64,000 nucleotides of DNA from Stenotrophomonas maltophilia (GTDB taxonomy: Bacteria; Pseudomonadota; Gammaproteobacteria; Xanthomonadales; Xanthomonadaceae): positions 1,997,001 to 2,061,000 of the forward strand of contig NZ_CP154630.1 of assembly GCF_039555535.1 (NCBI RefSeq), written 5' to 3'. A program made the position numbers and the translations under genes. The notes beneath the pieces are model-generated. The model worked only from the letters and a program-made list of their open reading frames with translations. It made no database searches and was not told the origin of the DNA. Shown here piece by piece: positions 1-64,000 of this stretch; position 1 is the first letter of the stretch, and each line of letters begins with the position of its first letter.

Positions 1-2818
1 GCCCCGCCAGTTGTGCGGCATCCAGGCAGCCACGGCTGCGCAGCTGCGTGCGCAGGAACGAGATCGGATGGCGGCCGAGGGTGGTGCCGGTGCTGCGGTA
101 ATCGGCCTGCATGTCGTCCCATGCGCTGGGCAGCGGCAACGGCACGCGGGCCTCGGCGGTGGCACGCGCCTGGTCGAACAAGGGCAACCGGTTCTCCACG
201 CCGGAGATATCCCAGCGTGCGCGATGGCGATGGCCGCTGAGCCCACGCAGCGCACCGGCATCGGCCAGCAGGCCCTGGTGGCGGCGGTCCAGGGCGGTGC
301 GCTGGCACAGGTCGCCGACGTCCTCGAACGGCCGCCGCGCGCGCTCGCGCATGATGGCCTGCACGGCCGCTTCGTTGCAGCCGTCGATCAGGCGCAGGCC
401 GAGCCGGATCGACGCCGCGCCCTTGCTGAAATCCAGGGTGCAGTCCCAGTCGCTGTGGCGCACGTCCACCGGCAGCACGCGGATGCCATGGCGGCGTGCG
501 TCCTGCAGCAGTTGATCGGGGCTGTAGAACCCCAACGGCTGGCTGTTGATCAGGCTGGCGGTGAACGCGGCCGGGTGGTGGCACTTCAGCCAACAGCTGG
601 CATAGGTGAGCAGGGCGAAGCTGGCGGCGTGGCTTTCCGGGAAACCGTAATCGCCGAAGCCCTTGATCTGCTCGAACAGGTGCTCGCCATACTCGCGGCT
701 GAAGCCGTTCTTCAGCATGCCGGACAGCAGCTTCTCGCGATGCGGTTCCAGCCCGCCACGGCGTTTCCAGGCCGCCATCGAGCGGCGCAGCGCATCGGCC
801 TGGCCTGGTGTGTAATCGGCAGCCACCACCGCCAGCTGCATTACCTGTTCCTGGAACAGCGGCACGCCCAACGTGCGTGCGAACACGCGTTCCAGCCGTG
901 ATGGATAGAGCGGATTATCCGGATCGTTCAGCGCATCCGGGCCTTGCTCGCGCAGGATCCTTCGCCGCTCCAGATAGGGGTGCACCATGTCACCCTGGAT
1001 CGGGCCGGGACGCACGATCGCCACTTCGATCACCAGGTCATAGAACTCGCGTGGCTGCAGGCGTGGCAACATGGCCATCTGCGCGCGCGACTCGATCTGG
1101 AATACGCCGATGGTGTCGGCGGCGCAGATCATGTCGTAGGTCGGACCGTCTTCATCGGGGATCGCATCCATGCGTCCTTCGTGCAGGCCGTGCTGCTTGA
1201 GCATCGCCAGGCACTTGCGGATGGCGGTGAGCATGCCCAGTGCCAGGCAGTCGACCTTCATCAGGCCGGTGGCATCCAGGTCGTCCTTGTCCCACTGGAT
1301 GACGGTGCGATCGGCCATCGCCGCGTTCTCCACCGGTACCAGCGTCGACAGCGGATGTTCGGAGATCACGAAACCACCCGGGTGCTGCGACAGGTGGCGC
1401 GGGAAGTCGATCAGTTCGGCAGTCAGTGCCAGCAGTCGCCGCATCAGCGGTGTGTCCGGATCGAAGCCGCGCTCGCGCAGGGTCTCCGGCAGCGGTACAT
1501 GACCGCCCCAATGGTCCATCGCCGCCCCCAGTTCGTTGACCTGGTCCATCGGCAGGCCGAGTGCGCGGGCGACGTCGCGGATCGCGCTGCGGCCACGGTA
1601 ACTGATCGCCACTGCGGTCAGCGCAGCACGTTCGCGGCCATAGCGCTTGAACACGTACTGCAGCACCTCTTCGCGGCGCTCGTGCTCGAAGTCGATGTCG
1701 ATATCCGGCGGCTCGTCGCGCTCGGCGGAGATGAAGCGTTCGAACAGCAGGTTGCTGCGCGCAGGATCGATCTCGGTCACGCCCAGCACGAAGCACACCG
1801 CCGAGTTGGCCGCCGAGCCACGCCCTTGGCAGAGGATGTCCTGGCTGCGGGCGAAGCGCACGATGTCATGCACGGTAAGGAAGTAGGAGGCGTAGTTTTT
1901 CTCCCGGATCAACGCCAGCTCATGTTCGATCTGCTTGCGCTGTGCGTCCTTGATGCCTTCTGGCCAACGCCAGGGAATCTTTTCTTCGACCAGCTCGCGC
2001 AGCCAGCTGTCCGGGTCATGCCCCTCCGGCACCAGTTCGCGCGGGTAGGTGTACTGCAGCTGCTCCAGGGTGAAGTGGCAGCGTTCTGCGATGCGCAGGG
2101 TCTCGGCCAGCAGTTCGGGCGGGTACAACTGGGCCAGTGCGCTGCGCGGGCGCAGGTGGCGCTCGCCGTTGGGAAACAGGCGCCAGCCGGCTTCGGCCAC
2201 GCTGCAGCGATGGCGGATCGCGGTCAGCGTGTCCTGCAGGGCGCGGCGGCGTCGCACGTGCATGTGCACATCGCCACTGGCGACCAGCGGCAGGTGATGG
2301 CGTTCGCCGAAGGCCTGCAGCTGCTGCAGGCGGCGTGCGTCGTCGTGTTCGTGGTGCAGTTCCACCGCCAGCCACAGTCGATCATTGAAGCCGGCGCGCA
2401 GCAGTTCCAGATCGGTGGCGGCCGGTTGCCGGTCCAGCCACAGGCACAGCAGGCCGTCGGGCAGGCCGAGCAGGTCCTCGCGCAGGCAACGGTACTCGCC
2501 CTTGGCCGCGCGCCGCCGGCAGGTAGTGATCAACTGGCACAGCCCGGCATAGGCGGCCTGGTCGGTGCACAGCAGGGCCAGCTTGGGTCCGTCCTCGACC
2601 TGGAATTCGGCACCGACGATCAGCGCCACGCCATGCGCCTTCGCCGCCTGCCAGGCACGCACGATGCCGGCCAGCGAGCATTCGTCGGTGATCGCCAACG
2701 CGCGGTAGCCCTGGCCGGCGGCGCGCGCGAACAGCTCTTCGGCGATCGAAGCACCACGCTGGAAACTGAAGGCTGACAGGCAGTGCAGTTCGGCGTAGCC
2801 GGGCAGTTCGCTGTGCAT
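1..2818 (-). CDS. dnaE2: Error-prone DNA polymerase DnaE2/ImuC (partial, 3' end off the left edge)
   Basis: C-family replicative-type polymerase that carries out translesion synthesis in the SOS-induced ImuA-ImuB-DnaE2 mutasome. The frame opens with an ATG six bases after the imuB stop and runs off the left edge, so about 939 codons are visible. The protein begins [19 protein letters not shown], a PHP-domain start. It carries the palm motif [15 protein letters not shown] near residue 370, which supplies the catalytic aspartates, and finger-region sequence such as [18 protein letters not shown] and QEQVMQLAV. The sequence diverges from replicative DnaE1 and the gene is linked to imuA-imuB, which supports DnaE2 rather than the essential polymerase. 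The long plus-strand frames opposite it are antisense shadows. Confidence 0.96.
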
Positions 2819-2824
2819 GGCGGC

Positions 2825-4234
2825 TCAGCCGAACCAGCCGTGCAGCATCCACGGCGCATGCGGGTCATTGCGTGTGCGGAACGCCCAGCCGCGCTGGCCG
2901 TGTGCGGTTTCCACCACGTAGTAATCGCGGCGCGCGTCGGCCTGGTCCCACCAGCCCGATTCGATCCGCTCCGGCCCGGCGATGATGCGCAGGCGCGGAT
3001 CACGCAGTGGTTGCGGGGTGTCCAGCAGCCAGCCTGGGCGCAGTGGCCAGTAAGCGGGCGGTTTGGTCGGGGGCTGGATACCACTGGCGCGTTCAGGGCG
3101 ATGGTCGGCCTGTACCGCCAGCGGCTGCACGGCGTCATCGCCCAGCCGTGCGCGCAGGCGCTCACGCAGCTGGCTCCAGGGCATGGCCTGCGCCGGCCGG
3201 GTATCGAACAGGTCGCGTGCGGCGGGCACGAACGGCGGCAGCTGCTCGGCCTGCAGGCGCAGTGCGCGGCTGCCAGCGGGCAGGGCGAAGGCCTCCATGC
3301 GATTGCGCGCGATCTCGAACAGCAGTGTGGGATCGCGTTCGGGTGCCAGCAGGCCGATGGTCAGCACGCTGGCCGGCAGCAGGTCATGCTCGAAATGCAG
3401 GTCGAAGCGTTGCACGCCGCCATCGCGCGAGCACAGGAAGGCGGCCAGGTCCAGCAGCAGGCGACGCAGCGGGAACAACAGGGCCTGGCTGGATTCGATC
3501 TCGTATTCGAATTCGATGCGCGCATCGAACCGGTCCGGTGGCTGGTAGTAGCGCAGTGGCGCGGTGGGCAGCCCACGCAATGCATCCAGCTGCTGCAGTA
3601 CCTCGGGGGCGAAGCGCCGGGCCAGGCTGTCGCGCGGCAGTTCGAGCACCGCACCCAGCGTGCGCAGTCCGGAGCGGCCCAGTACGGTCACCGCTTCGCT
3701 GGGCAGGCCGCAGCGCGGCAACGGCAGTTGTGCCAGCGCCGCCGGCAGCTGCTGCGCATCGATGCCGAGGCCATCGTGGACGTTGGCCAGCACGCGCGCG
3801 GCATGTGGGGTAGGTGCGGCCACCAGACGGTGACGGAAGCCAAGTTCGTGCAGTTCGTTGCGAAGCCGCTGCTGGATCGTCAGCCAGTCGCCGAACAGGG
3901 CGCGGCTGGCGCCGATCTCCAGCACCAGCGCATGCGGGAAATCGAGGCTGACCTGCGAGCTGTAAGCGTAGGCCCAGCTGGCCAGCAGCTGTCGGGTGTG
4001 CTGTTCGGCGTTGGGGTCGTAATCGTGCAGATGCAGGTCCTGCACCAGCACCTGCGCGGCCGACAGCAGCATGCCCGGGCGCAGCCCCGCTGCGCGGGCG
4101 GCCGGGCTGACCGCACGCAGCACGCGACGCTGTGCCGGCCCCTGCAGCAGCACCAGTGGCCGCTGCGGGTCCGGCTGCAGGCGCAGCACGCTGTCCAGCG
4201 CCAGCTGCGGCAACAACAGGCAGGCCCAGTGCAT
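2825..4234 (-). CDS. imuB: ImuB, inactive Y-family polymerase-like mutasome subunit
   Basis: A 469-residue DinB/Y-family fold protein that in known systems links DnaE2 and ImuA to the beta clamp without polymerising DNA itself. The N-terminus reads WACLLLPQLALDSVLR where active Y-family enzymes carry the DxDxFFAxVE metal-binding motif, so the catalytic carboxylates are missing, as is normal for ImuB. The palm-thumb region includes PHALVLEIGASRALFGDW and the little-finger part runs to about residue 360, followed by a C-terminal tail ending HAPWMLHGWFG. It lies 9 bases after imuA and 6 bases before dnaE2 on the same strand, so the three genes form one transcription unit. Confidence 0.95.
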   Translation of the reverse strand: MHWACLLLPQLALDSVLRLQPDPQRPLVLLQGPAQRRVLRAVSPAARAAGLRPGMLLSAAQVLVQDLHLHDYDPNAEQHTRQLLASWAYAYSSQVSLDFPHALVLEIGASRALFGDWLTIQQRLRNELHELGFRHRLVAAPTPHAARVLANVHDGLGIDAQQLPAALAQLPLPRCGLPSEAVTVLGRSGLRTLGAVLELPRDSLARRFAPEVLQQLDALRGLPTAPLRYYQPPDRFDARIEFEYEIESSQALLFPLRRLLLDLAAFLCSRDGGVQRFDLHFEHDLLPASVLTIGLLAPERDPTLLFEIARNRMEAFALPAGSRALRLQAEQLPPFVPAARDLFDTRPAQAMPWSQLRERLRARLGDDAVQPLAVQADHRPERASGIQPPTKPPAYWPLRPGWLLDTPQPLRDPRLRIIAGPERIESGWWDQADARRDYYVVETAHGQRGWAFRTRNDPHAPWMLHGWFG

Positions 4235-4243
4235 GGCGCGACC

Positions 4244-4858
4244 TCAGTGGACGATGGCCAGCGGCAACGGCTGCGCCGGCGGCAGACCGCCTCGGCACTT
4301 CAGCACCCGCACCTGGCCGTGGTCGAGCTGCAGGCGCAGGCTGGCCGGAGAGGGGTTGCGCGCCGCCTGCGCCTCGCGGAACACGAAGCCCAGGCACTGG
4401 CCGCTGTCGGCGGCCACCTGCAGGCGGCGCAGGGCGCGGTCGTCGGCCTGGTGTGGCCAGCACAGCACCGCCGCGCAGGCGGCAGAGCGCAGGCACTGCT
4501 CGGCGGCCCAGAGCGCTTGTTTCGGTGCGGCGTGGATGATCTGCAGCTGGGCCAGGTCCAGCCCGGCTGCCGCCCAGGCCGGGGCATGCGGGCGATAGGG
4601 CGGGGCGACCAGCACGATCGGGCGGTCGCGCTGGCTCAGCTTCGCCAGTGCGGGCCAGACCAGGGCCAGCTCGCCCACCCCGGGCGCGCCCTGCAGTACC
4701 TCGCACAGCCCGCTGGCCGGCCAGCCGCCGCCGGGCAGGCGCGCGTCCAGTGCCGGGTGGCCGCTGGCCAGGTGGTCGCTGGCCGGCCCCTGGCGGGCCG
4801 GGCCGCGCCACAGCTGGCGGCCGTCAAGCAGCCGGTCGAGGGCGACGACGGCACCCAT
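4244..4858 (-). CDS. imuA: ImuA, RecA-like mutasome subunit
   Basis: A 204-residue ImuA (SulA/RecA-related) protein, first gene of the SOS mutagenesis cassette. It contains the family signature GHPALDARLPGGGWPASG followed by GVGELALVWPAL, corresponding to the degenerate RecA core; no full Walker A is visible. In other bacteria ImuA interacts with RecA, ImuB and DnaE2. The ATG follows GGAGG with about eight bases of spacing. The start also overlaps the stop of a 22-codon upstream frame (TGATG). A LexA-like box lies about 130 bases upstream. No lexA2 gene accompanies this cassette, unlike some pseudomonads. Confidence 0.93.
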   Translation of the reverse strand: MGAVVALDRLLDGRQLWRGPARQGPASDHLASGHPALDARLPGGGWPASGLCEVLQGAPGVGELALVWPALAKLSQRDRPIVLVAPPYRPHAPAWAAAGLDLAQLQIIHAAPKQALWAAEQCLRSAACAAVLCWPHQADDRALRRLQVAADSGQCLGFVFREAQAARNPSPASLRLQLDHGQVRVLKCRGGLPPAQPLPLAIVH

Positions 4859-4926
4859 CAGCCGGCCCTCCAGGGGAGGCGCCGGGCGGGCTGGAAACGG
4901 CAGGAACGGGCGGAGACGGCGGGCAT
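4858..4926 (-). other. Possible 22-codon upstream ORF coupled to imuA
   Basis: Between the LexA-like box and imuA, the minus strand carries an ATG-initiated frame of 22 codons (begins MPAVSARSCRFQPARR). Its TGA stop overlaps the imuA ATG as TGATG. Such overlap can couple translation, but the frame may be chance in high-GC DNA and no strong ribosome-binding site is seen before its ATG. Confidence 0.25.
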
Positions 4927-4985
4927 GGCGCGAGTATCGACGGGCCGGTATCAGGGGCTGAGACCAGACATGCTACTCGCCTTGT

Positions 4986-5000
4986 GAGTAAAATTACTAA
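4986..5000 (-). promoter_or_regulatory. Candidate LexA box of the mutasome operon
   Basis: Read on the minus strand the site is TTAGTAATTTTACTC, that is TTAG-N6-TACTC. It differs from the Xanthomonadaceae LexA consensus TTAGN6TACTA only at the last base. It lies in a locally AT-rich patch about 130 bases upstream of imuA, suitable for SOS control of imuA-imuB-dnaE2. No second copy is evident nearby. Confidence 0.65.
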
Positions 5001-5036
5001 TGAAATCGGAGGGTCCGGTTTCAGGTTGCTGAAGGG

Positions 5037-5069
5037 TAAAAAGGAGTGCCGACCAAGGTCGGCACCCAC
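5037..5069 (-). terminator. REP hairpin acting as terminator of the cyclase gene
   Basis: A 9-bp stem (GTGCCGACC, loop AA, GGTCGGCAC at 5046-5065) is followed on the minus strand by TCCTTTTT. It sits ten bases beyond the stop of the cyclase gene, so this SMAG-type repeat looks like a working intrinsic terminator. Confidence 0.6.
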
Positions 5070-5078
5070 AGTTCCCGG

Positions 5079-6086
5079 TTACGGGCGCACTGGCAATGCC
5101 ACCGGTCGCAGCGGTGCGGCATCGCCGCCGCGGATCTTCAGCGGGCCGCCGATGAAGGCGAACTCGTAGACCTTGTCGCGGGCCAGTTCGTCCAGCGCCA
5201 CCAGCTCGATGATCGGCGCGCCCTGCTGGGCCAGCAGGTAGGTGTGCAGCGGCACGTAGTCGTCGGACACCTCCGAGGGGAAGGTCTCGAAGCTGAGGTT
5301 GTCGGCACCGACGATCATCGCGCCGCTGTCCTCGACCAGGAAGCGCGCCGCGTCCAGGCCCATGCCCGGCGGGTTGGCCATGTACGCCTTGGGCTGTTCG
5401 AACAGGCGCATGCGGCCGGTGCGGATCAGCACCACGTCGCCCTGCTGCAGTTTCACCTTCTGGCGTGCCAGCGCATCCTTCAGGTCCTGGCGGGTGACGC
5501 GGTAGCTGTCCGGCAGCATGTCCACGCCCTTGGCGGCGGCCACGTCGATCAGCACGCCCCGCGCGATCAGCGGCGGGAATTTCTCGATGCCGGTGACATT
5601 CCAGCCACGGTCGCCAAGATGCTTGTCGGCCTCGAAGCCGTTCCAGATCTTCCCGTGGATGCCGAAATGGTTCAGCGCATCGATGTGGGTACCGGTGTGG
5701 CTGTACATCGAGAACGCGGTGCCGGTGTAGCTGCGGGTGAGGTTCATGGTCTCGCCCACGCCCATCGGGTCGTCCATCACCGTGCCGCGCGGGGTGTGGG
5801 TCATCCAGAACTGGTAGTGCGGGTCGCCGGCATCCTGCCAGCTGGGCATGCCGACGTAGTACTCGGTGGCCAGGTCATAGGCCTTGCCGCCGCTGACCCG
5901 CGACAGGATCGCCGCGCGCGAGGCCTCGGTGATCAGGTTGAGGCGGCCGATCTCGTCCTTCGGCCCCCAGGGGCTGGTGCCGACCTGCTGGCCGGAGGGA
6001 ACGCGTTCGTGCGCGGACACGGTGGTGGACGCGGCGGCGCCGGCCAGCAGCAGGGCCAGCGCGGTGGCCAGGATGCGTGGGGTCAT
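5079..6086 (-). CDS. Secreted cyclase-family hydrolase (kynurenine formamidase-like)
   Basis: A 335-residue member of the cyclase superfamily, metal-dependent hydrolases related to kynurenine formamidase. The start MTPRILATALALLLAGAAA gives a clear Sec signal peptide and has AAGGAGA in front of it; an upstream in-frame extension is not needed. The metal-binding signature HxGTHxD is present as HTGTHIDALNHFG, and a later YLLAQQGAPIIELVALDEL segment matches the family C-terminus. The natural substrate is unknown; the periplasmic location argues against a role in cytosolic tryptophan catabolism. It follows a DsbA-like gene by 35 bases and a LysR gene before that, all on the minus strand, so it may be part of a small LysR-controlled unit. 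Confidence 0.82.
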   Translation of the reverse strand: MTPRILATALALLLAGAAASTTVSAHERVPSGQQVGTSPWGPKDEIGRLNLITEASRAAILSRVSGGKAYDLATEYYVGMPSWQDAGDPHYQFWMTHTPRGTVMDDPMGVGETMNLTRSYTGTAFSMYSHTGTHIDALNHFGIHGKIWNGFEADKHLGDRGWNVTGIEKFPPLIARGVLIDVAAAKGVDMLPDSYRVTRQDLKDALARQKVKLQQGDVVLIRTGRMRLFEQPKAYMANPPGMGLDAARFLVEDSGAMIVGADNLSFETFPSEVSDDYVPLHTYLLAQQGAPIIELVALDELARDKVYEFAFIGGPLKIRGGDAAPLRPVALPVRP

Positions 6087-6121
6087 GGGAAGTCTCCTTG
6101 CAGGGTGGGGGAGGGTGCGGC

Positions 6122-6772
6122 TCAGGCCGCGACCAGGGGCGCCAGGGCCTGGCGCAGGTGTGGCAGCGGCAGGGTCTGCAGGCGCAGGCCGTTGCCGCCG
6201 ATCACGGTGGGTATGGAACGGATGCCAAGGGCAGCGGCTTCGGCACGATCGTCCTGCACACGCTGGCACACTGCGTCGCTATGCATGTGGTCAGCGAACG
6301 CGCCACGTGGGTGGCCCAGCGATTCGGCGATATCCAGCAGTACTTCGGCATCACCGATGTTGCGGTGCTGGTGCAGGTGCGCCCACTGCACGGCATCGAA
6401 CATCGCGCCATGGGCGTTGTTGCCGCCCATCAATCCGGCGGCCTGGCAGGCCAGTGCGCCGAGCCAGCCGGAGGGATATTCGAAATCCTGTGCGCGCATG
6501 CCTTCGATATCGATGCGCGCGGTGTCTTCATGCGCGGCGCAGTCGGTCCAGTGGCGCAGGATGATCGCCTTGGCGCGCTCCATCGAGCCGAACACCTCCA
6601 CCATCTGCGCGCGCGAGTCCTGCAGCACGAAGCTGCGGTGGCGCACCTGGATGCCGAGTTCGGCCGAGACCTGCTGCAGGCGCGGGGCCAACACGAAGCA
6701 CCAGCCGCAGACCACGTCGTGGAAGAAATCGACCACCGGCACGGCGGTGGTGGGGGACGGAACGGAAGACAT
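6122..6772 (-). CDS. DsbA-like thioredoxin-fold oxidoreductase
   Basis: A 216-residue cytosolic protein of the DsbA/FrnE/HCCA-isomerase family. The redox motif CGWC is at residues 22-25 in VVDFFHDVVCGWCFVLAPRL, followed by the inserted helical domain and the cis-proline segment IRSIPTVIGGNG. No signal peptide is present, so it probably acts as a cytosolic disulfide oxidoreductase or on glutathione-type adducts rather than in periplasmic folding. It lies 92 bases downstream of a LysR gene and 35 bases upstream of the cyclase gene on the same strand. Confidence 0.82.
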   Translation of the reverse strand: MSSVPSPTTAVPVVDFFHDVVCGWCFVLAPRLQQVSAELGIQVRHRSFVLQDSRAQMVEVFGSMERAKAIILRHWTDCAAHEDTARIDIEGMRAQDFEYPSGWLGALACQAAGLMGGNNAHGAMFDAVQWAHLHQHRNIGDAEVLLDIAESLGHPRGAFADHMHSDAVCQRVQDDRAEAAALGIRSIPTVIGGNGLRLQTLPLPHLRQALAPLVAA

Positions 6773-6864
6773 CTGCCTGCCATCGGTGAGAGGGGAGGCG
6801 GCAGAGTAGGCAGCGTGGCGTGGCTGAAACAGCGCGCCGCGGGCAGCTCAGTTTTCGCTGGCGG

Positions 6865-7770
6865 TTACGAATCCAGGCCGGCGCAGCCGGGCAGCTCGGC
6901 GTGCAGGAAATCGATGAAGGCACGCACCTTGGGCTGCAGGTGGCGCGAGGTGGGATAGACCGCATGCACGAAGCGCGGCGGATAGCGGTGGTCGGGCAGC
7001 ACCTGCTGCAGTTCGCCACGGGCCAGCGCCGGTGCCGCCAGGAACGAGGGCAGCGCGCCGATGCCCATGCCGGCCACCAGCAGGTCGCGCAGCAGCAGGC
7101 TGTTGTTGACGGTCACGCGCGCTGGCAGGGTGATCGTCACCTGGCCATCCGGGCCGAGCAGCGGCCAGCTGCCGGGTGAGTCGGACAGGCTGTAGGCCAG
7201 CACGCTGTGGACCTGCAGATCGTCCACTGCCTGTGGTGCAGGGTGCTGCTGCAGGTAGGACGGCGCCGCGCACAGCACCTGCTGCAGCGAGGCCAGGCGG
7301 CGTGCCACCAGCCGTGAATCATCCAGCTCGGCACGCAGCCGCAGCGATACATCGAAACCCTCACCGACCGCGTCGAGCAGGCGGTCTTCCATCACCAGGT
7401 CCAGCGACAGCTGCGGATGCTGCTGCAGGAAGCGTGGCAGCAGCGGCGACAGCGTGCTCAGCGCGAACGACTGCGGCGCATTGACGCGCAGGCGTCCGGC
7501 CACCTCGCCACGCTGCTCGGCGATGCCGCGTTCCAATGCGTCCAATTCGTCGAGCAGGCGGCAGCATTCGCGGTAATAGGCGTGGCCGGTCTCGGTCAGG
7601 CTCATGCGCCGCGTGGTCCGCTGCAGCAGCACCACGCCCAGGTGGGTTTCCAGCGTGCGCAGCTGTTTGCTCAGCCCGGCAGGCGACATGCCCAGGTCTT
7701 CGGCGGCGCGGGCCAGCCCGCCGCGTTCGACGATGCGGCGGAAGGCACGCATCAGGTTGAAGGAATCCAT
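6865..7770 (-). CDS. LysR-family transcriptional regulator
   Basis: A 301-residue LysR regulator. The N-terminal winged helix-turn-helix is evident in FRRIVERGGLARAAEDLGMSP followed by LSKQLRTLETHLGVVLLQRT, and the rest is the periplasmic-binding-protein-like effector domain of the CrgA type. I start it at MDSFNL because that is the family start; upstream in-frame sequence overlaps a REP remnant. It heads a minus-strand run with the DsbA-like and cyclase genes and is divergent from the fatty acid hydroxylase gene (175 bases apart), so either may be its target. Confidence 0.9.
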   Translation of the reverse strand: MDSFNLMRAFRRIVERGGLARAAEDLGMSPAGLSKQLRTLETHLGVVLLQRTTRRMSLTETGHAYYRECCRLLDELDALERGIAEQRGEVAGRLRVNAPQSFALSTLSPLLPRFLQQHPQLSLDLVMEDRLLDAVGEGFDVSLRLRAELDDSRLVARRLASLQQVLCAAPSYLQQHPAPQAVDDLQVHSVLAYSLSDSPGSWPLLGPDGQVTITLPARVTVNNSLLLRDLLVAGMGIGALPSFLAAPALARGELQQVLPDHRYPPRFVHAVYPTSRHLQPKVRAFIDFLHAELPGCAGLDS

Positions 7771-7800
7771 GCCGGCCCCGGGCGCGATGAGGGCGCCATT

Positions 7801-7858
7801 GTAGAGCCGCGCCATGCGTGATGTGGGAAACGCGGCGCCGACCAAGGTCGGCGTCTAC
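7801..7858. repeat. SMAG/REP palindromes
   Basis: A degenerate GTAGAGCCGCGCCATGC copy at 7801 (plus orientation) is followed by a minus-orientation copy at 7835-7858. The second has CGCCGACC/GGTCGGCG arms around AA and ends in CTAC. They occupy the gap between the LysR and hydroxylase genes. Confidence 0.7.
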
Positions 7859-7944
7859 CCGGTGCGCGCGGGTTGCGCCGTTTGTTCAAGCCAGCACCCC
7901 ATACGCGGCGCCAGCATGCAGGCCCCTCACTTTCCGGGTTGCCC

Positions 7945-8835
7945 ATGAAGCACTGGATGCTCCGCCTGTATGCCCCGTTGTTCCTGCTGGGTTTCATTGC
8001 CGCTGCCGTCGTCTGGGTCGGCCACTGCCACGGTGACCCGCTGTGGTTGCTGGCCTTGCTGGCGGTCGCCATCGCGGTCTCGTTCGCCGCCGAGCGTGCC
8101 TGGCCGTACGACCCCGCGTTCAACCACGACCACGGCGACAGCCTGCGTGACACCCTGCATGCGCTGGTCAACGAAGGCCTGAACCTGCTGTCGATCGCCG
8201 CGGTGCCGTTGCTTGCGGCGATCATTCCGTGGCAGTTGTGGCCGGTGCAGTGGCCATTCGCGTTGCAGGTGCTGCTGACCATCGTCTGCGCTGATCTCGG
8301 CATCACCTTGGTGCACTACGCCAGCCATCGCATTGGCTGGTTGTGGCGGCTGCATGCGGTGCATCACAGCGTCACCCGCATGTATGGCTTCAACGGCCTG
8401 ATGAAACACCCGCTGCACCAGGCGGCCGAAGCGGTGGGCGGCGTGCTGCCGCTGCTGCTGGTGGGCCTGCCGATGCCGGTGGCTGCGGTGCTGGCGTTCG
8501 CCATTGCCATCCAGCTGCTGCTGCAGCACTCCAACGTGGACATGCGCCCCGGCGTGCTGGGCCGGGTGATGGCCTGGGCGCCGCTGCACCGCTTCCACCA
8601 CATGCGTTACGGCACCGCGGGCGACGTCAACTTCGGCCTGTTCCTGACCGCCTGGGATCACCTGCTGGGGACCGCCTTCGATGCGCCGGGCTATCGGCTG
8701 CGTCAGCACGACCTCGGCATCGGCAGCCAGCCGGACTATCCGCGCGATTACCCCGGGCAGCTGCTGGCGCCGTTCCGAGAACTGCCACATGGCGAGGTGC
8801 CGGAGCTGCCCGAAGGCCTGCGCAGGCGCGAATGA
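7945..8835 (+). CDS. Fatty acid hydroxylase / sterol desaturase family membrane protein
   Basis: A 296-residue integral-membrane di-iron oxygenase. The three histidine clusters of the superfamily are present in order: HYASH, HAVHH and HRFHH, with further conserved histidines in FNGLMKHPLHQ. Hydrophobic segments cover about residues 7-50, 85-130 and 170-195. The start MKHWMLRLYAPLFLLGF is chosen because it begins the first membrane segment. The substrate (sterol, hopanoid, carotenoid or fatty acyl chain) cannot be told from sequence. It is convergent with the AraC gene downstream and divergent from the LysR gene. Confidence 0.88.
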   Translation: MKHWMLRLYAPLFLLGFIAAAVVWVGHCHGDPLWLLALLAVAIAVSFAAERAWPYDPAFNHDHGDSLRDTLHALVNEGLNLLSIAAVPLLAAIIPWQLWPVQWPFALQVLLTIVCADLGITLVHYASHRIGWLWRLHAVHHSVTRMYGFNGLMKHPLHQAAEAVGGVLPLLLVGLPMPVAAVLAFAIAIQLLLQHSNVDMRPGVLGRVMAWAPLHRFHHMRYGTAGDVNFGLFLTAWDHLLGTAFDAPGYRLRQHDLGIGSQPDYPRDYPGQLLAPFRELPHGEVPELPEGLRRRE

Positions 8836-8844
8836 TCGAACGTG

Positions 8845-9525
8845 TCAGGCCGCGTGAAGCTGCAGGCCCTGCAGCTGTGCGGCACCGATGCCGAACATGC
8901 GGCGCAGGCTGCGCGAGAGATGGGCCAGGTCGGCGAAGCCGGCGGCATGTGCACTGTCGGTCAGGCTGTGCCCCTGCAGGTGGTGCGCGAGCGCGGCACG
9001 CAAGCGTTGCCACAGCACCCAGCCGCGCAGGGTCACCGCCAGGTCAGACTGGAAACGCCGGTGCAGCTGGCTGGTCGACAGATGCGCCGCCTCGGCGATG
9101 TCGGCGGCCGGCACCGGGCCGGGCAGGTGCTGGGTGATACGGGCCAGCGCTGCCTGCACCCGCCGGTCCAATGGCTGCGCGCGGCTCAATCGCGGCAGCC
9201 AGTCCTGCAGTTCCATCGCAGTGTCGGGCAGCGCGTGCAGGTGCTGCTGGATCTGTTCGAGGTCGGCATGCGCCGGCTCAAGGAACACCGTGCAGCCCGC
9301 CTCCGGCGCCGACAGGATCGCGTGCGGCTGGAACGAAGGCAGCCACAGCCGCTGGCCCTGCTGGCGCACACCGTCGATTTCGACCCGCCAGGGAACATCC
9401 TCGCTCAACAGCAGCTGGTGGGCGTAGTGCGCATGTACATCGCTGTCACCGGCATGGCCCTGCAGCACGGCCACGTGAGCATCCAGCAGCAACGTGCCAT
9501 TCCAGGGCAGGGCAGGGGAGGACAT
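8845..9525 (-). CDS. AraC-family transcriptional regulator
   Basis: A 226-residue AraC regulator. The N-terminal half is a cupin-like sensor domain (HVAVLQGHAGDSDVHAHYAH) and the C-terminal half holds two helix-turn-helix motifs, the first in VPAADIAEAAHLSTSQLHRR and the second in SLTDSAHAAGFADLAHLSR. I start it at MSSPALPWNG. A longer in-frame start would read through a REP palindrome at 9535-9557 and add residues of repeat-encoded sequence. The target is not evident; the neighbours are a convergent hydroxylase gene and a VOC gene on the same strand. Confidence 0.87.
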   Translation of the reverse strand: MSSPALPWNGTLLLDAHVAVLQGHAGDSDVHAHYAHQLLLSEDVPWRVEIDGVRQQGQRLWLPSFQPHAILSAPEAGCTVFLEPAHADLEQIQQHLHALPDTAMELQDWLPRLSRAQPLDRRVQAALARITQHLPGPVPAADIAEAAHLSTSQLHRRFQSDLAVTLRGWVLWQRLRAALAHHLQGHSLTDSAHAAGFADLAHLSRSLRRMFGIGAAQLQGLQLHAA

Positions 9526-9534
9526 GGAGGGATT

Positions 9535-9625
9535 GTAGATCCACGCCATGCGTGGATGAATCTCCATCGAAATCGAATATTCCGAGAGTTGGACGAAGAG
9601 CAGCCGAGCATGGGCTCGGCTCTAC
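9535..9625. repeat. Two SMAG/REP palindromes
   Basis: A plus-orientation copy at 9535-9557 (GTAG, ATCCACGC, CAT, GCGTGGAT) and a minus-orientation copy at 9601-9625 (CAGCCGAGCATGGGCTCGGC then TCTAC) form a head-to-tail inverted pair between the AraC and VOC genes. Confidence 0.85.
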
Positions 9626-9715
9626 AGCAGGCCGTCGCCTACCCACAGGAGCCCGGCTGTTGCTTTGGCTTTGGCTGTCGCCTCTGCGGGTGCCGGGCGC
9701 CGCCCGGCCGAACCC

Positions 9716-10150
9716 TCACCGCCCCTGCGGATCCGGCCGGTGATGCACGTACTCGACCACCGTGCCATCGGGATGCACCGCGTTGAACGCCGCCCCGGTG
9801 GGTACCACCTGCAACGGGAAGATGATCTCGGCGCCAGCCGCGACCAGTTTGTCGTGATAGGGCCGGACGTCATCGACCAGCAGTGTCCCCGTGGTCGAAG
9901 TGAACGGTGCCAGCGCCGCCTCGCTGCCTTCGATCAGCAGGAACGCACCGACCATCGCCAGGCGCAGCCCGGCCTCCGGAAACGGGAACCCCGCATCGGC
10001 CACCACGCCCTGCAACTGCTCGTAGAAGGCCACGCTGCGCTCCAGCTCCCCCGGGGCCACGAACACCCGGATCAACACGCGCGGCGCGCGCTGGCTGGAG
10101 GTGTCACAGCGGTCGCGCCAGAGATGGTCGAAGTCGCGATGGACGGTCAT
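9716..10150 (-). CDS. VOC-superfamily (glyoxalase/bleomycin-resistance fold) protein
   Basis: A 144-residue protein of the vicinal oxygen chelate fold. The beta-alpha-beta-beta-beta pattern appears in VLIRVFVAPGELERSVAFYEQL and again in FTSTTGTLLVDDVRPYHDKL, ending with the family-typical FNAVHPDGTVVEYVHHRPD. Glutamate and histidine metal ligands are plausible (VEYVHH), but whether it is an enzyme or a binding protein is unknown. It is monocistronic and divergent from the GH3 gene. Confidence 0.8.
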   Translation of the reverse strand: MTVHRDFDHLWRDRCDTSSQRAPRVLIRVFVAPGELERSVAFYEQLQGVVADAGFPFPEAGLRLAMVGAFLLIEGSEAALAPFTSTTGTLLVDDVRPYHDKLVAAGAEIIFPLQVVPTGAAFNAVHPDGTVVEYVHHRPDPQGR

Positions 10151-10265
10151 GGGCTCGGTTCGTGGCCAGGGACCCTCATTATCGGCAGCCTCGCGCGGCG
10201 CGCTGATGACCGCCGGTGATGGCCTGATAACCGCTGGCCGGGTTGCCCCTGTGACTTAGGTCCTG

Positions 10266-10295
10266 TTGACAGGTGTGAACGCCCTCGCACAATCT
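10266..10295 (+). promoter_or_regulatory. Candidate sigma70 promoter of the GH3 gene
   Basis: A perfect TTGACA at 10266-10271 is followed after 17-18 bases by ACAATC/CAATCT, a weak -10. This would give a leader of about 190 bases before the GH3 ATG. The rest of the 337-base gap (10151-10487) shows no other gene or repeat that I can support. Confidence 0.4.
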
Positions 10296-10487
10296 TCACA
10301 GGATTGGGCCGCCCTGCGCGGCCTGGGCAGGCAGGTTGTCACGCCGGGAGGAGGGTCCCGCGCGCAGACCGGCCCGTCCATAGGCCTGCGGGACGTTGCC
10401 TGGCAACCCCTGCGCGGCATGAACGCTGCACCCTTCGGCGGCACTTTCCCTGGACCGATTGCCTTGGCAACGGAATTACGCCTGCCG

Positions 10488-13283
10488 ATGAAAACGTTTA
10501 CAAAGCCGCTTGCACTGTCCCTGGCCCTGTCTGCCGCACTGGCCGCCCCGGCCTGGGCCGACCCCGCCGCGTTCACTGTGCTGACCCTGGAACAGGCCCC
10601 GACGGACGAGGCGATGCCGGCCCTGGCCGCCCAGCTGAAGACCCTGCAGGTGGACGCGGTGAGCGTGCGCCAGGTGCAGCGCGGCATCGGCCAGGTCGAT
10701 CCGCTGCAGGTGCTGGCCGATGGCCTGGGCTACGAGTACCGCTTCATTGCTGCCGGCAAGGACGATGGCCAGACCCAGCGCGGCCAGGCCGTGCTGACCC
10801 GACTGCCGATCGCCGCTGAATCCGGCCCCGACCAGCCGGGCCTGAACTACCTGCGCCTGGACGACGGCCGCCACACCGTGGCGGTCTATACCGATGCCGG
10901 TGCAGGTGCGGCGCAGCTGCCGGCGCTGGTCACCCGTTCGCGGCTGGGTGCACCGGCGGTGCTGCTCGGCGCGGTGGCCGGTGAATCGGCCAAGGCCGCA
11001 GGCTTCGATCCGGCGCGTGTGGCGTTGGAAGCCGATGCCAGCTATTTCAGCGATGGCTTCCAGGCCGCCAGCAGTGCGCCGTTCAAGGTGGAAGGCAGTA
11101 CCCTGCGCGCCACCCTGCTGACCCTGGCCTATGCCGCCGACAAACATGGCGACAGGCCGTGGATGGACACCACCCTCAACGCCGATGCGCGCGCTGCGCT
11201 GCTGCTGAAGGCGATGACCGAGGACGAGAAGTTCCAGATGCTGCACAGCTATTTCGGGCTGGGCAAGGACGGTGGCCCGCTGCCGGAAGGCGCGGTCGGT
11301 TCGGCCGGTTTCGTGCCGGGCGTGGCGCGGCTGGGCATTCCGTCGCAGCAATCGGCCGATGCCGGCGTCGGCGTGACCAATCCCGGTGGTATCCGTCCGG
11401 GTGACTTTGCCACCGCCATGCCGTCCGGCCCGTCCACCGCCTCCAGCTGGAACCGCGATGTGGCCTTCGCCGGTGGCGCCACGATGGGCCGCGAGGCATG
11501 GCAGCAGCGCTTCAACATCCTGCTGTCAGGCAGCGTCAACCTGCAGCGCGACCCGCGCAACGGGCGCAATTTCGAATACGCCGGTGAAGACCCGCTGCTG
11601 GCCGGCTCGATGGTTGGCGCGCTGATCCAGGGCGTGCAGAGCCAGCACGTGATCTCCTCGATGAAGCACTTCGCGCTGAACGACATGGAGACCCGTCGCA
11701 ACTTCCACGACGTGCGCATCGGCGAACAGGCCATGCACGAGTCGGACCTGCTGGCCTTCGAGATCGCGCTGGAGGCTGGCCGCCCGGGCGTGGCGATGTG
11801 CTCGTACAACAAGATCAACGGCACCTACGGCTGCGAGAACGGCTACCTGATGAACCAGGTGCTGAAGCAGGAATGGAAGTTCCCCGGTTTCGTGATGTCC
11901 GACTGGGGCGGCGTGCACAGTGGTTCGAAGGCCGCGCTGGCCGGCCTGGACCAGCAGTCGGCCGGTGAAGTGTTCGATGCGGCCGTGTTCTTCGATGAAC
12001 CGCTGCGCCTGGCCGTGCACGGTGGCGTGGTGCCGCAGGCGCGCCTGAATGACATGGTGGCGCGCATCCTGCGCACGATGTTCCTGCATGGCAACTTCGA
12101 CAATCCGCCGCAGCACCAGAAGGTCGATGCCGAGGCCGGTTTCGCCGTCGCCCAGCGTACAGTGGAAGAAGGCAGCGTGCTGCTGCGCAATGAGGGCAAC
12201 CTGCTGCCGCTTGCCGACAGCGTGAAGCGCATCGTCATCATCGGCGGCCATGCCGACAAGGGCGTGATCGGTGGCGGTGGTTCGTCGATGGTGGGCGTGA
12301 CCGCCAAGGGCACCAATGCGGTGCCGGGCGTGCTGCCGACCACCTGGCCGGGCCCGGTGATCTTCCACCCGTCCTCGCCGCTGGAATCGCTGCGTGCGGC
12401 GCGCCCGGACGCGACCATCGAGTACGTGGACGGCAGCAATGCCGCCGCTGCGGCCAAGGCAGCCGCGCAGGCCGACGTGGCCATCGTGTTCGCCACCCAG
12501 TGGGCCGCCGAATCGGTGGACCTGCCGGACATGCAGCTGCCGGACAACCAGGATGCCCTGATCTCGGCAGTGGCCAAGGCCAACCCGAAGACCGTGCTGG
12601 TGCTGGAAACCAACGGCCCGGTGCGCACGCCTTGGCTGGCGCAGGTGCCGGCGATGCTGCAGGCCTGGTACCCGGGCATCCGCGGCGGTGAAGGCATCGC
12701 CGCGCTGCTGACCGGCCAGGCCAACCCGTCCGGCCGCCTGCCGGTGACCTGGGTGGTGGACGAATCGCAGCTGCCGCGCCCGCACATCGACGGCCTCGGC
12801 TTCAAGCCGGCCAAGCCGTTCGGTGATGTGTTCGATTTCGATATCGAAGGCGCCAACGTCGGCTACAAGTGGATGGCGGCCAAGGGCCTGACCCCGACCT
12901 TCGCGTTCGGTCACGGCCTGTCCTACACCTCGTTCGCCTATGAAAACCTGAAGGTGAGCGTGGAGGGTTCGCGCCTGGTCGCCAGCGTCGACATCCGCAA
13001 TACCGGCAAGCGCGCCGGCGCCGACGTGGCCCAGCTGTACCTGAAGCTGCCGGCCGGCAGCACCACGCCGATCCGCCTGATCGGCTACGACAAGGTGAAC
13101 CTGCAGCCGGGAGAACAGCGCCGCATCCGCATCGAAGCCGAGCCGAAGACCCTGGCCCACTACGATGCACAGGCGCGCCAGTGGAAGATCGACGGCGGCA
13201 CCTACCAGGTGCAGCTGTCGCGCAATGCGGCCGAGCCGCTGCAGAGCGTGGACGTGCAGCTGGTGGAGCAGGTGCTGCGCTGA
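10488..13283 (+). CDS. Secreted glycoside hydrolase family 3 beta-glucosidase with an extra N-terminal domain
   Basis: A 931-residue exported GH3 enzyme. The signal peptide is MKTFTKPLALSLALSAALAA to about residue 22. Residues about 25-220 are not GH3; they resemble a degenerate endonuclease/exonuclease/phosphatase (EEP) fold, with GYEYRFIAAGK and RGQAVLTRLPI in the expected order. GH3 begins near residue 225 (NADARAALLLKAMTEDEKF). The nucleophile Asp472 lies in GFVMSDWGGVHS, and KHFALND and AMPSGPSTASSWNRD are further GH3 blocks. The C-terminal alpha/beta sandwich and fibronectin III-like domains end near VDVQLVEQVLR. It probably releases terminal glucose or other sugars from beta-linked oligosaccharides in the periplasm or outside the cell. 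It is monocistronic with its own terminator. Confidence 0.9.
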   Translation: MKTFTKPLALSLALSAALAAPAWADPAAFTVLTLEQAPTDEAMPALAAQLKTLQVDAVSVRQVQRGIGQVDPLQVLADGLGYEYRFIAAGKDDGQTQRGQAVLTRLPIAAESGPDQPGLNYLRLDDGRHTVAVYTDAGAGAAQLPALVTRSRLGAPAVLLGAVAGESAKAAGFDPARVALEADASYFSDGFQAASSAPFKVEGSTLRATLLTLAYAADKHGDRPWMDTTLNADARAALLLKAMTEDEKFQMLHSYFGLGKDGGPLPEGAVGSAGFVPGVARLGIPSQQSADAGVGVTNPGGIRPGDFATAMPSGPSTASSWNRDVAFAGGATMGREAWQQRFNILLSGSVNLQRDPRNGRNFEYAGEDPLLAGSMVGALIQGVQSQHVISSMKHFALNDMETRRNFHDVRIGEQAMHESDLLAFEIALEAGRPGVAMCSYNKINGTYGCENGYLMNQVLKQEWKFPGFVMSDWGGVHSGSKAALAGLDQQSAGEVFDAAVFFDEPLRLAVHGGVVPQARLNDMVARILRTMFLHGNFDNPPQHQKVDAEAGFAVAQRTVEEGSVLLRNEGNLLPLADSVKRIVIIGGHADKGVIGGGGSSMVGVTAKGTNAVPGVLPTTWPGPVIFHPSSPLESLRAARPDATIEYVDGSNAAAAAKAAAQADVAIVFATQWAAESVDLPDMQLPDNQDALISAVAKANPKTVLVLETNGPVRTPWLAQVPAMLQAWYPGIRGGEGIAALLTGQANPSGRLPVTWVVDESQLPRPHIDGLGFKPAKPFGDVFDFDIEGANVGYKWMAAKGLTPTFAFGHGLSYTSFAYENLKVSVEGSRLVASVDIRNTGKRAGADVAQLYLKLPAGSTTPIRLIGYDKVNLQPGEQRRIRIEAEPKTLAHYDAQARQWKIDGGTYQVQLSRNAAEPLQSVDVQLVEQVLR

Positions 13284-13292
13284 TGCCTGAAG

Positions 13293-13320
13293 ACACGGCC
13301 CCGGAAGGGGCCGTGTTTGT
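13293..13320 (+). terminator. Intrinsic terminator of the GH3 gene
   Basis: Ten-bp stem ACACGGCCCC / GGGGCCGTGT with GGAA loop, followed by TTGTTTG, ten bases after the GH3 stop. Confidence 0.85.
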
Positions 13321-13338
13321 TTGCAGATTGCCGCTGCG

Positions 13339-13435
13339 CTCGCCGGGCACGGCCCGGCGCTACCGGATATCTACTGTAGAGCCGAGCCCATGCTCGGCTG
13401 TTGTAGAGCGGAGCCGAGCGTGGGCTCGGCTCTAC
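13339..13435. repeat. Cluster of three SMAG/REP palindromes
   Basis: Three copies in alternating orientation: minus at 13339-13363 (GCCGGGCACGGCCCGGC core then CTAC), plus at 13376-13400 (GTAGAGCCGAGCCCATGCTC) and minus at 13411-13435. They fill the gap between the convergent GH3 and LysR genes. Confidence 0.88.
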
Positions 13436-13463
13436 AGAAGGCCGCGCCCGGCGGACGCCGTCA

Positions 13464-14369
13464 TCACCCGGGCGTGCCGGTGAACCACCCGCGCAGGAAA
13501 TCGATCAGCTGACGCACCTTCGGCGAGGGCTGCGTGCTGTGCGGGTAGACCGCGTACACGCTCTGCTGCGGGAAGCGGTGCTGGCGCAGTACCGGGCGCA
13601 GCCGGTCCTGGGCCAGATCGTCCTCGATCAGCCAACGTGGCAGCACGGTGACCCCGGCGCCGGCCACGGCGAAAGCGCGCAGGCTGCTGGCACCATCTAC
13701 GCGCACTACCGCATTGCCCGGGTTGGTGGCAAACAAGGCGTCGCTGCCATCCGGCGCTACCACCGGCACATCGGCCAGGCGCGGGTAGCCCAGGCGGGGC
13801 AGGGTGCCCAGCTGCACGGGGTCATCGGCAGCATCGGCAGAGGGCAGGCGTACGAGCAGGGACGGAGCCGCCACCGCGCACAGTGGATGGCGTTCCAGCT
13901 CGCTGGCATGCAGCCCTGAATCCGGCAGGCGGCCGAGGCGGATGGCCAGGTCGAAGCGTTCGGGAATCAGGTCGGCCGGTGCCGGTGAGGTCGACAGGTG
14001 CAGCTGCAGGGCCGGGTGCCGCGCACGGAAGGCCTCCAACGCAGGAATCAAGCGTAGCTGGGCGTACTCCGGCGTGGTGGTCAGGCGCAGCACGCCCTGC
14101 AGCTGATGCTGGTCGCGGCGCGCGGCATCGATCGCTGCCTGTGCGGCGTCCAACGCCTGCACGCAGTGCTGCAGGAACTGTTCGCCGGCCTCGGTCAGGG
14201 CCAGGTGGCGGGTGCTGCGCAGCAGTAGGGTCACGCCCAGCTCCTGCTCCAGCCGCTTCAGGTTGAAGCTGACCACCGCGCGGCTGAGGCCGAGCCGATC
14301 GGCTGCTGCGGTGAGGCTGCCGGCCTCGACCACGGCGCGGAAGATATCGAAGCGATCGAGGCTGACCAT
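13464..14369 (-). CDS. LysR-family transcriptional regulator (likely controls the divergent MFS gene)
   Basis: A 301-residue LysR protein with the DNA-binding helix-turn-helix in FRAVVEAGSLTAAADRLGLSR followed by VVSFNLKRLEQELGVTLLLRS, and an effector domain of the CrgA group. It is divergent from the MFS exporter gene 105 bases away, and the gap holds a 19-base dyad (14381-14399) twelve bases upstream of its own start, the classic arrangement for LysR autoregulation and control of an adjacent exporter. Confidence 0.92.
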   Translation of the reverse strand: MVSLDRFDIFRAVVEAGSLTAAADRLGLSRAVVSFNLKRLEQELGVTLLLRSTRHLALTEAGEQFLQHCVQALDAAQAAIDAARRDQHQLQGVLRLTTTPEYAQLRLIPALEAFRARHPALQLHLSTSPAPADLIPERFDLAIRLGRLPDSGLHASELERHPLCAVAAPSLLVRLPSADAADDPVQLGTLPRLGYPRLADVPVVAPDGSDALFATNPGNAVVRVDGASSLRAFAVAGAGVTVLPRWLIEDDLAQDRLRPVLRQHRFPQQSVYAVYPHSTQPSPKVRQLIDFLRGWFTGTPG

Positions 14370-14380
14370 GGCAATTCATT

Positions 14381-14399
14381 GTCAAAGTGGATTTGACAG
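14381..14399. promoter_or_regulatory. LysR-type operator dyad between regulator and MFS gene
   Basis: A perfect inverted repeat TGTCAAA-GTGGA-TTTGACA lies twelve bases upstream of the LysR start and 76 bases upstream of the MFS start. LysR regulators commonly bind interrupted dyads of this size at divergent promoters. Confidence 0.6.
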
Positions 14400-14474
14400 T
14401 GTTGCAGTTGCTGTCGTGTTTTTCCAACAAGGCCCGCACGGCATGCTGGCCGCTTCCCTGTTGGAGCGCCGCCG

Positions 14475-15833
14475 ATGCCGTCCCCCCGCCTGCGCCATGA
14501 GGCGATCTTCCTGCTGGTATTCGCCCTGGATCTGGGCAACATGTTCATCGCCACGGTGGCCTATCCGGCATTGGCAGCGGAGCTGCACGCCGACGTCAGC
14601 ACCCTGGCCTGGGTCGGCACGGCGTACATGCTGGGCCTGAGCGTAGTGATTCCGCTGGCGCCGTGGCTGGCCGCGCGCTGTGGCGAGCGTCGCCTGCTGC
14701 TGGTGGCGTTGCTGTTGTTCGCGGTCGCCGCTGTGCTGGCTGGCGCAGCGCCAGGAATCGGCTGGCTGCTCGGCTGGCGCCTGCTGCAGGGCCTGGCCGG
14801 TGGCCTGCTGATTCCCGTGGCGCAGGCAGCCGCCTATCGACAGTGCACGCCGGGCCAGCGTGGCGCGCTGACCCGCCGCATCCTGCTGGTTGCGCTGCTG
14901 GTACCAGCACTGGCGCCCGCGCTCGGTGGGCTGCTGGTGCAGTGGTTGTCCTGGCGCGGTGTGCTCTGGGCCAGCCTGCCGCTGGCCGTGCTGGCGATTG
15001 GACTGGTGCTGGCGTGGATGCCGGCCGATGGCGCGCGCAGTGCGCCGCGCCTGCAGGCCTATGCGCTGTCTACCGCGATGCTGGCGCTGGGCGCGCTGCT
15101 GCTGGCGCTGACCTGGCTGGGCGAACCCGACCATCGGGCCGCCGGTGCCGCATTGCTGCTGATCGCATTGCTGCTGGCGGCATTCCACCTGCGGCATGCA
15201 CGACGGCAGGCGCACCCGTTGCTGCGCTGGTCGCTGCTGTCCCATCGCAGGCTGCGGCTGGCAATGCTGGTGTATCTGGCAGTGCCCGGCGTGTTCATCG
15301 GCAGTCAGCTGGTCAGCACGCTGCAGCTGCACCAGGCCGGTTACAGCGCCGCGCGCATCGGCGCATTGATGCTGCCGTGGGCGCTGGCCTCGGCCATCGC
15401 GATCACGGCCAGCAAGCGCCTGCTGGCCCGGTTCGGCCCGGCCACGGTACTGCGCGTGGGCATGCTGCTGCAGGCCAGTGGGCTGCTATTGATGGCGCTG
15501 CTGCCTCAGCCCGCCTTCGCATCGGCCGCGCTGTTGTTCGCGCTGATGGGCGCTGGCGGCAGCCTGTGCAGCAGTACCGCGCAGACGCTGGCCTTCCATG
15601 GCGTGGAGGGGGAGGCGCTGGGCGATGCCAGTGCCCTCTGGAACCTCAACCGCCAGCTCAGTTTCTGCCTCGGTACTGCGGCCATCGCGCTGCTGCTGGC
15701 ACTGGCCATGCAATGGCTGCCGGCCCATGCCACCGGCGTGGCGCTGGGTCTGGCCGCCGTACTTACCCTGCTGCCCCTGGCGCTGTTGCGCCGGCCGCAA
15801 CAGCTTTCCTTTCCGCAACCCGAGAATGCCTGA
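14475..15833 (+). CDS. MFS transporter, drug:H+ antiporter type
   Basis: A 452-residue major facilitator protein. Hydrophobic segments alternate along the whole chain, consistent with 12-14 helices. The loop 2-3 region (LAPWLAARCGERRLLLVALLL) fits motif A loosely, and LQGLAGGLLIPVAQAAAYRQ resembles motif B/C of the DHA2/EmrB-Bcr group. It probably exports a small toxic compound across the inner membrane; the substrate is unknown. Its stop overlaps the start of the small SnoaL-like gene (TGATG) and it is divergent from a LysR regulator, so the three genes form one functional unit. Confidence 0.88.
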   Translation: MPSPRLRHEAIFLLVFALDLGNMFIATVAYPALAAELHADVSTLAWVGTAYMLGLSVVIPLAPWLAARCGERRLLLVALLLFAVAAVLAGAAPGIGWLLGWRLLQGLAGGLLIPVAQAAAYRQCTPGQRGALTRRILLVALLVPALAPALGGLLVQWLSWRGVLWASLPLAVLAIGLVLAWMPADGARSAPRLQAYALSTAMLALGALLLALTWLGEPDHRAAGAALLLIALLLAAFHLRHARRQAHPLLRWSLLSHRRLRLAMLVYLAVPGVFIGSQLVSTLQLHQAGYSAARIGALMLPWALASAIAITASKRLLARFGPATVLRVGMLLQASGLLLMALLPQPAFASAALLFALMGAGGSLCSSTAQTLAFHGVEGEALGDASALWNLNRQLSFCLGTAAIALLLALAMQWLPAHATGVALGLAAVLTLLPLALLRRPQQLSFPQPENA

Positions 15834-16219
15834 TGGATACCACCGCAGAACATGAAATCCACCACCTGCACGACAAACTGCAGGGCTGGTTCCGTGCCGA
15901 CGTCAGCACCGATGCGCTGGATGGTCTGATGGCCCATTTCTGCGCAGACTTCAGCATGGTCGGCATCGCAGGGCGGCGGCTGGATCGCGATGCCGTGCAG
16001 GCGCTGTTCGTGGGAGGCCATGGCGCGCGCGCCGGGTTGCAGATCAGCATCGAGGCCGTGCAGGCCGTGGAAGCGCCGTCACCGTTGGCGGTGCTGCGTT
16101 ATCGCGAAGGCCATTCGATCGATGGCGGCACGCCTGCTTGGCGGGAGTCGCTGGCGGTGCTGCGGCAGGAAGCCGGGTGCTGGCGCTGGCTGGCCCTGCA
16201 CGAAGTGCCGGCGGCCTGA
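15833..16219 (+). CDS. Small SnoaL/DUF4440-like (NTF2-fold) protein
   Basis: A 128-residue protein that resembles the NTF2-fold SnoaL/DUF4440 group in length and layout: an N-terminal helix (HHLHDKLQGWFRAD), the HFCADFSMVGIAGRRLDRDAV segment and a beta-rich C-terminus ending with EAGCWRWLALHEVP. Its ATG overlaps the MFS stop as TGATG, so translation is coupled. Catalytic or binding function is unknown; a substrate-handling accessory to the exporter is only a guess. A REP pair follows its stop. Confidence 0.7.
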   Translation: MDTTAEHEIHHLHDKLQGWFRADVSTDALDGLMAHFCADFSMVGIAGRRLDRDAVQALFVGGHGARAGLQISIEAVQAVEAPSPLAVLRYREGHSIDGGTPAWRESLAVLRQEAGCWRWLALHEVPAA

Positions 16220-16223
16220 TGTT

Positions 16224-16298
16224 GTAGAGCCGAGCCCAGGCTCGGCTGGGGCCACCGCAACCTGCCCGAAAAGCAGCCGAGCGTGGGCTCGGCTCTAC
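16224..16298. repeat. Inverted pair of SMAG/REP palindromes
   Basis: Plus-orientation copy at 16224-16248 (GTAGAGCCGAGCCCAGGCTC) and minus-orientation copy at 16274-16298 (CAGCCGAGCGTGGGCTCGGC then TCTAC), separated by 25 bases, directly after the SnoaL-like gene. Confidence 0.88.
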
Positions 16299-16440
16299 AG
16301 CGTCGGGTCTGCGCACGCCTACCCGGCCGCACATGTGCCATCAGTCCTGCCTGCATCCGCCGCAGAATGCAAAGTCCGCCCACACCTCATGGCTCAAGGC
16401 AGGAGTAGGCTTGAGGCTTTCCTGCCGGGAGGGGTTGTCC

Positions 16441-18351
16441 ATGCGTGTGCGTGCCGTCGCTGTAGCCATTGCCCTTTGCCTGTCCAGCACCGTGCTGGCC
16501 GCCGATACCCCGCCGATGACCCCGGACATCAGCGGCAAGCCCTTCGTTGCCCCTGATGTCGGTCGTGACTACGACAAGCGCGTGGTGATGGTGCCGATGC
16601 GTGATGGCACCAGGCTGTATACGGTGATCGTGGTGCCCAAGGGCGCCCGCAATGCCCCGATCCTGCTGACCCGCACCCCCTACGATGCCGCTGGCCGCGC
16701 CAGCCGCAGTGATTCGCCGCGCATGCGCGACCTGCTGCCGCAGGGCGACGAGGTGTTCGTCGACGGCGGTTACATCCGCGTGTTCCAGGACATCCGTGGC
16801 AAGTACGGCTCCGAAGGCGATTACGTGATGACTCGGCCGTTGCGCGGGCCGTTGAACAACACCCAGGTCGACCACTCCACCGACGCCTGGGACACCATAG
16901 ATTGGCTGGTGAAGAACGTGCCGGAGAGCAATGGCAAGGTCGGCATGCTCGGCTCGTCCTACGAGGGCTTCACCGTGGTAATGGCGCTGACCGACCCACA
17001 CCCTGCGCTGAAGGTGGCCGCACCGCAGAGCCCGATGGTCGATGGCTGGATGGGTGACGACTGGCTCAACTACGGTGCATTCCGCCAGGTCAACTTCAAC
17101 TATTTCGCGATGCAGACCGAGAAGCGTGGCAAGGGTACGCCACTGCCCAGCCTCGGTTACGATGACTACAGCACCTTCCTGCGCATCGGTTCGGCTGGCG
17201 ACTACGCGCGTTTCACCGGCGTGGACCAGCTGACCTGGTGGAAGAAGCTGGTCGAGCACCCGGCCTATGACGGCTTCTGGCAGGGCCAGGCGCTGGACGC
17301 GGTAATGGCGAAAACACCGTTGAAGGTGCCGACCATGTGGCTGCAGGGCCTGTGGGACCAGGAGGACATGTGGGGTGCCAACCACGCCTACCAGGCGATG
17401 GAAGGGCGCGACAGCGGCAACAACCGCAACTACCTGGTGATGGGCCCGTGGCGACACAGCCAGGTGAACTACAGTGGCAGTGAGCTGGGCGCGCTGAAGT
17501 TCGATGGCGATACCGCATTGCAGTTCCGTCGCGATGTGCTCAAGCCGTTCTTCGACCAGTACCTGGTGGACGGTGCGCCGAAGGCCGACACGCCGCCGGT
17601 GCTGATCTACAACACCGGCGAAAATCACTGGGATCGCCTGAAGGGTTGGCCGCGCAGCTGCGACAAGGGCTGTGCTGCCAGCAGCAAGCCGCTGTACCTG
17701 CGTGCCGGCGGCAAGCTGGCGTTCCAGGCGCCGGCGGCGGGCGAGGGCGACTTCGAGGAGTACGTGTCCGACCCGGCCAAGCCGGTGCCGTTCGTGCCGC
17801 GTCCGGTCCGCTTCGGTGACCGCGACATGTGGACCACCTGGCTGGTCAAGGACCAGCGCTTCGTCGATGGTCGCCCGGACGTGCTGACTTTCATGACCGA
17901 ACCGTTGACCGCGCCACTGCGCATCGGCGGCGCGCCGGTAGTGCACCTGCAGGCCTCGACCAGCGGCACCGACAGCGACTGGGTGGTGAAGCTGATCGAT
18001 GTGTATCCGGACCAGGAGGCCTCGGCGCCGGAGATGGGCGGCTATGAGCTGCCGGTGTCACTGGCGATCTTCCGCGGCCGCTATCGTGAGAGCTTCAGTG
18101 ATCCGAAGCCGCTGGCGGCCAACCAGGTGCTGCCGTACCGCTTCGACCTGCCCAACGCCAACCACACCTTCCAGAAGGGGCACCGGGTGATGGTGCAGGT
18201 GCAGTCCAGCCTGTTCCCGCTGTATGACCGGAACCCGCAGACCTACGTGCCGAACATCTACCTGGCCAAGCCGGGCGATTACCAGAAGGCCACGCAGCGG
18301 GTCTGGCACAGTGCGGCGCAGGCCAGCTACATCGATCTGCCGGTGTATTGA
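16441..18351 (+). CDS. Alpha-amino acid ester hydrolase (CocE/NonD S15-like family)
   Basis: A 636-residue exported serine hydrolase. It has a signal peptide (MRVRAVAVAIALCLSSTVLA), an alpha/beta hydrolase core, a helical cap and a C-terminal jelly-roll domain (about residue 440 to the end). The nucleophile is Ser173 in the G-x-S-Y-x-G motif GSSYEG; Asp306 (GLWDQED) and His339 (GPWRHSQ) complete the triad. These sit one residue from the Ser174/Asp307/His340 triad known for the Xanthomonas citri enzyme, and the length is nearly identical. Such enzymes hydrolyse or transfer alpha-amino acyl esters, including semisynthetic beta-lactams carrying an alpha-amino group. The physiological substrate is unknown. 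It is monocistronic. Confidence 0.9.
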   Translation: MRVRAVAVAIALCLSSTVLAADTPPMTPDISGKPFVAPDVGRDYDKRVVMVPMRDGTRLYTVIVVPKGARNAPILLTRTPYDAAGRASRSDSPRMRDLLPQGDEVFVDGGYIRVFQDIRGKYGSEGDYVMTRPLRGPLNNTQVDHSTDAWDTIDWLVKNVPESNGKVGMLGSSYEGFTVVMALTDPHPALKVAAPQSPMVDGWMGDDWLNYGAFRQVNFNYFAMQTEKRGKGTPLPSLGYDDYSTFLRIGSAGDYARFTGVDQLTWWKKLVEHPAYDGFWQGQALDAVMAKTPLKVPTMWLQGLWDQEDMWGANHAYQAMEGRDSGNNRNYLVMGPWRHSQVNYSGSELGALKFDGDTALQFRRDVLKPFFDQYLVDGAPKADTPPVLIYNTGENHWDRLKGWPRSCDKGCAASSKPLYLRAGGKLAFQAPAAGEGDFEEYVSDPAKPVPFVPRPVRFGDRDMWTTWLVKDQRFVDGRPDVLTFMTEPLTAPLRIGGAPVVHLQASTSGTDSDWVVKLIDVYPDQEASAPEMGGYELPVSLAIFRGRYRESFSDPKPLAANQVLPYRFDLPNANHTFQKGHRVMVQVQSSLFPLYDRNPQTYVPNIYLAKPGDYQKATQRVWHSAAQASYIDLPVY

Positions 18352-18363
18352 GGTTGGTGAGAT

Positions 18364-18460
18364 CCGCCGGGTGTGCGATGCCCGGCGGCTGCGGTAGTGC
18401 CGGCCGCTGGCCGGCAACTGCAATGGCGCGAGAGCGTGTCGACCAAGGTCGACACCTACC
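18364..18460. repeat. Hairpin and two SMAG/REP palindromes
   Basis: A CCGCCGGG/CCCGGCGG hairpin (18364-18388) follows the ester hydrolase stop and may end its transcript. It is followed by GTAGTGCCGGCCGCTGGCCG (18394-18418, plus) and a GTGTCGACC/GGTCGACAC repeat ending CTACC (18436-18460, minus). Confidence 0.75.
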
Positions 18461-18473
18461 AAGGCACTGGTCT

Positions 18474-19427
18474 TCACCCCACCTTCGAGGGGCCCGTGCG
18501 CCAGCGGCTGGGGACCAGGCCGAAGCGCTTGCGGAATGCAGCGGCGAAGTTGCTGGGGTGGCGGTAACCACTGGCGGCAGCGGCCTGCTCGACCGTCCAG
18601 CCGTCCTCGCGCAGGCCCTGCTCGGCATGGCGCATGCGCTGTTCGTGCAGGTAGTCGAACACAGAGCTTCCGTACTGCTGGGCGAAATGACGGCGCAGCG
18701 AACTTGGGCTCATGCACGCCAGCTGCGCCAGCTCGACCAGGCTGTGGGCGTGGCTGGGGTCGTCATGCAGGTAGGCACGCACGCGCTCCAGGCGCTCGCG
18801 CTGGCCGGCCCGCAGCGTTCGTACATGGTCGGTCTGCAGATCCTCGGCCTTCAGGCCAACGGCCAGCAGCTGCAGTGCAACGCCCTCGCGCCACAAGGCG
18901 TCGATGCCATCTTCCCATGGGCTGTCGAACAACTGGCCGAGTACCGGCAGCAGGGTATGCGGAATGGCCCAGTGGCGGCATTCCAGGTGGCTGTTGAGCG
19001 CGGTCTCCAGCTGCGGCAGATGGAACAGATCCGGATCGATCTGGCCGGGCACCATGACGCTGACGCCGCGCATGCGCGTTTCGCCGGGATGCGCACCGGT
19101 CATCTCGACCTGCTCGCGGTGGTGCGCGGTCATCGCCGTGCCGGCGCGCAGGGTGAAACCACCGCGTCGCGGAATGCGCACATCGACCTGGCCCTGCAGC
19201 ATCACGCGGATGGCCAGGCCGGGGCTCTGCTGGGCGGTCGCTACATAAGGAAAGCGATTATGGACGTCGGAGGCGATCAGGCTCATGCCGCCGCGCAGGA
19301 ATTGCTCGTTGACCTCGCCATGGCCGGCCCACTGGTCGTCGCGCAGGTGTTCCGGGTCAGCGCGGTAATCGAAGCCATGACGGTGGCCAAAGCGGCGGTA
19401 ATCGGCAAAAGTGAAGTATCGGGACAT
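18474..19427 (-). CDS. AraC-family transcriptional regulator (PchR-like layout)
   Basis: A 317-residue regulator with a long N-terminal sensor domain (about residues 1-215) and an AraC DNA-binding domain. Recognisable HTH segments are SLVELAQLACMSPSSLRRHFAQQYG and TVEQAAAASGYRHPSNFAAAF. The layout resembles PchR-type regulators, which sense siderophores, but no siderophore genes are in view. It is divergent from the SDR gene across a 447-base gap and convergent with the ester hydrolase gene; the target is not established. Confidence 0.86.
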   Translation of the reverse strand: MSRYFTFADYRRFGHRHGFDYRADPEHLRDDQWAGHGEVNEQFLRGGMSLIASDVHNRFPYVATAQQSPGLAIRVMLQGQVDVRIPRRGGFTLRAGTAMTAHHREQVEMTGAHPGETRMRGVSVMVPGQIDPDLFHLPQLETALNSHLECRHWAIPHTLLPVLGQLFDSPWEDGIDALWREGVALQLLAVGLKAEDLQTDHVRTLRAGQRERLERVRAYLHDDPSHAHSLVELAQLACMSPSSLRRHFAQQYGSSVFDYLHEQRMRHAEQGLREDGWTVEQAAAASGYRHPSNFAAAFRKRFGLVPSRWRTGPSKVG

Positions 19428-19874
19428 CGCTCGGCACGTACTTTGGAGGTGGACGCTGGCATTACCTCGCCCACGCGCTCTGCAACGCAGATGCAGATCC
19501 GGTCGTTACCCGCGCAGGCATGCTGGGAAGCAGTGGCGTGGGCACTCTGGATGGCTGGGGAAACGCCAGGTTGAATGGAGTGTGTCGAAGAAACTGGAAA
19601 CGTTTCCCATTGTCGCCTCGATTCGCGCGCTTTTGATTCCAATAGGGTCAAAACGATTGACGATTACGGCCAAAGTGAAAATGCCGCCGAGCATACGCAG
19701 GCGTTTTGCATGCATATCCGTACGTAATTCCATACATCAACTTGAGTTGAGGTTTCATGGCTGGAACGATCGCCCGTAGACGCGGTGTCAGCCAGGCCAT
19801 CACAGGCACGCGCGTAGGGTGGGGCGGTTGGCTGCTGCAGGCCACTTCGATATCCCCACTGATGGAGAACGCAG
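19428..19874. other. 447-base intergenic region, part of it AT-rich
   Basis: This gap separates the divergent AraC and SDR genes. Bases about 19570-19780 are noticeably lower in GC than the surroundings. They contain a perfect 12-base palindrome GGAAACGTTTCC (19596-19607), with the central CG typical of LacI/GalR-family operators. Short frames here (for example 75 codons on the minus strand) have no family resemblance and I do not call them genes. Confidence 0.5.
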
Positions 19875-20633
19875 ATGATTGACTACCAACTCACCGGCAA
19901 GACCGCGATCGTGACCGGCGGTGTGTCCGGCATTGGTCTGGCCGTGGCGCAGACCCTGGCGGCGTCCGGCGCGCGGATCTCGGTCTGGGACCTGAAGCAG
20001 GATGCGGTGGATGCGACCGTGGCGCAGTTGCGCGATGCCGGTGCGCAGGCGATTGGCATCGCGCTGGACGTCACCGACGATGCCGCGGTGGAGGCGGCGG
20101 TGCAGCGCACGATCAACGAACTCGACGGCCTGCATGTGGCGGTCAACAACGCCGGTATCGGCGGGCCGGCCGCCAGCAGCGGTGACTATCCGATCGATGG
20201 CTGGCAGCGGGTCATCGACGTCAACCTCACCAGCGTGTTCCTGTGCCAGCGTGCGCAGATCCGGGCAATGCGATCCGCTGGAACCGGCGGCAGCATCATC
20301 AACATGGCCTCGATCCTGGGCCAGGTGGGGTATGCCGGTTCCACCGCTTACGCGGCGGCCAAGCACGGCGTGGTCGGGCTGACCCAGACAGCCGCGTGGG
20401 AACATGCTGCCGACGGTATTCGTGTCAACGCGGTCGGCCCGGGCTTCATCAGCACGCCGCTGCTGGAGAAGATGGACCCGAAGGTGCGCACGACGCTGGA
20501 AGGGCGCCACGCCCTGAAACGCCTGGGCACGGCCGAGGAAGTGGCGGCACTGGTGGCCTGGCTGGCCAGCGACGATGCCTCGTTCGCGACCGGTACCTAC
20601 TACGCCATCGATGGTGGCTACCTGGCGCAGTGA
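19875..20633 (+). CDS. Short-chain dehydrogenase/reductase
   Basis: A 252-residue classical SDR. The NAD(P) motif TGGVSGIG is at residues 14-21, NNAG is in HVAVNNAGIGG, and the catalytic residues are Ser146, Tyr159 and Lys163 (YAAAK). The C-terminal FATGTYYAIDGGYLAQ is also standard. An acidic residue after beta-strand 2 (VWDLKQ) favours NAD(H) over NADP(H). It is probably an oxidoreductase acting on a hydroxy- or keto-acid or a sugar; FabG-like and 3-hydroxybutyrate dehydrogenase-like roles are both possible. It is preceded by an AT-rich regulatory gap and followed by a REP. Confidence 0.9.
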   Translation: MIDYQLTGKTAIVTGGVSGIGLAVAQTLAASGARISVWDLKQDAVDATVAQLRDAGAQAIGIALDVTDDAAVEAAVQRTINELDGLHVAVNNAGIGGPAASSGDYPIDGWQRVIDVNLTSVFLCQRAQIRAMRSAGTGGSIINMASILGQVGYAGSTAYAAAKHGVVGLTQTAAWEHAADGIRVNAVGPGFISTPLLEKMDPKVRTTLEGRHALKRLGTAEEVAALVAWLASDDASFATGTYYAIDGGYLAQ

Positions 20634-20646
20634 GCGAATGCGGTCA

Positions 20647-20670
20647 GTAGATCCACGCCATGCGTGGATG
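20647..20670 (+). repeat. SMAG/REP palindrome
   Basis: GTAG followed by ATCCACGC-CAT-GCGTGGAT, 14 bases after the SDR stop; identical in design to the copy at 9535. Confidence 0.85.
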
Positions 20671-20759
20671 ACAGCGTGGGGTGAAGAAGGCGTGCCATCG
20701 CCTTCACCCCCGTCCCACGATCGCCACGCGACGCTCCGGGAAACTCCCGGAGCCTGCCC

Positions 20760-21212
20760 ATGGAACTCACCCAGGATGTCTCGATCCTGCTGCGCGTAGC
20801 CGCAGCGATGCTGTTCGGCGGCGTGCTCGGTGTCGAGCGCGAAATGGGCAAGCACGCCGCCGGCCTGCGCACGCACATGCTGATCGCCGGGGCCGCTGCG
20901 CTGATCGTCGGCCTCGGCGACTCGGTCGCCGAACATTTCCAGCAGGAGCGCTATCGCGACCTGTTGCAGGTCGACCCGGTCCGTCTGATCGAAGCGGTGG
21001 TGGCCTGTGTCGGCTTCGTTGCCGCCGGCACCATCCTGCGCGGCTCGCGCGAAGACCAGGTCAGCGGATTGACCACTGCCAGCTCGTTGATCATGGCGGC
21101 GGCCATCGGGATTGCGGTGGGGATCAGCAAGTACGTGATCGCCATTGGAGTGAGCGTGCTGTGTGTGCTCGTGCTGGCGGTGATGCGGCGGTTGGAGAAG
21201 AAGATCTCATAG
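20760..21212 (+). CDS. MgtC/SapB-family membrane protein
   Basis: A 150-residue inner-membrane protein with the conserved MgtC N-terminal half: LRVAAAMLFGGVLGVEREM, HAAGLRTHMLIAGAAALI and a late TTASSLIMAAAIGIAVGI segment. It lacks the cytoplasmic ACT-like C-terminal domain of Salmonella MgtC, as many short family members do. MgtC in pathogens modulates F-type ATP synthase and low-magnesium growth; for short MgtC/SapB proteins the role is uncertain. It lies alone between the SDR gene and the lactate operon. Confidence 0.88.
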   Translation: MELTQDVSILLRVAAAMLFGGVLGVEREMGKHAAGLRTHMLIAGAAALIVGLGDSVAEHFQQERYRDLLQVDPVRLIEAVVACVGFVAAGTILRGSREDQVSGLTTASSLIMAAAIGIAVGISKYVIAIGVSVLCVLVLAVMRRLEKKIS

Positions 21213-21229
21213 GGGAGGGGGCGGACGAG

Positions 21230-21254
21230 GTTGCCAGCCAGCGGCCGGCACTAC
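21230..21254 (-). repeat. SMAG/REP palindrome
   Basis: Minus-orientation copy with a GCCAGC/GCCGGC-type core ending ACTAC, immediately upstream of the first lactate operator. Confidence 0.75.
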
Positions 21255-21267
21255 CACGGGTAGTCAT

Positions 21268-21282
21268 AATGGTAAGACCAAT
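21268..21282. promoter_or_regulatory. LldR/PdhR-type operator O1
   Basis: AATGGTAAGACCAAT matches the ATTGGT-N3-ACCAAT consensus of the PdhR/LldR regulators with one mismatch. It lies 163 bases upstream of the lldP start. Its centre is 97 bases from the second site. Confidence 0.72.
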
Positions 21283-21364
21283 ATGTGATCTAGCCCTATG
21301 GTCTAATAGGCGCTTCGTCAGTGTGGCGGTTAAATCCGCTCTACGTGGCCTGATCAAGATCGAT

Positions 21365-21379
21365 ATTGGTAAGACCAAT
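21365..21379. promoter_or_regulatory. LldR/PdhR-type operator O2
   Basis: ATTGGTAAGACCAAT is a perfect dyad with the same AAG spacer as O1, 66 bases upstream of the lldP start. Two operators flanking a promoter, as in E. coli lldPRD, allow repression by looping and release by L-lactate. Confidence 0.82.
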
Positions 21380-21444
21380 GATCGACAGGCACGGCGACCC
21401 ACCGCCTGCGGTGGAGCACATCCCGCCCCCAGTCGAGAGCTTTC

Positions 21445-23103
21445 ATGCAGCCCTGGCAACACCTGTACGACCCCGCCGGCAACCTGTGGTTGTCGAGCCT
21501 GATCGCGCTGCTGCCGATCGCGTTCTTCTTCGTTGCCCTGGCCGTGCTGCGCATGAAGGGCTGGCTGGCCGGCACCATCACCGTGGCCATCGCACTTGGC
21601 GTTGCGCTGCTGTTCTACCGCATGCCGCTGACCCAGGCGCTGGGTGCGGCTGGCTTCGGCTTCGTCTATGGGCTGTGGCCGATCGCCTGGATCATCATCG
21701 GCGCGGTGTTCCTGTACAAGGTCTCGGTCAAGACCGGGCAGTTCGACATCATCCGCGCCTCGATCCTGTCGGTCACCGAAGATCAGCGCCTGCAGATGCT
21801 GATGGTCGGCTTCGCCTTCGGTGCCTTCCTGGAAGGTGCGGCCGGTTTCGGCGCACCGGTGGCGATCACCGCGGCGCTGCTGGTTGGGCTGGGCTTCAAG
21901 CCGCTGTATGCGGCTGGCCTGTGCCTGATCGTCAACACCGCGCCCGTGGCCTTTGGTGCCATGGGCATTCCGATCATCGTGGCAGGGCAGGTCACGGGGC
22001 TGGATGCGTTCGAGATTGGCCAGATGGCGGGCCGCCAGTTGCCCTTCCTCACCATCATCGTGCTGTTCTGGATCATGGCGATCATGGATGGCTGGCGCGG
22101 CATCAAGGAAACCTGGCCGGCGGTGCTGGTTGCGGGTGGCTCGTTCGCCATCGCCCAGTACCTGACCTCCAATTTCATCGGCCCGGAACTGCCGGACATC
22201 ACCGCGTCGCTGGCGTCGCTGGTGTGCCTGACCCTGTTCCTGCGCCGCTGGAAGCCGGTGCGGATCTTCCGCTTCGACACTGAAACCAGCGCCGAAGCGG
22301 CCGCCCAGGCACTGGAAGCGCCGCGCTACAGCGTTGGCCAGATCGCCAAGGCGTGGTCGCCGTTCCTGATCCTCACTGCGATGGTCACCCTGTGGAGCAT
22401 CAAGCCGTTCAAGTCGCTGTTCGCGGCGGGCGGCCCGCTGGAAGGCTGGGTGCTGAAGATTCCGGTGCCGGGGCTGGACCAGCTGGTGCAGAAGATGCCG
22501 CCGATCGTGGACGCGCCGCTCAGCTATGAGGCGGTCTATAAATTCGACTGGTTCTCGGCCACCGGGACCTCGATCATCCTCGCGGCGGTGATCGCGATCA
22601 TCGCGCTGCGCATGCCGGCCCGTTCGGCGCTGCAGACCTTCGGCGAGACCGTGCGTGAGCTGCGCATGCCGATCTACTCGATCGGCATGGTGCTCGCGTT
22701 CGCCTTCATCGCCAACTATTCGGGCCTGTCGGCCACGCTCGCCCTCGCGCTGGCGCACACCGGCGATGCGTTCCCGTTCTTCTCGCCGTTCCTGGGCTGG
22801 CTGGGCGTGTTCCTGACCGGTTCGGACACCTCGTCCAATGCGTTGTTCTCGGCACTGCAGGCCACCACAGCGCAGCAGATCGGCGTGTCCGACGTGCTGC
22901 TGGTAGCGGCCAACACCACCGGCGGTGTCACCGGCAAGATGATCTCGCCGCAGTCGATTGCCATTGCCTGTGCGGCGGTCGGCCTGGCCGGCAAGGAATC
23001 GGACCTGTTCCGCTTCACGGTGAAGCACAGCCTGGTCTTCACCACGATGGTCGGCCTGATCACCCTGGCCCAGGCCTACTGGCTGACCTGGATGATTCCC
23101 TGA
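21445..23103 (+). CDS. lldP: L-lactate permease
   Basis: A 552-residue LctP-family permease with about 12-14 membrane helices, close to the 551 residues of E. coli LldP. Family signatures include [56 protein letters not shown] and [15 protein letters not shown] near the C-terminus. It imports L-lactate (and usually D-lactate and glycolate) with protons. It is the first gene of lldP-lldR-lldD-dld, with lldR 53 bases downstream, and is preceded by two LldR-type operators. Confidence 0.97.
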
Positions 23104-23156
23104 GCCATGCCACGCCGGCCATCCCTCTGCCGCGTGCTTCGGGCCACAATGGCGCC

Positions 23157-23921
23157 ATGAGCATGCAACGCATTTCCGACAAGGTGGCCGCACAGCTGCG
23201 CGGCCTGGTGCAGGAACAACGGCTGCAGCCCGGTGACCGGCTGCCGGCCGAGCGCACCCTGGCGGTGCAGCTGGGGGTCTCGCGCACGGCGCTGCGCGAA
23301 GCGATCGCGCAGCTGGCCAGCCAAGGCCTGCTGACCGCACGCGTCGGTGGCGGCACCTACGTAGCCGAACCTGCGGCGCGCGCGAGGCAAGCGCTGGATG
23401 AACCGCTGGCGCCGTACCTGCCGCTGTTCCAGGGCGACCCGGAATACCGCTTCGACGTGCTTGAGATCCGCCACGCACTGGAAGGCGCCACCGCCTGGCA
23501 TGCTGCATTGCGCGCCACCGACGAGGACCGCGCGCGCATCGCGCAGGCGTTCCAGACCATGATGGATGCGCACGGCAAGGACGACCCCACCGGCGAGGCC
23601 GAGGCCGACGCGGCCTTCCACCTGTCCATCGCCGAGGCCTCGCACAACCTGGTGCTGCTGCAGGTGATGCGAGGCTTGTTCGAGCTGCTGCAGACCAACA
23701 TCTCGCAGAGCCGCGAGAAGCTCTACACCTCGGCGAGGACCTTCTCGCCGCTGTCCGACCAGCACCGCGAGATGATGGATGCGGTGCTGGCCGGCGACCC
23801 GGAACGCGCGCGCGCCGCCGCGCATGCCCACCTCGAGTTCGTGCACACCACGCTGCGCACCCTCGATGACAACGAAGCCCGGCGTGCGCGGGCCTCGCGT
23901 CTACCTTCCCCACACGGTTGA
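23157..23921 (+). CDS. lldR: Lactate-responsive FCD-type GntR regulator
   Basis: A 254-residue GntR regulator. The winged helix is in [24 protein letters not shown] with the GGGTYV wing, and the FCD effector domain (about residues 90-235) shows the metal-binding pattern [24 protein letters not shown] and [12 protein letters not shown]. It should repress lldP-lldR-lldD-dld at the two ATTGGTAAGACCAAT-type sites and release on L-lactate. Its stop is four bases before the lldD start. Confidence 0.94.
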
Positions 23922-23925
23922 CCCC

Positions 23926-25065
23926 ATGATCATCTCCGCCTCCACCGATTACCGTGCCGCAGCGCAACGCCGGCTGCCGCCGTTCCTGTTCCACTACATC
24001 GATGGCGGCGCGTATGCCGAGCACACGCTGAAGCGCAACGTTTCCGACCTGTCCGACATCGCGCTGCGCCAGCGCATCCTGCGCAACATGTCCGACCTGA
24101 GCCTGGAAACCGAGCTGTTCGGCGAAAAACTGGCGATGCCGGTGGCGCTGGCGCCGGTCGGCCTGACCGGCATGTACGCGCGGCGCGGTGAAGTGCAGGC
24201 GGCGCGCGCGGCCGACAGCCGGGGCATCCCGTTCACCCTGTCCACGGTGTCGGTCTGCCCGATCGAGGAAGTGGCCCCCGCCATCCAGCGGCCGATGTGG
24301 TTCCAACTGTATGTGTTGCGCGACCGAGGCTTCATGCGCAATGCGCTGGAGCGGGCGCAGGCCGCCGGCGTGACCACCCTGGTGTTCACCGTGGACATGC
24401 CGGTGCCGGGCGCGCGCTATCGTGACGCGCACTCCGGCATGAGTGGCCCGAACGCCTCGCTGCGCCGCATCGGCCAGGCCATCACCCACCCGCACTGGGC
24501 GTGGGACGTGGGCCTGTTCGGGCGCCCGCATGATCTGGGCAACATTTCCACCTACCGTGGCAACCCGACCGGGCTGGAGGACTACATCGGCTGGCTGGGC
24601 AGCAACTTCGATCCGTCCATTTCATGGAAGGACCTGGAATGGATCCGCGAGTTCTGGAAGGGCCCGATGGTGATCAAGGGCATCCTCGACCCGGACGACG
24701 CACGCGATGCGGTCAAGTTCGGTGCCGATGGCATCGTGGTCTCCAACCATGGTGGCCGTCAGCTCGACGGCGTGCTGTCCACCGCACGCGCACTGCCGGC
24801 CATTGCCGACGCGGTGCAGGGCGATCTGAAGATCCTCGCCGATTCGGGCATCCGTACCGGGTTGGACGTGGTGCGCATGCTGGCGCTGGGTGCCGACACC
24901 GTGCTGCTGGGCCGCGCGTTCGTCTATGCGCTTGCGGCACAGGGCGAGGCCGGCGTGGCCAACCTGCTGGACCTGATTGCCAAGGAAATGCGGGTGGCGA
25001 TGACGCTGACCGGCGCGCGCCGCATCGCCGATATCGGCCGCGATTCACTGGTCAGCCTGCCGTGA
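23926..25065 (+). CDS. lldD: L-lactate dehydrogenase, FMN- and quinone-linked
   Basis: A 379-residue FMN-dependent alpha-hydroxy acid oxidoreductase that oxidises L-lactate to pyruvate and passes electrons to the quinone pool at the inner membrane. The start [20 protein letters not shown] matches LldD. His275 in [11 protein letters not shown] is the catalytic base, at the same number as in E. coli LldD, followed by the flavin-phosphate site [16 protein letters not shown] and [11 protein letters not shown]. It is slightly shorter than E. coli LldD at the C-terminus. The stop overlaps the GTG start of dld. Confidence 0.97.
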
Positions 25066-26762
25066 GTGGCCACGACGCGGTGCTCGCGCAGTTGCGCGAC
25101 GCGGTCGGCAGCCGCCATGTACTGACCGACGACAAGGCCACGCGCCGCTTCCGTCGCGGCTACCGCTTCGGCGATGGCCCGGTGCTGGCGGTGGTGCGCC
25201 CGGGCACGCTGCTGGAGCTGTGGCGCGTGCTGCAGGCGGCGGTGCAGGGTGGGGCGGCGATCATCCTGCAGGCGGCCAACACCGGCCTGACCGGCGGTTC
25301 GACCCCGGATGGCAACGACTACGGTCGCCCGATCGTGCTGGTCAGCACGCTGCGCCTGACCGGCATCCAGCTGTTGAACGAAGGGCGCCAGGTGCTGTGC
25401 CTGCCCGGCGCGACGCTGGACCGGCTGGAGCAGACACTGGCACCGCTCGGCCGTGAGCCGCATTCGGTGATCGGCTCGTCCTGCATCGGTGCGTCGGTAC
25501 TCGGCGGCATCTGCAACAACTCCGGCGGCGCGCTGGTGCGCCGTGGCCCGGCCTATACCGAGCTGGCACTGTACGCGCAGGTCGACGCGCAGGGCCGGTT
25601 GCAGCTGGTCAATCATCTGGACATCGCGCTGGGTGATACGCCCGAGCAGATCCTGCAGCGCCTGCAGGCCGGCGACTACACGGCGACGGACGTGGGTGAC
25701 GGCGACGGCCGTGCGGCCTCCGATCCGCGCTACGCGGAGGAGGTGCGCAGGGTCGACGCCGAGACCCCGGCGCGCTTCAATGCTGACCCCAGCCGTCATT
25801 ACGAAGCGGCCGGTTCGGCCGGCAAACTGGCGGTGTTCGCGGTGCGCCTGGACACCTTCGAGAAGGAAGCTGCCGAGGTCTTCTACATCGGCAGCAACCG
25901 CACTGACAGCCTCACCGCGATCCGTCGCCAGCTGCTGACCGGCTTCGAGCGCCTGCCGATTGCCGGTGAGTACATCCACCGCGATGCCTATGACATCGGT
26001 GAACGCTACGGCAAGGACAGCTTCCTGCTGATCGACCGCCTCGGCACCGCGCGCGTGCCGGCCGCGTTCGCCCTGAAGAGCCGCGTCGATGGCTGGTTCG
26101 AGCGGTTGGGCCTGCGCGGCGTGACCGATCGGGTGATGCAGGTGCTGACGGGCCTGCTGCCTTCGCACCTGCCCAGGCGCATGGGTGAGTTCCGCCAGCG
26201 CTATGAGCATCACCTGCTGTTGAAGGTGTCCGCGCAGGACGCAGCGCAGACCGAAGCCTGGCTGCGCGATTTCTTCGCTGGCCACGAAGGCGGCTATTTC
26301 CACTGCACGGCGGAGGAGGGACGCAAGGCGTTCCTGCATCGCTTTGCCGTGGCCGGTGCCGCAGTGCGCTACCGTGAAGTGCATCGTGACCAGGTGCAGG
26401 ACATCGTCGCGCTGGACATCGCGCTGCGACGTGACGACGCCGACTGGTTCGAACAGCTGCCGCCGGAGATCGACGGCCGCCTGCTGCACAAGCTGTACTA
26501 CGGCCACTTCCTGTGCCACGTGTTCCACCAGGACTACATCGCCCGCAAGGGGGAAGACCCGATGGCGATCGAGCACGCAATGTGGGCATTGCTGGACCAG
26601 CGTGGTGCCGAGTACCCGGCCGAGCACAATGTCGGTCACCTGTACCCGGCCAAGCCGGCGCTGGCGGGCTTCTACAGGCAGCTTGATCCGAGCAATACGT
26701 TCAACCCGGGCATCGGCCAGACCTCGAAGGCCAAGGGGTGGGGGGGCTGCGACTGCGGATGA
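25062..26762 (+). CDS. dld: D-lactate dehydrogenase, FAD- and quinone-linked
   Basis: A 566-residue Dld-type flavoprotein. I start at GTG 25062, which overlaps the lldD stop as GTGA; no ATG fits the domain start. The FAD-binding PCMH segment includes [19 protein letters not shown] and [20 protein letters not shown]. The C-terminal membrane-binding and catalytic part includes [12 protein letters not shown] and [14 protein letters not shown]. With lldD it lets the cell respire both lactate enantiomers. E. coli keeps dld unlinked from lldPRD; here it is the last gene of the operon. Confidence 0.95.
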
Positions 26763-26763
26763 T

Positions 26764-26826
26764 GTAGAGCCGAGCCGGCGCTCGGCTGGTATTTGTGGTG
26801 AGAAGCAGTCGAGCAGGCTCGACGCC
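26764..26826. repeat. SMAG/REP palindromes after dld
   Basis: A plus copy GTAGAGCCGAGCCGGCGCTC at 26764-26788, followed by a degraded GTCGAGCAGGCTCGAC core near 26808-26823. No separate U-tailed terminator is seen after dld. Confidence 0.75.
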
Positions 26827-26872
26827 GCCTGGTCAACGGTTACCATCGGAAGCCCATACGCAGGAGCCGTCC

Positions 26873-27757
26873 ATGCCCACCGCTGCCGCCCGCGCCACCC
26901 TGTGCACTGCATTGCTGGCAACCCCGCTGCTGGTGCTGGCCCAGGGCGCGATCCTGCCGCAGCAGCGCGATGCCGCCGGCAATGTGATGGAGCCGCTGGG
27001 GCAGGTGCTGATCGCGAATGAGACCGGACCGTCGGGGCTTTATGACTGCACGCGGGACGGCAACTGGTGCGTGCGCGTGCAGCCCGCAGCCGAGGAGGGT
27101 GATCGGCCCACCCTGCTTGAAGTGCTTGAAAAGGTGCAGGGCCAAGGCAAGCCCCACAGCTATCACGTCAGCATTGACGTGCCGCAGGAAAGCGAGCTGA
27201 AGCTCTGGCCCTGGATCGTGCGCCTGGCCCCGGGCGTCGGCAGCGATGAGCCGGTGACCGATCCGCAGCAGCGCGCCCGCCAGAACGTGCTGGTGGGCGG
27301 CATCGTCACGTTCAGCACCATGTATTCCGGTGGAGGTGCCGACGCGTCCACGCTGCAGCTGGCACGCGTGCGCCATCTGCAGGACGATATCCAGGTGGAC
27401 GATGATGTGCTGACCCTGCCATGGCTGGGCAACGCGATGATCCGTGCCTGCTTCAGCGAACAGGACAGCAAGCAGCGCGCAGGTGCCTGCCACGACGAGT
27501 ACGGCTTTTCGGCAAAGCTGGCGCTGGACGTTGCAGGGCAGGGGATGCCGGTGCTGCGCTACCAGACGGTGGCGACCCGGTTTCCGGCCGGTGTTTCGCG
27601 CTTCGAGGATTCGCTGGCCAAGGGGCCGCTGAAGAAGAAGGACCTGCGCACCGAGCAGGATCCGGCGTGCACCTATACGCGGCTGTTCCGTTTCCGCGAG
27701 GGCATGTTCCACCCGGACCAGGCACTTCCGGACTGCGCCGGTTATACCGAGCCCTGA
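26873..27757 (+). CDS. Exported protein of unknown function
   Basis: A 294-residue protein I do not recognise. It opens with a signal peptide (ATLCTALLATPLLVLAQG) preceded by CAGGAG. The mature part has six cysteines, in YDCTRDGNWCV, RACFSEQD, GACHDEYGF, DPACTYTRLF and LPDCAGY, an even number consistent with periplasmic disulfides. LTLPWLGNAMIRACF and FRFREGMFHPDQALPDCAGY may be conserved blocks. It stands alone between REP clusters; nothing nearby suggests a role. Confidence 0.75.
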   Translation: MPTAAARATLCTALLATPLLVLAQGAILPQQRDAAGNVMEPLGQVLIANETGPSGLYDCTRDGNWCVRVQPAAEEGDRPTLLEVLEKVQGQGKPHSYHVSIDVPQESELKLWPWIVRLAPGVGSDEPVTDPQQRARQNVLVGGIVTFSTMYSGGGADASTLQLARVRHLQDDIQVDDDVLTLPWLGNAMIRACFSEQDSKQRAGACHDEYGFSAKLALDVAGQGMPVLRYQTVATRFPAGVSRFEDSLAKGPLKKKDLRTEQDPACTYTRLFRFREGMFHPDQALPDCAGYTEP

Positions 27758-27774
27758 GCCCTCAACCCTGGATT

Positions 27775-27868
27775 GTAGAGTCGAGTCATGCTCGACTCGC
27801 GTTTTCTGTAGAGCCGAGCCTACGCTCGGCTGTCACGGAAGCGCAGCCGAGCGTGGGCTCGGCTCTAC
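27775..27868. repeat. Cluster of three SMAG/REP palindromes
   Basis: Copies at 27775-27799 (plus, GTCGAGTCATGCTCGAC core), 27808-27832 (plus, GCCGAGCCTACGCTCGGC core) and 27844-27868 (minus, GCCGAGCGTGGGCTCGGC core). The first shows paired base changes in its arms relative to the others. They lie between two convergent genes. Confidence 0.88.
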
Positions 27869-27885
27869 AAAAACCGAGGCGGCGC

Positions 27886-28182
27886 TTATTCGCAGCGGGT
27901 AGCGGTGATGACGTTGTCCTTGTCCACGAACACGCGCAGGCGGTCCTGGCGGATGTCCTTGGTGGTGATGGTGCTGGGGCCGATCGGGTTGACCAGGCCG
28001 GCACCGCTTTCGGCGGACAGGCGGCGGATGTTGGGTTCGTTGGCCGGCTGGCCGATCGCCCAGCCCAACTGGCTGGCATCGCACTGGCCGCTGCCCTTGA
28101 CCTGCGGGCCGGGCGTGCTGACGCAGGCCGAAAGCAGCAGGGCCGAGGCGGGCAGCAACAGGAACAGACGGAAGGTGGACAT
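27886..28182 (-). CDS. I78-family peptidase inhibitor lipoprotein
   Basis: A 98-residue lipoprotein (lipobox LSAC at residues 17-20) of the I78 inhibitor family, small potato-inhibitor-like proteins that block serine proteases. The family pattern is clear: C-DASQLGWAIGQ near the start, then RRLSAESGAGLVNPIGPSTI, and DRLRVFVDKDNVITATRCE at the end, with the two outer cysteines forming the expected pair. It probably protects the periplasm from the organism's own or foreign peptidases. Monocistronic, convergent with the preceding gene across three REPs. Confidence 0.85.
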   Translation of the reverse strand: MSTFRLFLLLPASALLLSACVSTPGPQVKGSGQCDASQLGWAIGQPANEPNIRRLSAESGAGLVNPIGPSTITTKDIRQDRLRVFVDKDNVITATRCE

Positions 28183-28388
28183 GCGAGCGCTCCTGCGCAG
28201 GGGAGATGGCGGGAACGATAGCACCCAGCGTGCGAAAGGCGTCAGCATCACGGTCATTGCCGGCAGAGCGTGGCCATTGCATAGTGGGAGGGATGACTGG
28301 CAGCACGCCAGCGGGCGAGCCGGGCCATTCCGGTGCAGGTGCTGGACACGGTATGACGGCAGGCAGTTTCCGCGACAAGGGCAGGACG

Positions 28389-29009
28389 ATGATGGCACTG
28401 GCGCTGTCCATGCTGGGCATGGCGTTTGCCGTCGCCGCTGCCGAACCGGAACCTGCGTCGGCCGAACCCCCGGTGTTCGGTGCCTGGCGCAACCTGCAGA
28501 CCGAGGCCGGCTTCGTACCGGCCCAGCGCAACCTGGCCTTCGGCATGCTGCCGCAGGCGGCGAGCCGGGGTGATCGCTTTGCCATTCTCGATCGTGAAGG
28601 CAAGCGCACGGTGTGCTGCCTGCAGGTGGCCAGTCCCTCGCTGGGCGTGGCGGCGCTGCATGAGCAGTACCACCTGCCGCAGGCCTGGGTGACCGACCTG
28701 AGCAATGGCCGCAGCCCTGCACGCCCCTATGTTCCGCACGTCTACGCGATGCAGCGGGTGGACGAGCTGGCCGACTACAGCTTCGCCGATGTACCGGGCG
28801 CCTACAGCGACCTGGGTGGGCTGCTGATACCCGAGGGAGCAGCACTGGACGCCGATGGCAGCGCGGTGCGCCTGGGCGACAGCCGCTATCCGCTGCATTT
28901 CCAGCGCCAACCGCACGCCGACGACGATGGTGCGCTGGACCGCTACACCCTGCAGGCAGGCGAGGGCGCCGCCCCGATCGTGGTTGAAGTGCCGTTCGGC
29001 ACTTACTGA
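28389..29009 (+). CDS. Exported protein of unknown function
   Basis: About 206 residues, not assigned to a family. I prefer the start at MMALALSMLGMAFAVAAAEP because it gives a signal peptide with cleavage after AAA and has AGGA close upstream; in-frame ATGs at 28353 and earlier would place a long polar stretch before the hydrophobic segment. The mature part contains KRTVCCLQVASPSLGV with adjacent cysteines and DVPGAYSDLGGLLIPEG. It precedes cdh by 68 bases on the same strand. Confidence 0.65.
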   Translation: MMALALSMLGMAFAVAAAEPEPASAEPPVFGAWRNLQTEAGFVPAQRNLAFGMLPQAASRGDRFAILDREGKRTVCCLQVASPSLGVAALHEQYHLPQAWVTDLSNGRSPARPYVPHVYAMQRVDELADYSFADVPGAYSDLGGLLIPEGAALDADGSAVRLGDSRYPLHFQRQPHADDDGALDRYTLQAGEGAAPIVVEVPFGTY

Positions 29010-29077
29010 TTGCAGCACTCCACTGGCTAGAATGCGGCGCGGCGCCGTCTGCCGTGCCTGTTCCGTGAGCCGTTGCC

Positions 29078-29857
29078 GTGTCCCTGCGCCCCTTCCTGCT
29101 GCCGTCCCTGCTGCTGTTGTCCGCCTGTGCCAGTGCCCCCCCACCGCCACCGGCCCATTCCGATGCGCTGTGGCGATTGATTGAACGTGATTGCCGTGGC
29201 GCCGAAGGCCCGCGGGGTGACTGTCTGCAGGTGGACGCTGCGGCGGATCGCCGCGATGTGCTGGTCAAGGACGCGCACGGTGACTACCAGTTCCTGCTGA
29301 TGCCGCTGGACAAGGTCAGCGGCATCGAGAACCTCGCCCTGTACCAGCGCGGAGCGCCGAATTACTTTGCCGCAGCCTGGCAGGCCCGCAGCCATACCGA
29401 GCGGGCTCTGGGCCAACCACTGCCACGCAGCGTTGCCAGCTTGGCACTGAATTCCCCCCACGGCCGCTCGCAGCACCAGCTGCACATCCACGTCGACTGC
29501 CTGCGCGCCGATGTGCTGCAGGCCCTGGATGCACATGCCGGTGCCCTGGGCGCCCGGTGGGCGCCACTGCCGGTGCTGCTGCGCGGCCATCAGTACCAGG
29601 CCCGGCTGCTGCCGGGCACGGAGTTGACCGCCAATCCGCTCAACCTGCTCGCCTACGACCTGAGCGGCGTGGATGACGTCGGCCAATGGAGCCTGGTGGT
29701 GGCTGGCCGGGACAACGTGCAGGCTGGACCGGGCTTCATCCTGCTCGCCACCCGCGTCGACGCGGGTAGCGGCAACGAGGCCAGTGGCGAAGAGCTGCAG
29801 GATCACGCCTGTACAGTCCTGACCGGTGCTGGCGACGCGCTGGAGCGGGTGCGCTAA
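29078..29857 (+). CDS. cdh: CDP-diacylglycerol pyrophosphatase (lipoprotein form)
   Basis: A 259-residue Cdh-family enzyme, which hydrolyses CDP-diacylglycerol to phosphatidate and CMP. It starts at GTG, giving a lipoprotein signal with lipobox LSAC, unlike E. coli Cdh, which has a simple membrane anchor. The HIT-like catalytic histidines are in RSQHQLHIHVDCLRADV, and the family blocks LVKDAHGDYQFLLMPLDKVSGIE and SLALNSPHGRSQ are present. The stop overlaps the end of the convergent GNAT gene by a few bases. Confidence 0.9.
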   Translation: MSLRPFLLPSLLLLSACASAPPPPPAHSDALWRLIERDCRGAEGPRGDCLQVDAAADRRDVLVKDAHGDYQFLLMPLDKVSGIENLALYQRGAPNYFAAAWQARSHTERALGQPLPRSVASLALNSPHGRSQHQLHIHVDCLRADVLQALDAHAGALGARWAPLPVLLRGHQYQARLLPGTELTANPLNLLAYDLSGVDDVGQWSLVVAGRDNVQAGPGFILLATRVDAGSGNEASGEELQDHACTVLTGAGDALERVR

Positions 29858-30450
29858 CCCGCTGCAAGCTGGTGGCTGCGCCAGATCGGCGCAGTCAGCG
29901 CCAATAGCTGGCGGTCCTGCCAGCCCTCCGGACCCAGGTGCTGGTCGCGCAGCACGCCTTCCTGTTCAAAGCCACGGGCGCGAAGCGCGTGGGCAAACGG
30001 GGCGCCGCAGTCGGGCGGCAACATCACGAACAGGCGGTGCAGGCCGACATCCTCGAACAGGAACGGGCACAGGGCCCGCAGGGTCGCATCGGTGTGGGGA
30101 TGCCAATGCTGCAGTGACAGCAGCTCGGCGCAGCGTGAATGCAGTGAATGCAGGCGGACGTGCAACTGGTCCAGCACGGTGCCGTGTTCGTCGTCGAAGA
30201 CGCCCAGCATCAGCTGGTCGTTGTCCTGCTCAAGGCGCGAGCGGTGCATGTGCGCCAGGAAGCGGGCTTCTTCGTCGATGCCGGGTTGAAGATGCCGGCC
30301 GCGGCGGCGGCGGTCGTCGAACAGGCGCCAGCTCGGCAGGTCGGTGCGCTGGAACGGGCGAAGGGTGACCGGAGCCACCTGCAGCTGCAGCAGATGGCGG
30401 CGCGACACAGGGCGCAGGGCGGGGAGCACGGATGTGGGATACGGGGTCAT
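29854..30450 (-). CDS. GNAT-family N-acetyltransferase (RimJ/RimL-like)
   Basis: A protein of about 198 residues with GNAT fold. APVTLRPFQRTDLPSWRLFDD is the usual RimJ/RimL-like opening, and DATLRALCPFLFEDVGLHRLFVMLPPDC with FAHALRARGFEQEGVLRDQHLGPEGWQD matches the acetyl-CoA-binding and C-terminal strands. I start it at MTPYPTS; a longer in-frame start exists 105 bases upstream but adds no conserved sequence. Its substrate could be a protein N-terminus or a small amine. It overlaps the end of cdh tail to tail. Confidence 0.82.
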   Translation of the reverse strand: MTPYPTSVLPALRPVSRRHLLQLQVAPVTLRPFQRTDLPSWRLFDDRRRRGRHLQPGIDEEARFLAHMHRSRLEQDNDQLMLGVFDDEHGTVLDQLHVRLHSLHSRCAELLSLQHWHPHTDATLRALCPFLFEDVGLHRLFVMLPPDCGAPFAHALRARGFEQEGVLRDQHLGPEGWQDRQLLALTAPIWRSHQLAAG

Positions 30451-30670
30451 CATCCCCGGAACGATGGCAATGCCTGGTTTGCGAGACCATTCAAAAGATT
30501 GCAAAAACGCGACGATCAGCGGGCGGAGCCTGATTCGGTTCAGGCATAAGTCCATCAGGGCTGGTCATTTCCGTTGAAACCACCCATTCAGGACACTTTC
30601 GTTACGGGATCGTTATGTGCCGCACAGGCCTCCGACCCCGTACCACCCGCCCAACTCCCCCAGGAAGCCC

Positions 30671-33397
30671 ATGTCTGCCTCTCACAAGGCGCTGCGCCCG
30701 CGTCCGCTGGTGCTCGCGCTGTCGTCCCTGATGCTGCTCTCGTTGCCGGCCTTCGCGCAGGAAAGCGCACCCACGTCGTTGCAGGAAGTGAAGGTCACCG
30801 GCTCGCGCATTCCGCGCGCCAGCGTCGAGGGGCCATCCCCGGTGACGGTGATCAGCCGCGAGCAGATCGACGCGCAGGGCTACCGCAATGCGTTCGACGC
30901 GCTGAGCGCCCTGACCGAAAACACCGGCAACGTGCAGGGCGAGGACTTCGGCAACACCTTCACTCCGGCGGCCAACACCATCAATCTGCGGGGGCTGGGT
31001 CCGAACCGCACGCTGGTGCTGGTCAACGGCCGCCGCCAGGCCGACTACCCGCTGGCCTACGAGGGCTCGGTGAACGTGGTCAACCTGGCCAACATTCCCA
31101 GCGCCCTGATCGAGCGCATTGAGGTGCTCGCCGCGGGTGCGTCGGCGGTGTATGGCTCCGATGCCATCGCCGGCGTGGTCAACATCATCCTCAAGGACCG
31201 CTTTGAAGGCGTGGACGTGAACGTGCGCGCCGGCGGCACCCAGCAGGGCGGGGGTGACAACCAGCGCGCGCAGGTGGTCGGTGGCAGTTCCGGCGAGCGT
31301 TGGGATGCGCTGTTCGGCTTCGAGTTCGACGTGCGCAAGGCGATCCACGCGCGCCAGCGCGACTTCATGGATTCACTGGACGATGATCCGGCCGGCAAAG
31401 CGCCGCAGGCGACCGCGATCGCCTATCGCCGCAATGCTGCCACCGGCCGCAACATCGATCCTGGCGTGAGTGGCTGCGACGCGGCGTCGGACATCTATGG
31501 CGGCAGCGTGTTCCGCGCCTTCAACCCGCGTCAGGGCTGGTACTGCGGCAGCAACGAGGCCACCGCCAGCTACTGGACGGTGCAGACCGAGAAGCGCAAC
31601 CTCAACGGCTACGGCCTGCTGACCTTCCACGTCAACGAGACCACCGACCTGTTCGCCGATCTGGCCGTGGGCAGCGCACGCATCACCAACAACACCCGTG
31701 CGCCCACCTGGACCTCGGCCCGCAACTACTTCTACAACCAGACCACCGGCAACCTGGAAAGCTGGTACCGCCGCTTTGCACCCGAGGAAATCGGTGGCCT
31801 GCCGCGCAATGCCAACCGTTTCCTGGAAAATTCCTGGTCGTTCAACGTCGGCGCGCGCGGCCAGATCGGTGACAGTGGCTGGGATTATGAAGCGGTCTAC
31901 AGCCGCTCACGCTACGAAAACCGCACCCGTCGCCCGGTGCTGCTGGCCGGCATCAATGAATACCTGCTGGGCCCGAAGCAGGGCGTGCGCAATGGCGTGG
32001 AGGTCTATGCGCCGGACCCGGCGCGCCTGTTCCAGCCGCTGAGCCCGAACGAGTACCAGGACCTGTCCGGCTACCAGGAGAGCCGCAACGCGGCGTGGCT
32101 GCAGACCTTCAGCGCCAGCGTCAACGGCCGGTTGTTCGCACTGCCCGGTGGCGACGCCGCGCTGGCTGCGGTGGTCGAGGCCGGCAGCCAGGGTTACCGC
32201 AACCGCCCCGACCCGCGCCTGGGCACCGGCGAGTTCTGGAACACCAGCGCCGGTATCGGTGCCGGGGGCGAGCGCGACCGCTATGCCGCCGGCGTGGAGC
32301 TGCAGCTGCCGTTGCTGCAGTCGCTGACCACCACCCTGGCCGGTCGCTATGACCAGTACCGTGCCGGCGGCGAGCACATCGGCAAGGCAACCTGGAGCTT
32401 CGGCGTCGAGTTCCGCCCGATCGAGAGCCTGTTGATCCGTGGTACGGCGGCGACCAGTTTCCGGGCGCCGGACATGAACTACGTATTCGCCACCGAAACC
32501 CGCGGCTACAACCCGGGCATGACCGATTACTGGCGCTGCCGCACCGCAGGCCAGTCGTACGACAACTGCGACTACAACGGCCTGTCGATCGACTACAGCA
32601 ACCGTGCCAACCCGCAGCTGCAGCCGGAATCGGCCAAGTCCTATGGTTTCGGCGTGGTCTGGTCGCCGCTGGCTGGCCTGGATTTCAGTGCCGACTACTA
32701 CGACATCCGCATCGACAACGAGGTGACCAGCCTCGATACCAGCCGCATCCTGCGTGACGAGGCCGATTGCCGGTTGGGAAAAACGCTGGGTGGCGAGGCG
32801 CGTGACATCGGCTCACCGCTGTGCCAGGACGCGCTGTCGCGGGTGATCCGTAATCCGTCCAATGCCACGGTGCAGCCGGACCAGGTGACCCGCGTGCTGA
32901 TCAACCCGATCAACGCCGCCTCCGAGTCGGTGCGCGGTCTGGACCTGAAGGGCAACTGGCGTTTCGATGCCGGTCGCTATGGCCACTTCACCACGCGCCT
33001 GGCCTACACGCTGGTGCTGGAGCACACGTACCGGCAGTTCTCCGACGACCCCGAGCGCGACATCCGCAATTCGCTGGATGACTACCAGTGGCGCAGCAAG
33101 GCCAACGGCAGCATCACCTGGAACCAGGGCGACTGGACCACCACCCTGTACGGCAATCGTTTCGGCTCACTGCCGAAGACCGATGGCAGTGGCCGCATCG
33201 CGCCGTACATGACCTACAACGCCAGTGTCTTCCGCCAGTTCGGCGAGAACCTGTCGGTGGGCGTGATCGTCAACAACCTGCGTGACAGCCGCCCGCCGGC
33301 TGACAAGAACGGAGGCGGCTGGCCGTTCTACCCTGTTGGCAACTACGACCCGTACGGCCGCCAGTACTGGGTGCAGCTGGATTACCGGTTCCGTTGA
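30671..33397 (+). CDS. TonB-dependent outer-membrane receptor
   Basis: A 908-residue TonB-dependent transporter. The signal peptide ends near residue 28 (LPAFAQES). The plug domain shows LQEVKVTGSRIPRASVEGPS, INLRGLGPNRTLVLVNGRR and AGASAVYGSDAIAGVVNIIL. The 22-strand barrel ends with the outer-membrane signature QYWVQLDYRFR, terminal aromatic-x-Arg. CGSNEAT and RCRTAGQSYDNCDYN may form extracellular-loop disulfides. The layout is that of the Xanthomonadales family that takes up nutrients rather than siderophores, but no substrate genes are adjacent. A strong terminator follows. Confidence 0.93.
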   Translation: MSASHKALRPRPLVLALSSLMLLSLPAFAQESAPTSLQEVKVTGSRIPRASVEGPSPVTVISREQIDAQGYRNAFDALSALTENTGNVQGEDFGNTFTPAANTINLRGLGPNRTLVLVNGRRQADYPLAYEGSVNVVNLANIPSALIERIEVLAAGASAVYGSDAIAGVVNIILKDRFEGVDVNVRAGGTQQGGGDNQRAQVVGGSSGERWDALFGFEFDVRKAIHARQRDFMDSLDDDPAGKAPQATAIAYRRNAATGRNIDPGVSGCDAASDIYGGSVFRAFNPRQGWYCGSNEATASYWTVQTEKRNLNGYGLLTFHVNETTDLFADLAVGSARITNNTRAPTWTSARNYFYNQTTGNLESWYRRFAPEEIGGLPRNANRFLENSWSFNVGARGQIGDSGWDYEAVYSRSRYENRTRRPVLLAGINEYLLGPKQGVRNGVEVYAPDPARLFQPLSPNEYQDLSGYQESRNAAWLQTFSASVNGRLFALPGGDAALAAVVEAGSQGYRNRPDPRLGTGEFWNTSAGIGAGGERDRYAAGVELQLPLLQSLTTTLAGRYDQYRAGGEHIGKATWSFGVEFRPIESLLIRGTAATSFRAPDMNYVFATETRGYNPGMTDYWRCRTAGQSYDNCDYNGLSIDYSNRANPQLQPESAKSYGFGVVWSPLAGLDFSADYYDIRIDNEVTSLDTSRILRDEADCRLGKTLGGEARDIGSPLCQDALSRVIRNPSNATVQPDQVTRVLINPINAASESVRGLDLKGNWRFDAGRYGHFTTRLAYTLVLEHTYRQFSDDPERDIRNSLDDYQWRSKANGSITWNQGDWTTTLYGNRFGSLPKTDGSGRIAPYMTYNASVFRQFGENLSVGVIVNNLRDSRPPADKNGGGWPFYPVGNYDPYGRQYWVQLDYRFR

Positions 33398-33413
33398 ACC
33401 GGCAGGCGAATGA

Positions 33414-33440
33414 AAGGCCCGGCAATGCCGGGCTTTTCTT
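33414..33440 (+). terminator. Intrinsic terminator of the TonB receptor gene
   Basis: Stem GCCCGGC / GCCGGGC with an AAT loop (33417-33433), preceded by AAAG and followed by TTTTCTTT, 20 bases after the stop. Confidence 0.9.
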
Positions 33441-33507
33441 TGTGCACCGCACCGGTGCTGCCGCTGCGCGCATGGCATGCTGTGGCGCTACCCGGAGGAG
33501 GATGCGC

Positions 33508-33981
33508 ATGGATGTCAGGGTGTGGAGCGTGATTGCCGTGCTGGCCATTGCCGGTTGCAGCAGCAAGCAGGCGGCCAGCGTGGATGATGCTGCGACCTAA
33601 GGTGCACTGTCAGCGGAAAAGAGCGACGTGATCCTGGGCTCGGACAACGCCTTCGCGCAGGCGATCAGCCAGCTCGAGCGGCATGCGGCGGGCCAACCGG
33701 AAGTGCAGCACCTGACCAGGCTCTACAGGACGGCCGCGACCCGGCTCATCGGCAGTGACGGCACGCTGGTGTCTTTTGCCTGTGGCTACAGCCTGTGTGT
33801 CGGCGAGATCCGAAGCCGTACCGATGACGATTTCAATGCCTGGTCCGAGGCGATCGGCATGGACAAGGCAGCCCCGGTCTACAGCCTGGCGACGGCACCG
33901 ATGACATGGGGGAGGGACCAGCGTGGTGGGCGCTTCGTATTCTCGGTGGATCCGTCAGCCAACGCGATCTCGAGCCGGTGA
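33508..33981 (+). pseudogene. Lipoprotein gene interrupted by an in-frame TAA
   Basis: A GGAGGAGG ribosome-binding site precedes MDVRVWSVIAVLAIAGCSS, a clear lipoprotein signal (lipobox IAGC). Codon 31 is TAA (33598-33600). The same frame then continues without a shift for 126 codons (ALSAEKSDVILGSDNAFAQ onward) to a natural stop at 33981, containing CGYSLCVGEIRSR and PMTWGRDQRGGRFVF. The two parts read as one protein of about 157 residues, so this looks like a nonsense mutation or a sequencing error. The downstream part has no good start of its own. Function unknown. Confidence 0.7.
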
Positions 33982-34009
33982 TCCGGTCGCGCCCCGTCGC
34001 GTGCCAGCG

Positions 34010-34651
34010 TCAGGGCAGCGCCTGCTGCAGGTATGACTCGATGACGTAGCTGAAAGGCTGCTGTTGGCGGTCGCGCAGCAGGGCGCGCACCTCCAGGATC
34101 ACGCCGTGGTCGCCTTCGCCCCGCGGCGGCCAGAACGTCTGGTCGGCCAGGGTCTGGCGCTGGAAACCGAGCGGGCCGACCACGCGGCCGAACGGTTCGT
34201 CGGTGCTGTCCAGCACCTGGTTCATGGCAGGGCTGAGATGCTCCGGCAGGTACCAGTTGTCGGCCTCGGAGAGGACGCGGCTGCCACAGACCAGCTGTAC
34301 GCGGCGGTAGCGCAGCTCGGCGCCGGGTGCCGCACCCAGTGCCTGCAGTACGTCGGCCGGGGCCGGCTTGTCCTGGCCGTGCACACGCACCGCGCGCACC
34401 CGCGCCTGTTCGGCCAGGCCGTGTTCGGCGCACCAGTGTTCCAAAGTGGCGGTGGCGCTCTGCCCGGACAGCACGCGCTGGTGCAGGCGCTCGACCAGTG
34501 CAGCAGGGGCGATGCGCTGCTGGCCGGGCGGTGACTGCAGCGGCGCGGCAGCCGCGGCATCGGTGGCGGACAGGCTGGCGATCGGGGCGGCGGCAAGCAG
34601 GGACGCGGCCTGCCAGCGGCGGAGACGATCGTGGCGGTCGGACGGGCCCAT
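34010..34651 (-). CDS. Exported protein resembling the chorismate lyase/UTRA fold
   Basis: A 213-residue protein with a signal-like segment (QAASLLAAAPIASLSATDAAA). The conserved core is CGSRVLSEADNWYLPEHLSP followed by MNQVLDSTDEPFGRVVGPLG. This EADNWY...PFG pattern is found in proteins related to the chorismate pyruvate-lyase/UTRA fold, but true UbiC enzymes are cytosolic and differ around the product-binding arginines. I therefore assign only the fold resemblance. It is convergent with the broken lipoprotein gene and divergent from the CodA-like gene. Confidence 0.6.
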   Translation of the reverse strand: MGPSDRHDRLRRWQAASLLAAAPIASLSATDAAAAAPLQSPPGQQRIAPAALVERLHQRVLSGQSATATLEHWCAEHGLAEQARVRAVRVHGQDKPAPADVLQALGAAPGAELRYRRVQLVCGSRVLSEADNWYLPEHLSPAMNQVLDSTDEPFGRVVGPLGFQRQTLADQTFWPPRGEGDHGVILEVRALLRDRQQQPFSYVIESYLQQALP

Positions 34652-34833
34652 GCGGCATCACAGCGGAAACAGGCGCCCATGGTACCTGTTCAGGGGTGTG
34701 CACGGCGTGGCTGCGACCGTTGTCTCAGGGGTAATCATCGTTCTGGTGAATGTGTGCCATCCAGATATTTCGTTGGCCGATGGCTGTGCCGAGGCGCACG
34801 ATGGCGCCATTCTTGGCTTTCCGGGAGTTCCCG

Positions 34834-35994
34834 ATGACCCTCCAGTTCGTCCATGGCGGTGTGGACCGCAACGGTATGCCACTGCATTTCCATATCCGTG
34901 ATGGCCGCATCAGCGGCCTCAATGCAGATGACAGGCCTGCTGATGGGGCGGATTGCATCGACCTGGAGGGTCTCGCGGTCCTGCCCGGCCTGGTGGACGG
35001 CCATATCCACCTGGACAAGAGCTTCGTCGGTGACCAGTGGCACCCACACCAGCCTGTGAACAGCCTGCGTGAACGGTTGGCGGTGGAAAAGGCGGCGGTG
35101 GCCGGCGCAGCACCGATGGTGGATCGCGCCGAGGCCTTGATCCGCCAGTGCAGCGGCTTCGGCACGGTGGCGATGCGCTGCCATGTCGATATCGATGGCG
35201 GCACCGGCCTGCGCCACCTTGAAGCGGTACGCGAGGCAGCACTGCGCTGCGCCGACATCATGCGCATCCAGCTGGTGGCGTTCCCGCAGGCAGGCGTGAT
35301 GTCCTGTGCGGGCACCGCCGCTGTGCTGGAGCAGGCGATTGCGGCGGGCGTGGAAGTGCTGGGGGGAATTGATCCGACCACCCTCGATGGCGATGCCGAA
35401 GGCCAGTTGGCAGTGCTGTTCGGCCTGGCCGAGCGCTATGGCGTGCAATTGGACATCCATCTGCATGAGCCGGGCGAGACCGGTCTGGCCCAGTTGCTGC
35501 GCATTGCCGCGCGCACCCGGGCTGCCGGTCTGCAGGGGCGCGTTGCTGTCAGCCATGCCTATTCGTTGGGCGAGGTGCCTCTGGCGCGCGCGCTGCAGGT
35601 GGGCGAAGCGCTGGCCACGGCCGGCGTGGCAATCATGAGCAATGCACCCGGCGATCATCCATTCCCACCGCTGCGCGCGCTGCATGATGCTGGTGTGCGC
35701 GTGTTCGCCGGCAACGACAACATCCGCGACTGCTGGTGGCCCTATGGCAATGGCGACCTGCTGCAGCGGGCGATGCTGCTCGGCTATCGCTCGGGCTTCT
35801 ACACCGATGACGACCTGAAGCTGGCGCTGGACATGGTCACCACCCATGCCGCGCAGGTGATCGGTCTGCCGCGCTACGGTATTGCCGAAGGCCTGCCGGC
35901 CACGTTCGTGGCGGTGCGCGCCGACCACGGCCCGGCCGCGGTGGCTGCGGTGCCGGTGGAGCGCCGCGTGGTGGTTGATGGTCGCTGGCTGTAG
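34834..35994 (+). CDS. CodA/AtzC-like amidohydrolase
   Basis: A 386-residue metal-dependent amidohydrolase of the cytosine deaminase group. The metal site is visible as GHIHLDKSF (HxH), LDIHLHEPGE (aligned with the CodA DVHCDE block), AVSHAYSLG (metal/catalytic His) and AGNDNIRDCWWPYGNGD (catalytic Asp). LDK after HxH is typical of CodA and N-isopropylammelide hydrolase. It is cytosolic, with no signal peptide. The expected reaction is deamination or C-N hydrolysis of a cyclic amidine or a related heterocycle; the exact substrate is unknown. It stands alone with a REP downstream. Confidence 0.85.
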   Translation: MTLQFVHGGVDRNGMPLHFHIRDGRISGLNADDRPADGADCIDLEGLAVLPGLVDGHIHLDKSFVGDQWHPHQPVNSLRERLAVEKAAVAGAAPMVDRAEALIRQCSGFGTVAMRCHVDIDGGTGLRHLEAVREAALRCADIMRIQLVAFPQAGVMSCAGTAAVLEQAIAAGVEVLGGIDPTTLDGDAEGQLAVLFGLAERYGVQLDIHLHEPGETGLAQLLRIAARTRAAGLQGRVAVSHAYSLGEVPLARALQVGEALATAGVAIMSNAPGDHPFPPLRALHDAGVRVFAGNDNIRDCWWPYGNGDLLQRAMLLGYRSGFYTDDDLKLALDMVTTHAAQVIGLPRYGIAEGLPATFVAVRADHGPAAVAAVPVERRVVVDGRWL

Positions 35995-36017
35995 ATCCAC
36001 GCCGCGCCAACCCCCTT

Positions 36018-36042
36018 GTAGCGCCGAGCCATGCCCGGCGGC
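36018..36042 (+). repeat. SMAG/REP palindrome
   Basis: GTAG followed by a GCCGAGCCATGCCCGGC core, lying between the convergent CodA-like and DUF3806 genes; a broken second copy (GTAGATCCACGC) abuts the CodA-like stop. Confidence 0.7.
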
Positions 36043-36044
36043 AT

Positions 36045-36482
36045 TCAGGCGTAATCGTCGGCGCGGGTAGCGACGAATTCTTCCAGCCATGCCAGCAGAT
36101 GTGCGATGTCGATGACCTCGCCCTGTTCGACGCGCTTGAGCAGCAGCGTGCTGGCGCCGATCTGCAGGCTGCTGTCGGCATAGCGCAGCACTGCATCGAT
36201 GCCCCAGGCATCGGTGACCTGCATCCAGGCCAGGCCAGGCACGCGTTGCGCCAGAGTGTCACCGAACGCGACGCCCAGGGCTTCCCAGCCATCGCAGTCG
36301 TCACGATCGATCAGCTCGGCATCGACCACGCGCTGCAGGGTTGTGGCCGCCAGCGGCCACTGCACCGGCAACGTCGGGAAGCCCACAGCTACGCGCGCGG
36401 CGATCAGCGAGCGCTGGTGCTGCAGATGCGTCTGCAGGGCCGCGGGTAGGGGATCGAAGCGGGTCGAGGGTTGGTCGGACAT
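36045..36482 (-). CDS. DUF3806-domain protein
   Basis: A 145-residue soluble protein of the DUF3806 family. It shows the family blocks WEALGVAFGDTLAQRVPGLAW, MQVTDAWGIDAVLRY and LKRVEQGEVIDIAHLLAWL. Function is unknown; members are small cytosolic proteins, often monocistronic as here. It is convergent with the CodA-like amidohydrolase gene, with a REP between the stops. Confidence 0.75.
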   Translation of the reverse strand: MSDQPSTRFDPLPAALQTHLQHQRSLIAARVAVGFPTLPVQWPLAATTLQRVVDAELIDRDDCDGWEALGVAFGDTLAQRVPGLAWMQVTDAWGIDAVLRYADSSLQIGASTLLLKRVEQGEVIDIAHLLAWLEEFVATRADDYA

Positions 36483-36592
36483 GGCGAGGCGCCGTGGAGC
36501 ACGGAAACAACGGGCACTGTACGAGGCGATGATGCCTGCCGTGCGGCAGGATTGATCAGATATCGATGATCAATGCGCGAGATCCACGCATA

Positions 36593-36635
36593 TGGGGTCA
36601 GATCCGTTTTCCGTAGGAAAACGGATCTGACCCCA
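36593..36635. repeat. 43-base perfect palindrome of the GGGGTCAGATCCG family
   Basis: Twenty-base arms (TGGGGTCAGATCCGTTTTCC and its complement) enclose the loop GTA. Related palindromes occur at 39920-39960 and 45708-45748. A degenerate GTTGCCGGCC repeat follows at 36659-36681. It lies between the DUF3806 start and the LysR stop. Confidence 0.9.
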
Positions 36636-36697
36636 CGCCAGGCAATGCGGCTGTCGAGGTTGCCGGCCAGCGGCCGGCAACACCTCAGGTGCGGTGG

Positions 36698-37579
36698 TCA
36701 ATCCGGTTCGTGCTGTACCTGCCGCCACAGCTCGCTGGCCAGTGCCCGCACCGCATCATCGGCATCGGCACGATGCAGCAGGCCGATCTCGTAGTTGTCG
36801 ATCACCGGCAGGTCGCGCTCGCCATCGATGATGCGGTGCTCGCGGGTGACTGCGCGACGCGGCAGCAGGCTGATGCCGATGCCATCGGCCACCGCGCCCT
36901 GGATGCCACTCAGCGACGAACTGGTGAAGGCAATGCGCCAACGCAGGCCCAAGGCCTCCACGGCGTGGATCATCTCGTCGCGGTACAGCCCTCGCGGCGG
37001 GAAGGTGACCAGCGGCAGCGGCTCCTGCTGCAGGCAGCTGCTGCGCAGGCTGTCGATCCAGTGCATCGGCTCGCGCCGGCAATGCACCGCCTGGCGGCTG
37101 TTGCGGCGCTGCTTGACCAGCACCAGGTCCAGCTCGCCGTGGTCGAAGCCGTGCGCCAGGTCACGGCTCAGCCCGCTGCTGATCTCCAGCTTCACCTGCG
37201 GGTGGCGGCGGCTGAAAGCGGCCAGCATGCGGGTGGTCTGCGGGTTGACGAAGTCCTCCGGCACGCCGATGCGCACGGCGGTTTCCACCGTTGCGCCGGC
37301 CAGGGCTTGGGCCATTTCGTCGTTCAGATCCAGCATGCGCCGCGCGTAGCCGAGCAGGGTGTGGCCGGCGTCAGTGGGGTGCACGTCGCGGTGGCCGCGC
37401 TCAAGCAGGCGATGCCCGGCCAGTTCCTCCAGCCGGCGTACCTTCTGGCTGACCGTGGACTGGGTCGAATGCAGGCGCGTGGCCGCCGTGGTGAAGCTGC
37501 CGCAGTCGGCGACCATCACCAGCGCCCGAAGCAGGTCCAGCTCGAACAGAGTTCTATTCGATTTGGAACTGTCTTGCAT
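36698..37579 (-). CDS. LysR-family transcriptional regulator
   Basis: A 293-residue LysR protein. The DNA-binding helix-turn-helix is in VADCGSFTTAATRLHSTQST followed by VSQKVRRLEELAGHRLLERG. The effector domain is intact to the C-terminus (EIGLLHRADADDAVRALASE). It is divergent from the ankyrin-protein gene (122 bases apart) and downstream of nothing on its own strand, so its target is unclear; the ankyrin/amidohydrolase pair is the nearest candidate. Confidence 0.9.
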   Translation of the reverse strand: MQDSSKSNRTLFELDLLRALVMVADCGSFTTAATRLHSTQSTVSQKVRRLEELAGHRLLERGHRDVHPTDAGHTLLGYARRMLDLNDEMAQALAGATVETAVRIGVPEDFVNPQTTRMLAAFSRRHPQVKLEISSGLSRDLAHGFDHGELDLVLVKQRRNSRQAVHCRREPMHWIDSLRSSCLQQEPLPLVTFPPRGLYRDEMIHAVEALGLRWRIAFTSSSLSGIQGAVADGIGISLLPRRAVTREHRIIDGERDLPVIDNYEIGLLHRADADDAVRALASELWRQVQHEPD

Positions 37580-37701
37580 TTGAACATTTCACTTCTGGAT
37601 ACCGAGGCCGACTTCTACCATGCAGGACGGGGGCCGGCAATGCCCGGCTGTTGCTACCGTCACGCTGCGTTCCGTGGCGACGGACATGAGGAGACACTGC
37701 C

Positions 37702-38403
37702 ATGCGCTTCCGTCGTTCCCTTCGCTGGCCCGCACCTATGGCGCGCATGCTGCTGCTATGCCTTCTGGCCATGGTCACCCCTGCCTGCACTGCGACCCCC
37801 AAGGCTGATGGGGGGATCCGACTGCGCGATGCCGCCAGCCGTGGCGACGCCGATGCCGTACGCGAGGCGATCGAGCAGGGGGCCGATCTGGAGGCGCGTG
37901 ACGGCCAGGGCCGCTCCGCGTTGTTACTGGCGACCCATGGCAACCACGTGGATGCCGCGCGCGAGTTGATCGAGGCCGGTGCCGACGTCAACGCCAAGGA
38001 TGCGCTGCAGGACAGCGCCTACCTGTACGCCGGCGCGCGTGGCCTTGACGAGATCCTGGCGATGACCCTGGCGCATGGTGCCGATCTTCGCAGCACCAAC
38101 CGCTATGGCGGAACCGCGCTGATTCCCGCCGCCGAGCGCGGCCATGTCGCCACCGTGCGCACGCTGCTGCGGGCCGGCGTGGCGGTGGACCATGTCAACC
38201 GCCTGCACTGGACCGCGCTGCTGGAAGCGATCCTGCTCGGCGACGGCGGTGCGCGCCATGCACAGATCGTGCAGCTGCTGCTGGAGGCCGGTGCCGACCC
38301 GGAGCTGGCCGACGGTGATGGCGTTACACCGCTGGCCCATGCCCGTCAGCGCGGCTATACCGACATTGAAACGCTGCTGCGCCAGCACGGCGCAACGCGC
38401 TGA
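37702..38403 (+). CDS. Exported ankyrin-repeat protein
   Basis: A 233-residue protein with an N-terminal hydrophobic export signal (MARMLLLCLLAMVTPAC) after a basic stretch and about five ankyrin repeats from residue 40 on, for example LRDAASRGDADAVREAIEQG, ALLLATHGNHVDAARELIEAG and IVQLLLEAGADPELADGDGV. GAGGAG precedes the ATG. Ankyrin repeats mediate protein contacts; an exported location suggests a periplasmic partner. It is 52 bases upstream of a secreted amidohydrolase gene on the same strand, which may be co-transcribed. Confidence 0.85.
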   Translation: MRFRRSLRWPAPMARMLLLCLLAMVTPACTATPKADGGIRLRDAASRGDADAVREAIEQGADLEARDGQGRSALLLATHGNHVDAARELIEAGADVNAKDALQDSAYLYAGARGLDEILAMTLAHGADLRSTNRYGGTALIPAAERGHVATVRTLLRAGVAVDHVNRLHWTALLEAILLGDGGARHAQIVQLLLEAGADPELADGDGVTPLAHARQRGYTDIETLLRQHGATR

Positions 38404-38455
38404 TAGAGAGCCCCTTCCACCCCGCACGCTGGTCGTGCCCACCAGGATGCTGTCC

Positions 38456-39913
38456 ATGTTCCGTTCCCGTCCGTTGTCCCTCGCCATCCTTCTTGCGGTG
38501 GCACCGCTGTCGGCTTCTGCCGCCGAGCGCGCCGACCTGTTGATCCGCAACGCCACCGTGGTCGATGTCGAGCACGCCAGCACCGTGGCCGGGCAGAGTG
38601 TGGTGATCCGTGGCGAGGACATCGTCGCCGTCGGCCCGGACGCGCAGCTGCGCAGCCAGTGGAGCGCCGCCCGCCAGATCGACGCCAAGGGCAAGTACCT
38701 GATCCCCGGCCTGTGGGACATGCATGTGCACTTCGGTGGTGGCCCGGCGCTGATCGAGGAGAACAAGGCGCTGCTGCCGCTGTACATCGCGCACGGCATC
38801 ACCACCGTGCGTGACTGCTCAGGCGACCTGCCCGGGCAGGTGCTGCAGTGGCGTGGCGAGATCGCCAAGGGCACGCTGTTCGGCCCGCGCCTGCTCAGTT
38901 CGGGCGCGAAGATCGAAGGCATCAAGCCGGTCTGGAAGGGCACCATCGAGGTGGGCAGTGAGGCCGATGTCGACAAGGCCATCACTCGCCTGCAGCACGA
39001 CAAGGTCGACTTCGTGAAGATCACCGACAGCACGCTGAAGCCGGAACTGTTCCTGTACTCGGCCAGTGCGGCGCGCAAGGCGGGCTTCAAGGCGTCGGGC
39101 CATATTCCGATGGCGTTGACGGTGGAGCAGGCGGTCGATGCCGGCCTGGCTTCGATCGAGCACCTGGACTACGCGTTCAAGGCCGGCAGCAGGGACGAGG
39201 CGCAGATCGCCGCCGACTTCGGCGCCGGCCGCATCGACCGCGCCGAAGCCAACCGCCGCCTCGACGCCAGCTTCGACCGGGACACCGCGATGCACGCCTA
39301 CCGTGATTTCGCCAAGCGCGGCGTGTTCGTAACCCCGACCCTCAACGGTGGCCGCATCCTGGATTTCCTTGACCAGGACGACCATGCCAACGATCCGTAC
39401 CTGGCCTACATCGGTCCGGGCCTGCGCGCGACCTACCAGTGGCGCGTGGACCGTGCAGCGAAGGCGACGCCGGCACAGATCGAAGCGCGCCACGCGCAGT
39501 ACCACCAGGTAGCGGCCGTGCTGCCGTTGCTGCAGGAGGCGGGCGTGACGATCATTGCCGGCACCGATGCGGGCTTCCTCAACTCGTTCAACTTCCCGGG
39601 CATCGCCCTGCACCAGGAACTGCAGCTGTTCGTGAAGGAAGGGCTGAGCGCGCCGCAGGCATTGTCGGCGGCGACCCGTTCCGGACCGGCCTGGTTCGGC
39701 CAGATGGACCGCTATGGTGGTGTCGCGCAGGGCAAGGCTGCCGACCTGGTACTGCTGACCGCCAACCCGCTGCAGGACATCGCCGCCACCGAGAAGATCG
39801 ACAGCGTGATCCTGCGCGGCAACGTGTATGACCGCGCCGCGCTGGACAGGATGCTGGCTGATACCAAGGCCAAGGTGGCCGCGTGGAATGCCGAGGCTGC
39901 CAAGGCCAACTGA
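38456..39913 (+). CDS. Secreted amidohydrolase, imidazolonepropionase/prolidase-like
   Basis: A 485-residue exported metal-dependent hydrolase. The signal peptide spans MFRSRPLSLAILLAVAPLSASA. The binuclear metal site of the superfamily is visible: WDMHVHFGG (HxH), DFVKITDSTL (candidate carboxylated lysine), ASGHIPMAL, ASIEHLDYAF and AGTDAGFLN (catalytic Asp). Related enzymes hydrolyse Xaa-Pro or Xaa-Arg/Lys dipeptides and their acylated forms. I start at 38456, nine bases after AGGA, rather than the ATG nine bases upstream. A large palindrome directly after the stop probably ends the transcript. Confidence 0.87.
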   Translation: MFRSRPLSLAILLAVAPLSASAAERADLLIRNATVVDVEHASTVAGQSVVIRGEDIVAVGPDAQLRSQWSAARQIDAKGKYLIPGLWDMHVHFGGGPALIEENKALLPLYIAHGITTVRDCSGDLPGQVLQWRGEIAKGTLFGPRLLSSGAKIEGIKPVWKGTIEVGSEADVDKAITRLQHDKVDFVKITDSTLKPELFLYSASAARKAGFKASGHIPMALTVEQAVDAGLASIEHLDYAFKAGSRDEAQIAADFGAGRIDRAEANRRLDASFDRDTAMHAYRDFAKRGVFVTPTLNGGRILDFLDQDDHANDPYLAYIGPGLRATYQWRVDRAAKATPAQIEARHAQYHQVAAVLPLLQEAGVTIIAGTDAGFLNSFNFPGIALHQELQLFVKEGLSAPQALSAATRSGPAWFGQMDRYGGVAQGKAADLVLLTANPLQDIAATEKIDSVILRGNVYDRAALDRMLADTKAKVAAWNAEAAKAN

Positions 39914-39919
39914 TGCCCC

Positions 39920-39960
39920 CGGGGTCGGATTCCTTTCCTTCGGAAAGGGATCCGACCCCG
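39920..39960. terminator. 41-base palindrome, probable terminator, GGGGTC-GGATCC family
   Basis: Nineteen-base arms (CGGGGTCGGATTCCTTTCC and its complement with one T/G mismatch) enclose TTC, starting six bases after the amidohydrolase stop. It is a divergent relative of the palindromes at 36593 and 45708. No clear U-tract follows. Confidence 0.6.
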
Positions 39961-40040
39961 ACCGACGCCCTTGCTTCCGGCACGGGAAGGATCGGGCATG
40001 GGCGCCTAGCATGGTGGCCGGTTCCCGTTCGACGCCGTGC

Positions 40041-41096
40041 ATGTCCGCTGCCCCCGCCTGTGTGTTGCCTGCCCCCGAAGCACCGTTGTCGTTGCCGCGC
40101 CCACGCGTGGTCATGCTGGGATTGTGGGCGCTGCTGATCGCCACCGCGGTGCCGGCGGTGCACCTGAGCCAGCAACCGGGTGGTCTGGTTCCAGCGGCGT
40201 TGTTCATCGTCGGTGCCGAGCTGCCCTGGATGCTGGCGACGCCAGCGCTGTGGGCGGCCTGCCGGCGCTGGCCCTTGCCGGGACGGCGCCCCCTGATCGG
40301 CTGGTTGTTGCTGGGCCTGCTGCTGACACCGGCATTGACTGCGCTGGGCTGGGGGCTGGGCCATCTGCTGCTGCAGCTGTGGCAGGCGCAGCCGCTGCCG
40401 TCGTCGCGCCACGTGGCCCGAGCAATCGGCGTTACCACGTTGTTCGCCTTTCCCACCTTCATCGCAGTGGCCGGTACCGGTCACGGCCTGGCGTGGTTGC
40501 AGCGGCTGAACGCGCAATCGCAGGCCCTGCGACTTGCCCGCGAGGTCGCACTGCGACAACACCTCCAGCACCATTTCCTGTTCAACGCACTCAATGCCAT
40601 CGGTGGCCTGGCGCTGCTGCGTCCACTGGCGGCGGACGCGGCCCTGGTGCAGTTGTCCTCGTTGCTGCGCGACACCCTGCAATGCCCGGCGCAACGTCCG
40701 CTGGCGGATGAGCTGGGCGCTGTACAGGATTACGTGTCCCTGCAGTCGCTGTTGCATGACGAGGCGTTGCATCTGCACCTGCAGGCCAGCGCCGAGGCCC
40801 TGCACTGGCCGGTGCCGGGGCTGCTGCTGCAGCCGCTGATCGAGAACGCCGTGCTGCATAGTGGCTGGCAGGCGGGGGATCCTCGTCTGCAGATCGAGCT
40901 GAAAGCGGAGGTGCAGGGTAGCGGGTTGGAGGTGGCCGTGTTCAATCCCTGCCTGCGTCCTGCGCGCAACGAAGGCCTCGGCAGTGGCCTGGCCACACTG
41001 CAGCGCCGGTTGGCGATGATCGGCGGCCATGTGCAGGCCGGCCACAGCGGCAGCGGCTACAGAGTCTGCCTGTTCCTGCCGGAACCGATGGCATGA
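40041..41096 (+). CDS. LytS/AlgZ-type sensor histidine kinase
   Basis: About 351 residues. The N-terminal third has four hydrophobic segments (VVMLGLWALLIATAVPAVHL, FIVGAELPWMLATPALWAAC, LIGWLLLGLLLTPALTALGW, AIGVTTLFAFPTFIAVAGTG). The cytosolic part has the His_kinase (PF06580) box LRQHLQHHFLFNALNAIGGL, with the phospho-accepting histidine, and an ATPase domain with PLIENAVLHSGW and LGSGLATLQRRLAMIGG. It signals to the LytTR regulator whose start overlaps its stop. The start is uncertain: an in-frame ATG at 40011 would add ten residues, and neither has a good ribosome-binding site. Confidence 0.87.
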   Translation: MSAAPACVLPAPEAPLSLPRPRVVMLGLWALLIATAVPAVHLSQQPGGLVPAALFIVGAELPWMLATPALWAACRRWPLPGRRPLIGWLLLGLLLTPALTALGWGLGHLLLQLWQAQPLPSSRHVARAIGVTTLFAFPTFIAVAGTGHGLAWLQRLNAQSQALRLAREVALRQHLQHHFLFNALNAIGGLALLRPLAADAALVQLSSLLRDTLQCPAQRPLADELGAVQDYVSLQSLLHDEALHLHLQASAEALHWPVPGLLLQPLIENAVLHSGWQAGDPRLQIELKAEVQGSGLEVAVFNPCLRPARNEGLGSGLATLQRRLAMIGGHVQAGHSGSGYRVCLFLPEPMA

Positions 41097-41824
41097 TGCG
41101 CCCGTTGAGCGTGCTGCTGGTGGATGACGTGGCATTGGCGCGTCACCGCCTGCGTGAGCTGCTGGCGCACATTCCGCCGGTCAGGGTCGATGCTGAAGCG
41201 GCCAGCCTGGACCAGGCACGCAAGCACCTGCAGGGGCGGCGCTTCGATCTGTTGCTGCTGGATCTGGTACTGCCCGATGGCCGCGGCTGGGAACTGCCGG
41301 CGCAGCAGCCTGCACTGGCTGCGCACACCATCTTCGTGACCGCACTGCCACAGCATGCGCTGCAGGCTTTCGAGCTGGGGGTGGCCGACTATCTGCTCAA
41401 GCCGGTCGCGCTGCCACGACTACAGGAAGCGATCACGCGGGTGCGTCGCCTGGCCGGGCTGCTCGACGATGGGCAGGCCAATACGCAGGTTCTGGCCGTG
41501 CCGGCGGTGGGTGGAACACAGTACGTACCGTTGGCGCAGATCGACTACATCGACATGGCCGGGCACTATGCGTGTGTCCACGTCGGGCAGCGCCTGCATC
41601 TGCTGCGCGAGACGATCGCGCGGTTGGCCGAGCGCCTGGCGCCGGGCGGCCTGCTGCGCGTGCATCGCTCGGTGCTGGTCAATCCGTTGCGCGTGCAGGG
41701 CGTGGTCGAGCGTCACAACGGGGATGCGCTGCTTGAGCTGGCCGGGGGCGCGCAGGTGCCGGTCAGTCGCAGCTATCGCACCGCCTTGGCGTCCGCTCTG
41801 GACGCGCGGCTGAAACACCGTTGA
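41093..41824 (+). CDS. LytTR-family response regulator
   Basis: A 243-residue regulator. The receiver domain carries Asp11, Asp12 and phospho-acceptor Asp57 (DLLLLDLVLPDGRGW) and the conserved KPV turn (YLLKPVALPRL). A LytTR DNA-binding domain (about residues 140-240) shows YIDMAGHYACVHVGQRLHLL and LLRVHRSVLVNPLRVQGV. It overlaps the kinase gene by four bases and is followed 97 bases later by a BAAT-type hydrolase gene, a possible target. Confidence 0.92.
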   Translation: MMRPLSVLLVDDVALARHRLRELLAHIPPVRVDAEAASLDQARKHLQGRRFDLLLLDLVLPDGRGWELPAQQPALAAHTIFVTALPQHALQAFELGVADYLLKPVALPRLQEAITRVRRLAGLLDDGQANTQVLAVPAVGGTQYVPLAQIDYIDMAGHYACVHVGQRLHLLRETIARLAERLAPGGLLRVHRSVLVNPLRVQGVVERHNGDALLELAGGAQVPVSRSYRTALASALDARLKHR

Positions 41825-41921
41825 GGCCAGCCGCGGCACGGTTGGCACCATCGACGCCGGTTCCTGCGGTACATGCCGCTCCCTCCGGGCACCCTCTCCC
41901 TTTTGCGGACGAGGGCAGGAC

Positions 41922-43244
41922 ATGCGGAAACGAGCGGGGTGGGGATGGTTGCTGTGTGCGCTGGCGATTCCGGCGATGGCCGATGTCCGCGTTGAGGTTG
42001 ATGACCAGCACGGGCGTGCCGATCGTATTCCGGTGATCAAGGTCGAGGGCCTTGCCGTCGCCGAGACGGTGCGCCTGCGCCTGTCGATGCAGGACAGCCG
42101 GGGCCAGCGCTGGCAGTCAGAGGCCGTGCTGCGTGCCGATCTGCGTGGCCAGGTCGATACCACCGGCAGCGGATCGGAGCAGGGCAGCTACCGGGGCATC
42201 GATGCGGGCGGACTGATCTGGTCGATGCAGCCGCAGCAGAGGCGCGCCAGTGCAATGCCGCTGAATTGGCGACGCGCGGCCGATGGCATGGGCTTCCTGC
42301 CGCAGACGTTCGAACTGGAGGTTGAGCGGGCCGGTTCGGTCGTTGCACGGCAGACCCTGCAACGTCACCTGATGCTGCCTGGGGTGCGGGTGCAACGGGT
42401 CGATATCGGCGGGCGCGAGGCGCGTCTGTACCTGCCAGCGGACAGGCCCGCCCGGACACGAGGGCCGGCGCTGGTGACGCTGGGTGGCGCGGAAGGCGGC
42501 TTCGAGGGCGGCGACCAGTACGCCGCCTGGTTGGCCAGCAACGGCTACATCGCCGTGTCGATTGCGTGGTATCGCGGGCCCGGTGTGCCCAAGGATCTGA
42601 TTGACGTGCCGCTGGAGACCGTTCGTGATGCGGTGCACTGGCTTCAGCGGCAGCCTGGCGTGGATCCGCAGCGGGTCGGTCTGCTGGGCGGTTCCTGGGG
42701 CGGGATCGCAACCATGGCCACCGCCGTCCATCTGCCCACGCTGCGCGCGGCGGTGTCCTGGGTTGGCAGCCCGGCTCCGTTCCGTGGCATTGCGCGCGAC
42801 GTTGCCCCGGCCGATTTCAGGGCCGTGGATCGCTCACCCCTGAGTTGGCAGGGCAAACCGCTGGCGTGGCTGCCGTATCGGGAGGATGTGGACTGGGGAC
42901 GGCCGGGGCCGCAGTGGGCGCCTGCATTGCAGGCGGCGATGCTGCCGATCGAAACGATCGCTGCACGGACATTGTGGGTGGGAGGCGGCGATGACCGCCT
43001 GGGCGACTCCGGCGTGATGATGGCCGTTGCCCAGCGTCGGTTGGCCGAAGCAGGGCGAGGTGATCGCGACCGGTTCCTCTACTACCCCGATGCGGGGCAT
43101 CTGATCACGCCGATTCTTCAGCCGAGCTCCCATCGCCATGACGTGGGTCCGTTCCTTGAAGTCGGGGGCACCGCCGAAGGCCATGCGCGCGCCGACCGTG
43201 AAGTGGGCCCGGCCGTGCTGGCGTTCCTGGCCGAGGCGTTGTGA
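41922..43244 (+). CDS. Exported acyl-CoA thioesterase/BAAT-type alpha/beta hydrolase
   Basis: A 440-residue protein with a signal peptide (WLLCALAIPAMADV), an N-terminal beta-sandwich like the acyl-CoA thioesterase/BAAT N-domain (about residues 25-150), and a C-terminal alpha/beta hydrolase domain. The nucleophile is Ser258 in LLGGSWGGIATM; Asp is in WVGGGDDRLGDSG and His in YYPDAGHLITPI. True BAAT enzymes use acyl-CoA; an exported version probably acts on another ester or amide, so the name is by fold only. It is convergent with a LysR gene, stops seven bases apart. Confidence 0.85.
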   Translation: MRKRAGWGWLLCALAIPAMADVRVEVDDQHGRADRIPVIKVEGLAVAETVRLRLSMQDSRGQRWQSEAVLRADLRGQVDTTGSGSEQGSYRGIDAGGLIWSMQPQQRRASAMPLNWRRAADGMGFLPQTFELEVERAGSVVARQTLQRHLMLPGVRVQRVDIGGREARLYLPADRPARTRGPALVTLGGAEGGFEGGDQYAAWLASNGYIAVSIAWYRGPGVPKDLIDVPLETVRDAVHWLQRQPGVDPQRVGLLGGSWGGIATMATAVHLPTLRAAVSWVGSPAPFRGIARDVAPADFRAVDRSPLSWQGKPLAWLPYREDVDWGRPGPQWAPALQAAMLPIETIAARTLWVGGGDDRLGDSGVMMAVAQRRLAEAGRGDRDRFLYYPDAGHLITPILQPSSHRHDVGPFLEVGGTAEGHARADREVGPAVLAFLAEAL

Positions 43245-43251
43245 GCGGGCG

Positions 43252-44181
43252 CTAATGCGTTGCCGGCCGCATGCCGTGCAACTGCGGAAGTGCGGCCTTC
43301 ATCGCTTCGATGAAGGCGCGCAGCCGTGGCGGCTGCTGGCGCGCGGCAGGAAACACGACGTGTACCGGCAGTGCCGGCGCCTGCCAGTCCGGCAGCAACT
43401 GCACCAGGCGCCCTTGTGCCAGGTCCTCGGCAACCAGCCAGGCCGAGACCACCGCCGCGCCCAGCCCGGCGCGTGCAGCCTGCTGCACCACGAACAGGTT
43501 GTCGCTGAGCAGGCGTGGGCTGATCGAAAGGGTGTGCGCACGCCCCTGCGCGTCGTGCAGCAGCAGGCGTTCGCGGTAGTAGGTGACCAGCGAGATCCAC
43601 GGTAGGGACTGCGCCTGTTCCGGCGTACTCACCGCAGTGTCCTGCACCAGCGACGGCGCCGCTACGACGATGCGCGGCACCTCGGCCAGTGGCAGTGCCA
43701 CCATGCGCGGCTCGTCGACAGGGCCCACCCGCACCGCGCAGTCGATGCCTTCTGCGATGAAATCCGGGCGACGATCTTCAAGGATCCACTCCAGGCTCAG
43801 CTGCGGGTGCTCGGCGAGGAATGCGAGCATGGTCGGCAGCAGCTGCGCCTGGCCAAAGGCGTGCGGCACCATCACCCGCAGGCGTCCGCGCAGCGTTTCT
43901 GGTTCGCCCTGGAGTTCGGCCTGCAGCGACTCCCATTCGTCGACCACGCGCTGCGCATGACGCTGGCAGCGCAGCCCGTCCTCGGTCAGTTGCAGGCCAT
44001 GGGTGGAGCGCTGCAGCAGGCGCAGGCCCAGCTGCCGCTCCAGTGCCTGCAGGCGGCGGCTGACGGTGGGCTGGGTGGTTCCCAGCTGCTCGGCTGCGGC
44101 CGACAGGCTGCCGGCATCGACGATGCGCAGGAAGGTACGCAGCAAGTCCAGGCGATCGGCGCCGGTGGCGAGGTCTGTCAT
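43252..44181 (-). CDS. LysR-family transcriptional regulator (divergent from an MFS gene)
   Basis: A 309-residue LysR protein with DNA-binding segment LRTFLRIVDAGSLSAAAEQL followed by GTTQPTVSRRLQALERQLGLRLLQRST and a complete effector domain. It is divergent from the MFS exporter gene (93 bases), and the gap holds a TGGGC-N7-GCCCA dyad close to the exporter start, consistent with local control of efflux. Confidence 0.92.
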   Translation of the reverse strand: MTDLATGADRLDLLRTFLRIVDAGSLSAAAEQLGTTQPTVSRRLQALERQLGLRLLQRSTHGLQLTEDGLRCQRHAQRVVDEWESLQAELQGEPETLRGRLRVMVPHAFGQAQLLPTMLAFLAEHPQLSLEWILEDRRPDFIAEGIDCAVRVGPVDEPRMVALPLAEVPRIVVAAPSLVQDTAVSTPEQAQSLPWISLVTYYRERLLLHDAQGRAHTLSISPRLLSDNLFVVQQAARAGLGAAVVSAWLVAEDLAQGRLVQLLPDWQAPALPVHVVFPAARQQPPRLRAFIEAMKAALPQLHGMRPATH

Positions 44182-44236
44182 GCGCAGGGCGTATGAAGGG
44201 TATGCGAATCAGCCTACTACAGACGTTGGGTGAATA

Positions 44237-44253
44237 TGGGCACGATACGCCCA
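44237..44253. promoter_or_regulatory. Candidate LysR operator upstream of the MFS gene
   Basis: Interrupted dyad TGGGC-ACGATAC-GCCCA, 21 bases before the MFS start and 55 bases from the LysR start. GC-rich five-base arms can arise by chance, so the assignment is tentative. Confidence 0.35.
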
Positions 44254-44274
44254 CTTCCTCCACCGGACTTCCCC

Positions 44275-45465
44275 ATGTCTACCCCCTCGCTGTCCGTCGC
44301 CGCACCCGCGACCGCGCCTTCCACCCCATTGGTGCTGGCGATGGCGGCCGGTGCCGGCTTCTCTGTGGCCTCGCTCTACTACAGCCAACCGATGCTGGGC
44401 CTGATCGCCCAGGATCTCGGCGCGGGGGAGCGCGCGGCCGGCCTGGTGCCGACCCTGACCCAGCTGGGGTATGCGCTGGGCATCCTGCTGCTGGCACCGT
44501 TGGGTGACCGTTTCGACCGCCGTACCCTGATCCTGTTGAAATCCGCGCTGCTGGCGCTGGCACTCGGCGCGGCAGCGATGGCCGGGCACCTGCCGGGCCT
44601 GCTGATGGCCAGCCTGCTGGTGGGGCTGATGGCCACGCTGGCGCAGGACATCGTGCCGGCCGCTGCGGTGCTGGCGCCGGATGCGCAGCGCGGGCAGATC
44701 GTCGGCCGGGTGATGACCGGCCTGTTGCTTGGCATCCTGCTGTCACGGGTGGTCAGTGGCGTGGTGGCCGAGGCGTGGGGCTGGCGTACCCAGTTCGTGC
44801 TGGCTGCGTTGTCGGTGGCGGCGATGGGCGCGGTGATGGCGCGTGCGCTGCCGCGTTTTGCACCGACCAGCACGCTGCGCTATCCGGCATTGTTGGGTTC
44901 GTTGCTGGCGTTGTGGCGCGAGCAGCCGCAGCTGCGCCGTGCGGTGGCCAGCCAGTCGTTGCTGGCGGTGGGCTTCAGCGCGTTCTGGTCGACCCTGGCG
45001 CTGATGCTGCATGCACGGTTGGGGCTGGGTAGTGCCGCAGCGGGTGCATTCGGCATCGCCGGTGCGGCCGGTGCGCTGGCCGCACCGTTCGCCGGCCGCT
45101 TCGCCGATCGATTGGGGTGCCACGCGGTGGCGCGGCTGGCGATCGCGGTGGCGCTGCTGGGTTTCGGCCTGCTGCTGGCCGAGACCTGGCTGCCGGCCGT
45201 CGCGCTGCTGCCGCTGCTGGTGGTGAGCGCGCTGCTGTTCGACTTCGGGTTCCAGTCGGCGCTGGTGGCGCACCAGACGCTGGTCTACGGCCTGGTGCCG
45301 CCGGCACGCAGTCGCCTCAATGCGCTGCTGTTCACTGGCATGTTCATCGGTATGGCGGCAGGTGGCGCGCTGGGCAGCCTGGCGCTGGCGCAGTGGGGAT
45401 GGCACGGCGTGGCCTGGCTGGCGGTGGTGTGTGCGGGCGGCAGCCTGCTGCTGCGTTTGAAGTAA
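44275..45465 (+). CDS. MFS transporter, YgaY/sugar-efflux-like
   Basis: A 396-residue major facilitator with 12 predicted helices. The first helix region reads AAGAGFSVASLYYSQPMLGL, then LGYALGILLLAPLGDRFDRR gives motif A (GDRFDRR), and ATLAQDIVPAAAVLAPDAQR with GLLLGILLSRVVSGVVAEAW follows. The C-terminal half repeats the pattern (GRFADRLGCHAV). Proteins of this type export small metabolites or drugs. LYYSQPM is characteristic of the YgaY-like group. I start at MSTPSLS rather than an upstream ATG that adds nonconserved residues. A LysR regulator is divergent. Confidence 0.88.
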   Translation: MSTPSLSVAAPATAPSTPLVLAMAAGAGFSVASLYYSQPMLGLIAQDLGAGERAAGLVPTLTQLGYALGILLLAPLGDRFDRRTLILLKSALLALALGAAAMAGHLPGLLMASLLVGLMATLAQDIVPAAAVLAPDAQRGQIVGRVMTGLLLGILLSRVVSGVVAEAWGWRTQFVLAALSVAAMGAVMARALPRFAPTSTLRYPALLGSLLALWREQPQLRRAVASQSLLAVGFSAFWSTLALMLHARLGLGSAAAGAFGIAGAAGALAAPFAGRFADRLGCHAVARLAIAVALLGFGLLLAETWLPAVALLPLLVVSALLFDFGFQSALVAHQTLVYGLVPPARSRLNALLFTGMFIGMAAGGALGSLALAQWGWHGVAWLAVVCAGGSLLLRLK

Positions 45466-45477
45466 GGGGGGGCGTTC

Positions 45478-45503
45478 GGCAGGGCTTGCAGCCCTGCACC
45501 TGC
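45478..45503 (+). repeat. Left 26-base terminal inverted repeat
   Basis: Contains the hairpin GCAGGGCTTGCAGCCCTGC and ends ACCTGC; exact reverse complement of 45987-46012. Confidence 0.92.
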
Positions 45504-45508
45504 TGGAG

Positions 45509-45550
45509 GCAACAGCAACAGCAACAGCAACAGCAACGGCACCAGCAACG
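45509..45550 (+). repeat. Hexanucleotide tandem repeat (GCAACA)n
   Basis: Four perfect GCAACA units followed by GCAACG, GCACCA and GCAACG. A shorter complementary tract (CTTGCTGTTGTTGTTGAG) lies at the other side of the region near 45942-45959. Confidence 0.85.
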
Positions 45551-45567
45551 GCGGGGTTCCTGTAGGT

Positions 45568-45671
45568 AGGCGGGATGGGTCCGGTTGCGGGGGACGCCGT
45601 GAATCCGTCCATGGAGGCTCGGTCGCGCCATCCATGGCGCTCACGCCCCCGCAACCGGACCCACCCCGCCT
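45568..45671 (-). repeat. 102-base structured palindromic element, copy A
   Basis: Read on the minus strand, the outermost 25 bases of each side (45569-45670) pair completely, with one G-T pair. Inside lie a GCGCCAT-GG-ATGGCGC hairpin and a conserved core containing CCATGGACGG and TTCACGGCGTCCC. It aligns without gaps to copy B. Confidence 0.85.
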
Positions 45672-45707
45672 TCGACAGGTTCCTGCGGTCTGTTGGAACG
45701 GCTCTTG

Positions 45708-45748
45708 GGGGTCAGATCCGTTTTCCGGAGGAAAACGGATCTGACCCC
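45708..45748. repeat. 41-base palindrome of the GGGGTCAGATCCG family
   Basis: Nineteen-base perfect arms (GGGGTCAGATCCGTTTTCC and complement) around GGA; same arms as the copy at 36593-36635 with a different loop. It lies close to the middle of the intergenic region. Confidence 0.9.
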
Positions 45749-45773
45749 TGATTGATTTCGATATGCGACAGAA

Positions 45774-45798
45774 GTGTCGACCAAGGTCGACACCTACC
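45774..45798 (-). repeat. SMAG/REP palindrome
   Basis: GTGTCGACC-AA-GGTCGACAC followed by CTACC, same as the copy at 18436-18460. Confidence 0.85.
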
Positions 45799-45821
45799 GA
45801 CAGCCGCAGGAATCTGTCAGA

Positions 45822-45923
45822 GGTGGGGCGGTGTCGGAGTGCGGGGTGTCCGCGGCATGGATGCCGCGGCCAAGCCCCCATGGACGGGTTCACGGCGTCC
45901 CCGCAGTCCGACACCGCCCCGCC
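45822..45923 (+). repeat. 102-base structured palindromic element, copy B
   Basis: Same length and layout as copy A but on the plus strand. The outer stem has 24 of 25 pairs, the inner hairpin is CCGCGGCAT-GG-ATGCCGCGG, and the core again has CCATGGACGG and TTCACGGCGTCCC. Eight outer stem pairs and one inner pair differ from copy A by compensating double changes. Confidence 0.85.
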
Positions 45924-45960
45924 ATCCCACGGAATCCATGCTCTTGCTGTTGTTGTTGAG

Positions 45961-45985
45961 GTTGCCGGCCAGCGGCCGGCACTAC
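45961..45985 (-). repeat. SMAG/REP palindrome
   Basis: GTTGCCGGCCAGCGGCCGGC then ACTAC, immediately inside the right terminal repeat. Confidence 0.82.
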
Positions 45986-45986
45986 C

Positions 45987-46012
45987 GCAGGTGCAGGGCT
46001 GCAAGCCCTGCC
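45987..46012 (-). repeat. Right 26-base terminal inverted repeat
   Basis: Exact reverse complement of 45478-45503; starts eight bases from the response-regulator stop. Confidence 0.92.
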
Positions 46013-46019
46013 GCCCCCC

Positions 46020-46673
46020 CTAATCGTGCCCGCTGTCGTCCAGGCTGATGATGCCGCGCCGCAGTGCCTGGGTGACCGCATGCGTGCGGTCACCGACGCC
46101 GAGCTTGTCCATCAGGCTCTTCATGTGCGCCTTTACGGTCTGCTCGGAAATCTGCATGCGCTCGCCGATGCGCTTGTTCGACAGCCCGCCGGCGACATGA
46201 CGCAGTACCTCGGTCTCGCGGGGCGACAAGCGGTCTTCCACCACGTGCGCGGCGATGCTGGCGGCCACCGCCGGGGGAATCGGTGCGCGCCGGCCGCCGG
46301 CGACCATGCGAATGGTGTCGACCAGCTCGTGGCGCAGCATGTCCTTAAGCAGGTAGGCGCTGGCGCCGGCCTGCAGCGCCCGCACCGCGCGCACATCGCC
46401 GCGGTAGGTGGTCAGCACGATGATGCGCGCACGCGGGTCCATCGCGCGGATCCGCACGATTGCTTCGACGCCATCCAGGCGTGGCATCTGCAGGTCCATC
46501 AGCACCACGTCCGGCTGCAGCTGCTGGTAGCGTGCGATGGCTTCCTCGCCATCGGCGGCCTCGCCGAGCAGGCGCAGGTCGGAATGGGCGCCCAGCAGCG
46601 CCGCCAGGCCGTCACGCAGCAACGGGTGGTCGTCGACCACCAGCACGCCGATCGGGGCAGGGTTCTCAGTCAT
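46020..46673 (-). CDS. NarL/LuxR-family response regulator
   Basis: A 217-residue regulator. Receiver-domain acidic residues Asp14/Asp15 and phospho-acceptor Asp60 (PDVVLMDLQMPRLDG) are present, with the Lys of YLLKDML. The C-terminal LuxR helix-turn-helix is LSPRETEVLRHVAGGLSNKR followed by IGERMQISEQTVKAHMKSLMDKL. It overlaps the end of the propeller sensor kinase gene by eight bases, so the two form a coupled two-component system. The target genes are unknown. Confidence 0.95.
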   Translation of the reverse strand: MTENPAPIGVLVVDDHPLLRDGLAALLGAHSDLRLLGEAADGEEAIARYQQLQPDVVLMDLQMPRLDGVEAIVRIRAMDPRARIIVLTTYRGDVRAVRALQAGASAYLLKDMLRHELVDTIRMVAGGRRAPIPPAVAASIAAHVVEDRLSPRETEVLRHVAGGLSNKRIGERMQISEQTVKAHMKSLMDKLGVGDRTHAVTQALRRGIISLDDSGHD

Positions 46674-49600
46674 GGTTTGCTTTACTCCAGGGCCAGCGCC
46701 AACGTGAGGGGCGGCGGTGATACAGGCGCCGCGCGGGAACCGCCAGCGCTACTTCCGTACCCAGTCCGGGGCGGGTCCACAGCTGCAGCTCGGCACCGAG
46801 CCGCTGTGCACGCTCGCGCATCCCCTGCAGTCCCCAATGGCCGTGCCCAGCGTCTTCATCGGTGATGCCGACACCGTCATCCCGCACGTGCAGCAGGAAG
46901 CAGCGCGTGCCGTAGGACAGCTCCACTTCGATCGCGCTGGCATTGGCATGGCGCAGCGCATTGCGGATCGCCTCGCGTCCGATCAGGAACACTTCCTCGG
47001 CGGCATCGCTCTGCAGCGGCGGCAGCGCACCTTCCACGGTCAGGCGCAACGGATTGGTACCGTGCCCGGCGTACTCGGCATGCACATCGGCCAGTGCCGA
47101 AGCGAGGTCGCGACCCGCGAACGGCCCCTCGCGCAGCGCATTGACCCGCTCGCGACCCTCGGCCAGATTGCGTTCGGCCAGTTGCATCGCTGACTCCAGC
47201 TGGCCGCGTACCGGCTCCGGGGTCTGGGGTGACTGGCTGATCGCGTGCAGGCGCAGGATCAGGCCCTGGCTTCCCTGCAGCAGGGTGTCGTGCAGGTCGC
47301 GCGCGATGCGTTCGCGCTCGCCGTTGCGTTCCTGCAGGCGCGCGCGGAACAGCGCGGCCAGCTGCCCGCTGCGGATGCGTACCGCCATCACCAGCAGCGC
47401 GAGTATCGCGGCTGCGCACAGCAGCTTGAACCACACGGTCTGCATGAAGGTGGGCGCGATACGGAAGCTGCGGCTGGCCGGCGCCGTACTCCAGATGCCG
47501 TCTTCATTTGCCGCTTCCACTTCGAAGCGGTAACTGCCCGGCGCCAGGTTGGTGTAGTACGCGCGCGTGCTGCTGCCGGCGTCCTGCCAGCCATCATCGA
47601 CGCCGGACAGGCGGTAGCGGTAGCGGTTGCGCTCCGGGCGGGCCAGGGACAGGGCCACATAATCAATCTGCAGCTGGCTGGTGCCGGCCGGCAGGCGCAG
47701 ACCGTCCCGCAGGGGCTGCTGCTCGCTGCCGTACAGCACGTCACCGATGCGCACGCTGGGGGCCATCGCATTGATGTGCGAACGGTGGGTGTCCAGCCAG
47801 GCCAGGCCCTGGTTGGTGGCCAGCCACAACAGGCCATCGTCGGCCAGGACAGCCGTGGAGATCGGCCCGCTCTGCAGGGCGATACCCGGCATGCCGTCCA
47901 CGGCATCGAACAGGCGCGGCGCAACCTGCGATCCCGAGCGCAGTGCGCGGCGCAGCAGGTTGCTTTCCAGCCTTACCAGGCCACGGCTTCCATTCAGCCA
48001 CAGGTGCCCGTGCGCATCGGCGACCATGCCGGTGATGCCTTCGAGCACCCCAGCCATATCGGTGCGTACCGCGGTGAAACGTCCCTCGCCGATGCGAGCG
48101 GCCAGCCCGGCTTCGCCGGCGACCAGCAGCAGGTCCTGGTGATGCAGCATCGCCGTGATCGGCCCCACCGACAGGCCCTGGCTGGCATCGAAGTTCTCGA
48201 TGCGGTTCGCACTCATCCGGCGCAGGCGGCCGTCGGCATAGCCAAGCAGCAGCTGGCCTTGGGCATCCAGCGCCAGCGACGAGCAGGCCTGCTCGGGCAG
48301 GCGGATCTCGCGCTGCCACTGGCCGAGCTGGTAGTGCAGCACCCCGCGTTCGCCGGTGCACACCCAGGCCTGCGCGTCGTCGGGGAACAGCAGCGCATGC
48401 AGCGGTTGCCCGGTGAACGGCGCCGGCAGCGGGATCAACGAGGTACGGCCGGCGACCGTGCGCGCAAGATTGACCCAGTCGAACTGCCAGATTGGCGTGG
48501 CTGCCTGGCGTGCGGCGGACTGCAGTTGCATGGCGCTGCCATCCAGCAGGGTACGTCCCAGGTCGTACGGCTTGAGGTCTTCGCCGTAGCCATACACGCG
48601 GCCATCGCTGGCCCGCACCAGCGAGCGGTAGGGATCACTCGGGCCAACCGCCAGGGTGTGCACGCTGCGTGCGCGGAAGCGGTTGAGGCCGAGATTGGTG
48701 CCAACCCAGAGATTGCCTTCGCGATCGACGATGATCGGCACCGCCGAGGTGGCGGTCAGTCCGTGCGGTGAATCGAAGCGCTCCATGCGCACGGCCCGGG
48801 TGCCGTCGAAGGTGATGCGGGCGACGCCGCCGTGCGGGCTCATCGTGGCCCACAGCGCGCCATCGGCAGTGAACTGCAGGCGCGCAGCAACCAGTTCCGG
48901 AAGACGCCGCGCTTCACGTTCGCCAGCCGCCAACAGGCCCTGCGCGTTGGCCAGGGGGGAGGTGCCGCGCACCCGGTCGGCCAGCCACACTTCACCCTGC
49001 GGGCTTTCAGCAAGCGTTGCCATCTGCGAGACGGCGATGCCGGTGTCTTCGAACGCGGGCTGACCGGGCGCACGCATCCAGATCTTCAGGTCGGCCAGTA
49101 CCCAGAACCTGCCCCGGCTGTCGTGCAGCACCCACTGCACTCGGCGCTCGGGCAGGCCGGCAGCGGCCGGCAGTGGCTGCCAGCGTTGTCCGTCAAAGCG
49201 GCGCAGTCCGCCATTGATCGCCGCCCACAGCTGGCCCTCGCGATCCTGGCTGAAGTGCGGGACCACGCCGACCGGCACCCCTTGCTCGTGGCCGTAGCTG
49301 TGCAGCCGCCCCTGCGCGAACCGGCTGATGCCGGCCTGGAAGTAGCCGATCCACAGGGCGCCATCGCGGCCCTGTGCCAGCGTGACCATGTTGGTGGACG
49401 GGAACTGGTTGTCGACGGGCGCCGCCTGCCGTTCGAAACGACGGCCATCGAAGCGGTACAGGCCCGAGCCCGTGGCCAGCCACAGCAGGCCGTCGCGGTC
49501 CTGGCTGATGTCCCAGATGTCGCCTGGAGCGCCCTGGCCGACGCGCCAGGCGGTGTGCTCGTAATCGGGCAGCCCGCCGCTCACTGGCGGGCGCTGCACG

Positions 49601-49695
49601 GCAAGAGCGGGCAGGGCGGTCAACAGCAGCAGGCACGTCAGCAGCGTCGGCAGGCGACGCAGGAACGGGAAGGGGCAGCCTCGCATGGCGCGCAT
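46666..49695 (-). CDS. Two-component sensor kinase with periplasmic propeller domain
   Basis: A 1,009-residue sensor. After a signal/anchor (LPTLLTCLLLLTALPALAVQ) come repeated propeller blades of the Reg_prop type (for example DISQDRDGLLWLATGSGLYRFDG, LAQGRDGALWIGYFQAGISRF and VDREGNLWVGTNLGLNRF). A Y_Y_Y domain (YRYRLSGVDDGWQDAGSSTR), one membrane helix (LCAAAILALLVMAVRI), a HisKA_3 phospho-acceptor (ERIARDLHDTLLQGSQGLIL) and a HATPase (LIGREAIRNALRHANASAIEV, LQGMRERAQRLGAEL) follow. The extracytoplasmic sensor probably binds a small ligand such as an oligosaccharide. It is divergent from a short DoxX-like gene. Confidence 0.94.
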   Translation of the reverse strand: MRAMRGCPFPFLRRLPTLLTCLLLLTALPALAVQRPPVSGGLPDYEHTAWRVGQGAPGDIWDISQDRDGLLWLATGSGLYRFDGRRFERQAAPVDNQFPSTNMVTLAQGRDGALWIGYFQAGISRFAQGRLHSYGHEQGVPVGVVPHFSQDREGQLWAAINGGLRRFDGQRWQPLPAAAGLPERRVQWVLHDSRGRFWVLADLKIWMRAPGQPAFEDTGIAVSQMATLAESPQGEVWLADRVRGTSPLANAQGLLAAGEREARRLPELVAARLQFTADGALWATMSPHGGVARITFDGTRAVRMERFDSPHGLTATSAVPIIVDREGNLWVGTNLGLNRFRARSVHTLAVGPSDPYRSLVRASDGRVYGYGEDLKPYDLGRTLLDGSAMQLQSAARQAATPIWQFDWVNLARTVAGRTSLIPLPAPFTGQPLHALLFPDDAQAWVCTGERGVLHYQLGQWQREIRLPEQACSSLALDAQGQLLLGYADGRLRRMSANRIENFDASQGLSVGPITAMLHHQDLLLVAGEAGLAARIGEGRFTAVRTDMAGVLEGITGMVADAHGHLWLNGSRGLVRLESNLLRRALRSGSQVAPRLFDAVDGMPGIALQSGPISTAVLADDGLLWLATNQGLAWLDTHRSHINAMAPSVRIGDVLYGSEQQPLRDGLRLPAGTSQLQIDYVALSLARPERNRYRYRLSGVDDGWQDAGSSTRAYYTNLAPGSYRFEVEAANEDGIWSTAPASRSFRIAPTFMQTVWFKLLCAAAILALLVMAVRIRSGQLAALFRARLQERNGERERIARDLHDTLLQGSQGLILRLHAISQSPQTPEPVRGQLESAMQLAERNLAEGRERVNALREGPFAGRDLASALADVHAEYAGHGTNPLRLTVEGALPPLQSDAAEEVFLIGREAIRNALRHANASAIEVELSYGTRCFLLHVRDDGVGITDEDAGHGHWGLQGMRERAQRLGAELQLWTRPGLGTEVALAVPARRLYHRRPSRWRWPWSKANHD

Positions 49696-49791
49696 TCTGG
49701 CAGGTGCGGGGCAGTCCCGGGTGACCCGAACGGGGTAGGCGCCCGGCGCCCCGGTCGGCTATCACGCCGACATGTTCCCCGGAGCCCGGCC

Positions 49792-50124
49792 ATGCAGCGC
49801 CTGTTCGTGATGTTTCCCGATCGTGGCCCGGGCGTCGGTCTGCTGTGGCTGCGGTTGTGCCTGTCTGCGGCACTGTGCATGCCCGGCACGCATGCGGGTG
49901 GGTGGTCGGCGCTGTGCCTGCTGGCAGTGCCGATGCTCATGCTGGGTGTATTGACGCCACTGGCGGTGCCGATAGCGGCCGTGGGCATGCTCGTGCAGCA
50001 GGCTCCGTGGCCACAGGTGGTGCTGCCGTTAGCGCTGTTGATGCTTGGTCCTGGCGCCTATTCAGTGGATGCGCGGTTGTTCGGGCGCCGTCTGCTCGGC
50101 CGTCGGCCTCCCCCATTCGGGTAG
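49792..50124 (+). CDS. Short DoxX-like membrane protein
   Basis: A 110-residue protein with about four hydrophobic segments. FPDRGPGVGLLWLRLCLSAA and LGPGAYSVDARLFGRRLLGR are sequence blocks shared by small DoxX-like proteins often found beside propeller-type sensor kinases, as here (96 bases from the divergent kinase start). CCCGGAG precedes the ATG. Function unknown. It precedes the AraC gene by 50 bases and might be the first gene of that transcript. Confidence 0.72.
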   Translation: MQRLFVMFPDRGPGVGLLWLRLCLSAALCMPGTHAGGWSALCLLAVPMLMLGVLTPLAVPIAAVGMLVQQAPWPQVVLPLALLMLGPGAYSVDARLFGRRLLGRRPPPFG

Positions 50125-50174
50125 GTGCTGGCCTCGACCGACGGGGGTAGGGCATCGCGCGCACGCGCCGCACC

Positions 50175-50618
50175 ATGGGCCACCCCCTCACGGCGTCCTC
50201 GATGGCCACCGTCCTTCCACCTGCCCCCCCCGCCGCGTCGCTGGCACCGCAGCAGGCCGCCGCGTTGCAGCGCGCTCTGCGCTATGTCGATGAACACCTG
50301 TCACAGCCGCTGCGGGTCACCGAACTGGCGGCCGCCGCCTGCGTCAGTCGCTTCCATCTGGTGCGCCTGTTCCGCAGCGGTACCGGCGCCAGCCCGCTGC
50401 GCTATGTACGCCGCCGCCGTATCGAACGTGCGCGCCAGCTGTTGTCGGCCCAGCATCTGCCGATGTCCTGCCTGGCGCAGCAGCTGGGCTTCTTTGACCA
50501 GAGTCATTTCGTCCGCAGCTTCCGCGCAGAGACGGGCTGCAGTCCCGGCCAGTACCTGGCCGGTGATGCCGCCCTCCTGCTTCCCCCAGACCTTGATTCC
50601 AACGGAGTCCACGCATGA
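50175..50618 (+). CDS. Short AraC-type regulator, DNA-binding domain only
   Basis: A 147-residue protein (or 138 from ATG 50202) made almost wholly of the AraC DNA-binding domain: LRVTELAAAACVSRFHLVRLFRSGTG is the first HTH and MSCLAQQLGFFDQSHFVRSFRAETG the second. There is no sensor domain, so it must respond through level, partner or proteolysis rather than direct ligand binding, or act constitutively. It is the first gene of a six-gene unit; its stop overlaps the isochorismatase start by four bases. Confidence 0.87.
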   Translation: MGHPLTASSMATVLPPAPPAASLAPQQAAALQRALRYVDEHLSQPLRVTELAAAACVSRFHLVRLFRSGTGASPLRYVRRRRIERARQLLSAQHLPMSCLAQQLGFFDQSHFVRSFRAETGCSPGQYLAGDAALLLPPDLDSNGVHA

Positions 50619-51271
50619 ACCTTGCAACCGCCACGCCCGCTCCTTCCCTGCTGTCACCGACCGACCATGCGCTGGTACTGATCGACTTCCAGTCGCAGAT
50701 GGCCTTTGCCACCCATACCATCGACATCTCCGCGCTGCGCAACAACGTGGCGCTGATCGGCAAGGGCGCCAAGGGCTTCAACGTGCCGGTGCTGTTGACC
50801 ACGGTGGCCGAAGCCTCGTTCTCCGGCCCGATGTTCCCGGAACTGCCTGCGATCTTCCCGGGCCAGCGTGTGTTCGACCGCACCTCGATGAACACCTGGG
50901 AAGACCAGCCGGTGATCGACGAGATCAACCGCATCGGCAAGCGTCGGCTGGTGATGGCCGGGCTGTGGACCAGTGTCTGCATCGTGGGCCCGGCCCTGTC
51001 GGCACTGGCGCAGGGCTTCGAGGTCCATGTGATCACCGATGCCTGCGGCGACGTCAGCGAGGAAGCGCACGAGCGCGCGATCACCCGCATGGTGCAGGCC
51101 GGTGCGGTGCCGATGACCAGCGTGCAGTACCTGCTGGAGCTGCAGCGCGACTGGGCACGCGGTGAAACCTACGATCTGACCACCGGCATCGCGCGCGATC
51201 ATGCGGGTGGCTACGGCATCGGCATCCAGTACGCCAAGCGCATGTTCGGCGCGCAGGAAGGCGGGCACTGA
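50615..51271 (+). CDS. Isochorismatase-like cysteine hydrolase (YcaC-type)
   Basis: A 218-residue cysteine hydrolase. Catalytic residues are Asp24 (ALVLIDFQSQMAFA), a Lys in the conserved KGFNVPVLLTT region and nucleophile Cys122 (AGLWTSVCIVGPAL). Family members cleave C-N or enol-ether bonds, for example in nicotinamide, biuret and carbamoyl compounds; this branch resembles YcaC, whose substrate is unknown. Cytosolic. The start overlaps the AraC stop (ATGA) and doxX follows after two bases, so expression is tightly coupled. Confidence 0.88.
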   Translation: MNLATATPAPSLLSPTDHALVLIDFQSQMAFATHTIDISALRNNVALIGKGAKGFNVPVLLTTVAEASFSGPMFPELPAIFPGQRVFDRTSMNTWEDQPVIDEINRIGKRRLVMAGLWTSVCIVGPALSALAQGFEVHVITDACGDVSEEAHERAITRMVQAGAVPMTSVQYLLELQRDWARGETYDLTTGIARDHAGGYGIGIQYAKRMFGAQEGGH

Positions 51272-51273
51272 GC

Positions 51274-51699
51274 ATGCTGGCCGGCCATGGCCTCGACCTG
51301 GCCCTGCTGATGCTGCGCGTGGCGGCAGGAGGCTTCCTGCTGCCGCACGCACTGGGCAAGCTGTTCGGCTGGTTCGGTGGTCCGGGGTTGTCCGGTTTCG
51401 GCACCGAACTGCGCGGCTTCGGGTTGCCATCGGCAGCGCCGTTGCCGCTGCTGCTGGCGTTGACACAGGTGGCGTCCGGCCTGGCCGTGCTGCTTGGCTG
51501 GCAGACCCGCATTGCCGCGCTGGCGGCAGCGGCCTTCATCGGCTTCACCGTACTGCTGGCCCTGCCCAAGGGCTGGTTCTGGATGCGCGGCGGCACGGAG
51601 TACCCGTTGATGTGGACGGCAGTACTGCTGGCCCTCGCCCTGGCCGGGCCTGGCGCCTGGGCGCTGGACGGCCAACATCTTCCGGGAGATCTCGCATGA
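51274..51699 (+). CDS. DoxX-family membrane protein
   Basis: A 141-residue inner-membrane protein with four helices. The DoxX pattern is LMLRVAAGGFLLPHALGKLF, then LPLLLALTQVASGLAVLLGW and IAALAAAAFIGFTVLLALPK. DoxX proteins are linked to quinone or thiol redox processes, but this member's role is not known. Its stop overlaps the amidohydrolase start (ATGA). Confidence 0.86.
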   Translation: MLAGHGLDLALLMLRVAAGGFLLPHALGKLFGWFGGPGLSGFGTELRGFGLPSAAPLPLLLALTQVASGLAVLLGWQTRIAALAAAAFIGFTVLLALPKGWFWMRGGTEYPLMWTAVLLALALAGPGAWALDGQHLPGDLA

Positions 51700-53666
51700 G
51701 TCACGATCCACTCGACCACGGCCGCCGCAACGTGGTGTTGGCCAGCGGCGCCGCCGTGGCGCTGGGCCTGGCCGGCCGCGCCGGTGCCGCACTCGATTCC
51801 ACTTCCAAGGAGCGTCGCATGAGCACGCTGGTCATCCGCAATGCCCGCATCACCACGCTTGATCGTCAGCAGCCGCACGCGCAGGCGCTGGCCGTACAGG
51901 AAGGGCGCATCGTCGCCGTCGGCAGCGACGCGGAGATCATGCGCGACTGGGGCAATGAAGCGACCTTGATCGACGCCCAGGGCCGGCGCCTGCTGCCCGG
52001 CCTCAACGACAGCCACACCCACCTGATCCGCGGTGGCCTGAACTACAACCTGGAACTGCGCTGGGACGGCCTGCGCTCGCTGGGTGACGCGCTGGACATG
52101 CTGAAGGCCCAGGTCGACCGCACGCCCGCGCCGCAGTGGGTGCGCGTGGTCGGTGGCTTCACTGCCACGCAATTCAACGAGAAGCGCCTGCCGACCCTGC
52201 AGGAGCTCAACGACATCGCACCGGATACGCCGGTGTTCCTGCTGCACCTGTACGACCGCGCGCTGCTCAACCGCGCCGCGCTGCGCGCCTGTGGTTACAA
52301 CAAGGACACTCCCGATCCGCCGGGCGGGCAGATCGTGCGTGATTCGCTGGGCAACCCGACCGGGCTGCTGCTGGCCAAACCCAATGCGCTGATCCTGTAC
52401 GCGACGCTGGCCAAGGGCCCGCGCCTGCCGATCGAGTACCAGGCCAACTCAACGCGCCACTTCATGCGTGAACTGAACCGTCTCGGCATCACCTCGGTGA
52501 TCGACGCCGGCGGCGGTTTCCAGAACTATCCCGAGGACTACCAAGTCATCGAGCAGCTTCACCGCGATGACCAGCTGACGGTGCGCATTGCCTACAACCT
52601 GTTCACCCAGAACAAGGGCAAGGAAGTGGATGACTTCCGCGGCTGGAGCGAGATCCTGCAGCCGCGCCAGGGCGATGACCTGCTGCGCCACAACGGTGCC
52701 GGCGAGATGCTGGTGTTCTCGGCCGCCGACTTCGAACTGTTCAACGAGCCCCGCCCGGAACTGCCGCCGGAGCTTGAGCCCGAACTGCATGACGTGGTGA
52801 AGCTGCTTGTGGAGAAGCGCTGGCCGTTCCGCATCCACGCCACCTACGACGAGAGCATCACCCGCATCCTCGATGTCTACGAACAGGTCAACCGTGAGGT
52901 GCCGTTCGATGGCCTGCACTGGTTCATCGACCACGCCGAGACCATCACCCCGCGCAACATCGAACGCATCCGTGCGCTGGGTGGCGGCATTGCCGTGCAG
53001 CACCGCATGGCCTACCAGGGCGAAGCCTTCGTCGAGCGCTACGGTGTGCAGGCCGCGCGGCACACGCCGCCGGTGAAGCGGATGTTGGCCGAGGGCGTGC
53101 CGGTGGGTGCGGGCACCGATGCCACCCGCGTGGCCAGCTACAACCCATGGGTGGCGCTGTCCTGGCTGGTGACCGGGCGCACCATCGGTGGCCTGGCCCT
53201 GTATGGCGAGGAAAACCTGCTTGAACGCGAGCAGGCGCTGCGCCTGTGGACCCAGGGCAGTGCCTGGTTCTCCGGCGACGAGGCGGTGAAGGGCACCCTG
53301 AAAGCCGGCCAGCTGGCCGACTTCATCCTGCTCTCGGCCGACTTCTTCCGCGTCGACGACGCGCAGATCGCCGACATCACCAGCCTGCTGACCGTGGTTG
53401 GTGGCCGCATCGTGCATGCCGACGGCGACTACGCAGGCCTGGCGCCGCAGCTGCCGCCGGCGATGCCCAGCTGGTCGCCGGTCAACAGGTTCGGTGGCTA
53501 CCATGTCGGGGGCGCCGCCACCGGCTTGGCAGCTGCACATCGCCACCATCACGGCGTGGCCTGCAGCACCCACGGCGCGCACGGGCATGCCGCGCAGCAC
53601 GCGGCACCCACCGACGATCTGACCGCGTTCTGGGGCGCGATGGGATGCTCGTGCTTCGCGTTCTGA
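51696..53666 (+). CDS. Tat-exported YtcJ/AepA-like amidohydrolase with His/Cys-rich tail
   Basis: A 656-residue amidohydrolase. The N-terminus has a twin-arginine signal (HGRRNVVLASGAAVALGLAG), implying export as a folded, metal-loaded enzyme. An internal ATG at 51820 would remove it, but the overlap with doxX supports the long form. Metal ligands are in LNDSHTHLIRGG (HxH), FRIHATYDESI, HWFIDHAETI and GAGTDATR. After the catalytic barrel (to about residue 605) comes an unusual tail with HRHHHGVACSTHGAHGH and a final MGCSCFAF, able to bind metal. The YtcJ group includes AepA and hydrolyses amides or related bonds of unknown substrates. The stop overlaps the porin start by 22 bases. Confidence 0.85.
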   Translation: MSHDPLDHGRRNVVLASGAAVALGLAGRAGAALDSTSKERRMSTLVIRNARITTLDRQQPHAQALAVQEGRIVAVGSDAEIMRDWGNEATLIDAQGRRLLPGLNDSHTHLIRGGLNYNLELRWDGLRSLGDALDMLKAQVDRTPAPQWVRVVGGFTATQFNEKRLPTLQELNDIAPDTPVFLLHLYDRALLNRAALRACGYNKDTPDPPGGQIVRDSLGNPTGLLLAKPNALILYATLAKGPRLPIEYQANSTRHFMRELNRLGITSVIDAGGGFQNYPEDYQVIEQLHRDDQLTVRIAYNLFTQNKGKEVDDFRGWSEILQPRQGDDLLRHNGAGEMLVFSAADFELFNEPRPELPPELEPELHDVVKLLVEKRWPFRIHATYDESITRILDVYEQVNREVPFDGLHWFIDHAETITPRNIERIRALGGGIAVQHRMAYQGEAFVERYGVQAARHTPPVKRMLAEGVPVGAGTDATRVASYNPWVALSWLVTGRTIGGLALYGEENLLEREQALRLWTQGSAWFSGDEAVKGTLKAGQLADFILLSADFFRVDDAQIADITSLLTVVGGRIVHADGDYAGLAPQLPPAMPSWSPVNRFGGYHVGGAATGLAAAHRHHHGVACSTHGAHGHAAQHAAPTDDLTAFWGAMGCSCFAF

Positions 53667-54928
53667 GCCTGGCGCTGCTGGTTGTGCCGACACTGGCGCT
53701 GGCCTGCGAAGGTGGCCGTTGCACCGAAGCAGGCGACGGCCAGCTGCAATGGGACGCGTCGCTGCGCGTGCGCGGTCTGTACTACGACCCGACCCGGTTC
53801 GGCATCGGCGGCAGCGAGGATGGCTATGGCCTGCTGCGTGCGTTGGCGTCGGCCACCTATGCCCGCGATGACTGGCAGGTGAAAGTGCAGCTGGGTGTCC
53901 ACGGCGAAAATGGCAGGGCCGGTGGCCCTGGCCGCACCGACCGCAGTGCGCTGGACGTGCAGCAGGCGTACTGGCGTTGGCAACGTGGAGGTTTCCACAT
54001 GCAGCTGGGGCGGCAGGAAGCCGGCTATGGAAGCTCACGGTTGTTGTCGGTTCGCGATGGCCCGAACATCCGGTTGGCCTTCGATGGCGCACGGGCAGGA
54101 TGGAAGGGGCAGTTCGGCACGCTTGACCTGATGGCCCTGCGACCGGTGGAGAACCGGCCGGGGGCGTTCGATGATCGCGGTGAGTCCGGGGCGCATCTGT
54201 GGGGGGCGTATGCCACCACAGCGCGCGGCCGCTGGCCTGGGCAATGGGACCTGTACCTGCTGGATTACCGTCGCGACGGTGCGCGGTTTGCCGCTGGCTC
54301 CGGCAACGAGCGGCGGCAGACACTCGGCATGCGCTGGTTCGGGCAGGCCGGTTCGCTGGACTGGAACAGCGAGCTGGTGGTGCAGGGCGGTGAACTGCGT
54401 ACCGCTGCCGGCAATCTCGACATCCGCGCCTGGACGCTGGCGACCGATACCGGCTGGCGCTGGAGCGATGTGCCGCTGCAACCGCGCCTGGGGCTGAAGG
54501 CCGACATCGCCAGCGGCGATGGCAACCTGCACGATGGACGATTGGGTACCTTCAACGCGTTGTTCCCGAAATCGGCCTACTTCAGCGAAGCCAGCCTGTT
54601 GGCGCCCGCCAACCTGATGGACGTGCAGCCTACGCTGGCACTGCGCCTGCACGACGCGGTGACGACGGAGCTGGGCGTACAGATGGCCTGGAAGCATCGT
54701 CGCGCAGATGCGGTCTACACCACGCCGGCACCACTGGTGGCATTGCCGGGCAGTGCCGGTGGTGGGCGCCGAATCGGCACCCAGTACAAATCCGAAACCC
54801 GCTGGCAGGCCAGCGAACACTGGCAATGGCAGCTGCAGCTGGCCTGGGTCGACGCCGGACCTGCACTGACGCAGGCCGGTGGCCAGGACACGCTGTTCGC
54901 CTCGATCGTTGGAGCATGGCAATGGTGA
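53645..54928 (+). CDS. Outer-membrane beta-barrel, alginate-export (AlgE)-like
   Basis: A 427-residue protein with a signal peptide (LRVLSLALLVVPTLALA) and an alternating hydrophobic pattern ending in aromatic Trp (SIVGAWQW), as expected for outer-membrane barrels. QLQWDASLRVRGLYYDPTRFG, FHMQLGRQEAGYGSSRLLSV and TLGMRWFGQAGSLDWNSELV resemble the alginate-export/porin family (PF13372). No alginate genes are nearby, so it is more likely a substrate channel for the operon. It overlaps both neighbours in sequence. Confidence 0.8.
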   Translation: MLVLRVLSLALLVVPTLALACEGGRCTEAGDGQLQWDASLRVRGLYYDPTRFGIGGSEDGYGLLRALASATYARDDWQVKVQLGVHGENGRAGGPGRTDRSALDVQQAYWRWQRGGFHMQLGRQEAGYGSSRLLSVRDGPNIRLAFDGARAGWKGQFGTLDLMALRPVENRPGAFDDRGESGAHLWGAYATTARGRWPGQWDLYLLDYRRDGARFAAGSGNERRQTLGMRWFGQAGSLDWNSELVVQGGELRTAAGNLDIRAWTLATDTGWRWSDVPLQPRLGLKADIASGDGNLHDGRLGTFNALFPKSAYFSEASLLAPANLMDVQPTLALRLHDAVTTELGVQMAWKHRRADAVYTTPAPLVALPGSAGGGRRIGTQYKSETRWQASEHWQWQLQLAWVDAGPALTQAGGQDTLFASIVGAWQW

Positions 54929-56571
54929 ACGCAACCGCTTCGCACCCCCCCGCACAGGCCGCAGGTGCCTGGTCCCCGCTGAAGATCCGGATGTTCCGTT
55001 CGATCTGGCTGGCCATCCTGGCCAGCAACATCGGCACCTGGGTCAATGACGTGGCCGCCGCCTGGGTGATGGCCGAACGTACCGGCTCGCCGTTGATGGT
55101 GGCGCTGGTGCAGTCGGCCACCACCGTGCCGATCGTGCTGTTGGCGCTGGCGGCCGGAACGCTGGCGGACATCGTCGATCGCCGCAGGTACCTGTTGGCG
55201 ACCCAGGGCTGGATGCTGCTGGTGGCGGCAGTGATGGCCGCGCTGACGGCGATGGACATGCTGACTCCGCAACTGCTGGTGCTGCTGACCTTCTGCATGG
55301 GCTGCGGTGCGGCGATGGCGATGCCGGCGCAGGCGGCGATCGTGTCCGAACTGGTGCCGCAGCCGATGCTTGCCTCGGCGGTGGCATTGAACTCGATCGG
55401 CATCAACATCGCGCGCTCGATCGGCCCGGCCATCGGTGGCGTGATCGTCGCCCAGCTAGGTGCGGTGTGGGCGTTCGGATTCAACGCGATCACCTTCGCT
55501 GCGATGCTGTTCGTGGTGTGGGGCTGGAAGCGTGATCCGAAGCAGTCCAGCCTGCCGCCGGAAGGTTTCGGCGCCGGCCTCAAGGCGGGCCTGCGCTATG
55601 CCAGCCGCGCTGGGCGGTTGCAGGCGGTGCTGATCAAGTCGGTCGGGTTCTTCTTCTTTGCTGCTGCGATGAATGCACTGCTGCCGGTGGTGGTACGCGG
55701 GCAGATGCAGGGTGGGGCGGGGCAGTACGGCATGCTGCTGGGCTGCATCGGCATGGGTGCAGTGGGCGGTGCCTTGCTGCTGCCGAAGCTGCGCGCGCAG
55801 ATGGATCGTGACCTGCTGGTGCTGCTGGCCACGCTCTCACTTGCGCTGAGCCTGGTCGGGCTGGCGCTGACCCGCAGCTGGTACGTGCTGCCATTGGTGA
55901 TGCTGATCAACGGTTTTGCCTGGATCACCGTGCTGTCGTCGCTGCAGATTGCCGCCCAGACCGCGGTACCCGCGTGGGTACGCGCGCGTGCATTGGCGCT
56001 GTACATCATGGTGTTCTCCGCCGGCATGGCGGCCGGTGGCCTGAGCTGGGGCGCGCTGGCTCAGCGCACCTCGCCGGAGCTGGCGCTGCTGGTGGCTGCC
56101 GCAGGCGCGGTGATCGGCGGATTGTTGGTGTGGCGCGTGCGCATCGCCGGTACCGAAGACCTGAACCTGCGTCCAGCCGGGCACTGGCCGGCACCGGAAC
56201 TGTCGGTGCCGGTGTCAAACGATCGAGGTCCGGTGCTGGTCACCATCGAGTACCGCATCGACGATGCAGATCGTGCCGCGTTCCAGGCGCAGATGCGCGC
56301 GCTGGGAACGATCCGCCGCCGCGATGGCGCGGTGGTCTGGGGCGTGGTCGAGGATGTGGCCAGTCCGGGCATCCACCTGGAGTATTTCGTGACCCCGTCG
56401 TGGCTGGAGCACCTGCGCCAGCACGAACGCATCACCGCCGACGACAAGGCGATCCAGGAAGTGCTGCGTGGGCTGCATCGCGGTGAACGCGCACCGGTGG
56501 TGCGTCACTTCGTGGGCGGTCACGATCCGCTGCCCAGGACTGGGGTCCCGCACCACCACAGCGATATCTGA
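54922..56571 (+). CDS. MFS transporter (MFS_3) with C-terminal monooxygenase-like domain
   Basis: A 549-residue protein. Residues about 1-405 are an MFS_3-type transporter (IWLAILASNIGTWVNDVAAA, motif A AAGTLADIVDRRRYLL, MAMPAQAAIVSELVPQPMLA, VALNSIGINIARSIGPAIGG). Residues about 430-530 form a soluble ferredoxin-like domain of the antibiotic-biosynthesis-monooxygenase/NIPSNAP type (VTIEYRIDDADRAAFQAQMR, HLEYFVTPSWLEHLRQHERI). This fusion is known in the EntS-like group. GGAG sits seven bases before ATG 54922, which lies inside the porin gene. It ends the operon. Confidence 0.87.
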   Translation: MVNATASHPPAQAAGAWSPLKIRMFRSIWLAILASNIGTWVNDVAAAWVMAERTGSPLMVALVQSATTVPIVLLALAAGTLADIVDRRRYLLATQGWMLLVAAVMAALTAMDMLTPQLLVLLTFCMGCGAAMAMPAQAAIVSELVPQPMLASAVALNSIGINIARSIGPAIGGVIVAQLGAVWAFGFNAITFAAMLFVVWGWKRDPKQSSLPPEGFGAGLKAGLRYASRAGRLQAVLIKSVGFFFFAAAMNALLPVVVRGQMQGGAGQYGMLLGCIGMGAVGGALLLPKLRAQMDRDLLVLLATLSLALSLVGLALTRSWYVLPLVMLINGFAWITVLSSLQIAAQTAVPAWVRARALALYIMVFSAGMAAGGLSWGALAQRTSPELALLVAAAGAVIGGLLVWRVRIAGTEDLNLRPAGHWPAPELSVPVSNDRGPVLVTIEYRIDDADRAAFQAQMRALGTIRRRDGAVVWGVVEDVASPGIHLEYFVTPSWLEHLRQHERITADDKAIQEVLRGLHRGERAPVVRHFVGGHDPLPRTGVPHHHSDI

Positions 56572-56581
56572 ACTGCCCTTG

Positions 56582-56654
56582 GTAGAGTCGGCCGCTGGCC
56601 GGCTGTGCAGATTGCGATGGATTGATCGGGTTGCCGACCAGCGGCCGGCACTAC
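56582..56654. repeat. Inverted pair of SMAG/REP palindromes
   Basis: Plus copy at 56582-56605 (GTAGAGTCGGCCGCTGGCCG) and minus copy at 56630-56654 (CGACCAGCGGCCGGCACTAC) between convergent genes. Confidence 0.8.
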
Positions 56655-56661
56655 CGAAGGA

Positions 56662-56688
56662 GCGGCGGCGCCGTTGGGGCGCCGCCGC
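56662..56688 (-). terminator. Hairpin terminator of the alpha/beta hydrolase gene
   Basis: Eleven-bp stem GCGGCGGCGCC / GGCGCCGCCGC with a five-base loop, six bases beyond the hydrolase stop on the minus strand; the U-tract is weak (CTCCTT). Confidence 0.6.
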
Positions 56689-56694
56689 GGCACA

Positions 56695-57519
56695 TCAGCT
56701 GCGTGCGAACGCCAGCAGGTCGGCGTTGAACTGGTCGGCGTGGGTAACGGTCAGGCCGTGCGGCGCACCGGGGTACACCTTCAACTCGGCGTCCTTGATG
56801 ATCTGCGAGGACAGTTTGGCCGAGGCATCGAACGGCACGATCTGGTCGTCATCACCGTGCACGACCAGTGCCGGCACATCGATCTTCTTCAGGTCCTCGG
56901 TGTAATCCACTTCCGAGAACTCGTGCACGCAGTCGTACTGACCCTTGACGCCGCCGAGCATGCCCTGCAGCCAGAACGAATCACGCATGCCTTGGGTGAC
57001 GCTGTTGCCATCGCGGTTGGCACCGAAGAACGGCGTGGTCAGGTCCTTGAAGAACTGCGAGCGGTCGCCGCCGGTGCCCTTGCGGATGCCGTCGAAAACT
57101 TCCAGCGGGGTGCCCGCCGGATTGCCGGCCGTCTTGAGCATCAGCGGCGGTACGGCGCCGACCAGCACCACCTTGGCCACGCGCTTGCTGCCGTGGCGAC
57201 CGATGTAGTGGGCCACTTCGCCACCACCGGTGGAGTGGCCGACCAGGATCGCATCCTTCAGGTCCAGCGCCTCGATCACCGCCGCCAGATCGTCGGCGTA
57301 GGTGTCCATGTTGTTGCCATCCCAGGTCTGGCTGGAACGGCCGTGGCTGCGGCGATCATGGGCGATCACGCGGTAGCCGTTCTGGCCCATGAACAGCATC
57401 TGCGGGTCCCAGGCATCGGAGGACAGCGGCCAGCCGTGGGCGAACACGATCGGCTGGCCGGTGCCCCAGTCCTTGTAGAAGATGCGCGCGCCGTCGGCGA
57501 CGGTGACGAAGTTGCTCAT
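56695..57519 (-). CDS. Alpha/beta hydrolase, non-haem chloroperoxidase type
   Basis: A 274-residue cytosolic hydrolase of the haloperoxidase/arylesterase group. The oxyanion block is [16 protein letters not shown], the nucleophile Ser96 is in [19 protein letters not shown], Asp is in [13 protein letters not shown] and His in [16 protein letters not shown]. Members act as esterases or perhydrolases and can halogenate in vitro in the presence of peroxide. I start at [10 protein letters not shown]. It is monocistronic, with a hairpin terminator, and divergent from a small secreted-protein gene. Confidence 0.9.
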
Positions 57520-57705
57520 TGCGGTTTCCTTGGCGGAAGGGAGGGGTGGCGCCGGCCAATATGCCGGTACCACCGGCAGTACAACGCACGTCCTGGCGGA
57601 GGGCTTGCACGGCTGTGCTGGATTGACCGGGGTGTGACGCGTATCGCTCTGGAACCCGGCCGCTTTCGCGCTGACGATGATGGCCGTCCTGTCCAGGAGC
57701 GAGCG

Positions 57706-58101
57706 ATGTCCAGAGTGCGGTGCAGCCCGCTGTTGTGCTTGCTGCTGGCCACGGCGGTTCATGCGCAGACCAACGTCTACAAATGCGTTGACGGTCCGCA
57801 TCCGGTCTATCAGCAGACACCCTGCCAGGGGCGTGCGGAATGGCGCTGGGAGGTGCCGGAGGAGCAATCGCTGTCGCGCGGACCGGTGACAAAGGCGGCC
57901 AGGGCGGGCAGCGCGGTGCTGGCGCCACCGCGTACCGTGCGCTCGGGGCGGGCGCATGCCGTGCTGATACCCATCAGTACAGACCCCAGGGCCTGTGAAC
58001 GCGCACGCCAGCACCGCGGGAACGTGTTGGCCAGGAACAAGCAACTGCACTTCCTGCAACGCCGTCAGCTGGACGACGCGGTGTACGACGCCTGCCGCTG
58101 A
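57706..58101 (+). CDS. Small exported DUF4124-like protein
   Basis: A 131-residue protein. The signal peptide is [20 protein letters not shown], and the mature start [20 protein letters not shown] matches the DUF4124 motif (aromatic-Lys-x-x-Asp ... Tyr ... Pro-Cys) typical of Xanthomonadales and other proteobacteria. Two further cysteines ([13 protein letters not shown]) could pair. CAGGAGCG precedes the ATG. Function unknown, probably periplasmic. Confidence 0.78.
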
Positions 58102-58120
58102 GCGTGGTTCGCGAAAGGCC

Positions 58121-58152
58121 AAAAACGACAACGGCGCCCTGGGGCGCCGTTG
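58121..58152 (-). terminator. Intrinsic terminator of the DUF2968 gene
   Basis: Ten-bp stem CAACGGCGCC / GGCGCCGTTG with CTGG loop (58129-58152), followed on the minus strand by TCGTTTTT. It lies between convergent stops and could also stop the opposite transcript. Confidence 0.82.
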
Positions 58153-58176
58153 TGCGTGGATGCGGAAGGCGGGGCC

Positions 58177-58890
58177 TCAGCGGCCGTCGCTGGCGGCAGC
58201 CGGTGCCGGCGAAGGCACGCTTTCCGGCTTGGGCAGGCTCAGCTCCGGGTTGCCCTGTTCGGCCTGCAGGATCTGGATGCGGCGTTGCAGGGCATCCAGC
58301 TGGCTGTTGGTGCTCTGCACGTCGGTGCTGAGGCTGACCGCCTGCTGCTGTGCCTGCTGCAGGGCGGCGCTGACCTGGGCCGACTGCGCCTGCTGTTGTT
58401 CCATTTCCTGCTGCAGGGTGCGCAGGCGTTCCTCGTTGTAGGCCACCAGGCGCTCGGTGTAGCGCTTGCCGGCTTCCAGGCGGGTGGTATCGATGTAGAC
58501 CTGGGCCAGCTGTTCGGACTGCTGGGCAAAGGTACGGTAGACCCGCTCGGCGTTGTCGACGGCATCGGTCTTGATCACCCGCCAGAAGTTCTTCTCCTGG
58601 AACAGGGCGACGTAGTAGGTCAGAGTGTTGGCGTTGAACAGCAGGCTGGCGCCGTAGTTGCCGTTGTAGGTCGTGCGCAGCTCGGTCAGCTGGCGCGAAT
58701 CCATCAGCTGCTTGAGCTCGTCAACGGTGTTGCGCACCACCGGCGCGCTGCGTGCGGCCGGCTCGGCGGCTGCCTCACGGTCGCCACGGGCAGCCATCGC
58801 CGCCGGTGCCACCAGCATCATGGCCACGGCCAGCAGTGCCGCGCCGCGCGCGTGCCGGGCGAAGACCGCGCCCCCTGAAGTTTCTCGCAT
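58177..58890 (-). CDS. Exported DUF2968 coiled-coil protein
   Basis: A 237-residue periplasmic protein of the DUF2968 family. After a signal peptide (GAALLAVAMMLVAPAAMA) comes the conserved VDELKQLMDSRQLTELRTTYNGNYGASLLF-type region (two blocks, about residues 55-85), then YYVALFQEKNFWRVIKTDA. A long coiled coil follows (about residues 125-215), rich in Gln and Glu (LRTLQQEMEQQQAQSAQVSA). Function unknown. It is downstream of, and on the same strand as, the Tad genes, 99 bases after the tadG-like stop, so it may be an accessory of the pilus transcript or an independent gene. Confidence 0.82.
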   Translation of the reverse strand: MRETSGGAVFARHARGAALLAVAMMLVAPAAMAARGDREAAAEPAARSAPVVRNTVDELKQLMDSRQLTELRTTYNGNYGASLLFNANTLTYYVALFQEKNFWRVIKTDAVDNAERVYRTFAQQSEQLAQVYIDTTRLEAGKRYTERLVAYNEERLRTLQQEMEQQQAQSAQVSAALQQAQQQAVSLSTDVQSTNSQLDALQRRIQILQAEQGNPELSLPKPESVPSPAPAAASDGR

Positions 58891-58989
58891 GTCTAGACCA
58901 TCCACGGATGAGTGTGGGTTGAGATGAAGGTGGTTCCCCGCCGGGAGTCTAGCATGGGCGCGGGCGCCGCCAAGGGCGCCCGTCACGGG

Positions 58990-61143
58990 TCAGTAGACCA
59001 GCTGCGCCGCGCTGCACTGGATCGACTGCACGTTGACGTCGGTGCGGCCCAGTTCCAGGCCCAGCACGCTCGCCAGCAGGTTGGTCAGCAGCGTGCCGAC
59101 GCTGTTGAGCACCGGCCGCAGGGCGGCCAGGATCGGCTTGAGCAGCGTGCACAGCAGGCCACTGCAGCTCACGCTGCCATCCGGATTGGTGACGCCGGTT
59201 CCCCCGGCGCCATCGAGGAAGCCGGCCGGCGCGGTCTGGATGTACGAGGCCAGGTTGTTGCGTACGCAGCCGTTGTAGTCGATCAGGTTGCCGAGCAGGC
59301 TGTCGCAGCGGTTGATCAGCAGGCCGCCCACCAGCGATCCGAGCAGCCCATCGAGCACGCCCAGTCCCTGGCCGGTGACGGTCACCTTGAACGCGTCCCA
59401 GACCGGACCGTCCTTGTGGCAGGTGGCCAGGTTCAGCAGGCCGCAGGCGTAGGGCAGGCCTCCGGGCACGGTCCAGCTGTTGAGCGGGGCCAGTTGCCGG
59501 CTTGCGTCGCCATCGCGCAGCAGTGGAATCAACTTGTCCACCTCATAGCGGGTGTTGGGCGGGAAGGTGGCCTGCAGATAGCGGTCGGCCAGTGCCTTGG
59601 CGGTGTCGTTGGCGCTCATGCCCTGCTTGGGCGAGCTGAGCATGCCAGACAGCACGCGCAGCAGTTCATTGACCAGGTCTGACACCGCGTTGCCCACTGC
59701 CAGTGGATTGATCCGGGTCGAGGCGGTTTCGCCCGCAGCCAGGGTCAGGCTCTGCGAGCTGGTCAGGGCGGGCAGGGTGATCTTGTCATTGATCAGGGGT
59801 TGCCCGAGCAGTTTCAGCAGCTGCTCGTTCTTCAGGGTGGCGTCGCAGACATTGCTCCTGGAAAAGCGCTGCGCCGGATCGACATTGCCGACACAGGCGC
59901 GCAGCACCGACGAATCGACCTGGATGGTGGCCTTCTGCGGGCTGGCGCCGCATTGGATGCCAGTCAGCGTGCCCATCGCATTGGCCACATCGACATGCAG
60001 TGGCAGGTGCAGTCGCGTGCCGAGCAGGTTCAGCAGCGGGCCCACCGCGAACAGGTTGTTGCTGTCCACGTCCGCCATCAGCCGCACCTGCGCGTTGTAC
60101 GCGCGGGTACCAACACCACCGATGGCGATCGAGGGCGGCTCGACCACGCCGGCCTGGATGTTGATGCCCAGCAGGTCCAATCCCTTGACCGCCACCCCGT
60201 TGCCGTCATTGGCGATGGAGATGGCGGTGCTGATCAGGTTGAGTACGTTGACCTTCGTTTCCAGCGCGCTGCCGACGGTGCCATCCGGCGAGACGACTTC
60301 GGCGAACAGGCCACCGCCGCCGGACTGGCTGCCCAGCACGATGTTGAGCTTGTTGATGTCCAGCTGGGTGGCAACCAGATCGGACAGCGCGCGCAGCTGT
60401 ACGCCCACGGTGGTATCGCGGCCGACCACGGTGGCGGTGGCATCGACCAGCTGTGCCAGCGAGATCTTGTTGACCGACAGCAACCGGTTGAAGTCGGCCA
60501 CGCTGAGGTTGGCGCTGACCGGGATGTTCAACGCCTTCAGCAGGCCCGACGGGGTGATGTTGGCCTGGGCCAGGCCGTCATAGGAGAGCACGGTGGCATT
60601 GGTGACATCCAGGCCGACCAGGCGCAGGGTCGAAAGCAGTACCGAGTCGCCATTGGTGCGAAGCAGCTGCGAACCGACCGCGAACACCGCGGTCGGTTCG
60701 GAACGTCGGGCCACCGCCTCCACGCTGACGGTGGGCAGGCGGGTGTTCTGGCCGAAGAACGGCACCACGCTGCGCTGCGCGACCACCTGCACGGCATTGC
60801 GTGGGTTGCTGGCATCGACGGTGGTGACGAAGCGGTTCGACGTGCTGCGTGCGGCGCTCCAGTTGCCGCAGCGGATCTGCAGGGTGCCTGCAAACCTGTT
60901 CTGGGTGACCGCGCTCTGCCGCGCTGCGCTGTTGTCGCTGTTGTCAGGCGTGCACAGCTCCAGCCGCTGTGCACCGGCCAGTGCGGCGAGGTCTGCGACC
61001 TTCTGCGCGTCGCGCTTGGCCCAGAACAGATAGCCGATCTCGATCAGGCCCAACATCGCCAGCAATGCCAGCATGACCAGCATCATGGTGATCGACATGC
61101 CGCCGCGCGGGCGGCTGAAACTGAACTGGCGTGGGCGTTTCAT
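58990..61143 (-). CDS. TadG-like Tad pilus assembly protein
   Basis: A 717-residue protein. The N-terminus is typical of TadG/DUF2134: basic leader then GGMSITMMLVMLALLAMLGL and IEIGYLFWAKRDAQKVADLAALAGAQ, a single membrane anchor. The large periplasmic part contains many cysteines and hydrophobic repeats such as LLGSLVGGLLINRCDSLLGN and VDVNVQSIQCSAAQLVY at the end. TadG-type proteins are envelope anchors of the Tad (Flp) pilus, and this one is longer than average. It is the last gene of the visible Tad run, nine bases... eight bases after the DUF3613 gene stop. Confidence 0.85.
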   Translation of the reverse strand: MKRPRQFSFSRPRGGMSITMMLVMLALLAMLGLIEIGYLFWAKRDAQKVADLAALAGAQRLELCTPDNSDNSAARQSAVTQNRFAGTLQIRCGNWSAARSTSNRFVTTVDASNPRNAVQVVAQRSVVPFFGQNTRLPTVSVEAVARRSEPTAVFAVGSQLLRTNGDSVLLSTLRLVGLDVTNATVLSYDGLAQANITPSGLLKALNIPVSANLSVADFNRLLSVNKISLAQLVDATATVVGRDTTVGVQLRALSDLVATQLDINKLNIVLGSQSGGGGLFAEVVSPDGTVGSALETKVNVLNLISTAISIANDGNGVAVKGLDLLGINIQAGVVEPPSIAIGGVGTRAYNAQVRLMADVDSNNLFAVGPLLNLLGTRLHLPLHVDVANAMGTLTGIQCGASPQKATIQVDSSVLRACVGNVDPAQRFSRSNVCDATLKNEQLLKLLGQPLINDKITLPALTSSQSLTLAAGETASTRINPLAVGNAVSDLVNELLRVLSGMLSSPKQGMSANDTAKALADRYLQATFPPNTRYEVDKLIPLLRDGDASRQLAPLNSWTVPGGLPYACGLLNLATCHKDGPVWDAFKVTVTGQGLGVLDGLLGSLVGGLLINRCDSLLGNLIDYNGCVRNNLASYIQTAPAGFLDGAGGTGVTNPDGSVSCSGLLCTLLKPILAALRPVLNSVGTLLTNLLASVLGLELGRTDVNVQSIQCSAAQLVY

Positions 61144-61151
61144 GGCCTGTC

Positions 61152-61610
61152 TCAGCGTCCGGATGAGGATGTTCCCTTGGACTTGGCGACATCGGTTTCG
61201 AAGAAGTCCGGGATCTCGTGTTCGAAGCTCTTCAAGTAGCGGGCGTAGCTCAGCGTGGCCTGGTCGCCGAGGATCGGCAGGCGTTGCCCCGCCTGCTGCC
61301 CTGATGCCTGCAGGCGGAACAGGTCGCGCGCGGTATCGCCGATCTGCGTGCGTGCAGGGCGGGGCGCGGATGCGACGTGGTCGGTGGCAATGATCGCCGG
61401 GGCGGCGGCCGGTGATGCCGACGGAGCAGGGGCTGCAAGGTCCACCGTGGCCAATGCCTCGGACTGCAGCGGCTGCGGGGCCGCTGCCACTGGTGCGCTG
61501 CCGCCGAGCATCTGCCCGGTCAGGGGTTGCTGCTGCGCCTGCGCGCCGCCGGCCATCAGCAGGCAGGCCAGTGCAGGCAACAGGCGTCGGGTCAGGGGCA
61601 TCGCGCTCAT
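61152..61610 (-). CDS. DUF3613 protein of the Tad locus
   Basis: A 152-residue exported protein with a signal peptide (LLPALACLLMAGGAQA), a Pro/Ala-rich linker (about residues 35-90) and the conserved DUF3613 C-terminal motif IGDTARDLFRLQASGQQAGQ then SYARYLKSFEHEIPDFF. This family occurs in Tad pilus gene clusters of Xanthomonadales and Burkholderiales; its role is not defined. It overlaps tadD by four bases and precedes the tadG-like gene by eight. Confidence 0.83.
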   Translation of the reverse strand: MSAMPLTRRLLPALACLLMAGGAQAQQQPLTGQMLGGSAPVAAAPQPLQSEALATVDLAAPAPSASPAAAPAIIATDHVASAPRPARTQIGDTARDLFRLQASGQQAGQRLPILGDQATLSYARYLKSFEHEIPDFFETDVAKSKGTSSSGR

Positions 61611-62497
61611 GGAGTGTTCCCGTTCGGCTGATCGGAGGTGCTGAAACGTTCCAGCATCGAGGGCGGCAGGCGTTGTGGGTCGCGCGCATCACGGATGTCG
61701 CGACGTGGTTCGGCGGCCAGGCGAGTGGTGCTTTGCGGCGCACGGGTAGTGGTACCGGCGATGACGCGGCTGGGCGGGGGCGCCGGCACAACCCGTTCTG
61801 CGGCGGCCTGGCGCTGCTGCAGCCGCGTGCGGATCTGCGCGGCCTGCTGCTGGATGCTGTGCTGGGTGTCCTGGTTGAGGTTGGCCTGCTGGACCAGGCG
61901 CTCGGCGGTGGCGGCATCCCCGCGCAGTACGGCCCACAAGGCAAGATTGGCGGTGGCCTTGGCATTGCCCGGCGACAGTTCCAGTGCCTTGGCAAGTGGC
62001 TCGCGCGCCTGCTCGAAGCGGCCCGCACGCAGGCGCGCGTAGCCAAGATCGCCCAGGTAGTCGGTGTTCAAGGGCTGCAGCTGCGTCGCCCGGGCCAGCG
62101 CCTCTTCACTGCCGCTGTCGTCGTCACGGCGGGCAGCGATCAGGCCCAACCCGTGCGCGGCCGCTGCGGCCTGCGGACTGCTGGAAAGTTCCCGGTACAG
62201 GGCGATGGCAGCGTCGGCCTGGCCGGTCTCGCGCAGGGCGTCGGCCTGCAGCAGGCGCAGCGCCGGCGGATCGCCGTAGCGCTGGCGGAAGGCATCGACG
62301 TGGGCCAGCGAGGCATACCAGGCACCCTGCTGCTGCATGCGCCCGATCAGTTCCAGGTAGGCATTGCGGCTGTCCTGCGGTGCCGGTTCGGGCGCAGCCA
62401 GGCTGGGGGCGCGCAGGTACTTCGGCGTGGTCGACGCACAACCACTGGCGACGGCGGCGAGGGCAAGCAACAGGCAGGAGGTGCGCAGGGCAGGCAT
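61607..62497 (-). CDS. tadD: TadD-like TPR lipoprotein
   Basis: A 296-residue lipoprotein (signal CLLLALAAVASGCAS) with tetratricopeptide repeats between about residues 50 and 215: LLQADALRETGQADAAIALY, AHGLGLIAARRDDDSGSEEAL, YLGDLGYARLRAGRFEQARE and NLALWAVLRGDAATAERLVQ. TadD is a pilotin-like outer-membrane assembly factor for Tad pili. The C-terminal tail is Arg/Pro-rich and poorly conserved. Its ATG overlaps the tadC stop (TGATG). Confidence 0.86.
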   Translation of the reverse strand: MPALRTSCLLLALAAVASGCASTTPKYLRAPSLAAPEPAPQDSRNAYLELIGRMQQQGAWYASLAHVDAFRQRYGDPPALRLLQADALRETGQADAAIALYRELSSSPQAAAAAHGLGLIAARRDDDSGSEEALARATQLQPLNTDYLGDLGYARLRAGRFEQAREPLAKALELSPGNAKATANLALWAVLRGDAATAERLVQQANLNQDTQHSIQQQAAQIRTRLQQRQAAAERVVPAPPPSRVIAGTTTRAPQSTTRLAAEPRRDIRDARDPQRLPPSMLERFSTSDQPNGNTP

Positions 62498-63432
62498 CAG
62501 GGCGATCCCATCTTGGACATGGTGGTGGCCAGCGCGACCAGCGCCGGTCCGGCAAGAACCAGCATCAGCGCTGGCAGCAGGGTCAGCATCATCACCACGG
62601 TCATCTTCACCGAGAGCTTGCCGACCTTTTCCTTCAGGGTGTTGCGGCGCTGTTCCCGCAACCGGATGCTGAACTGCCGCAGCGGTTCCTGCACCGCGCC
62701 GCCATGTGCGTGCACCTGCAGGATCAACTGCATCAGGCTGGTCAGGTCGTCATCCGCATAGACCTCACTCAGGCGACGCAGGGACTGCGCGCGGGTACGG
62801 CCATGGGTGTAGGCGACGTTGGCCTCCTGCAGCTCGCCGCCGAGCACCGGCAACGCATCGCGCAGCTTGTCGCCCAGCGTCTGCAGGCTCTGGTCCATGC
62901 TGAAGCCCACGCCTTGCAGCAGGCGCAGCAGGTCGATCAGCAGGGGCAGCTCGTTGTCGACCGCGCGCCGGCGGCGCTTCACCCACGAAGAGAGGATGAA
63001 CTTCGGCAGCAGCAGGCCTGCCGCGAGCGCACCGATCACGACCATCATCCTGGCCAGCCCCTGGGCACTGCTGAACGCCAGGGCCAGCGCCAGCACCAGT
63101 ACGCCCAGCAGCAGTCGCACGCCAAGATAGATGGCGGTGCCACGTCGTGTGTTCCAGCCTGCCAGGTCCAGCAGCAGCCGGTCTTCATTGGCCAGCAGCG
63201 CGGATTCCAGGCGGCCGCCACTGAGCGCGCGCCCGAAGCGTTCCAGCCAACCCAGCGAATCACGGCGCGCGGCCTCCGGGTCGCGTGCTTCATCCCGCGG
63301 TTGCAGCGCGGTCTTCAAGGTGGCCGAGGTGCGCTGTTCGCGGTGGCTGCGTATCCATCCGGCGATGCCCAGCAGGGCAACACCGGCGGCCAGCACCAGC
63401 AGGGACAGGGCAAACCAGGTGCTTGCGCTCAT
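62497..63432 (-). CDS. tadC: TadC-like inner-membrane platform protein
   Basis: A 311-residue GspF-domain (T2SS-F) protein of the Tad pilus motor platform. Hydrophobic segments lie at about residues 5-27, 103-150 and 285-310. The conserved GspF block reads LPLLIDLLRLLQGVGFSMDQ and ... DLTSLMQLILQVHAHGGAVQEPLRQ in the family position. GGAGG precedes the ATG. It pairs with TadB, which lies 28 bases upstream in the same operon, to form the platform for the TadA ATPase. Confidence 0.9.
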   Translation of the reverse strand: MSASTWFALSLLVLAAGVALLGIAGWIRSHREQRTSATLKTALQPRDEARDPEAARRDSLGWLERFGRALSGGRLESALLANEDRLLLDLAGWNTRRGTAIYLGVRLLLGVLVLALALAFSSAQGLARMMVVIGALAAGLLLPKFILSSWVKRRRRAVDNELPLLIDLLRLLQGVGFSMDQSLQTLGDKLRDALPVLGGELQEANVAYTHGRTRAQSLRRLSEVYADDDLTSLMQLILQVHAHGGAVQEPLRQFSIRLREQRRNTLKEKVGKLSVKMTVVMMLTLLPALMLVLAGPALVALATTMSKMGSP

Positions 63433-63460
63433 CGGGCACCTCCGTGGTGGATTCCGGTGG

Positions 63461-64000
63461 TCATAGCGACTTGGCCAGGCGATAGAGCAGGAAGGCGCCA
63501 AACAGCTCCAGCCCGAGCGCGATCAGCAGGATCTTGTGACCCAGCGGATCGTGCAGCACCGGCTGGAAGAACTCAGGGCTGGAAATCGCCATCAGCACCG
63601 CGCTGGCCGGTGGCAGCAGGCCGAGCACCCAGGCCGACATGCGCGTTTCCGACGTGGTCGCGGCCAGCTCCTGCTGGGCCTGCTCCAGGTCGCGCATGAA
63701 ATCGCCCATGCGCTGCAGGATCTGATCGGAGCGCCCGCCGATGCGCACGCTGACGCCGATCACCACGGACAGTACCTTGAGCACGTCCATCCGGTAGGGT
63801 TGCGCCGCCAGGCTCAAGGCACGGTCCAGGTCCATGCCGCTGCGTGCGTAGCGCACGGTGGTGTCCAGCAGTCCGCGCAGCGGCGCGCTGGTCTGCATCG
63901 ACGCCACCTGGAACGCCGCCTGCAGGCTGTTGCCGAGTGCGGTCAACCGCACCAGGTTGTCGAGGAAGTCGGGCAGCTGGTGCAGCAGCTGTGCACGCAG
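63461..64000 (-). CDS. tadB: TadB-like inner-membrane platform protein (partial, 5' end off the right edge)
   Basis: The last 179 residues of a TadB-type GspF-domain protein. The frame is open to the right edge (LPDFLDNLVRLTALGNSLQA) and shows the family segments APLRGLLDTTVRYARSGMDLD, SVRIGGRSDQILQRMGDFM and a C-terminal membrane hairpin (SAWVLGLLPPASAVLMAISS ... HKILLIALGLELFGAFLLYR). An internal Met at 63952 should not be taken as the start. The rest of the Tad locus (tadA, rcpA/C, flp) is expected beyond the window. Confidence 0.9.
   Translation of the reverse strand: MRAQLLHQLPDFLDNLVRLTALGNSLQAAFQVASMQTSAPLRGLLDTTVRYARSGMDLDRALSLAAQPYRMDVLKVLSVVIGVSVRIGGRSDQILQRMGDFMRDLEQAQQELAATTSETRMSAWVLGLLPPASAVLMAISSPEFFQPVLHDPLGHKILLIALGLELFGAFLLYRLAKSL

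Follow-up and report, generated by a model that had tools for sequence, protein, structure and literature searches.

A dispersed palindrome family of Stenotrophomonas maltophilia related to the TwoAYGGAY motif, with a possible link to CsrA/RsmA

What are two palindromic copies of one element, facing each other between two genes of Stenotrophomonas maltophilia and differing by changes that keep their stems paired? The copies lie in a 64,000-nt stretch of contig NZ_CP154630.1, referred to here as the window. A first-pass annotation of its sequence proposed that structure, not just sequence, is under selection and offered three options: a structured RNA, a 3' end element or a non-autonomous mobile palindrome.

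Locus, fold and covariation

Copies A and B, both 102 nt long and placed on opposite strands by the first-pass annotation, align without gaps and are identical at 73 of 102 positions. All eight outer pairs reported as compensated (8/95, 11/92, 12/91, 13/90, 17/86, 19/84, 20/83 and 21/82) are indeed double changes that keep Watson-Crick pairing, as is the inner pair 34/43. Two further compensated double changes, at pairs 26/51 and 56/67, are absent from that account. Pair 18/85 has changed on both sides, from T-A to G-G, and is broken in copy B, and copy A lacks pairing at 29/48 and 30/47. The two copies fold more stably than shuffled sequence (z -10.4 and -7.3), with none of 200 shuffles doing as well.

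Each copy of ~102 nt is composed of an outer stem of 25-26 bp followed by hairpins 1 and 2 at a three-way junction, with hairpin 2 carrying a 5-nt bulge. The stretches described earlier as unpaired or loop positions with a conserved sequence mostly form hairpin tops: CATGGATG comprises the hairpin 1 loop and the pair that closes it, and CCATGGACGG caps hairpin 2.

Table 1. Features of the intergenic region and its flanking genes (window coordinates)
Feature	Position	Strand	Remarks
Copy A, 102 nt	45569..45670	-	Outer 25-bp stem and three-way junction with two hairpins; R1 108.8 bits
Copy B, 102 nt	45822..45923	+	Head-to-head with copy A, outer stem differs; R1 107.4 bits
Copy A hairpin 1 hexaloop	45630..45635	-	AUGGAU (ANGGAN)
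Copy A hairpin 2 hexaloop	45607..45612	-	AUGGAC (ANGGAN)
Copy B hairpin 1 hexaloop	45857..45862	+	AUGGAU (ANGGAN)
Copy B hairpin 2 hexaloop	45880..45885	+	AUGGAC (ANGGAN)
Spacer of 151 nt separating the 5' ends of copies A and B	45671..45821		Varies among loci; contains other palindromes
Long imperfect inverted repeat, left arm	45527..45688		Contains copy A; 71% complementary to right arm
Long imperfect inverted repeat, right arm	45804..45965		Contains copy B
Outermost left arm	45470..45508		Carries palindrome CAGGGCTTGCAGCCCTG
Outermost right arm	45982..46020		87% complementary to 45470-45508
MFS transporter gene	44230..45465	+	Convergent left neighbour; PF07690, E 1.2e-36
Response regulator gene with LuxR-type HTH	46020..46673	-	Convergent right neighbour; PF00072, PF00196

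The A/B pair is flanked by CAACAG-type hexamer repeats (45509-45550, with a mirror at 45939-45960), and CAACAG-like arrays of variable length stand beside many other pairs too. Within the spacer, a perfect 19-bp palindrome, GGGGTCAGATCCGTTTTCC (45708-45748), recurs in the spacers of several other pairs, and a second palindrome (45774-45797) is of the GTAG type. The minus strand at 45963-45985 is an exact copy of the SMAG consensus given in PMC2613905; SMAG and another GTAG-type palindrome share one intergenic region with copies A and B. A promoter scan of this one locus found no sigma-70-like promoter in 45440-46060, and a terminator scan of the window placed terminator-like sites at the spacer palindrome alone and none at copies A and B.

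Covariation was assessed on sets of increasing breadth. A first DNA search of the own genome returned at least 44 matches (best 40 of 125 candidates scored). From the 58 copies then collected, two cut by an inserted palindrome were omitted; the other 56 were aligned by MAFFT, with the structure then written by hand (A1), and supplied covariance model R1. Among the 53 distinct copies of A1, 97.6% of paired cells hold (shuffled mean 78.0), and double changes occur at 31 of 41 pairs, compared with 22.6 in shuffled and 7-13 in slid controls.

A3 comprises 97 copies, collected as matches with E<=1e-7 from 56 chosen loci of Stenotrophomonas, Xanthomonas, other Xanthomonadaceae and other gammaproteobacterial records, those outside the Xanthomonadaceae being Marinobacter, Pseudidiomarina, Haliea, Shewanella, Cellvibrio, Saccharospirillum, Ectothiorhodospiraceae and less defined MAGs. 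The 39 copies of A4 come from 33 loci spread over 25 family groups other than its own. A further set, A2, contained antisense matches and another element class and was excluded from the counts; identical rows were counted once. Fitting to the model biases both A3 and A4 towards its structure; with this bias, 97.0% of A3 cells are paired, the covariation score is 0.80 (0.12-0.15 slid) and 1177 cells are doubly changed (359 shuffled, 251-315 slid), and in A4 97.9% of paired cells hold (37-46% slid), with a score of 0.97 (0.13-0.15 slid) and 573 doubly changed cells (157 shuffled, 113-136 slid). Paired cells and covariation score discriminate in these two sets, whereas the number of doubly changed pairs hardly does, at 34 of 39 in A3 (31.4 shuffled, 21-27 slid) and 36 of 39 in A4 (30.8 shuffled, 25-27 slid). 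The further pair types of A4 are matched by 7 of 500 shuffles. The outer stem is almost free in sequence, with pairing, the two loops and the junction conserved. Stem changes covary in the own-genome, 97-copy and 39-copy sets alike, which supports the proposal that structure is under selection.

Departures from Watson-Crick pairing are asymmetric, with G.U mispairs exceeding A.C mispairs by 39 to 4 in own copies (12 of the 39 at one pair), 168 to 21 in A3 and 31 to 5 in A4. Selection on double-stranded DNA alone would be expected to leave the two departures equally common; the excess thus indicates that the fold is kept on the GGA-loop strand, as RNA or single-stranded DNA, the asymmetry (G.T over A.C) being expected for single-stranded DNA also. 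ViennaRNA places the three-way junction at a median of 6-7.6 kcal/mol above the MFE, which contains hairpin 1 in 46/56 own and 36/39 A4 copies and hairpin 2 in 11/56 and 12/39. Because the energy model alone rarely yields hairpin 2, the structure rests on covariation.

Within the hairpin 2 bulge, A1 columns 69 and 72 change together without exception, as T..A in 44 of 56 copies and C..G in 12 of 56. C..G occurs with a T-A stem pair only and T..A with both stem pairs; the two columns are too close for pairing in cis and perhaps form a tertiary contact.

Copies, pairing and distribution

R1 identifies at least 137 matches at E<=0.001 in the own genome (best 150 candidates scored), reduced to 133 copies by the removal of four antisense overlaps. 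Copy numbers and prevalence here and below are lower bounds, with the best 10 to 150 candidates scored per genome. The at least 133 copies fall into 93 clusters, 53 of them single (29 minus, 24 plus) and 40 with two copies. All 40 two-copy clusters are arranged minus-then-plus with 5' ends facing, 127-263 nt apart. Outer stems of mates are less alike than chance, with an identity of 0.538 compared with 0.602 in shuffled pairings (a fraction of 0.001 of 2000 shuffles is equally low), and only one pair reaches an identity of 0.8 or more, compared with 6.4 expected. Such unlike stems would be expected if mates avoid pairing with each other, whether as RNA or within a long DNA palindrome.

According to a codon-bias gene caller, used in place of annotation, the clusters lie at 34 convergent, 9 divergent and 48 codirectional junctions, with two lacking a resolved right flank, of which one (L112) falls within a called gene. 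Repeats of this kind may be the source of many short 'hypothetical proteins'. The excess of convergent over divergent junctions (p 1.7e-4, sign-test p-values being optimistic where copies share ancestry) supports the suggested 3' end element in part. The outer-side distance to the called gene has a median of 89 nt (quartiles 72-122). Single copies between codirectional genes exhibit no sense bias, with 15 sense and 14 antisense, so that they resemble halves of old pairs, not positioned 3'-UTR parts. In the 70 nt upstream of the at least 133 own copies, the consensus CGGGAA.CTGTCGAA adjoins the element, and inspection of this consensus by eye reveals no TATAAT-like block.

Twenty-two loci reached via the LuxR orthologue reveal how variable the region is, ranging from a full pair through a decayed or interrupted copy to other states. 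These include one hybrid produced by loop-out (L079), one locus duplicated in tandem (L080), two loci without a copy (L068, L078) and four in which the region is reduced to 18-79 bp (L081, L084, L086, L087). The MFS neighbour is absent from the examined stretch in 7 of the 22. Of the two hallmarks of a MITE, terminal inverted repeats and a target-site duplication, inverted-repeat ends are present at the window locus; for the duplication, no clean empty site was seen among these loci, L081 having a 45-bp palindrome instead. Dispersal and variable presence at one locus would agree with the mobile palindrome suggested earlier, but no mobiliser was found.

Within the genus, the element is detected in at least 31 of 41 genomes, including the own one; G029 is negative although CsrA is present. 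Model R2 (best 10 candidates scored per class genome) matches in at least 68 of 369 Gammaproteobacteria, covering 52 family groups. A draw of 299 genomes from the phylum, whose share of other classes is listed only in part, contains at least 19 positives, all Gammaproteobacteria. CsrA (PF02599) is matched in 313 of the 369 class genomes and in 63 of the 68 element-positive ones, with five positives lacking a CsrA match, including G292 (98% complete). Among good-quality class genomes, CsrA occurs in 56/57 element-positive genomes and 224/257 others (Fisher p 0.01). With all 369 genomes included, p rises to 0.06, and the association is confounded by phylogeny and genome size.

The head-to-head arrangement extends beyond the own genome. 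Among non-own A3 neighbours less than 400 nt apart, 24 are minus-plus, 8 plus-minus and 2 in the same direction; A4 contributes one minus-plus and one minus-minus. Seven of the 8 plus-minus neighbours stem from Xanthomonas records, where pairs form alternating arrays. Seven head-to-head Xanthomonas pairs each combine two stem types; L188, with near-equal stems, is an exception to this pattern. Blastn found no match among 72,556 plasmid and 50,697 phage records.

Relation to TwoAYGGAY, Ysr224 and other known systems

Compared with Rfam, the window copies reach no gathering score and do not match TwoAYGGAY even at E<=5. The reading of a family without an Rfam relative, to which these two copies had led, is overturned by TwoAYGGAY and Ysr224 matches at distant loci. 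In the own genome, RF01731 (TwoAYGGAY) yields at least 22 matches at E<=1 (best 150 of 302 candidates scored), every one of which coincides with an R1 copy in the same orientation; among the matches listed, one exceeds the threshold (44 vs 43 bits). Related copies score above threshold at L308 and L312, from 20 distant loci, and at L309 and L290, from a second set; the same two sets contain L313 and L314, respectively, which match Ysr224 above threshold. Rfam clan CL00106 includes both TwoAYGGAY and CsrB. With at least 22 sister copies matching TwoAYGGAY, a member of the same clan as CsrB, the repeats are best seen as a divergent, multiplied branch of this motif that the Rfam model hardly detects here.

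The kind of motif is already known. A 2010 table (PMC2864571) has a TwoAYGGAY row that classes it as 'probably' RNA and not as cis-regulatory, with gamma-Proteobacteria, Clostridiales and human gut as its sources. The shared architecture is a long outer stem bearing two hairpins, whose loops read (A)YGGAY in TwoAYGGAY. Own copies have AYGGAY in loop 1 in 55/56 and in loop 2 in 26/56, the others with G or A at Y, and differ from TwoAYGGAY in a short hairpin 2 with its 5-nt bulge and in the free second loop position. Set against the Rfam model and that table row, the own repeats also stand apart by more than 100 copies, head-to-head order and unlike stems. Our search of titles and abstract openings, in literature mostly outside subscription papers, found no description of multiplication beyond 100 copies, strict head-to-head pairs with unlike stems, the free loop N or a TwoAYGGAY-type spread in Stenotrophomonas and Xanthomonas. 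Four copies in G593 and G514 (L308, L309, L310 and L312; genomes of ~6-6.7 Mb) form a variant in which both loops are ANGGA, hairpin 2 is longer and the outer stem is followed at once by a T-rich tail.

Ysr224 (RF02770, Yersinia sRNA 224) has the element core, read in reverse complement, as its consensus. Its model scores 82-92 bits on the plus strand of L313:283-389 and L314:286-392, antisense to the R2 copies, and gives the window copies 33.5 and 32.7 bits, again antisense, compared with a threshold of 70. With that model built on the opposite strand, an RNA read from the antisense side has already been reported; by this match of models, the Ysr224 sRNA and the repeat family appear to be one locus type viewed from opposite strands.

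With CsrB, RsmB, RsmX, RsmY and RsmZ the element shares GGA in hairpin loops and two-site spacing (PMC7652899, PMC4005645); those RNAs derive from one or a few dedicated sRNA genes, whereas the element is dispersed, reaching at least 133 copies in a single genome, with two sites in each copy. In Xanthomonas campestris, RsmU (sRX061) is an RNA that binds RsmA and comes from an mRNA 3' UTR (PMC7694677, PMC3937308). Compared by description, it differs as a locus reported to be limited to Xanthomonas, with three or four GGA motifs (PMC7694677); in vitro, changing GGA to AAU did not abolish its binding of RsmA (PMC7694677, PMC3937308).

REP, REPIN and BIME sequences, including Stenotrophomonas SMAG, are similarly extragenic, palindromic, high in copy number and arranged as inverted doublets. 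REPs are 20-40 bp long with a GTAG/GTGG foot and RAYT linkage (PMC3686654, PMC2613905, PMC3733652), whereas the element forms a 102-nt three-way junction. Its features, where compared, fit neither REP nor simple terminator: membership of REP/REPIN/BIME fails on the GTAG/GTGG foot and RAYT (Y1) linkage, and the window copies do not present the GC-rich hairpin plus T-run of an intrinsic terminator.

A candidate RsmA ligand and the alternatives

The hairpin 1 loop reads AUGGAU in 55/56 own copies and AAGGAU in one; the hairpin 2 loop reads A-N-GGA-H in 56/56, with N being T in 26, G in 21, A in 7 and C in 2. Two or more ANGGA motifs occur in the core of 130/133 own copies and one in the other 3. 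In A3, ANGGA is present in loop 1 of 95/97 and loop 2 of 93/97 copies, with at least two in 93/97. In A4, both loops have it in 39/39, as a hexaloop always in loop 2 and in 35 copies in loop 1; two ANGGA occur in 4.7% of shuffled A4 sequences. The own genome encodes one CsrA/RsmA gene, whose product retains L4, V42 and R44, which we take to be key CsrA residues.

Published work offers a fit for such loops. In PMC4005645, a high-affinity CsrA/RsmE site is described as an ANGGAX hexaloop that immediately caps a stem. According to PMC7652899, CsrA can bridge two sites at a distance of 10-63 nt, with an optimum above 18, and its SELEX consensus is RUACARGGAUGU. The two ANGGA motifs of A4 lie 23 nt apart in 31/39 copies and 22-27 nt apart in all, within the two-site bridging range given in PMC7652899; the exact 11-nt SELEX core UACARGGAUGU appears in 7/39 A4, 3/97 A3 and 1/56 own copies.

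The structured-RNA option is strongly supported, and we assign a probability of roughly 0.7 to the reading that the element is a TwoAYGGAY-related RNA module that may bind CsrA/RsmA via its two loops and titrate it on mRNA tails. When transcribed, the sense strand would present two ANGGA loops on a three-way junction to a CsrA/RsmA dimer in a two-site mode. Since head-to-head pairs lie mostly near gene 3' ends, read-through from either side would include one sense copy, competent for binding, along with one antisense copy devoid of ANGGA loops; with mates unlike in their outer stems, each copy could fold alone, not with its mate. Most likely, the element would serve to retain RsmA on mRNA tails or on fragments derived from 3' ends, or to titrate it there, to an extent that would scale with read-through and tail stability, and an RsmA-bound sense copy would perhaps protect the tail. 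The main doubts concern the weak predicted hairpin 2, the unbiased single copies and the antisense Ysr224 model.

Part of this evidence can be read in other ways. As non-autonomous mobile DNA of a REP- or MITE-like kind, the element would be recognised by a transposase as single-stranded DNA hairpins, its structure being kept for mobility and not for an RNA function. The dispersal of at least 133 copies, their presence, loss and duplication at one locus among relatives, the alternating Xanthomonas arrays and the G.T preference shared by single-stranded DNA agree with this, as does a CYAC, which reads GTRG on the opposite strand, at the 3' foot in 57/133 own copies. That CYAC, however, stems from a flank of this genus; GTRG occupies the 5' foot of only 12/133 own copies, and outside the genus GTRG/CYAC at the feet is rare (5 and 6 of 87 in A3, 8 and 8 of 38 in A4). 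The element is absent from all four Y1-transposase loci (~3.3 kb each) in the own genome, three of which carry several GTAG repeats instead. With stem and flanks nearly free in sequence across genera, blastn blank for the plasmid and phage records, and loops that fit a known RNA-binding motif with N free, we regard mobility as an unlikely reason for the fold.

Slightly less probable still is a bidirectional terminator or mRNA 3'-end stabiliser, in which a strong hairpin alone matters and the loops bind nothing particular. It would suit the preference for gene 3' ends, the stable stems and the T-rich tails of the four TwoAYGGAY-variant copies in G593 and G514, but leaves invariant A-GGA loops with a free N and a conserved junction unexplained; the hairpin stems covary while the loops stay constant, and the terminator-like sites of the window are confined to the spacer palindrome. 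Gene conversion or palindrome correction between arms could also create apparent covariation without selection on structure, given that long palindromes are correctable arm to arm and that copies of one genome share stem subtypes. We consider it very improbable: double changes occur in the short inner hairpins too, with loops and bulge retained, the process is symmetric, yet G.U exceeds A.C by 8 to 1, and the structure is retained over 25 families with unrelated stems.

The reading of an RsmA-binding module bears on regulation in this family of bacteria. Xanthomonas is reported to possess RsmA/CsrA and to lack CsrB/RsmB homologues (PMC3937308, PMC7286519); a covariation-supported family whose two loops are of the CsrA type, present in Stenotrophomonas and Xanthomonas and across at least 52 family groups of the class, offers that question a concrete candidate. 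TwoAYGGAY, listed in 2010 with no function, would become here a high-copy dispersed element selected on a single strand. More tentatively, and with odds that we place below even, chromosomes of Gammaproteobacteria may carry self-dispersing RNA decoys of CsrA/RsmA, from a few to more than 100 twin-loop modules, placed at gene ends as head-to-head pairs with mismatched partners. If so, global RsmA activity would be set by read-through and decay of many mRNA tails, not by one GacA-driven sponge; the modules could be the missing Xanthomonadaceae counterpart of CsrB/RsmZ, and TwoAYGGAY RNA would acquire a function.

Two other kinds of sequence accompany the family. A second palindrome, GGGCGCTT..GCGAAGCA-TGCTTCGC..AAGCGCCC, is inserted at or beside the hairpin 2 loop of five copies (L009 from ~1788, L024 from ~1790, L070, L071 and L073), at almost identical positions, as though it targeted that loop. 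A related class (L038:1234-1341 minus, L060:1824-1931 plus, L063:1675-1780 plus, L048 and L058) possesses a similar hairpin 1 with the CATGGATG loop and a different second hairpin; its L038 and L060 members contain GTCAGACAGGATGTCTGAC, a GGA loop of their own, and lie near a main-class copy.
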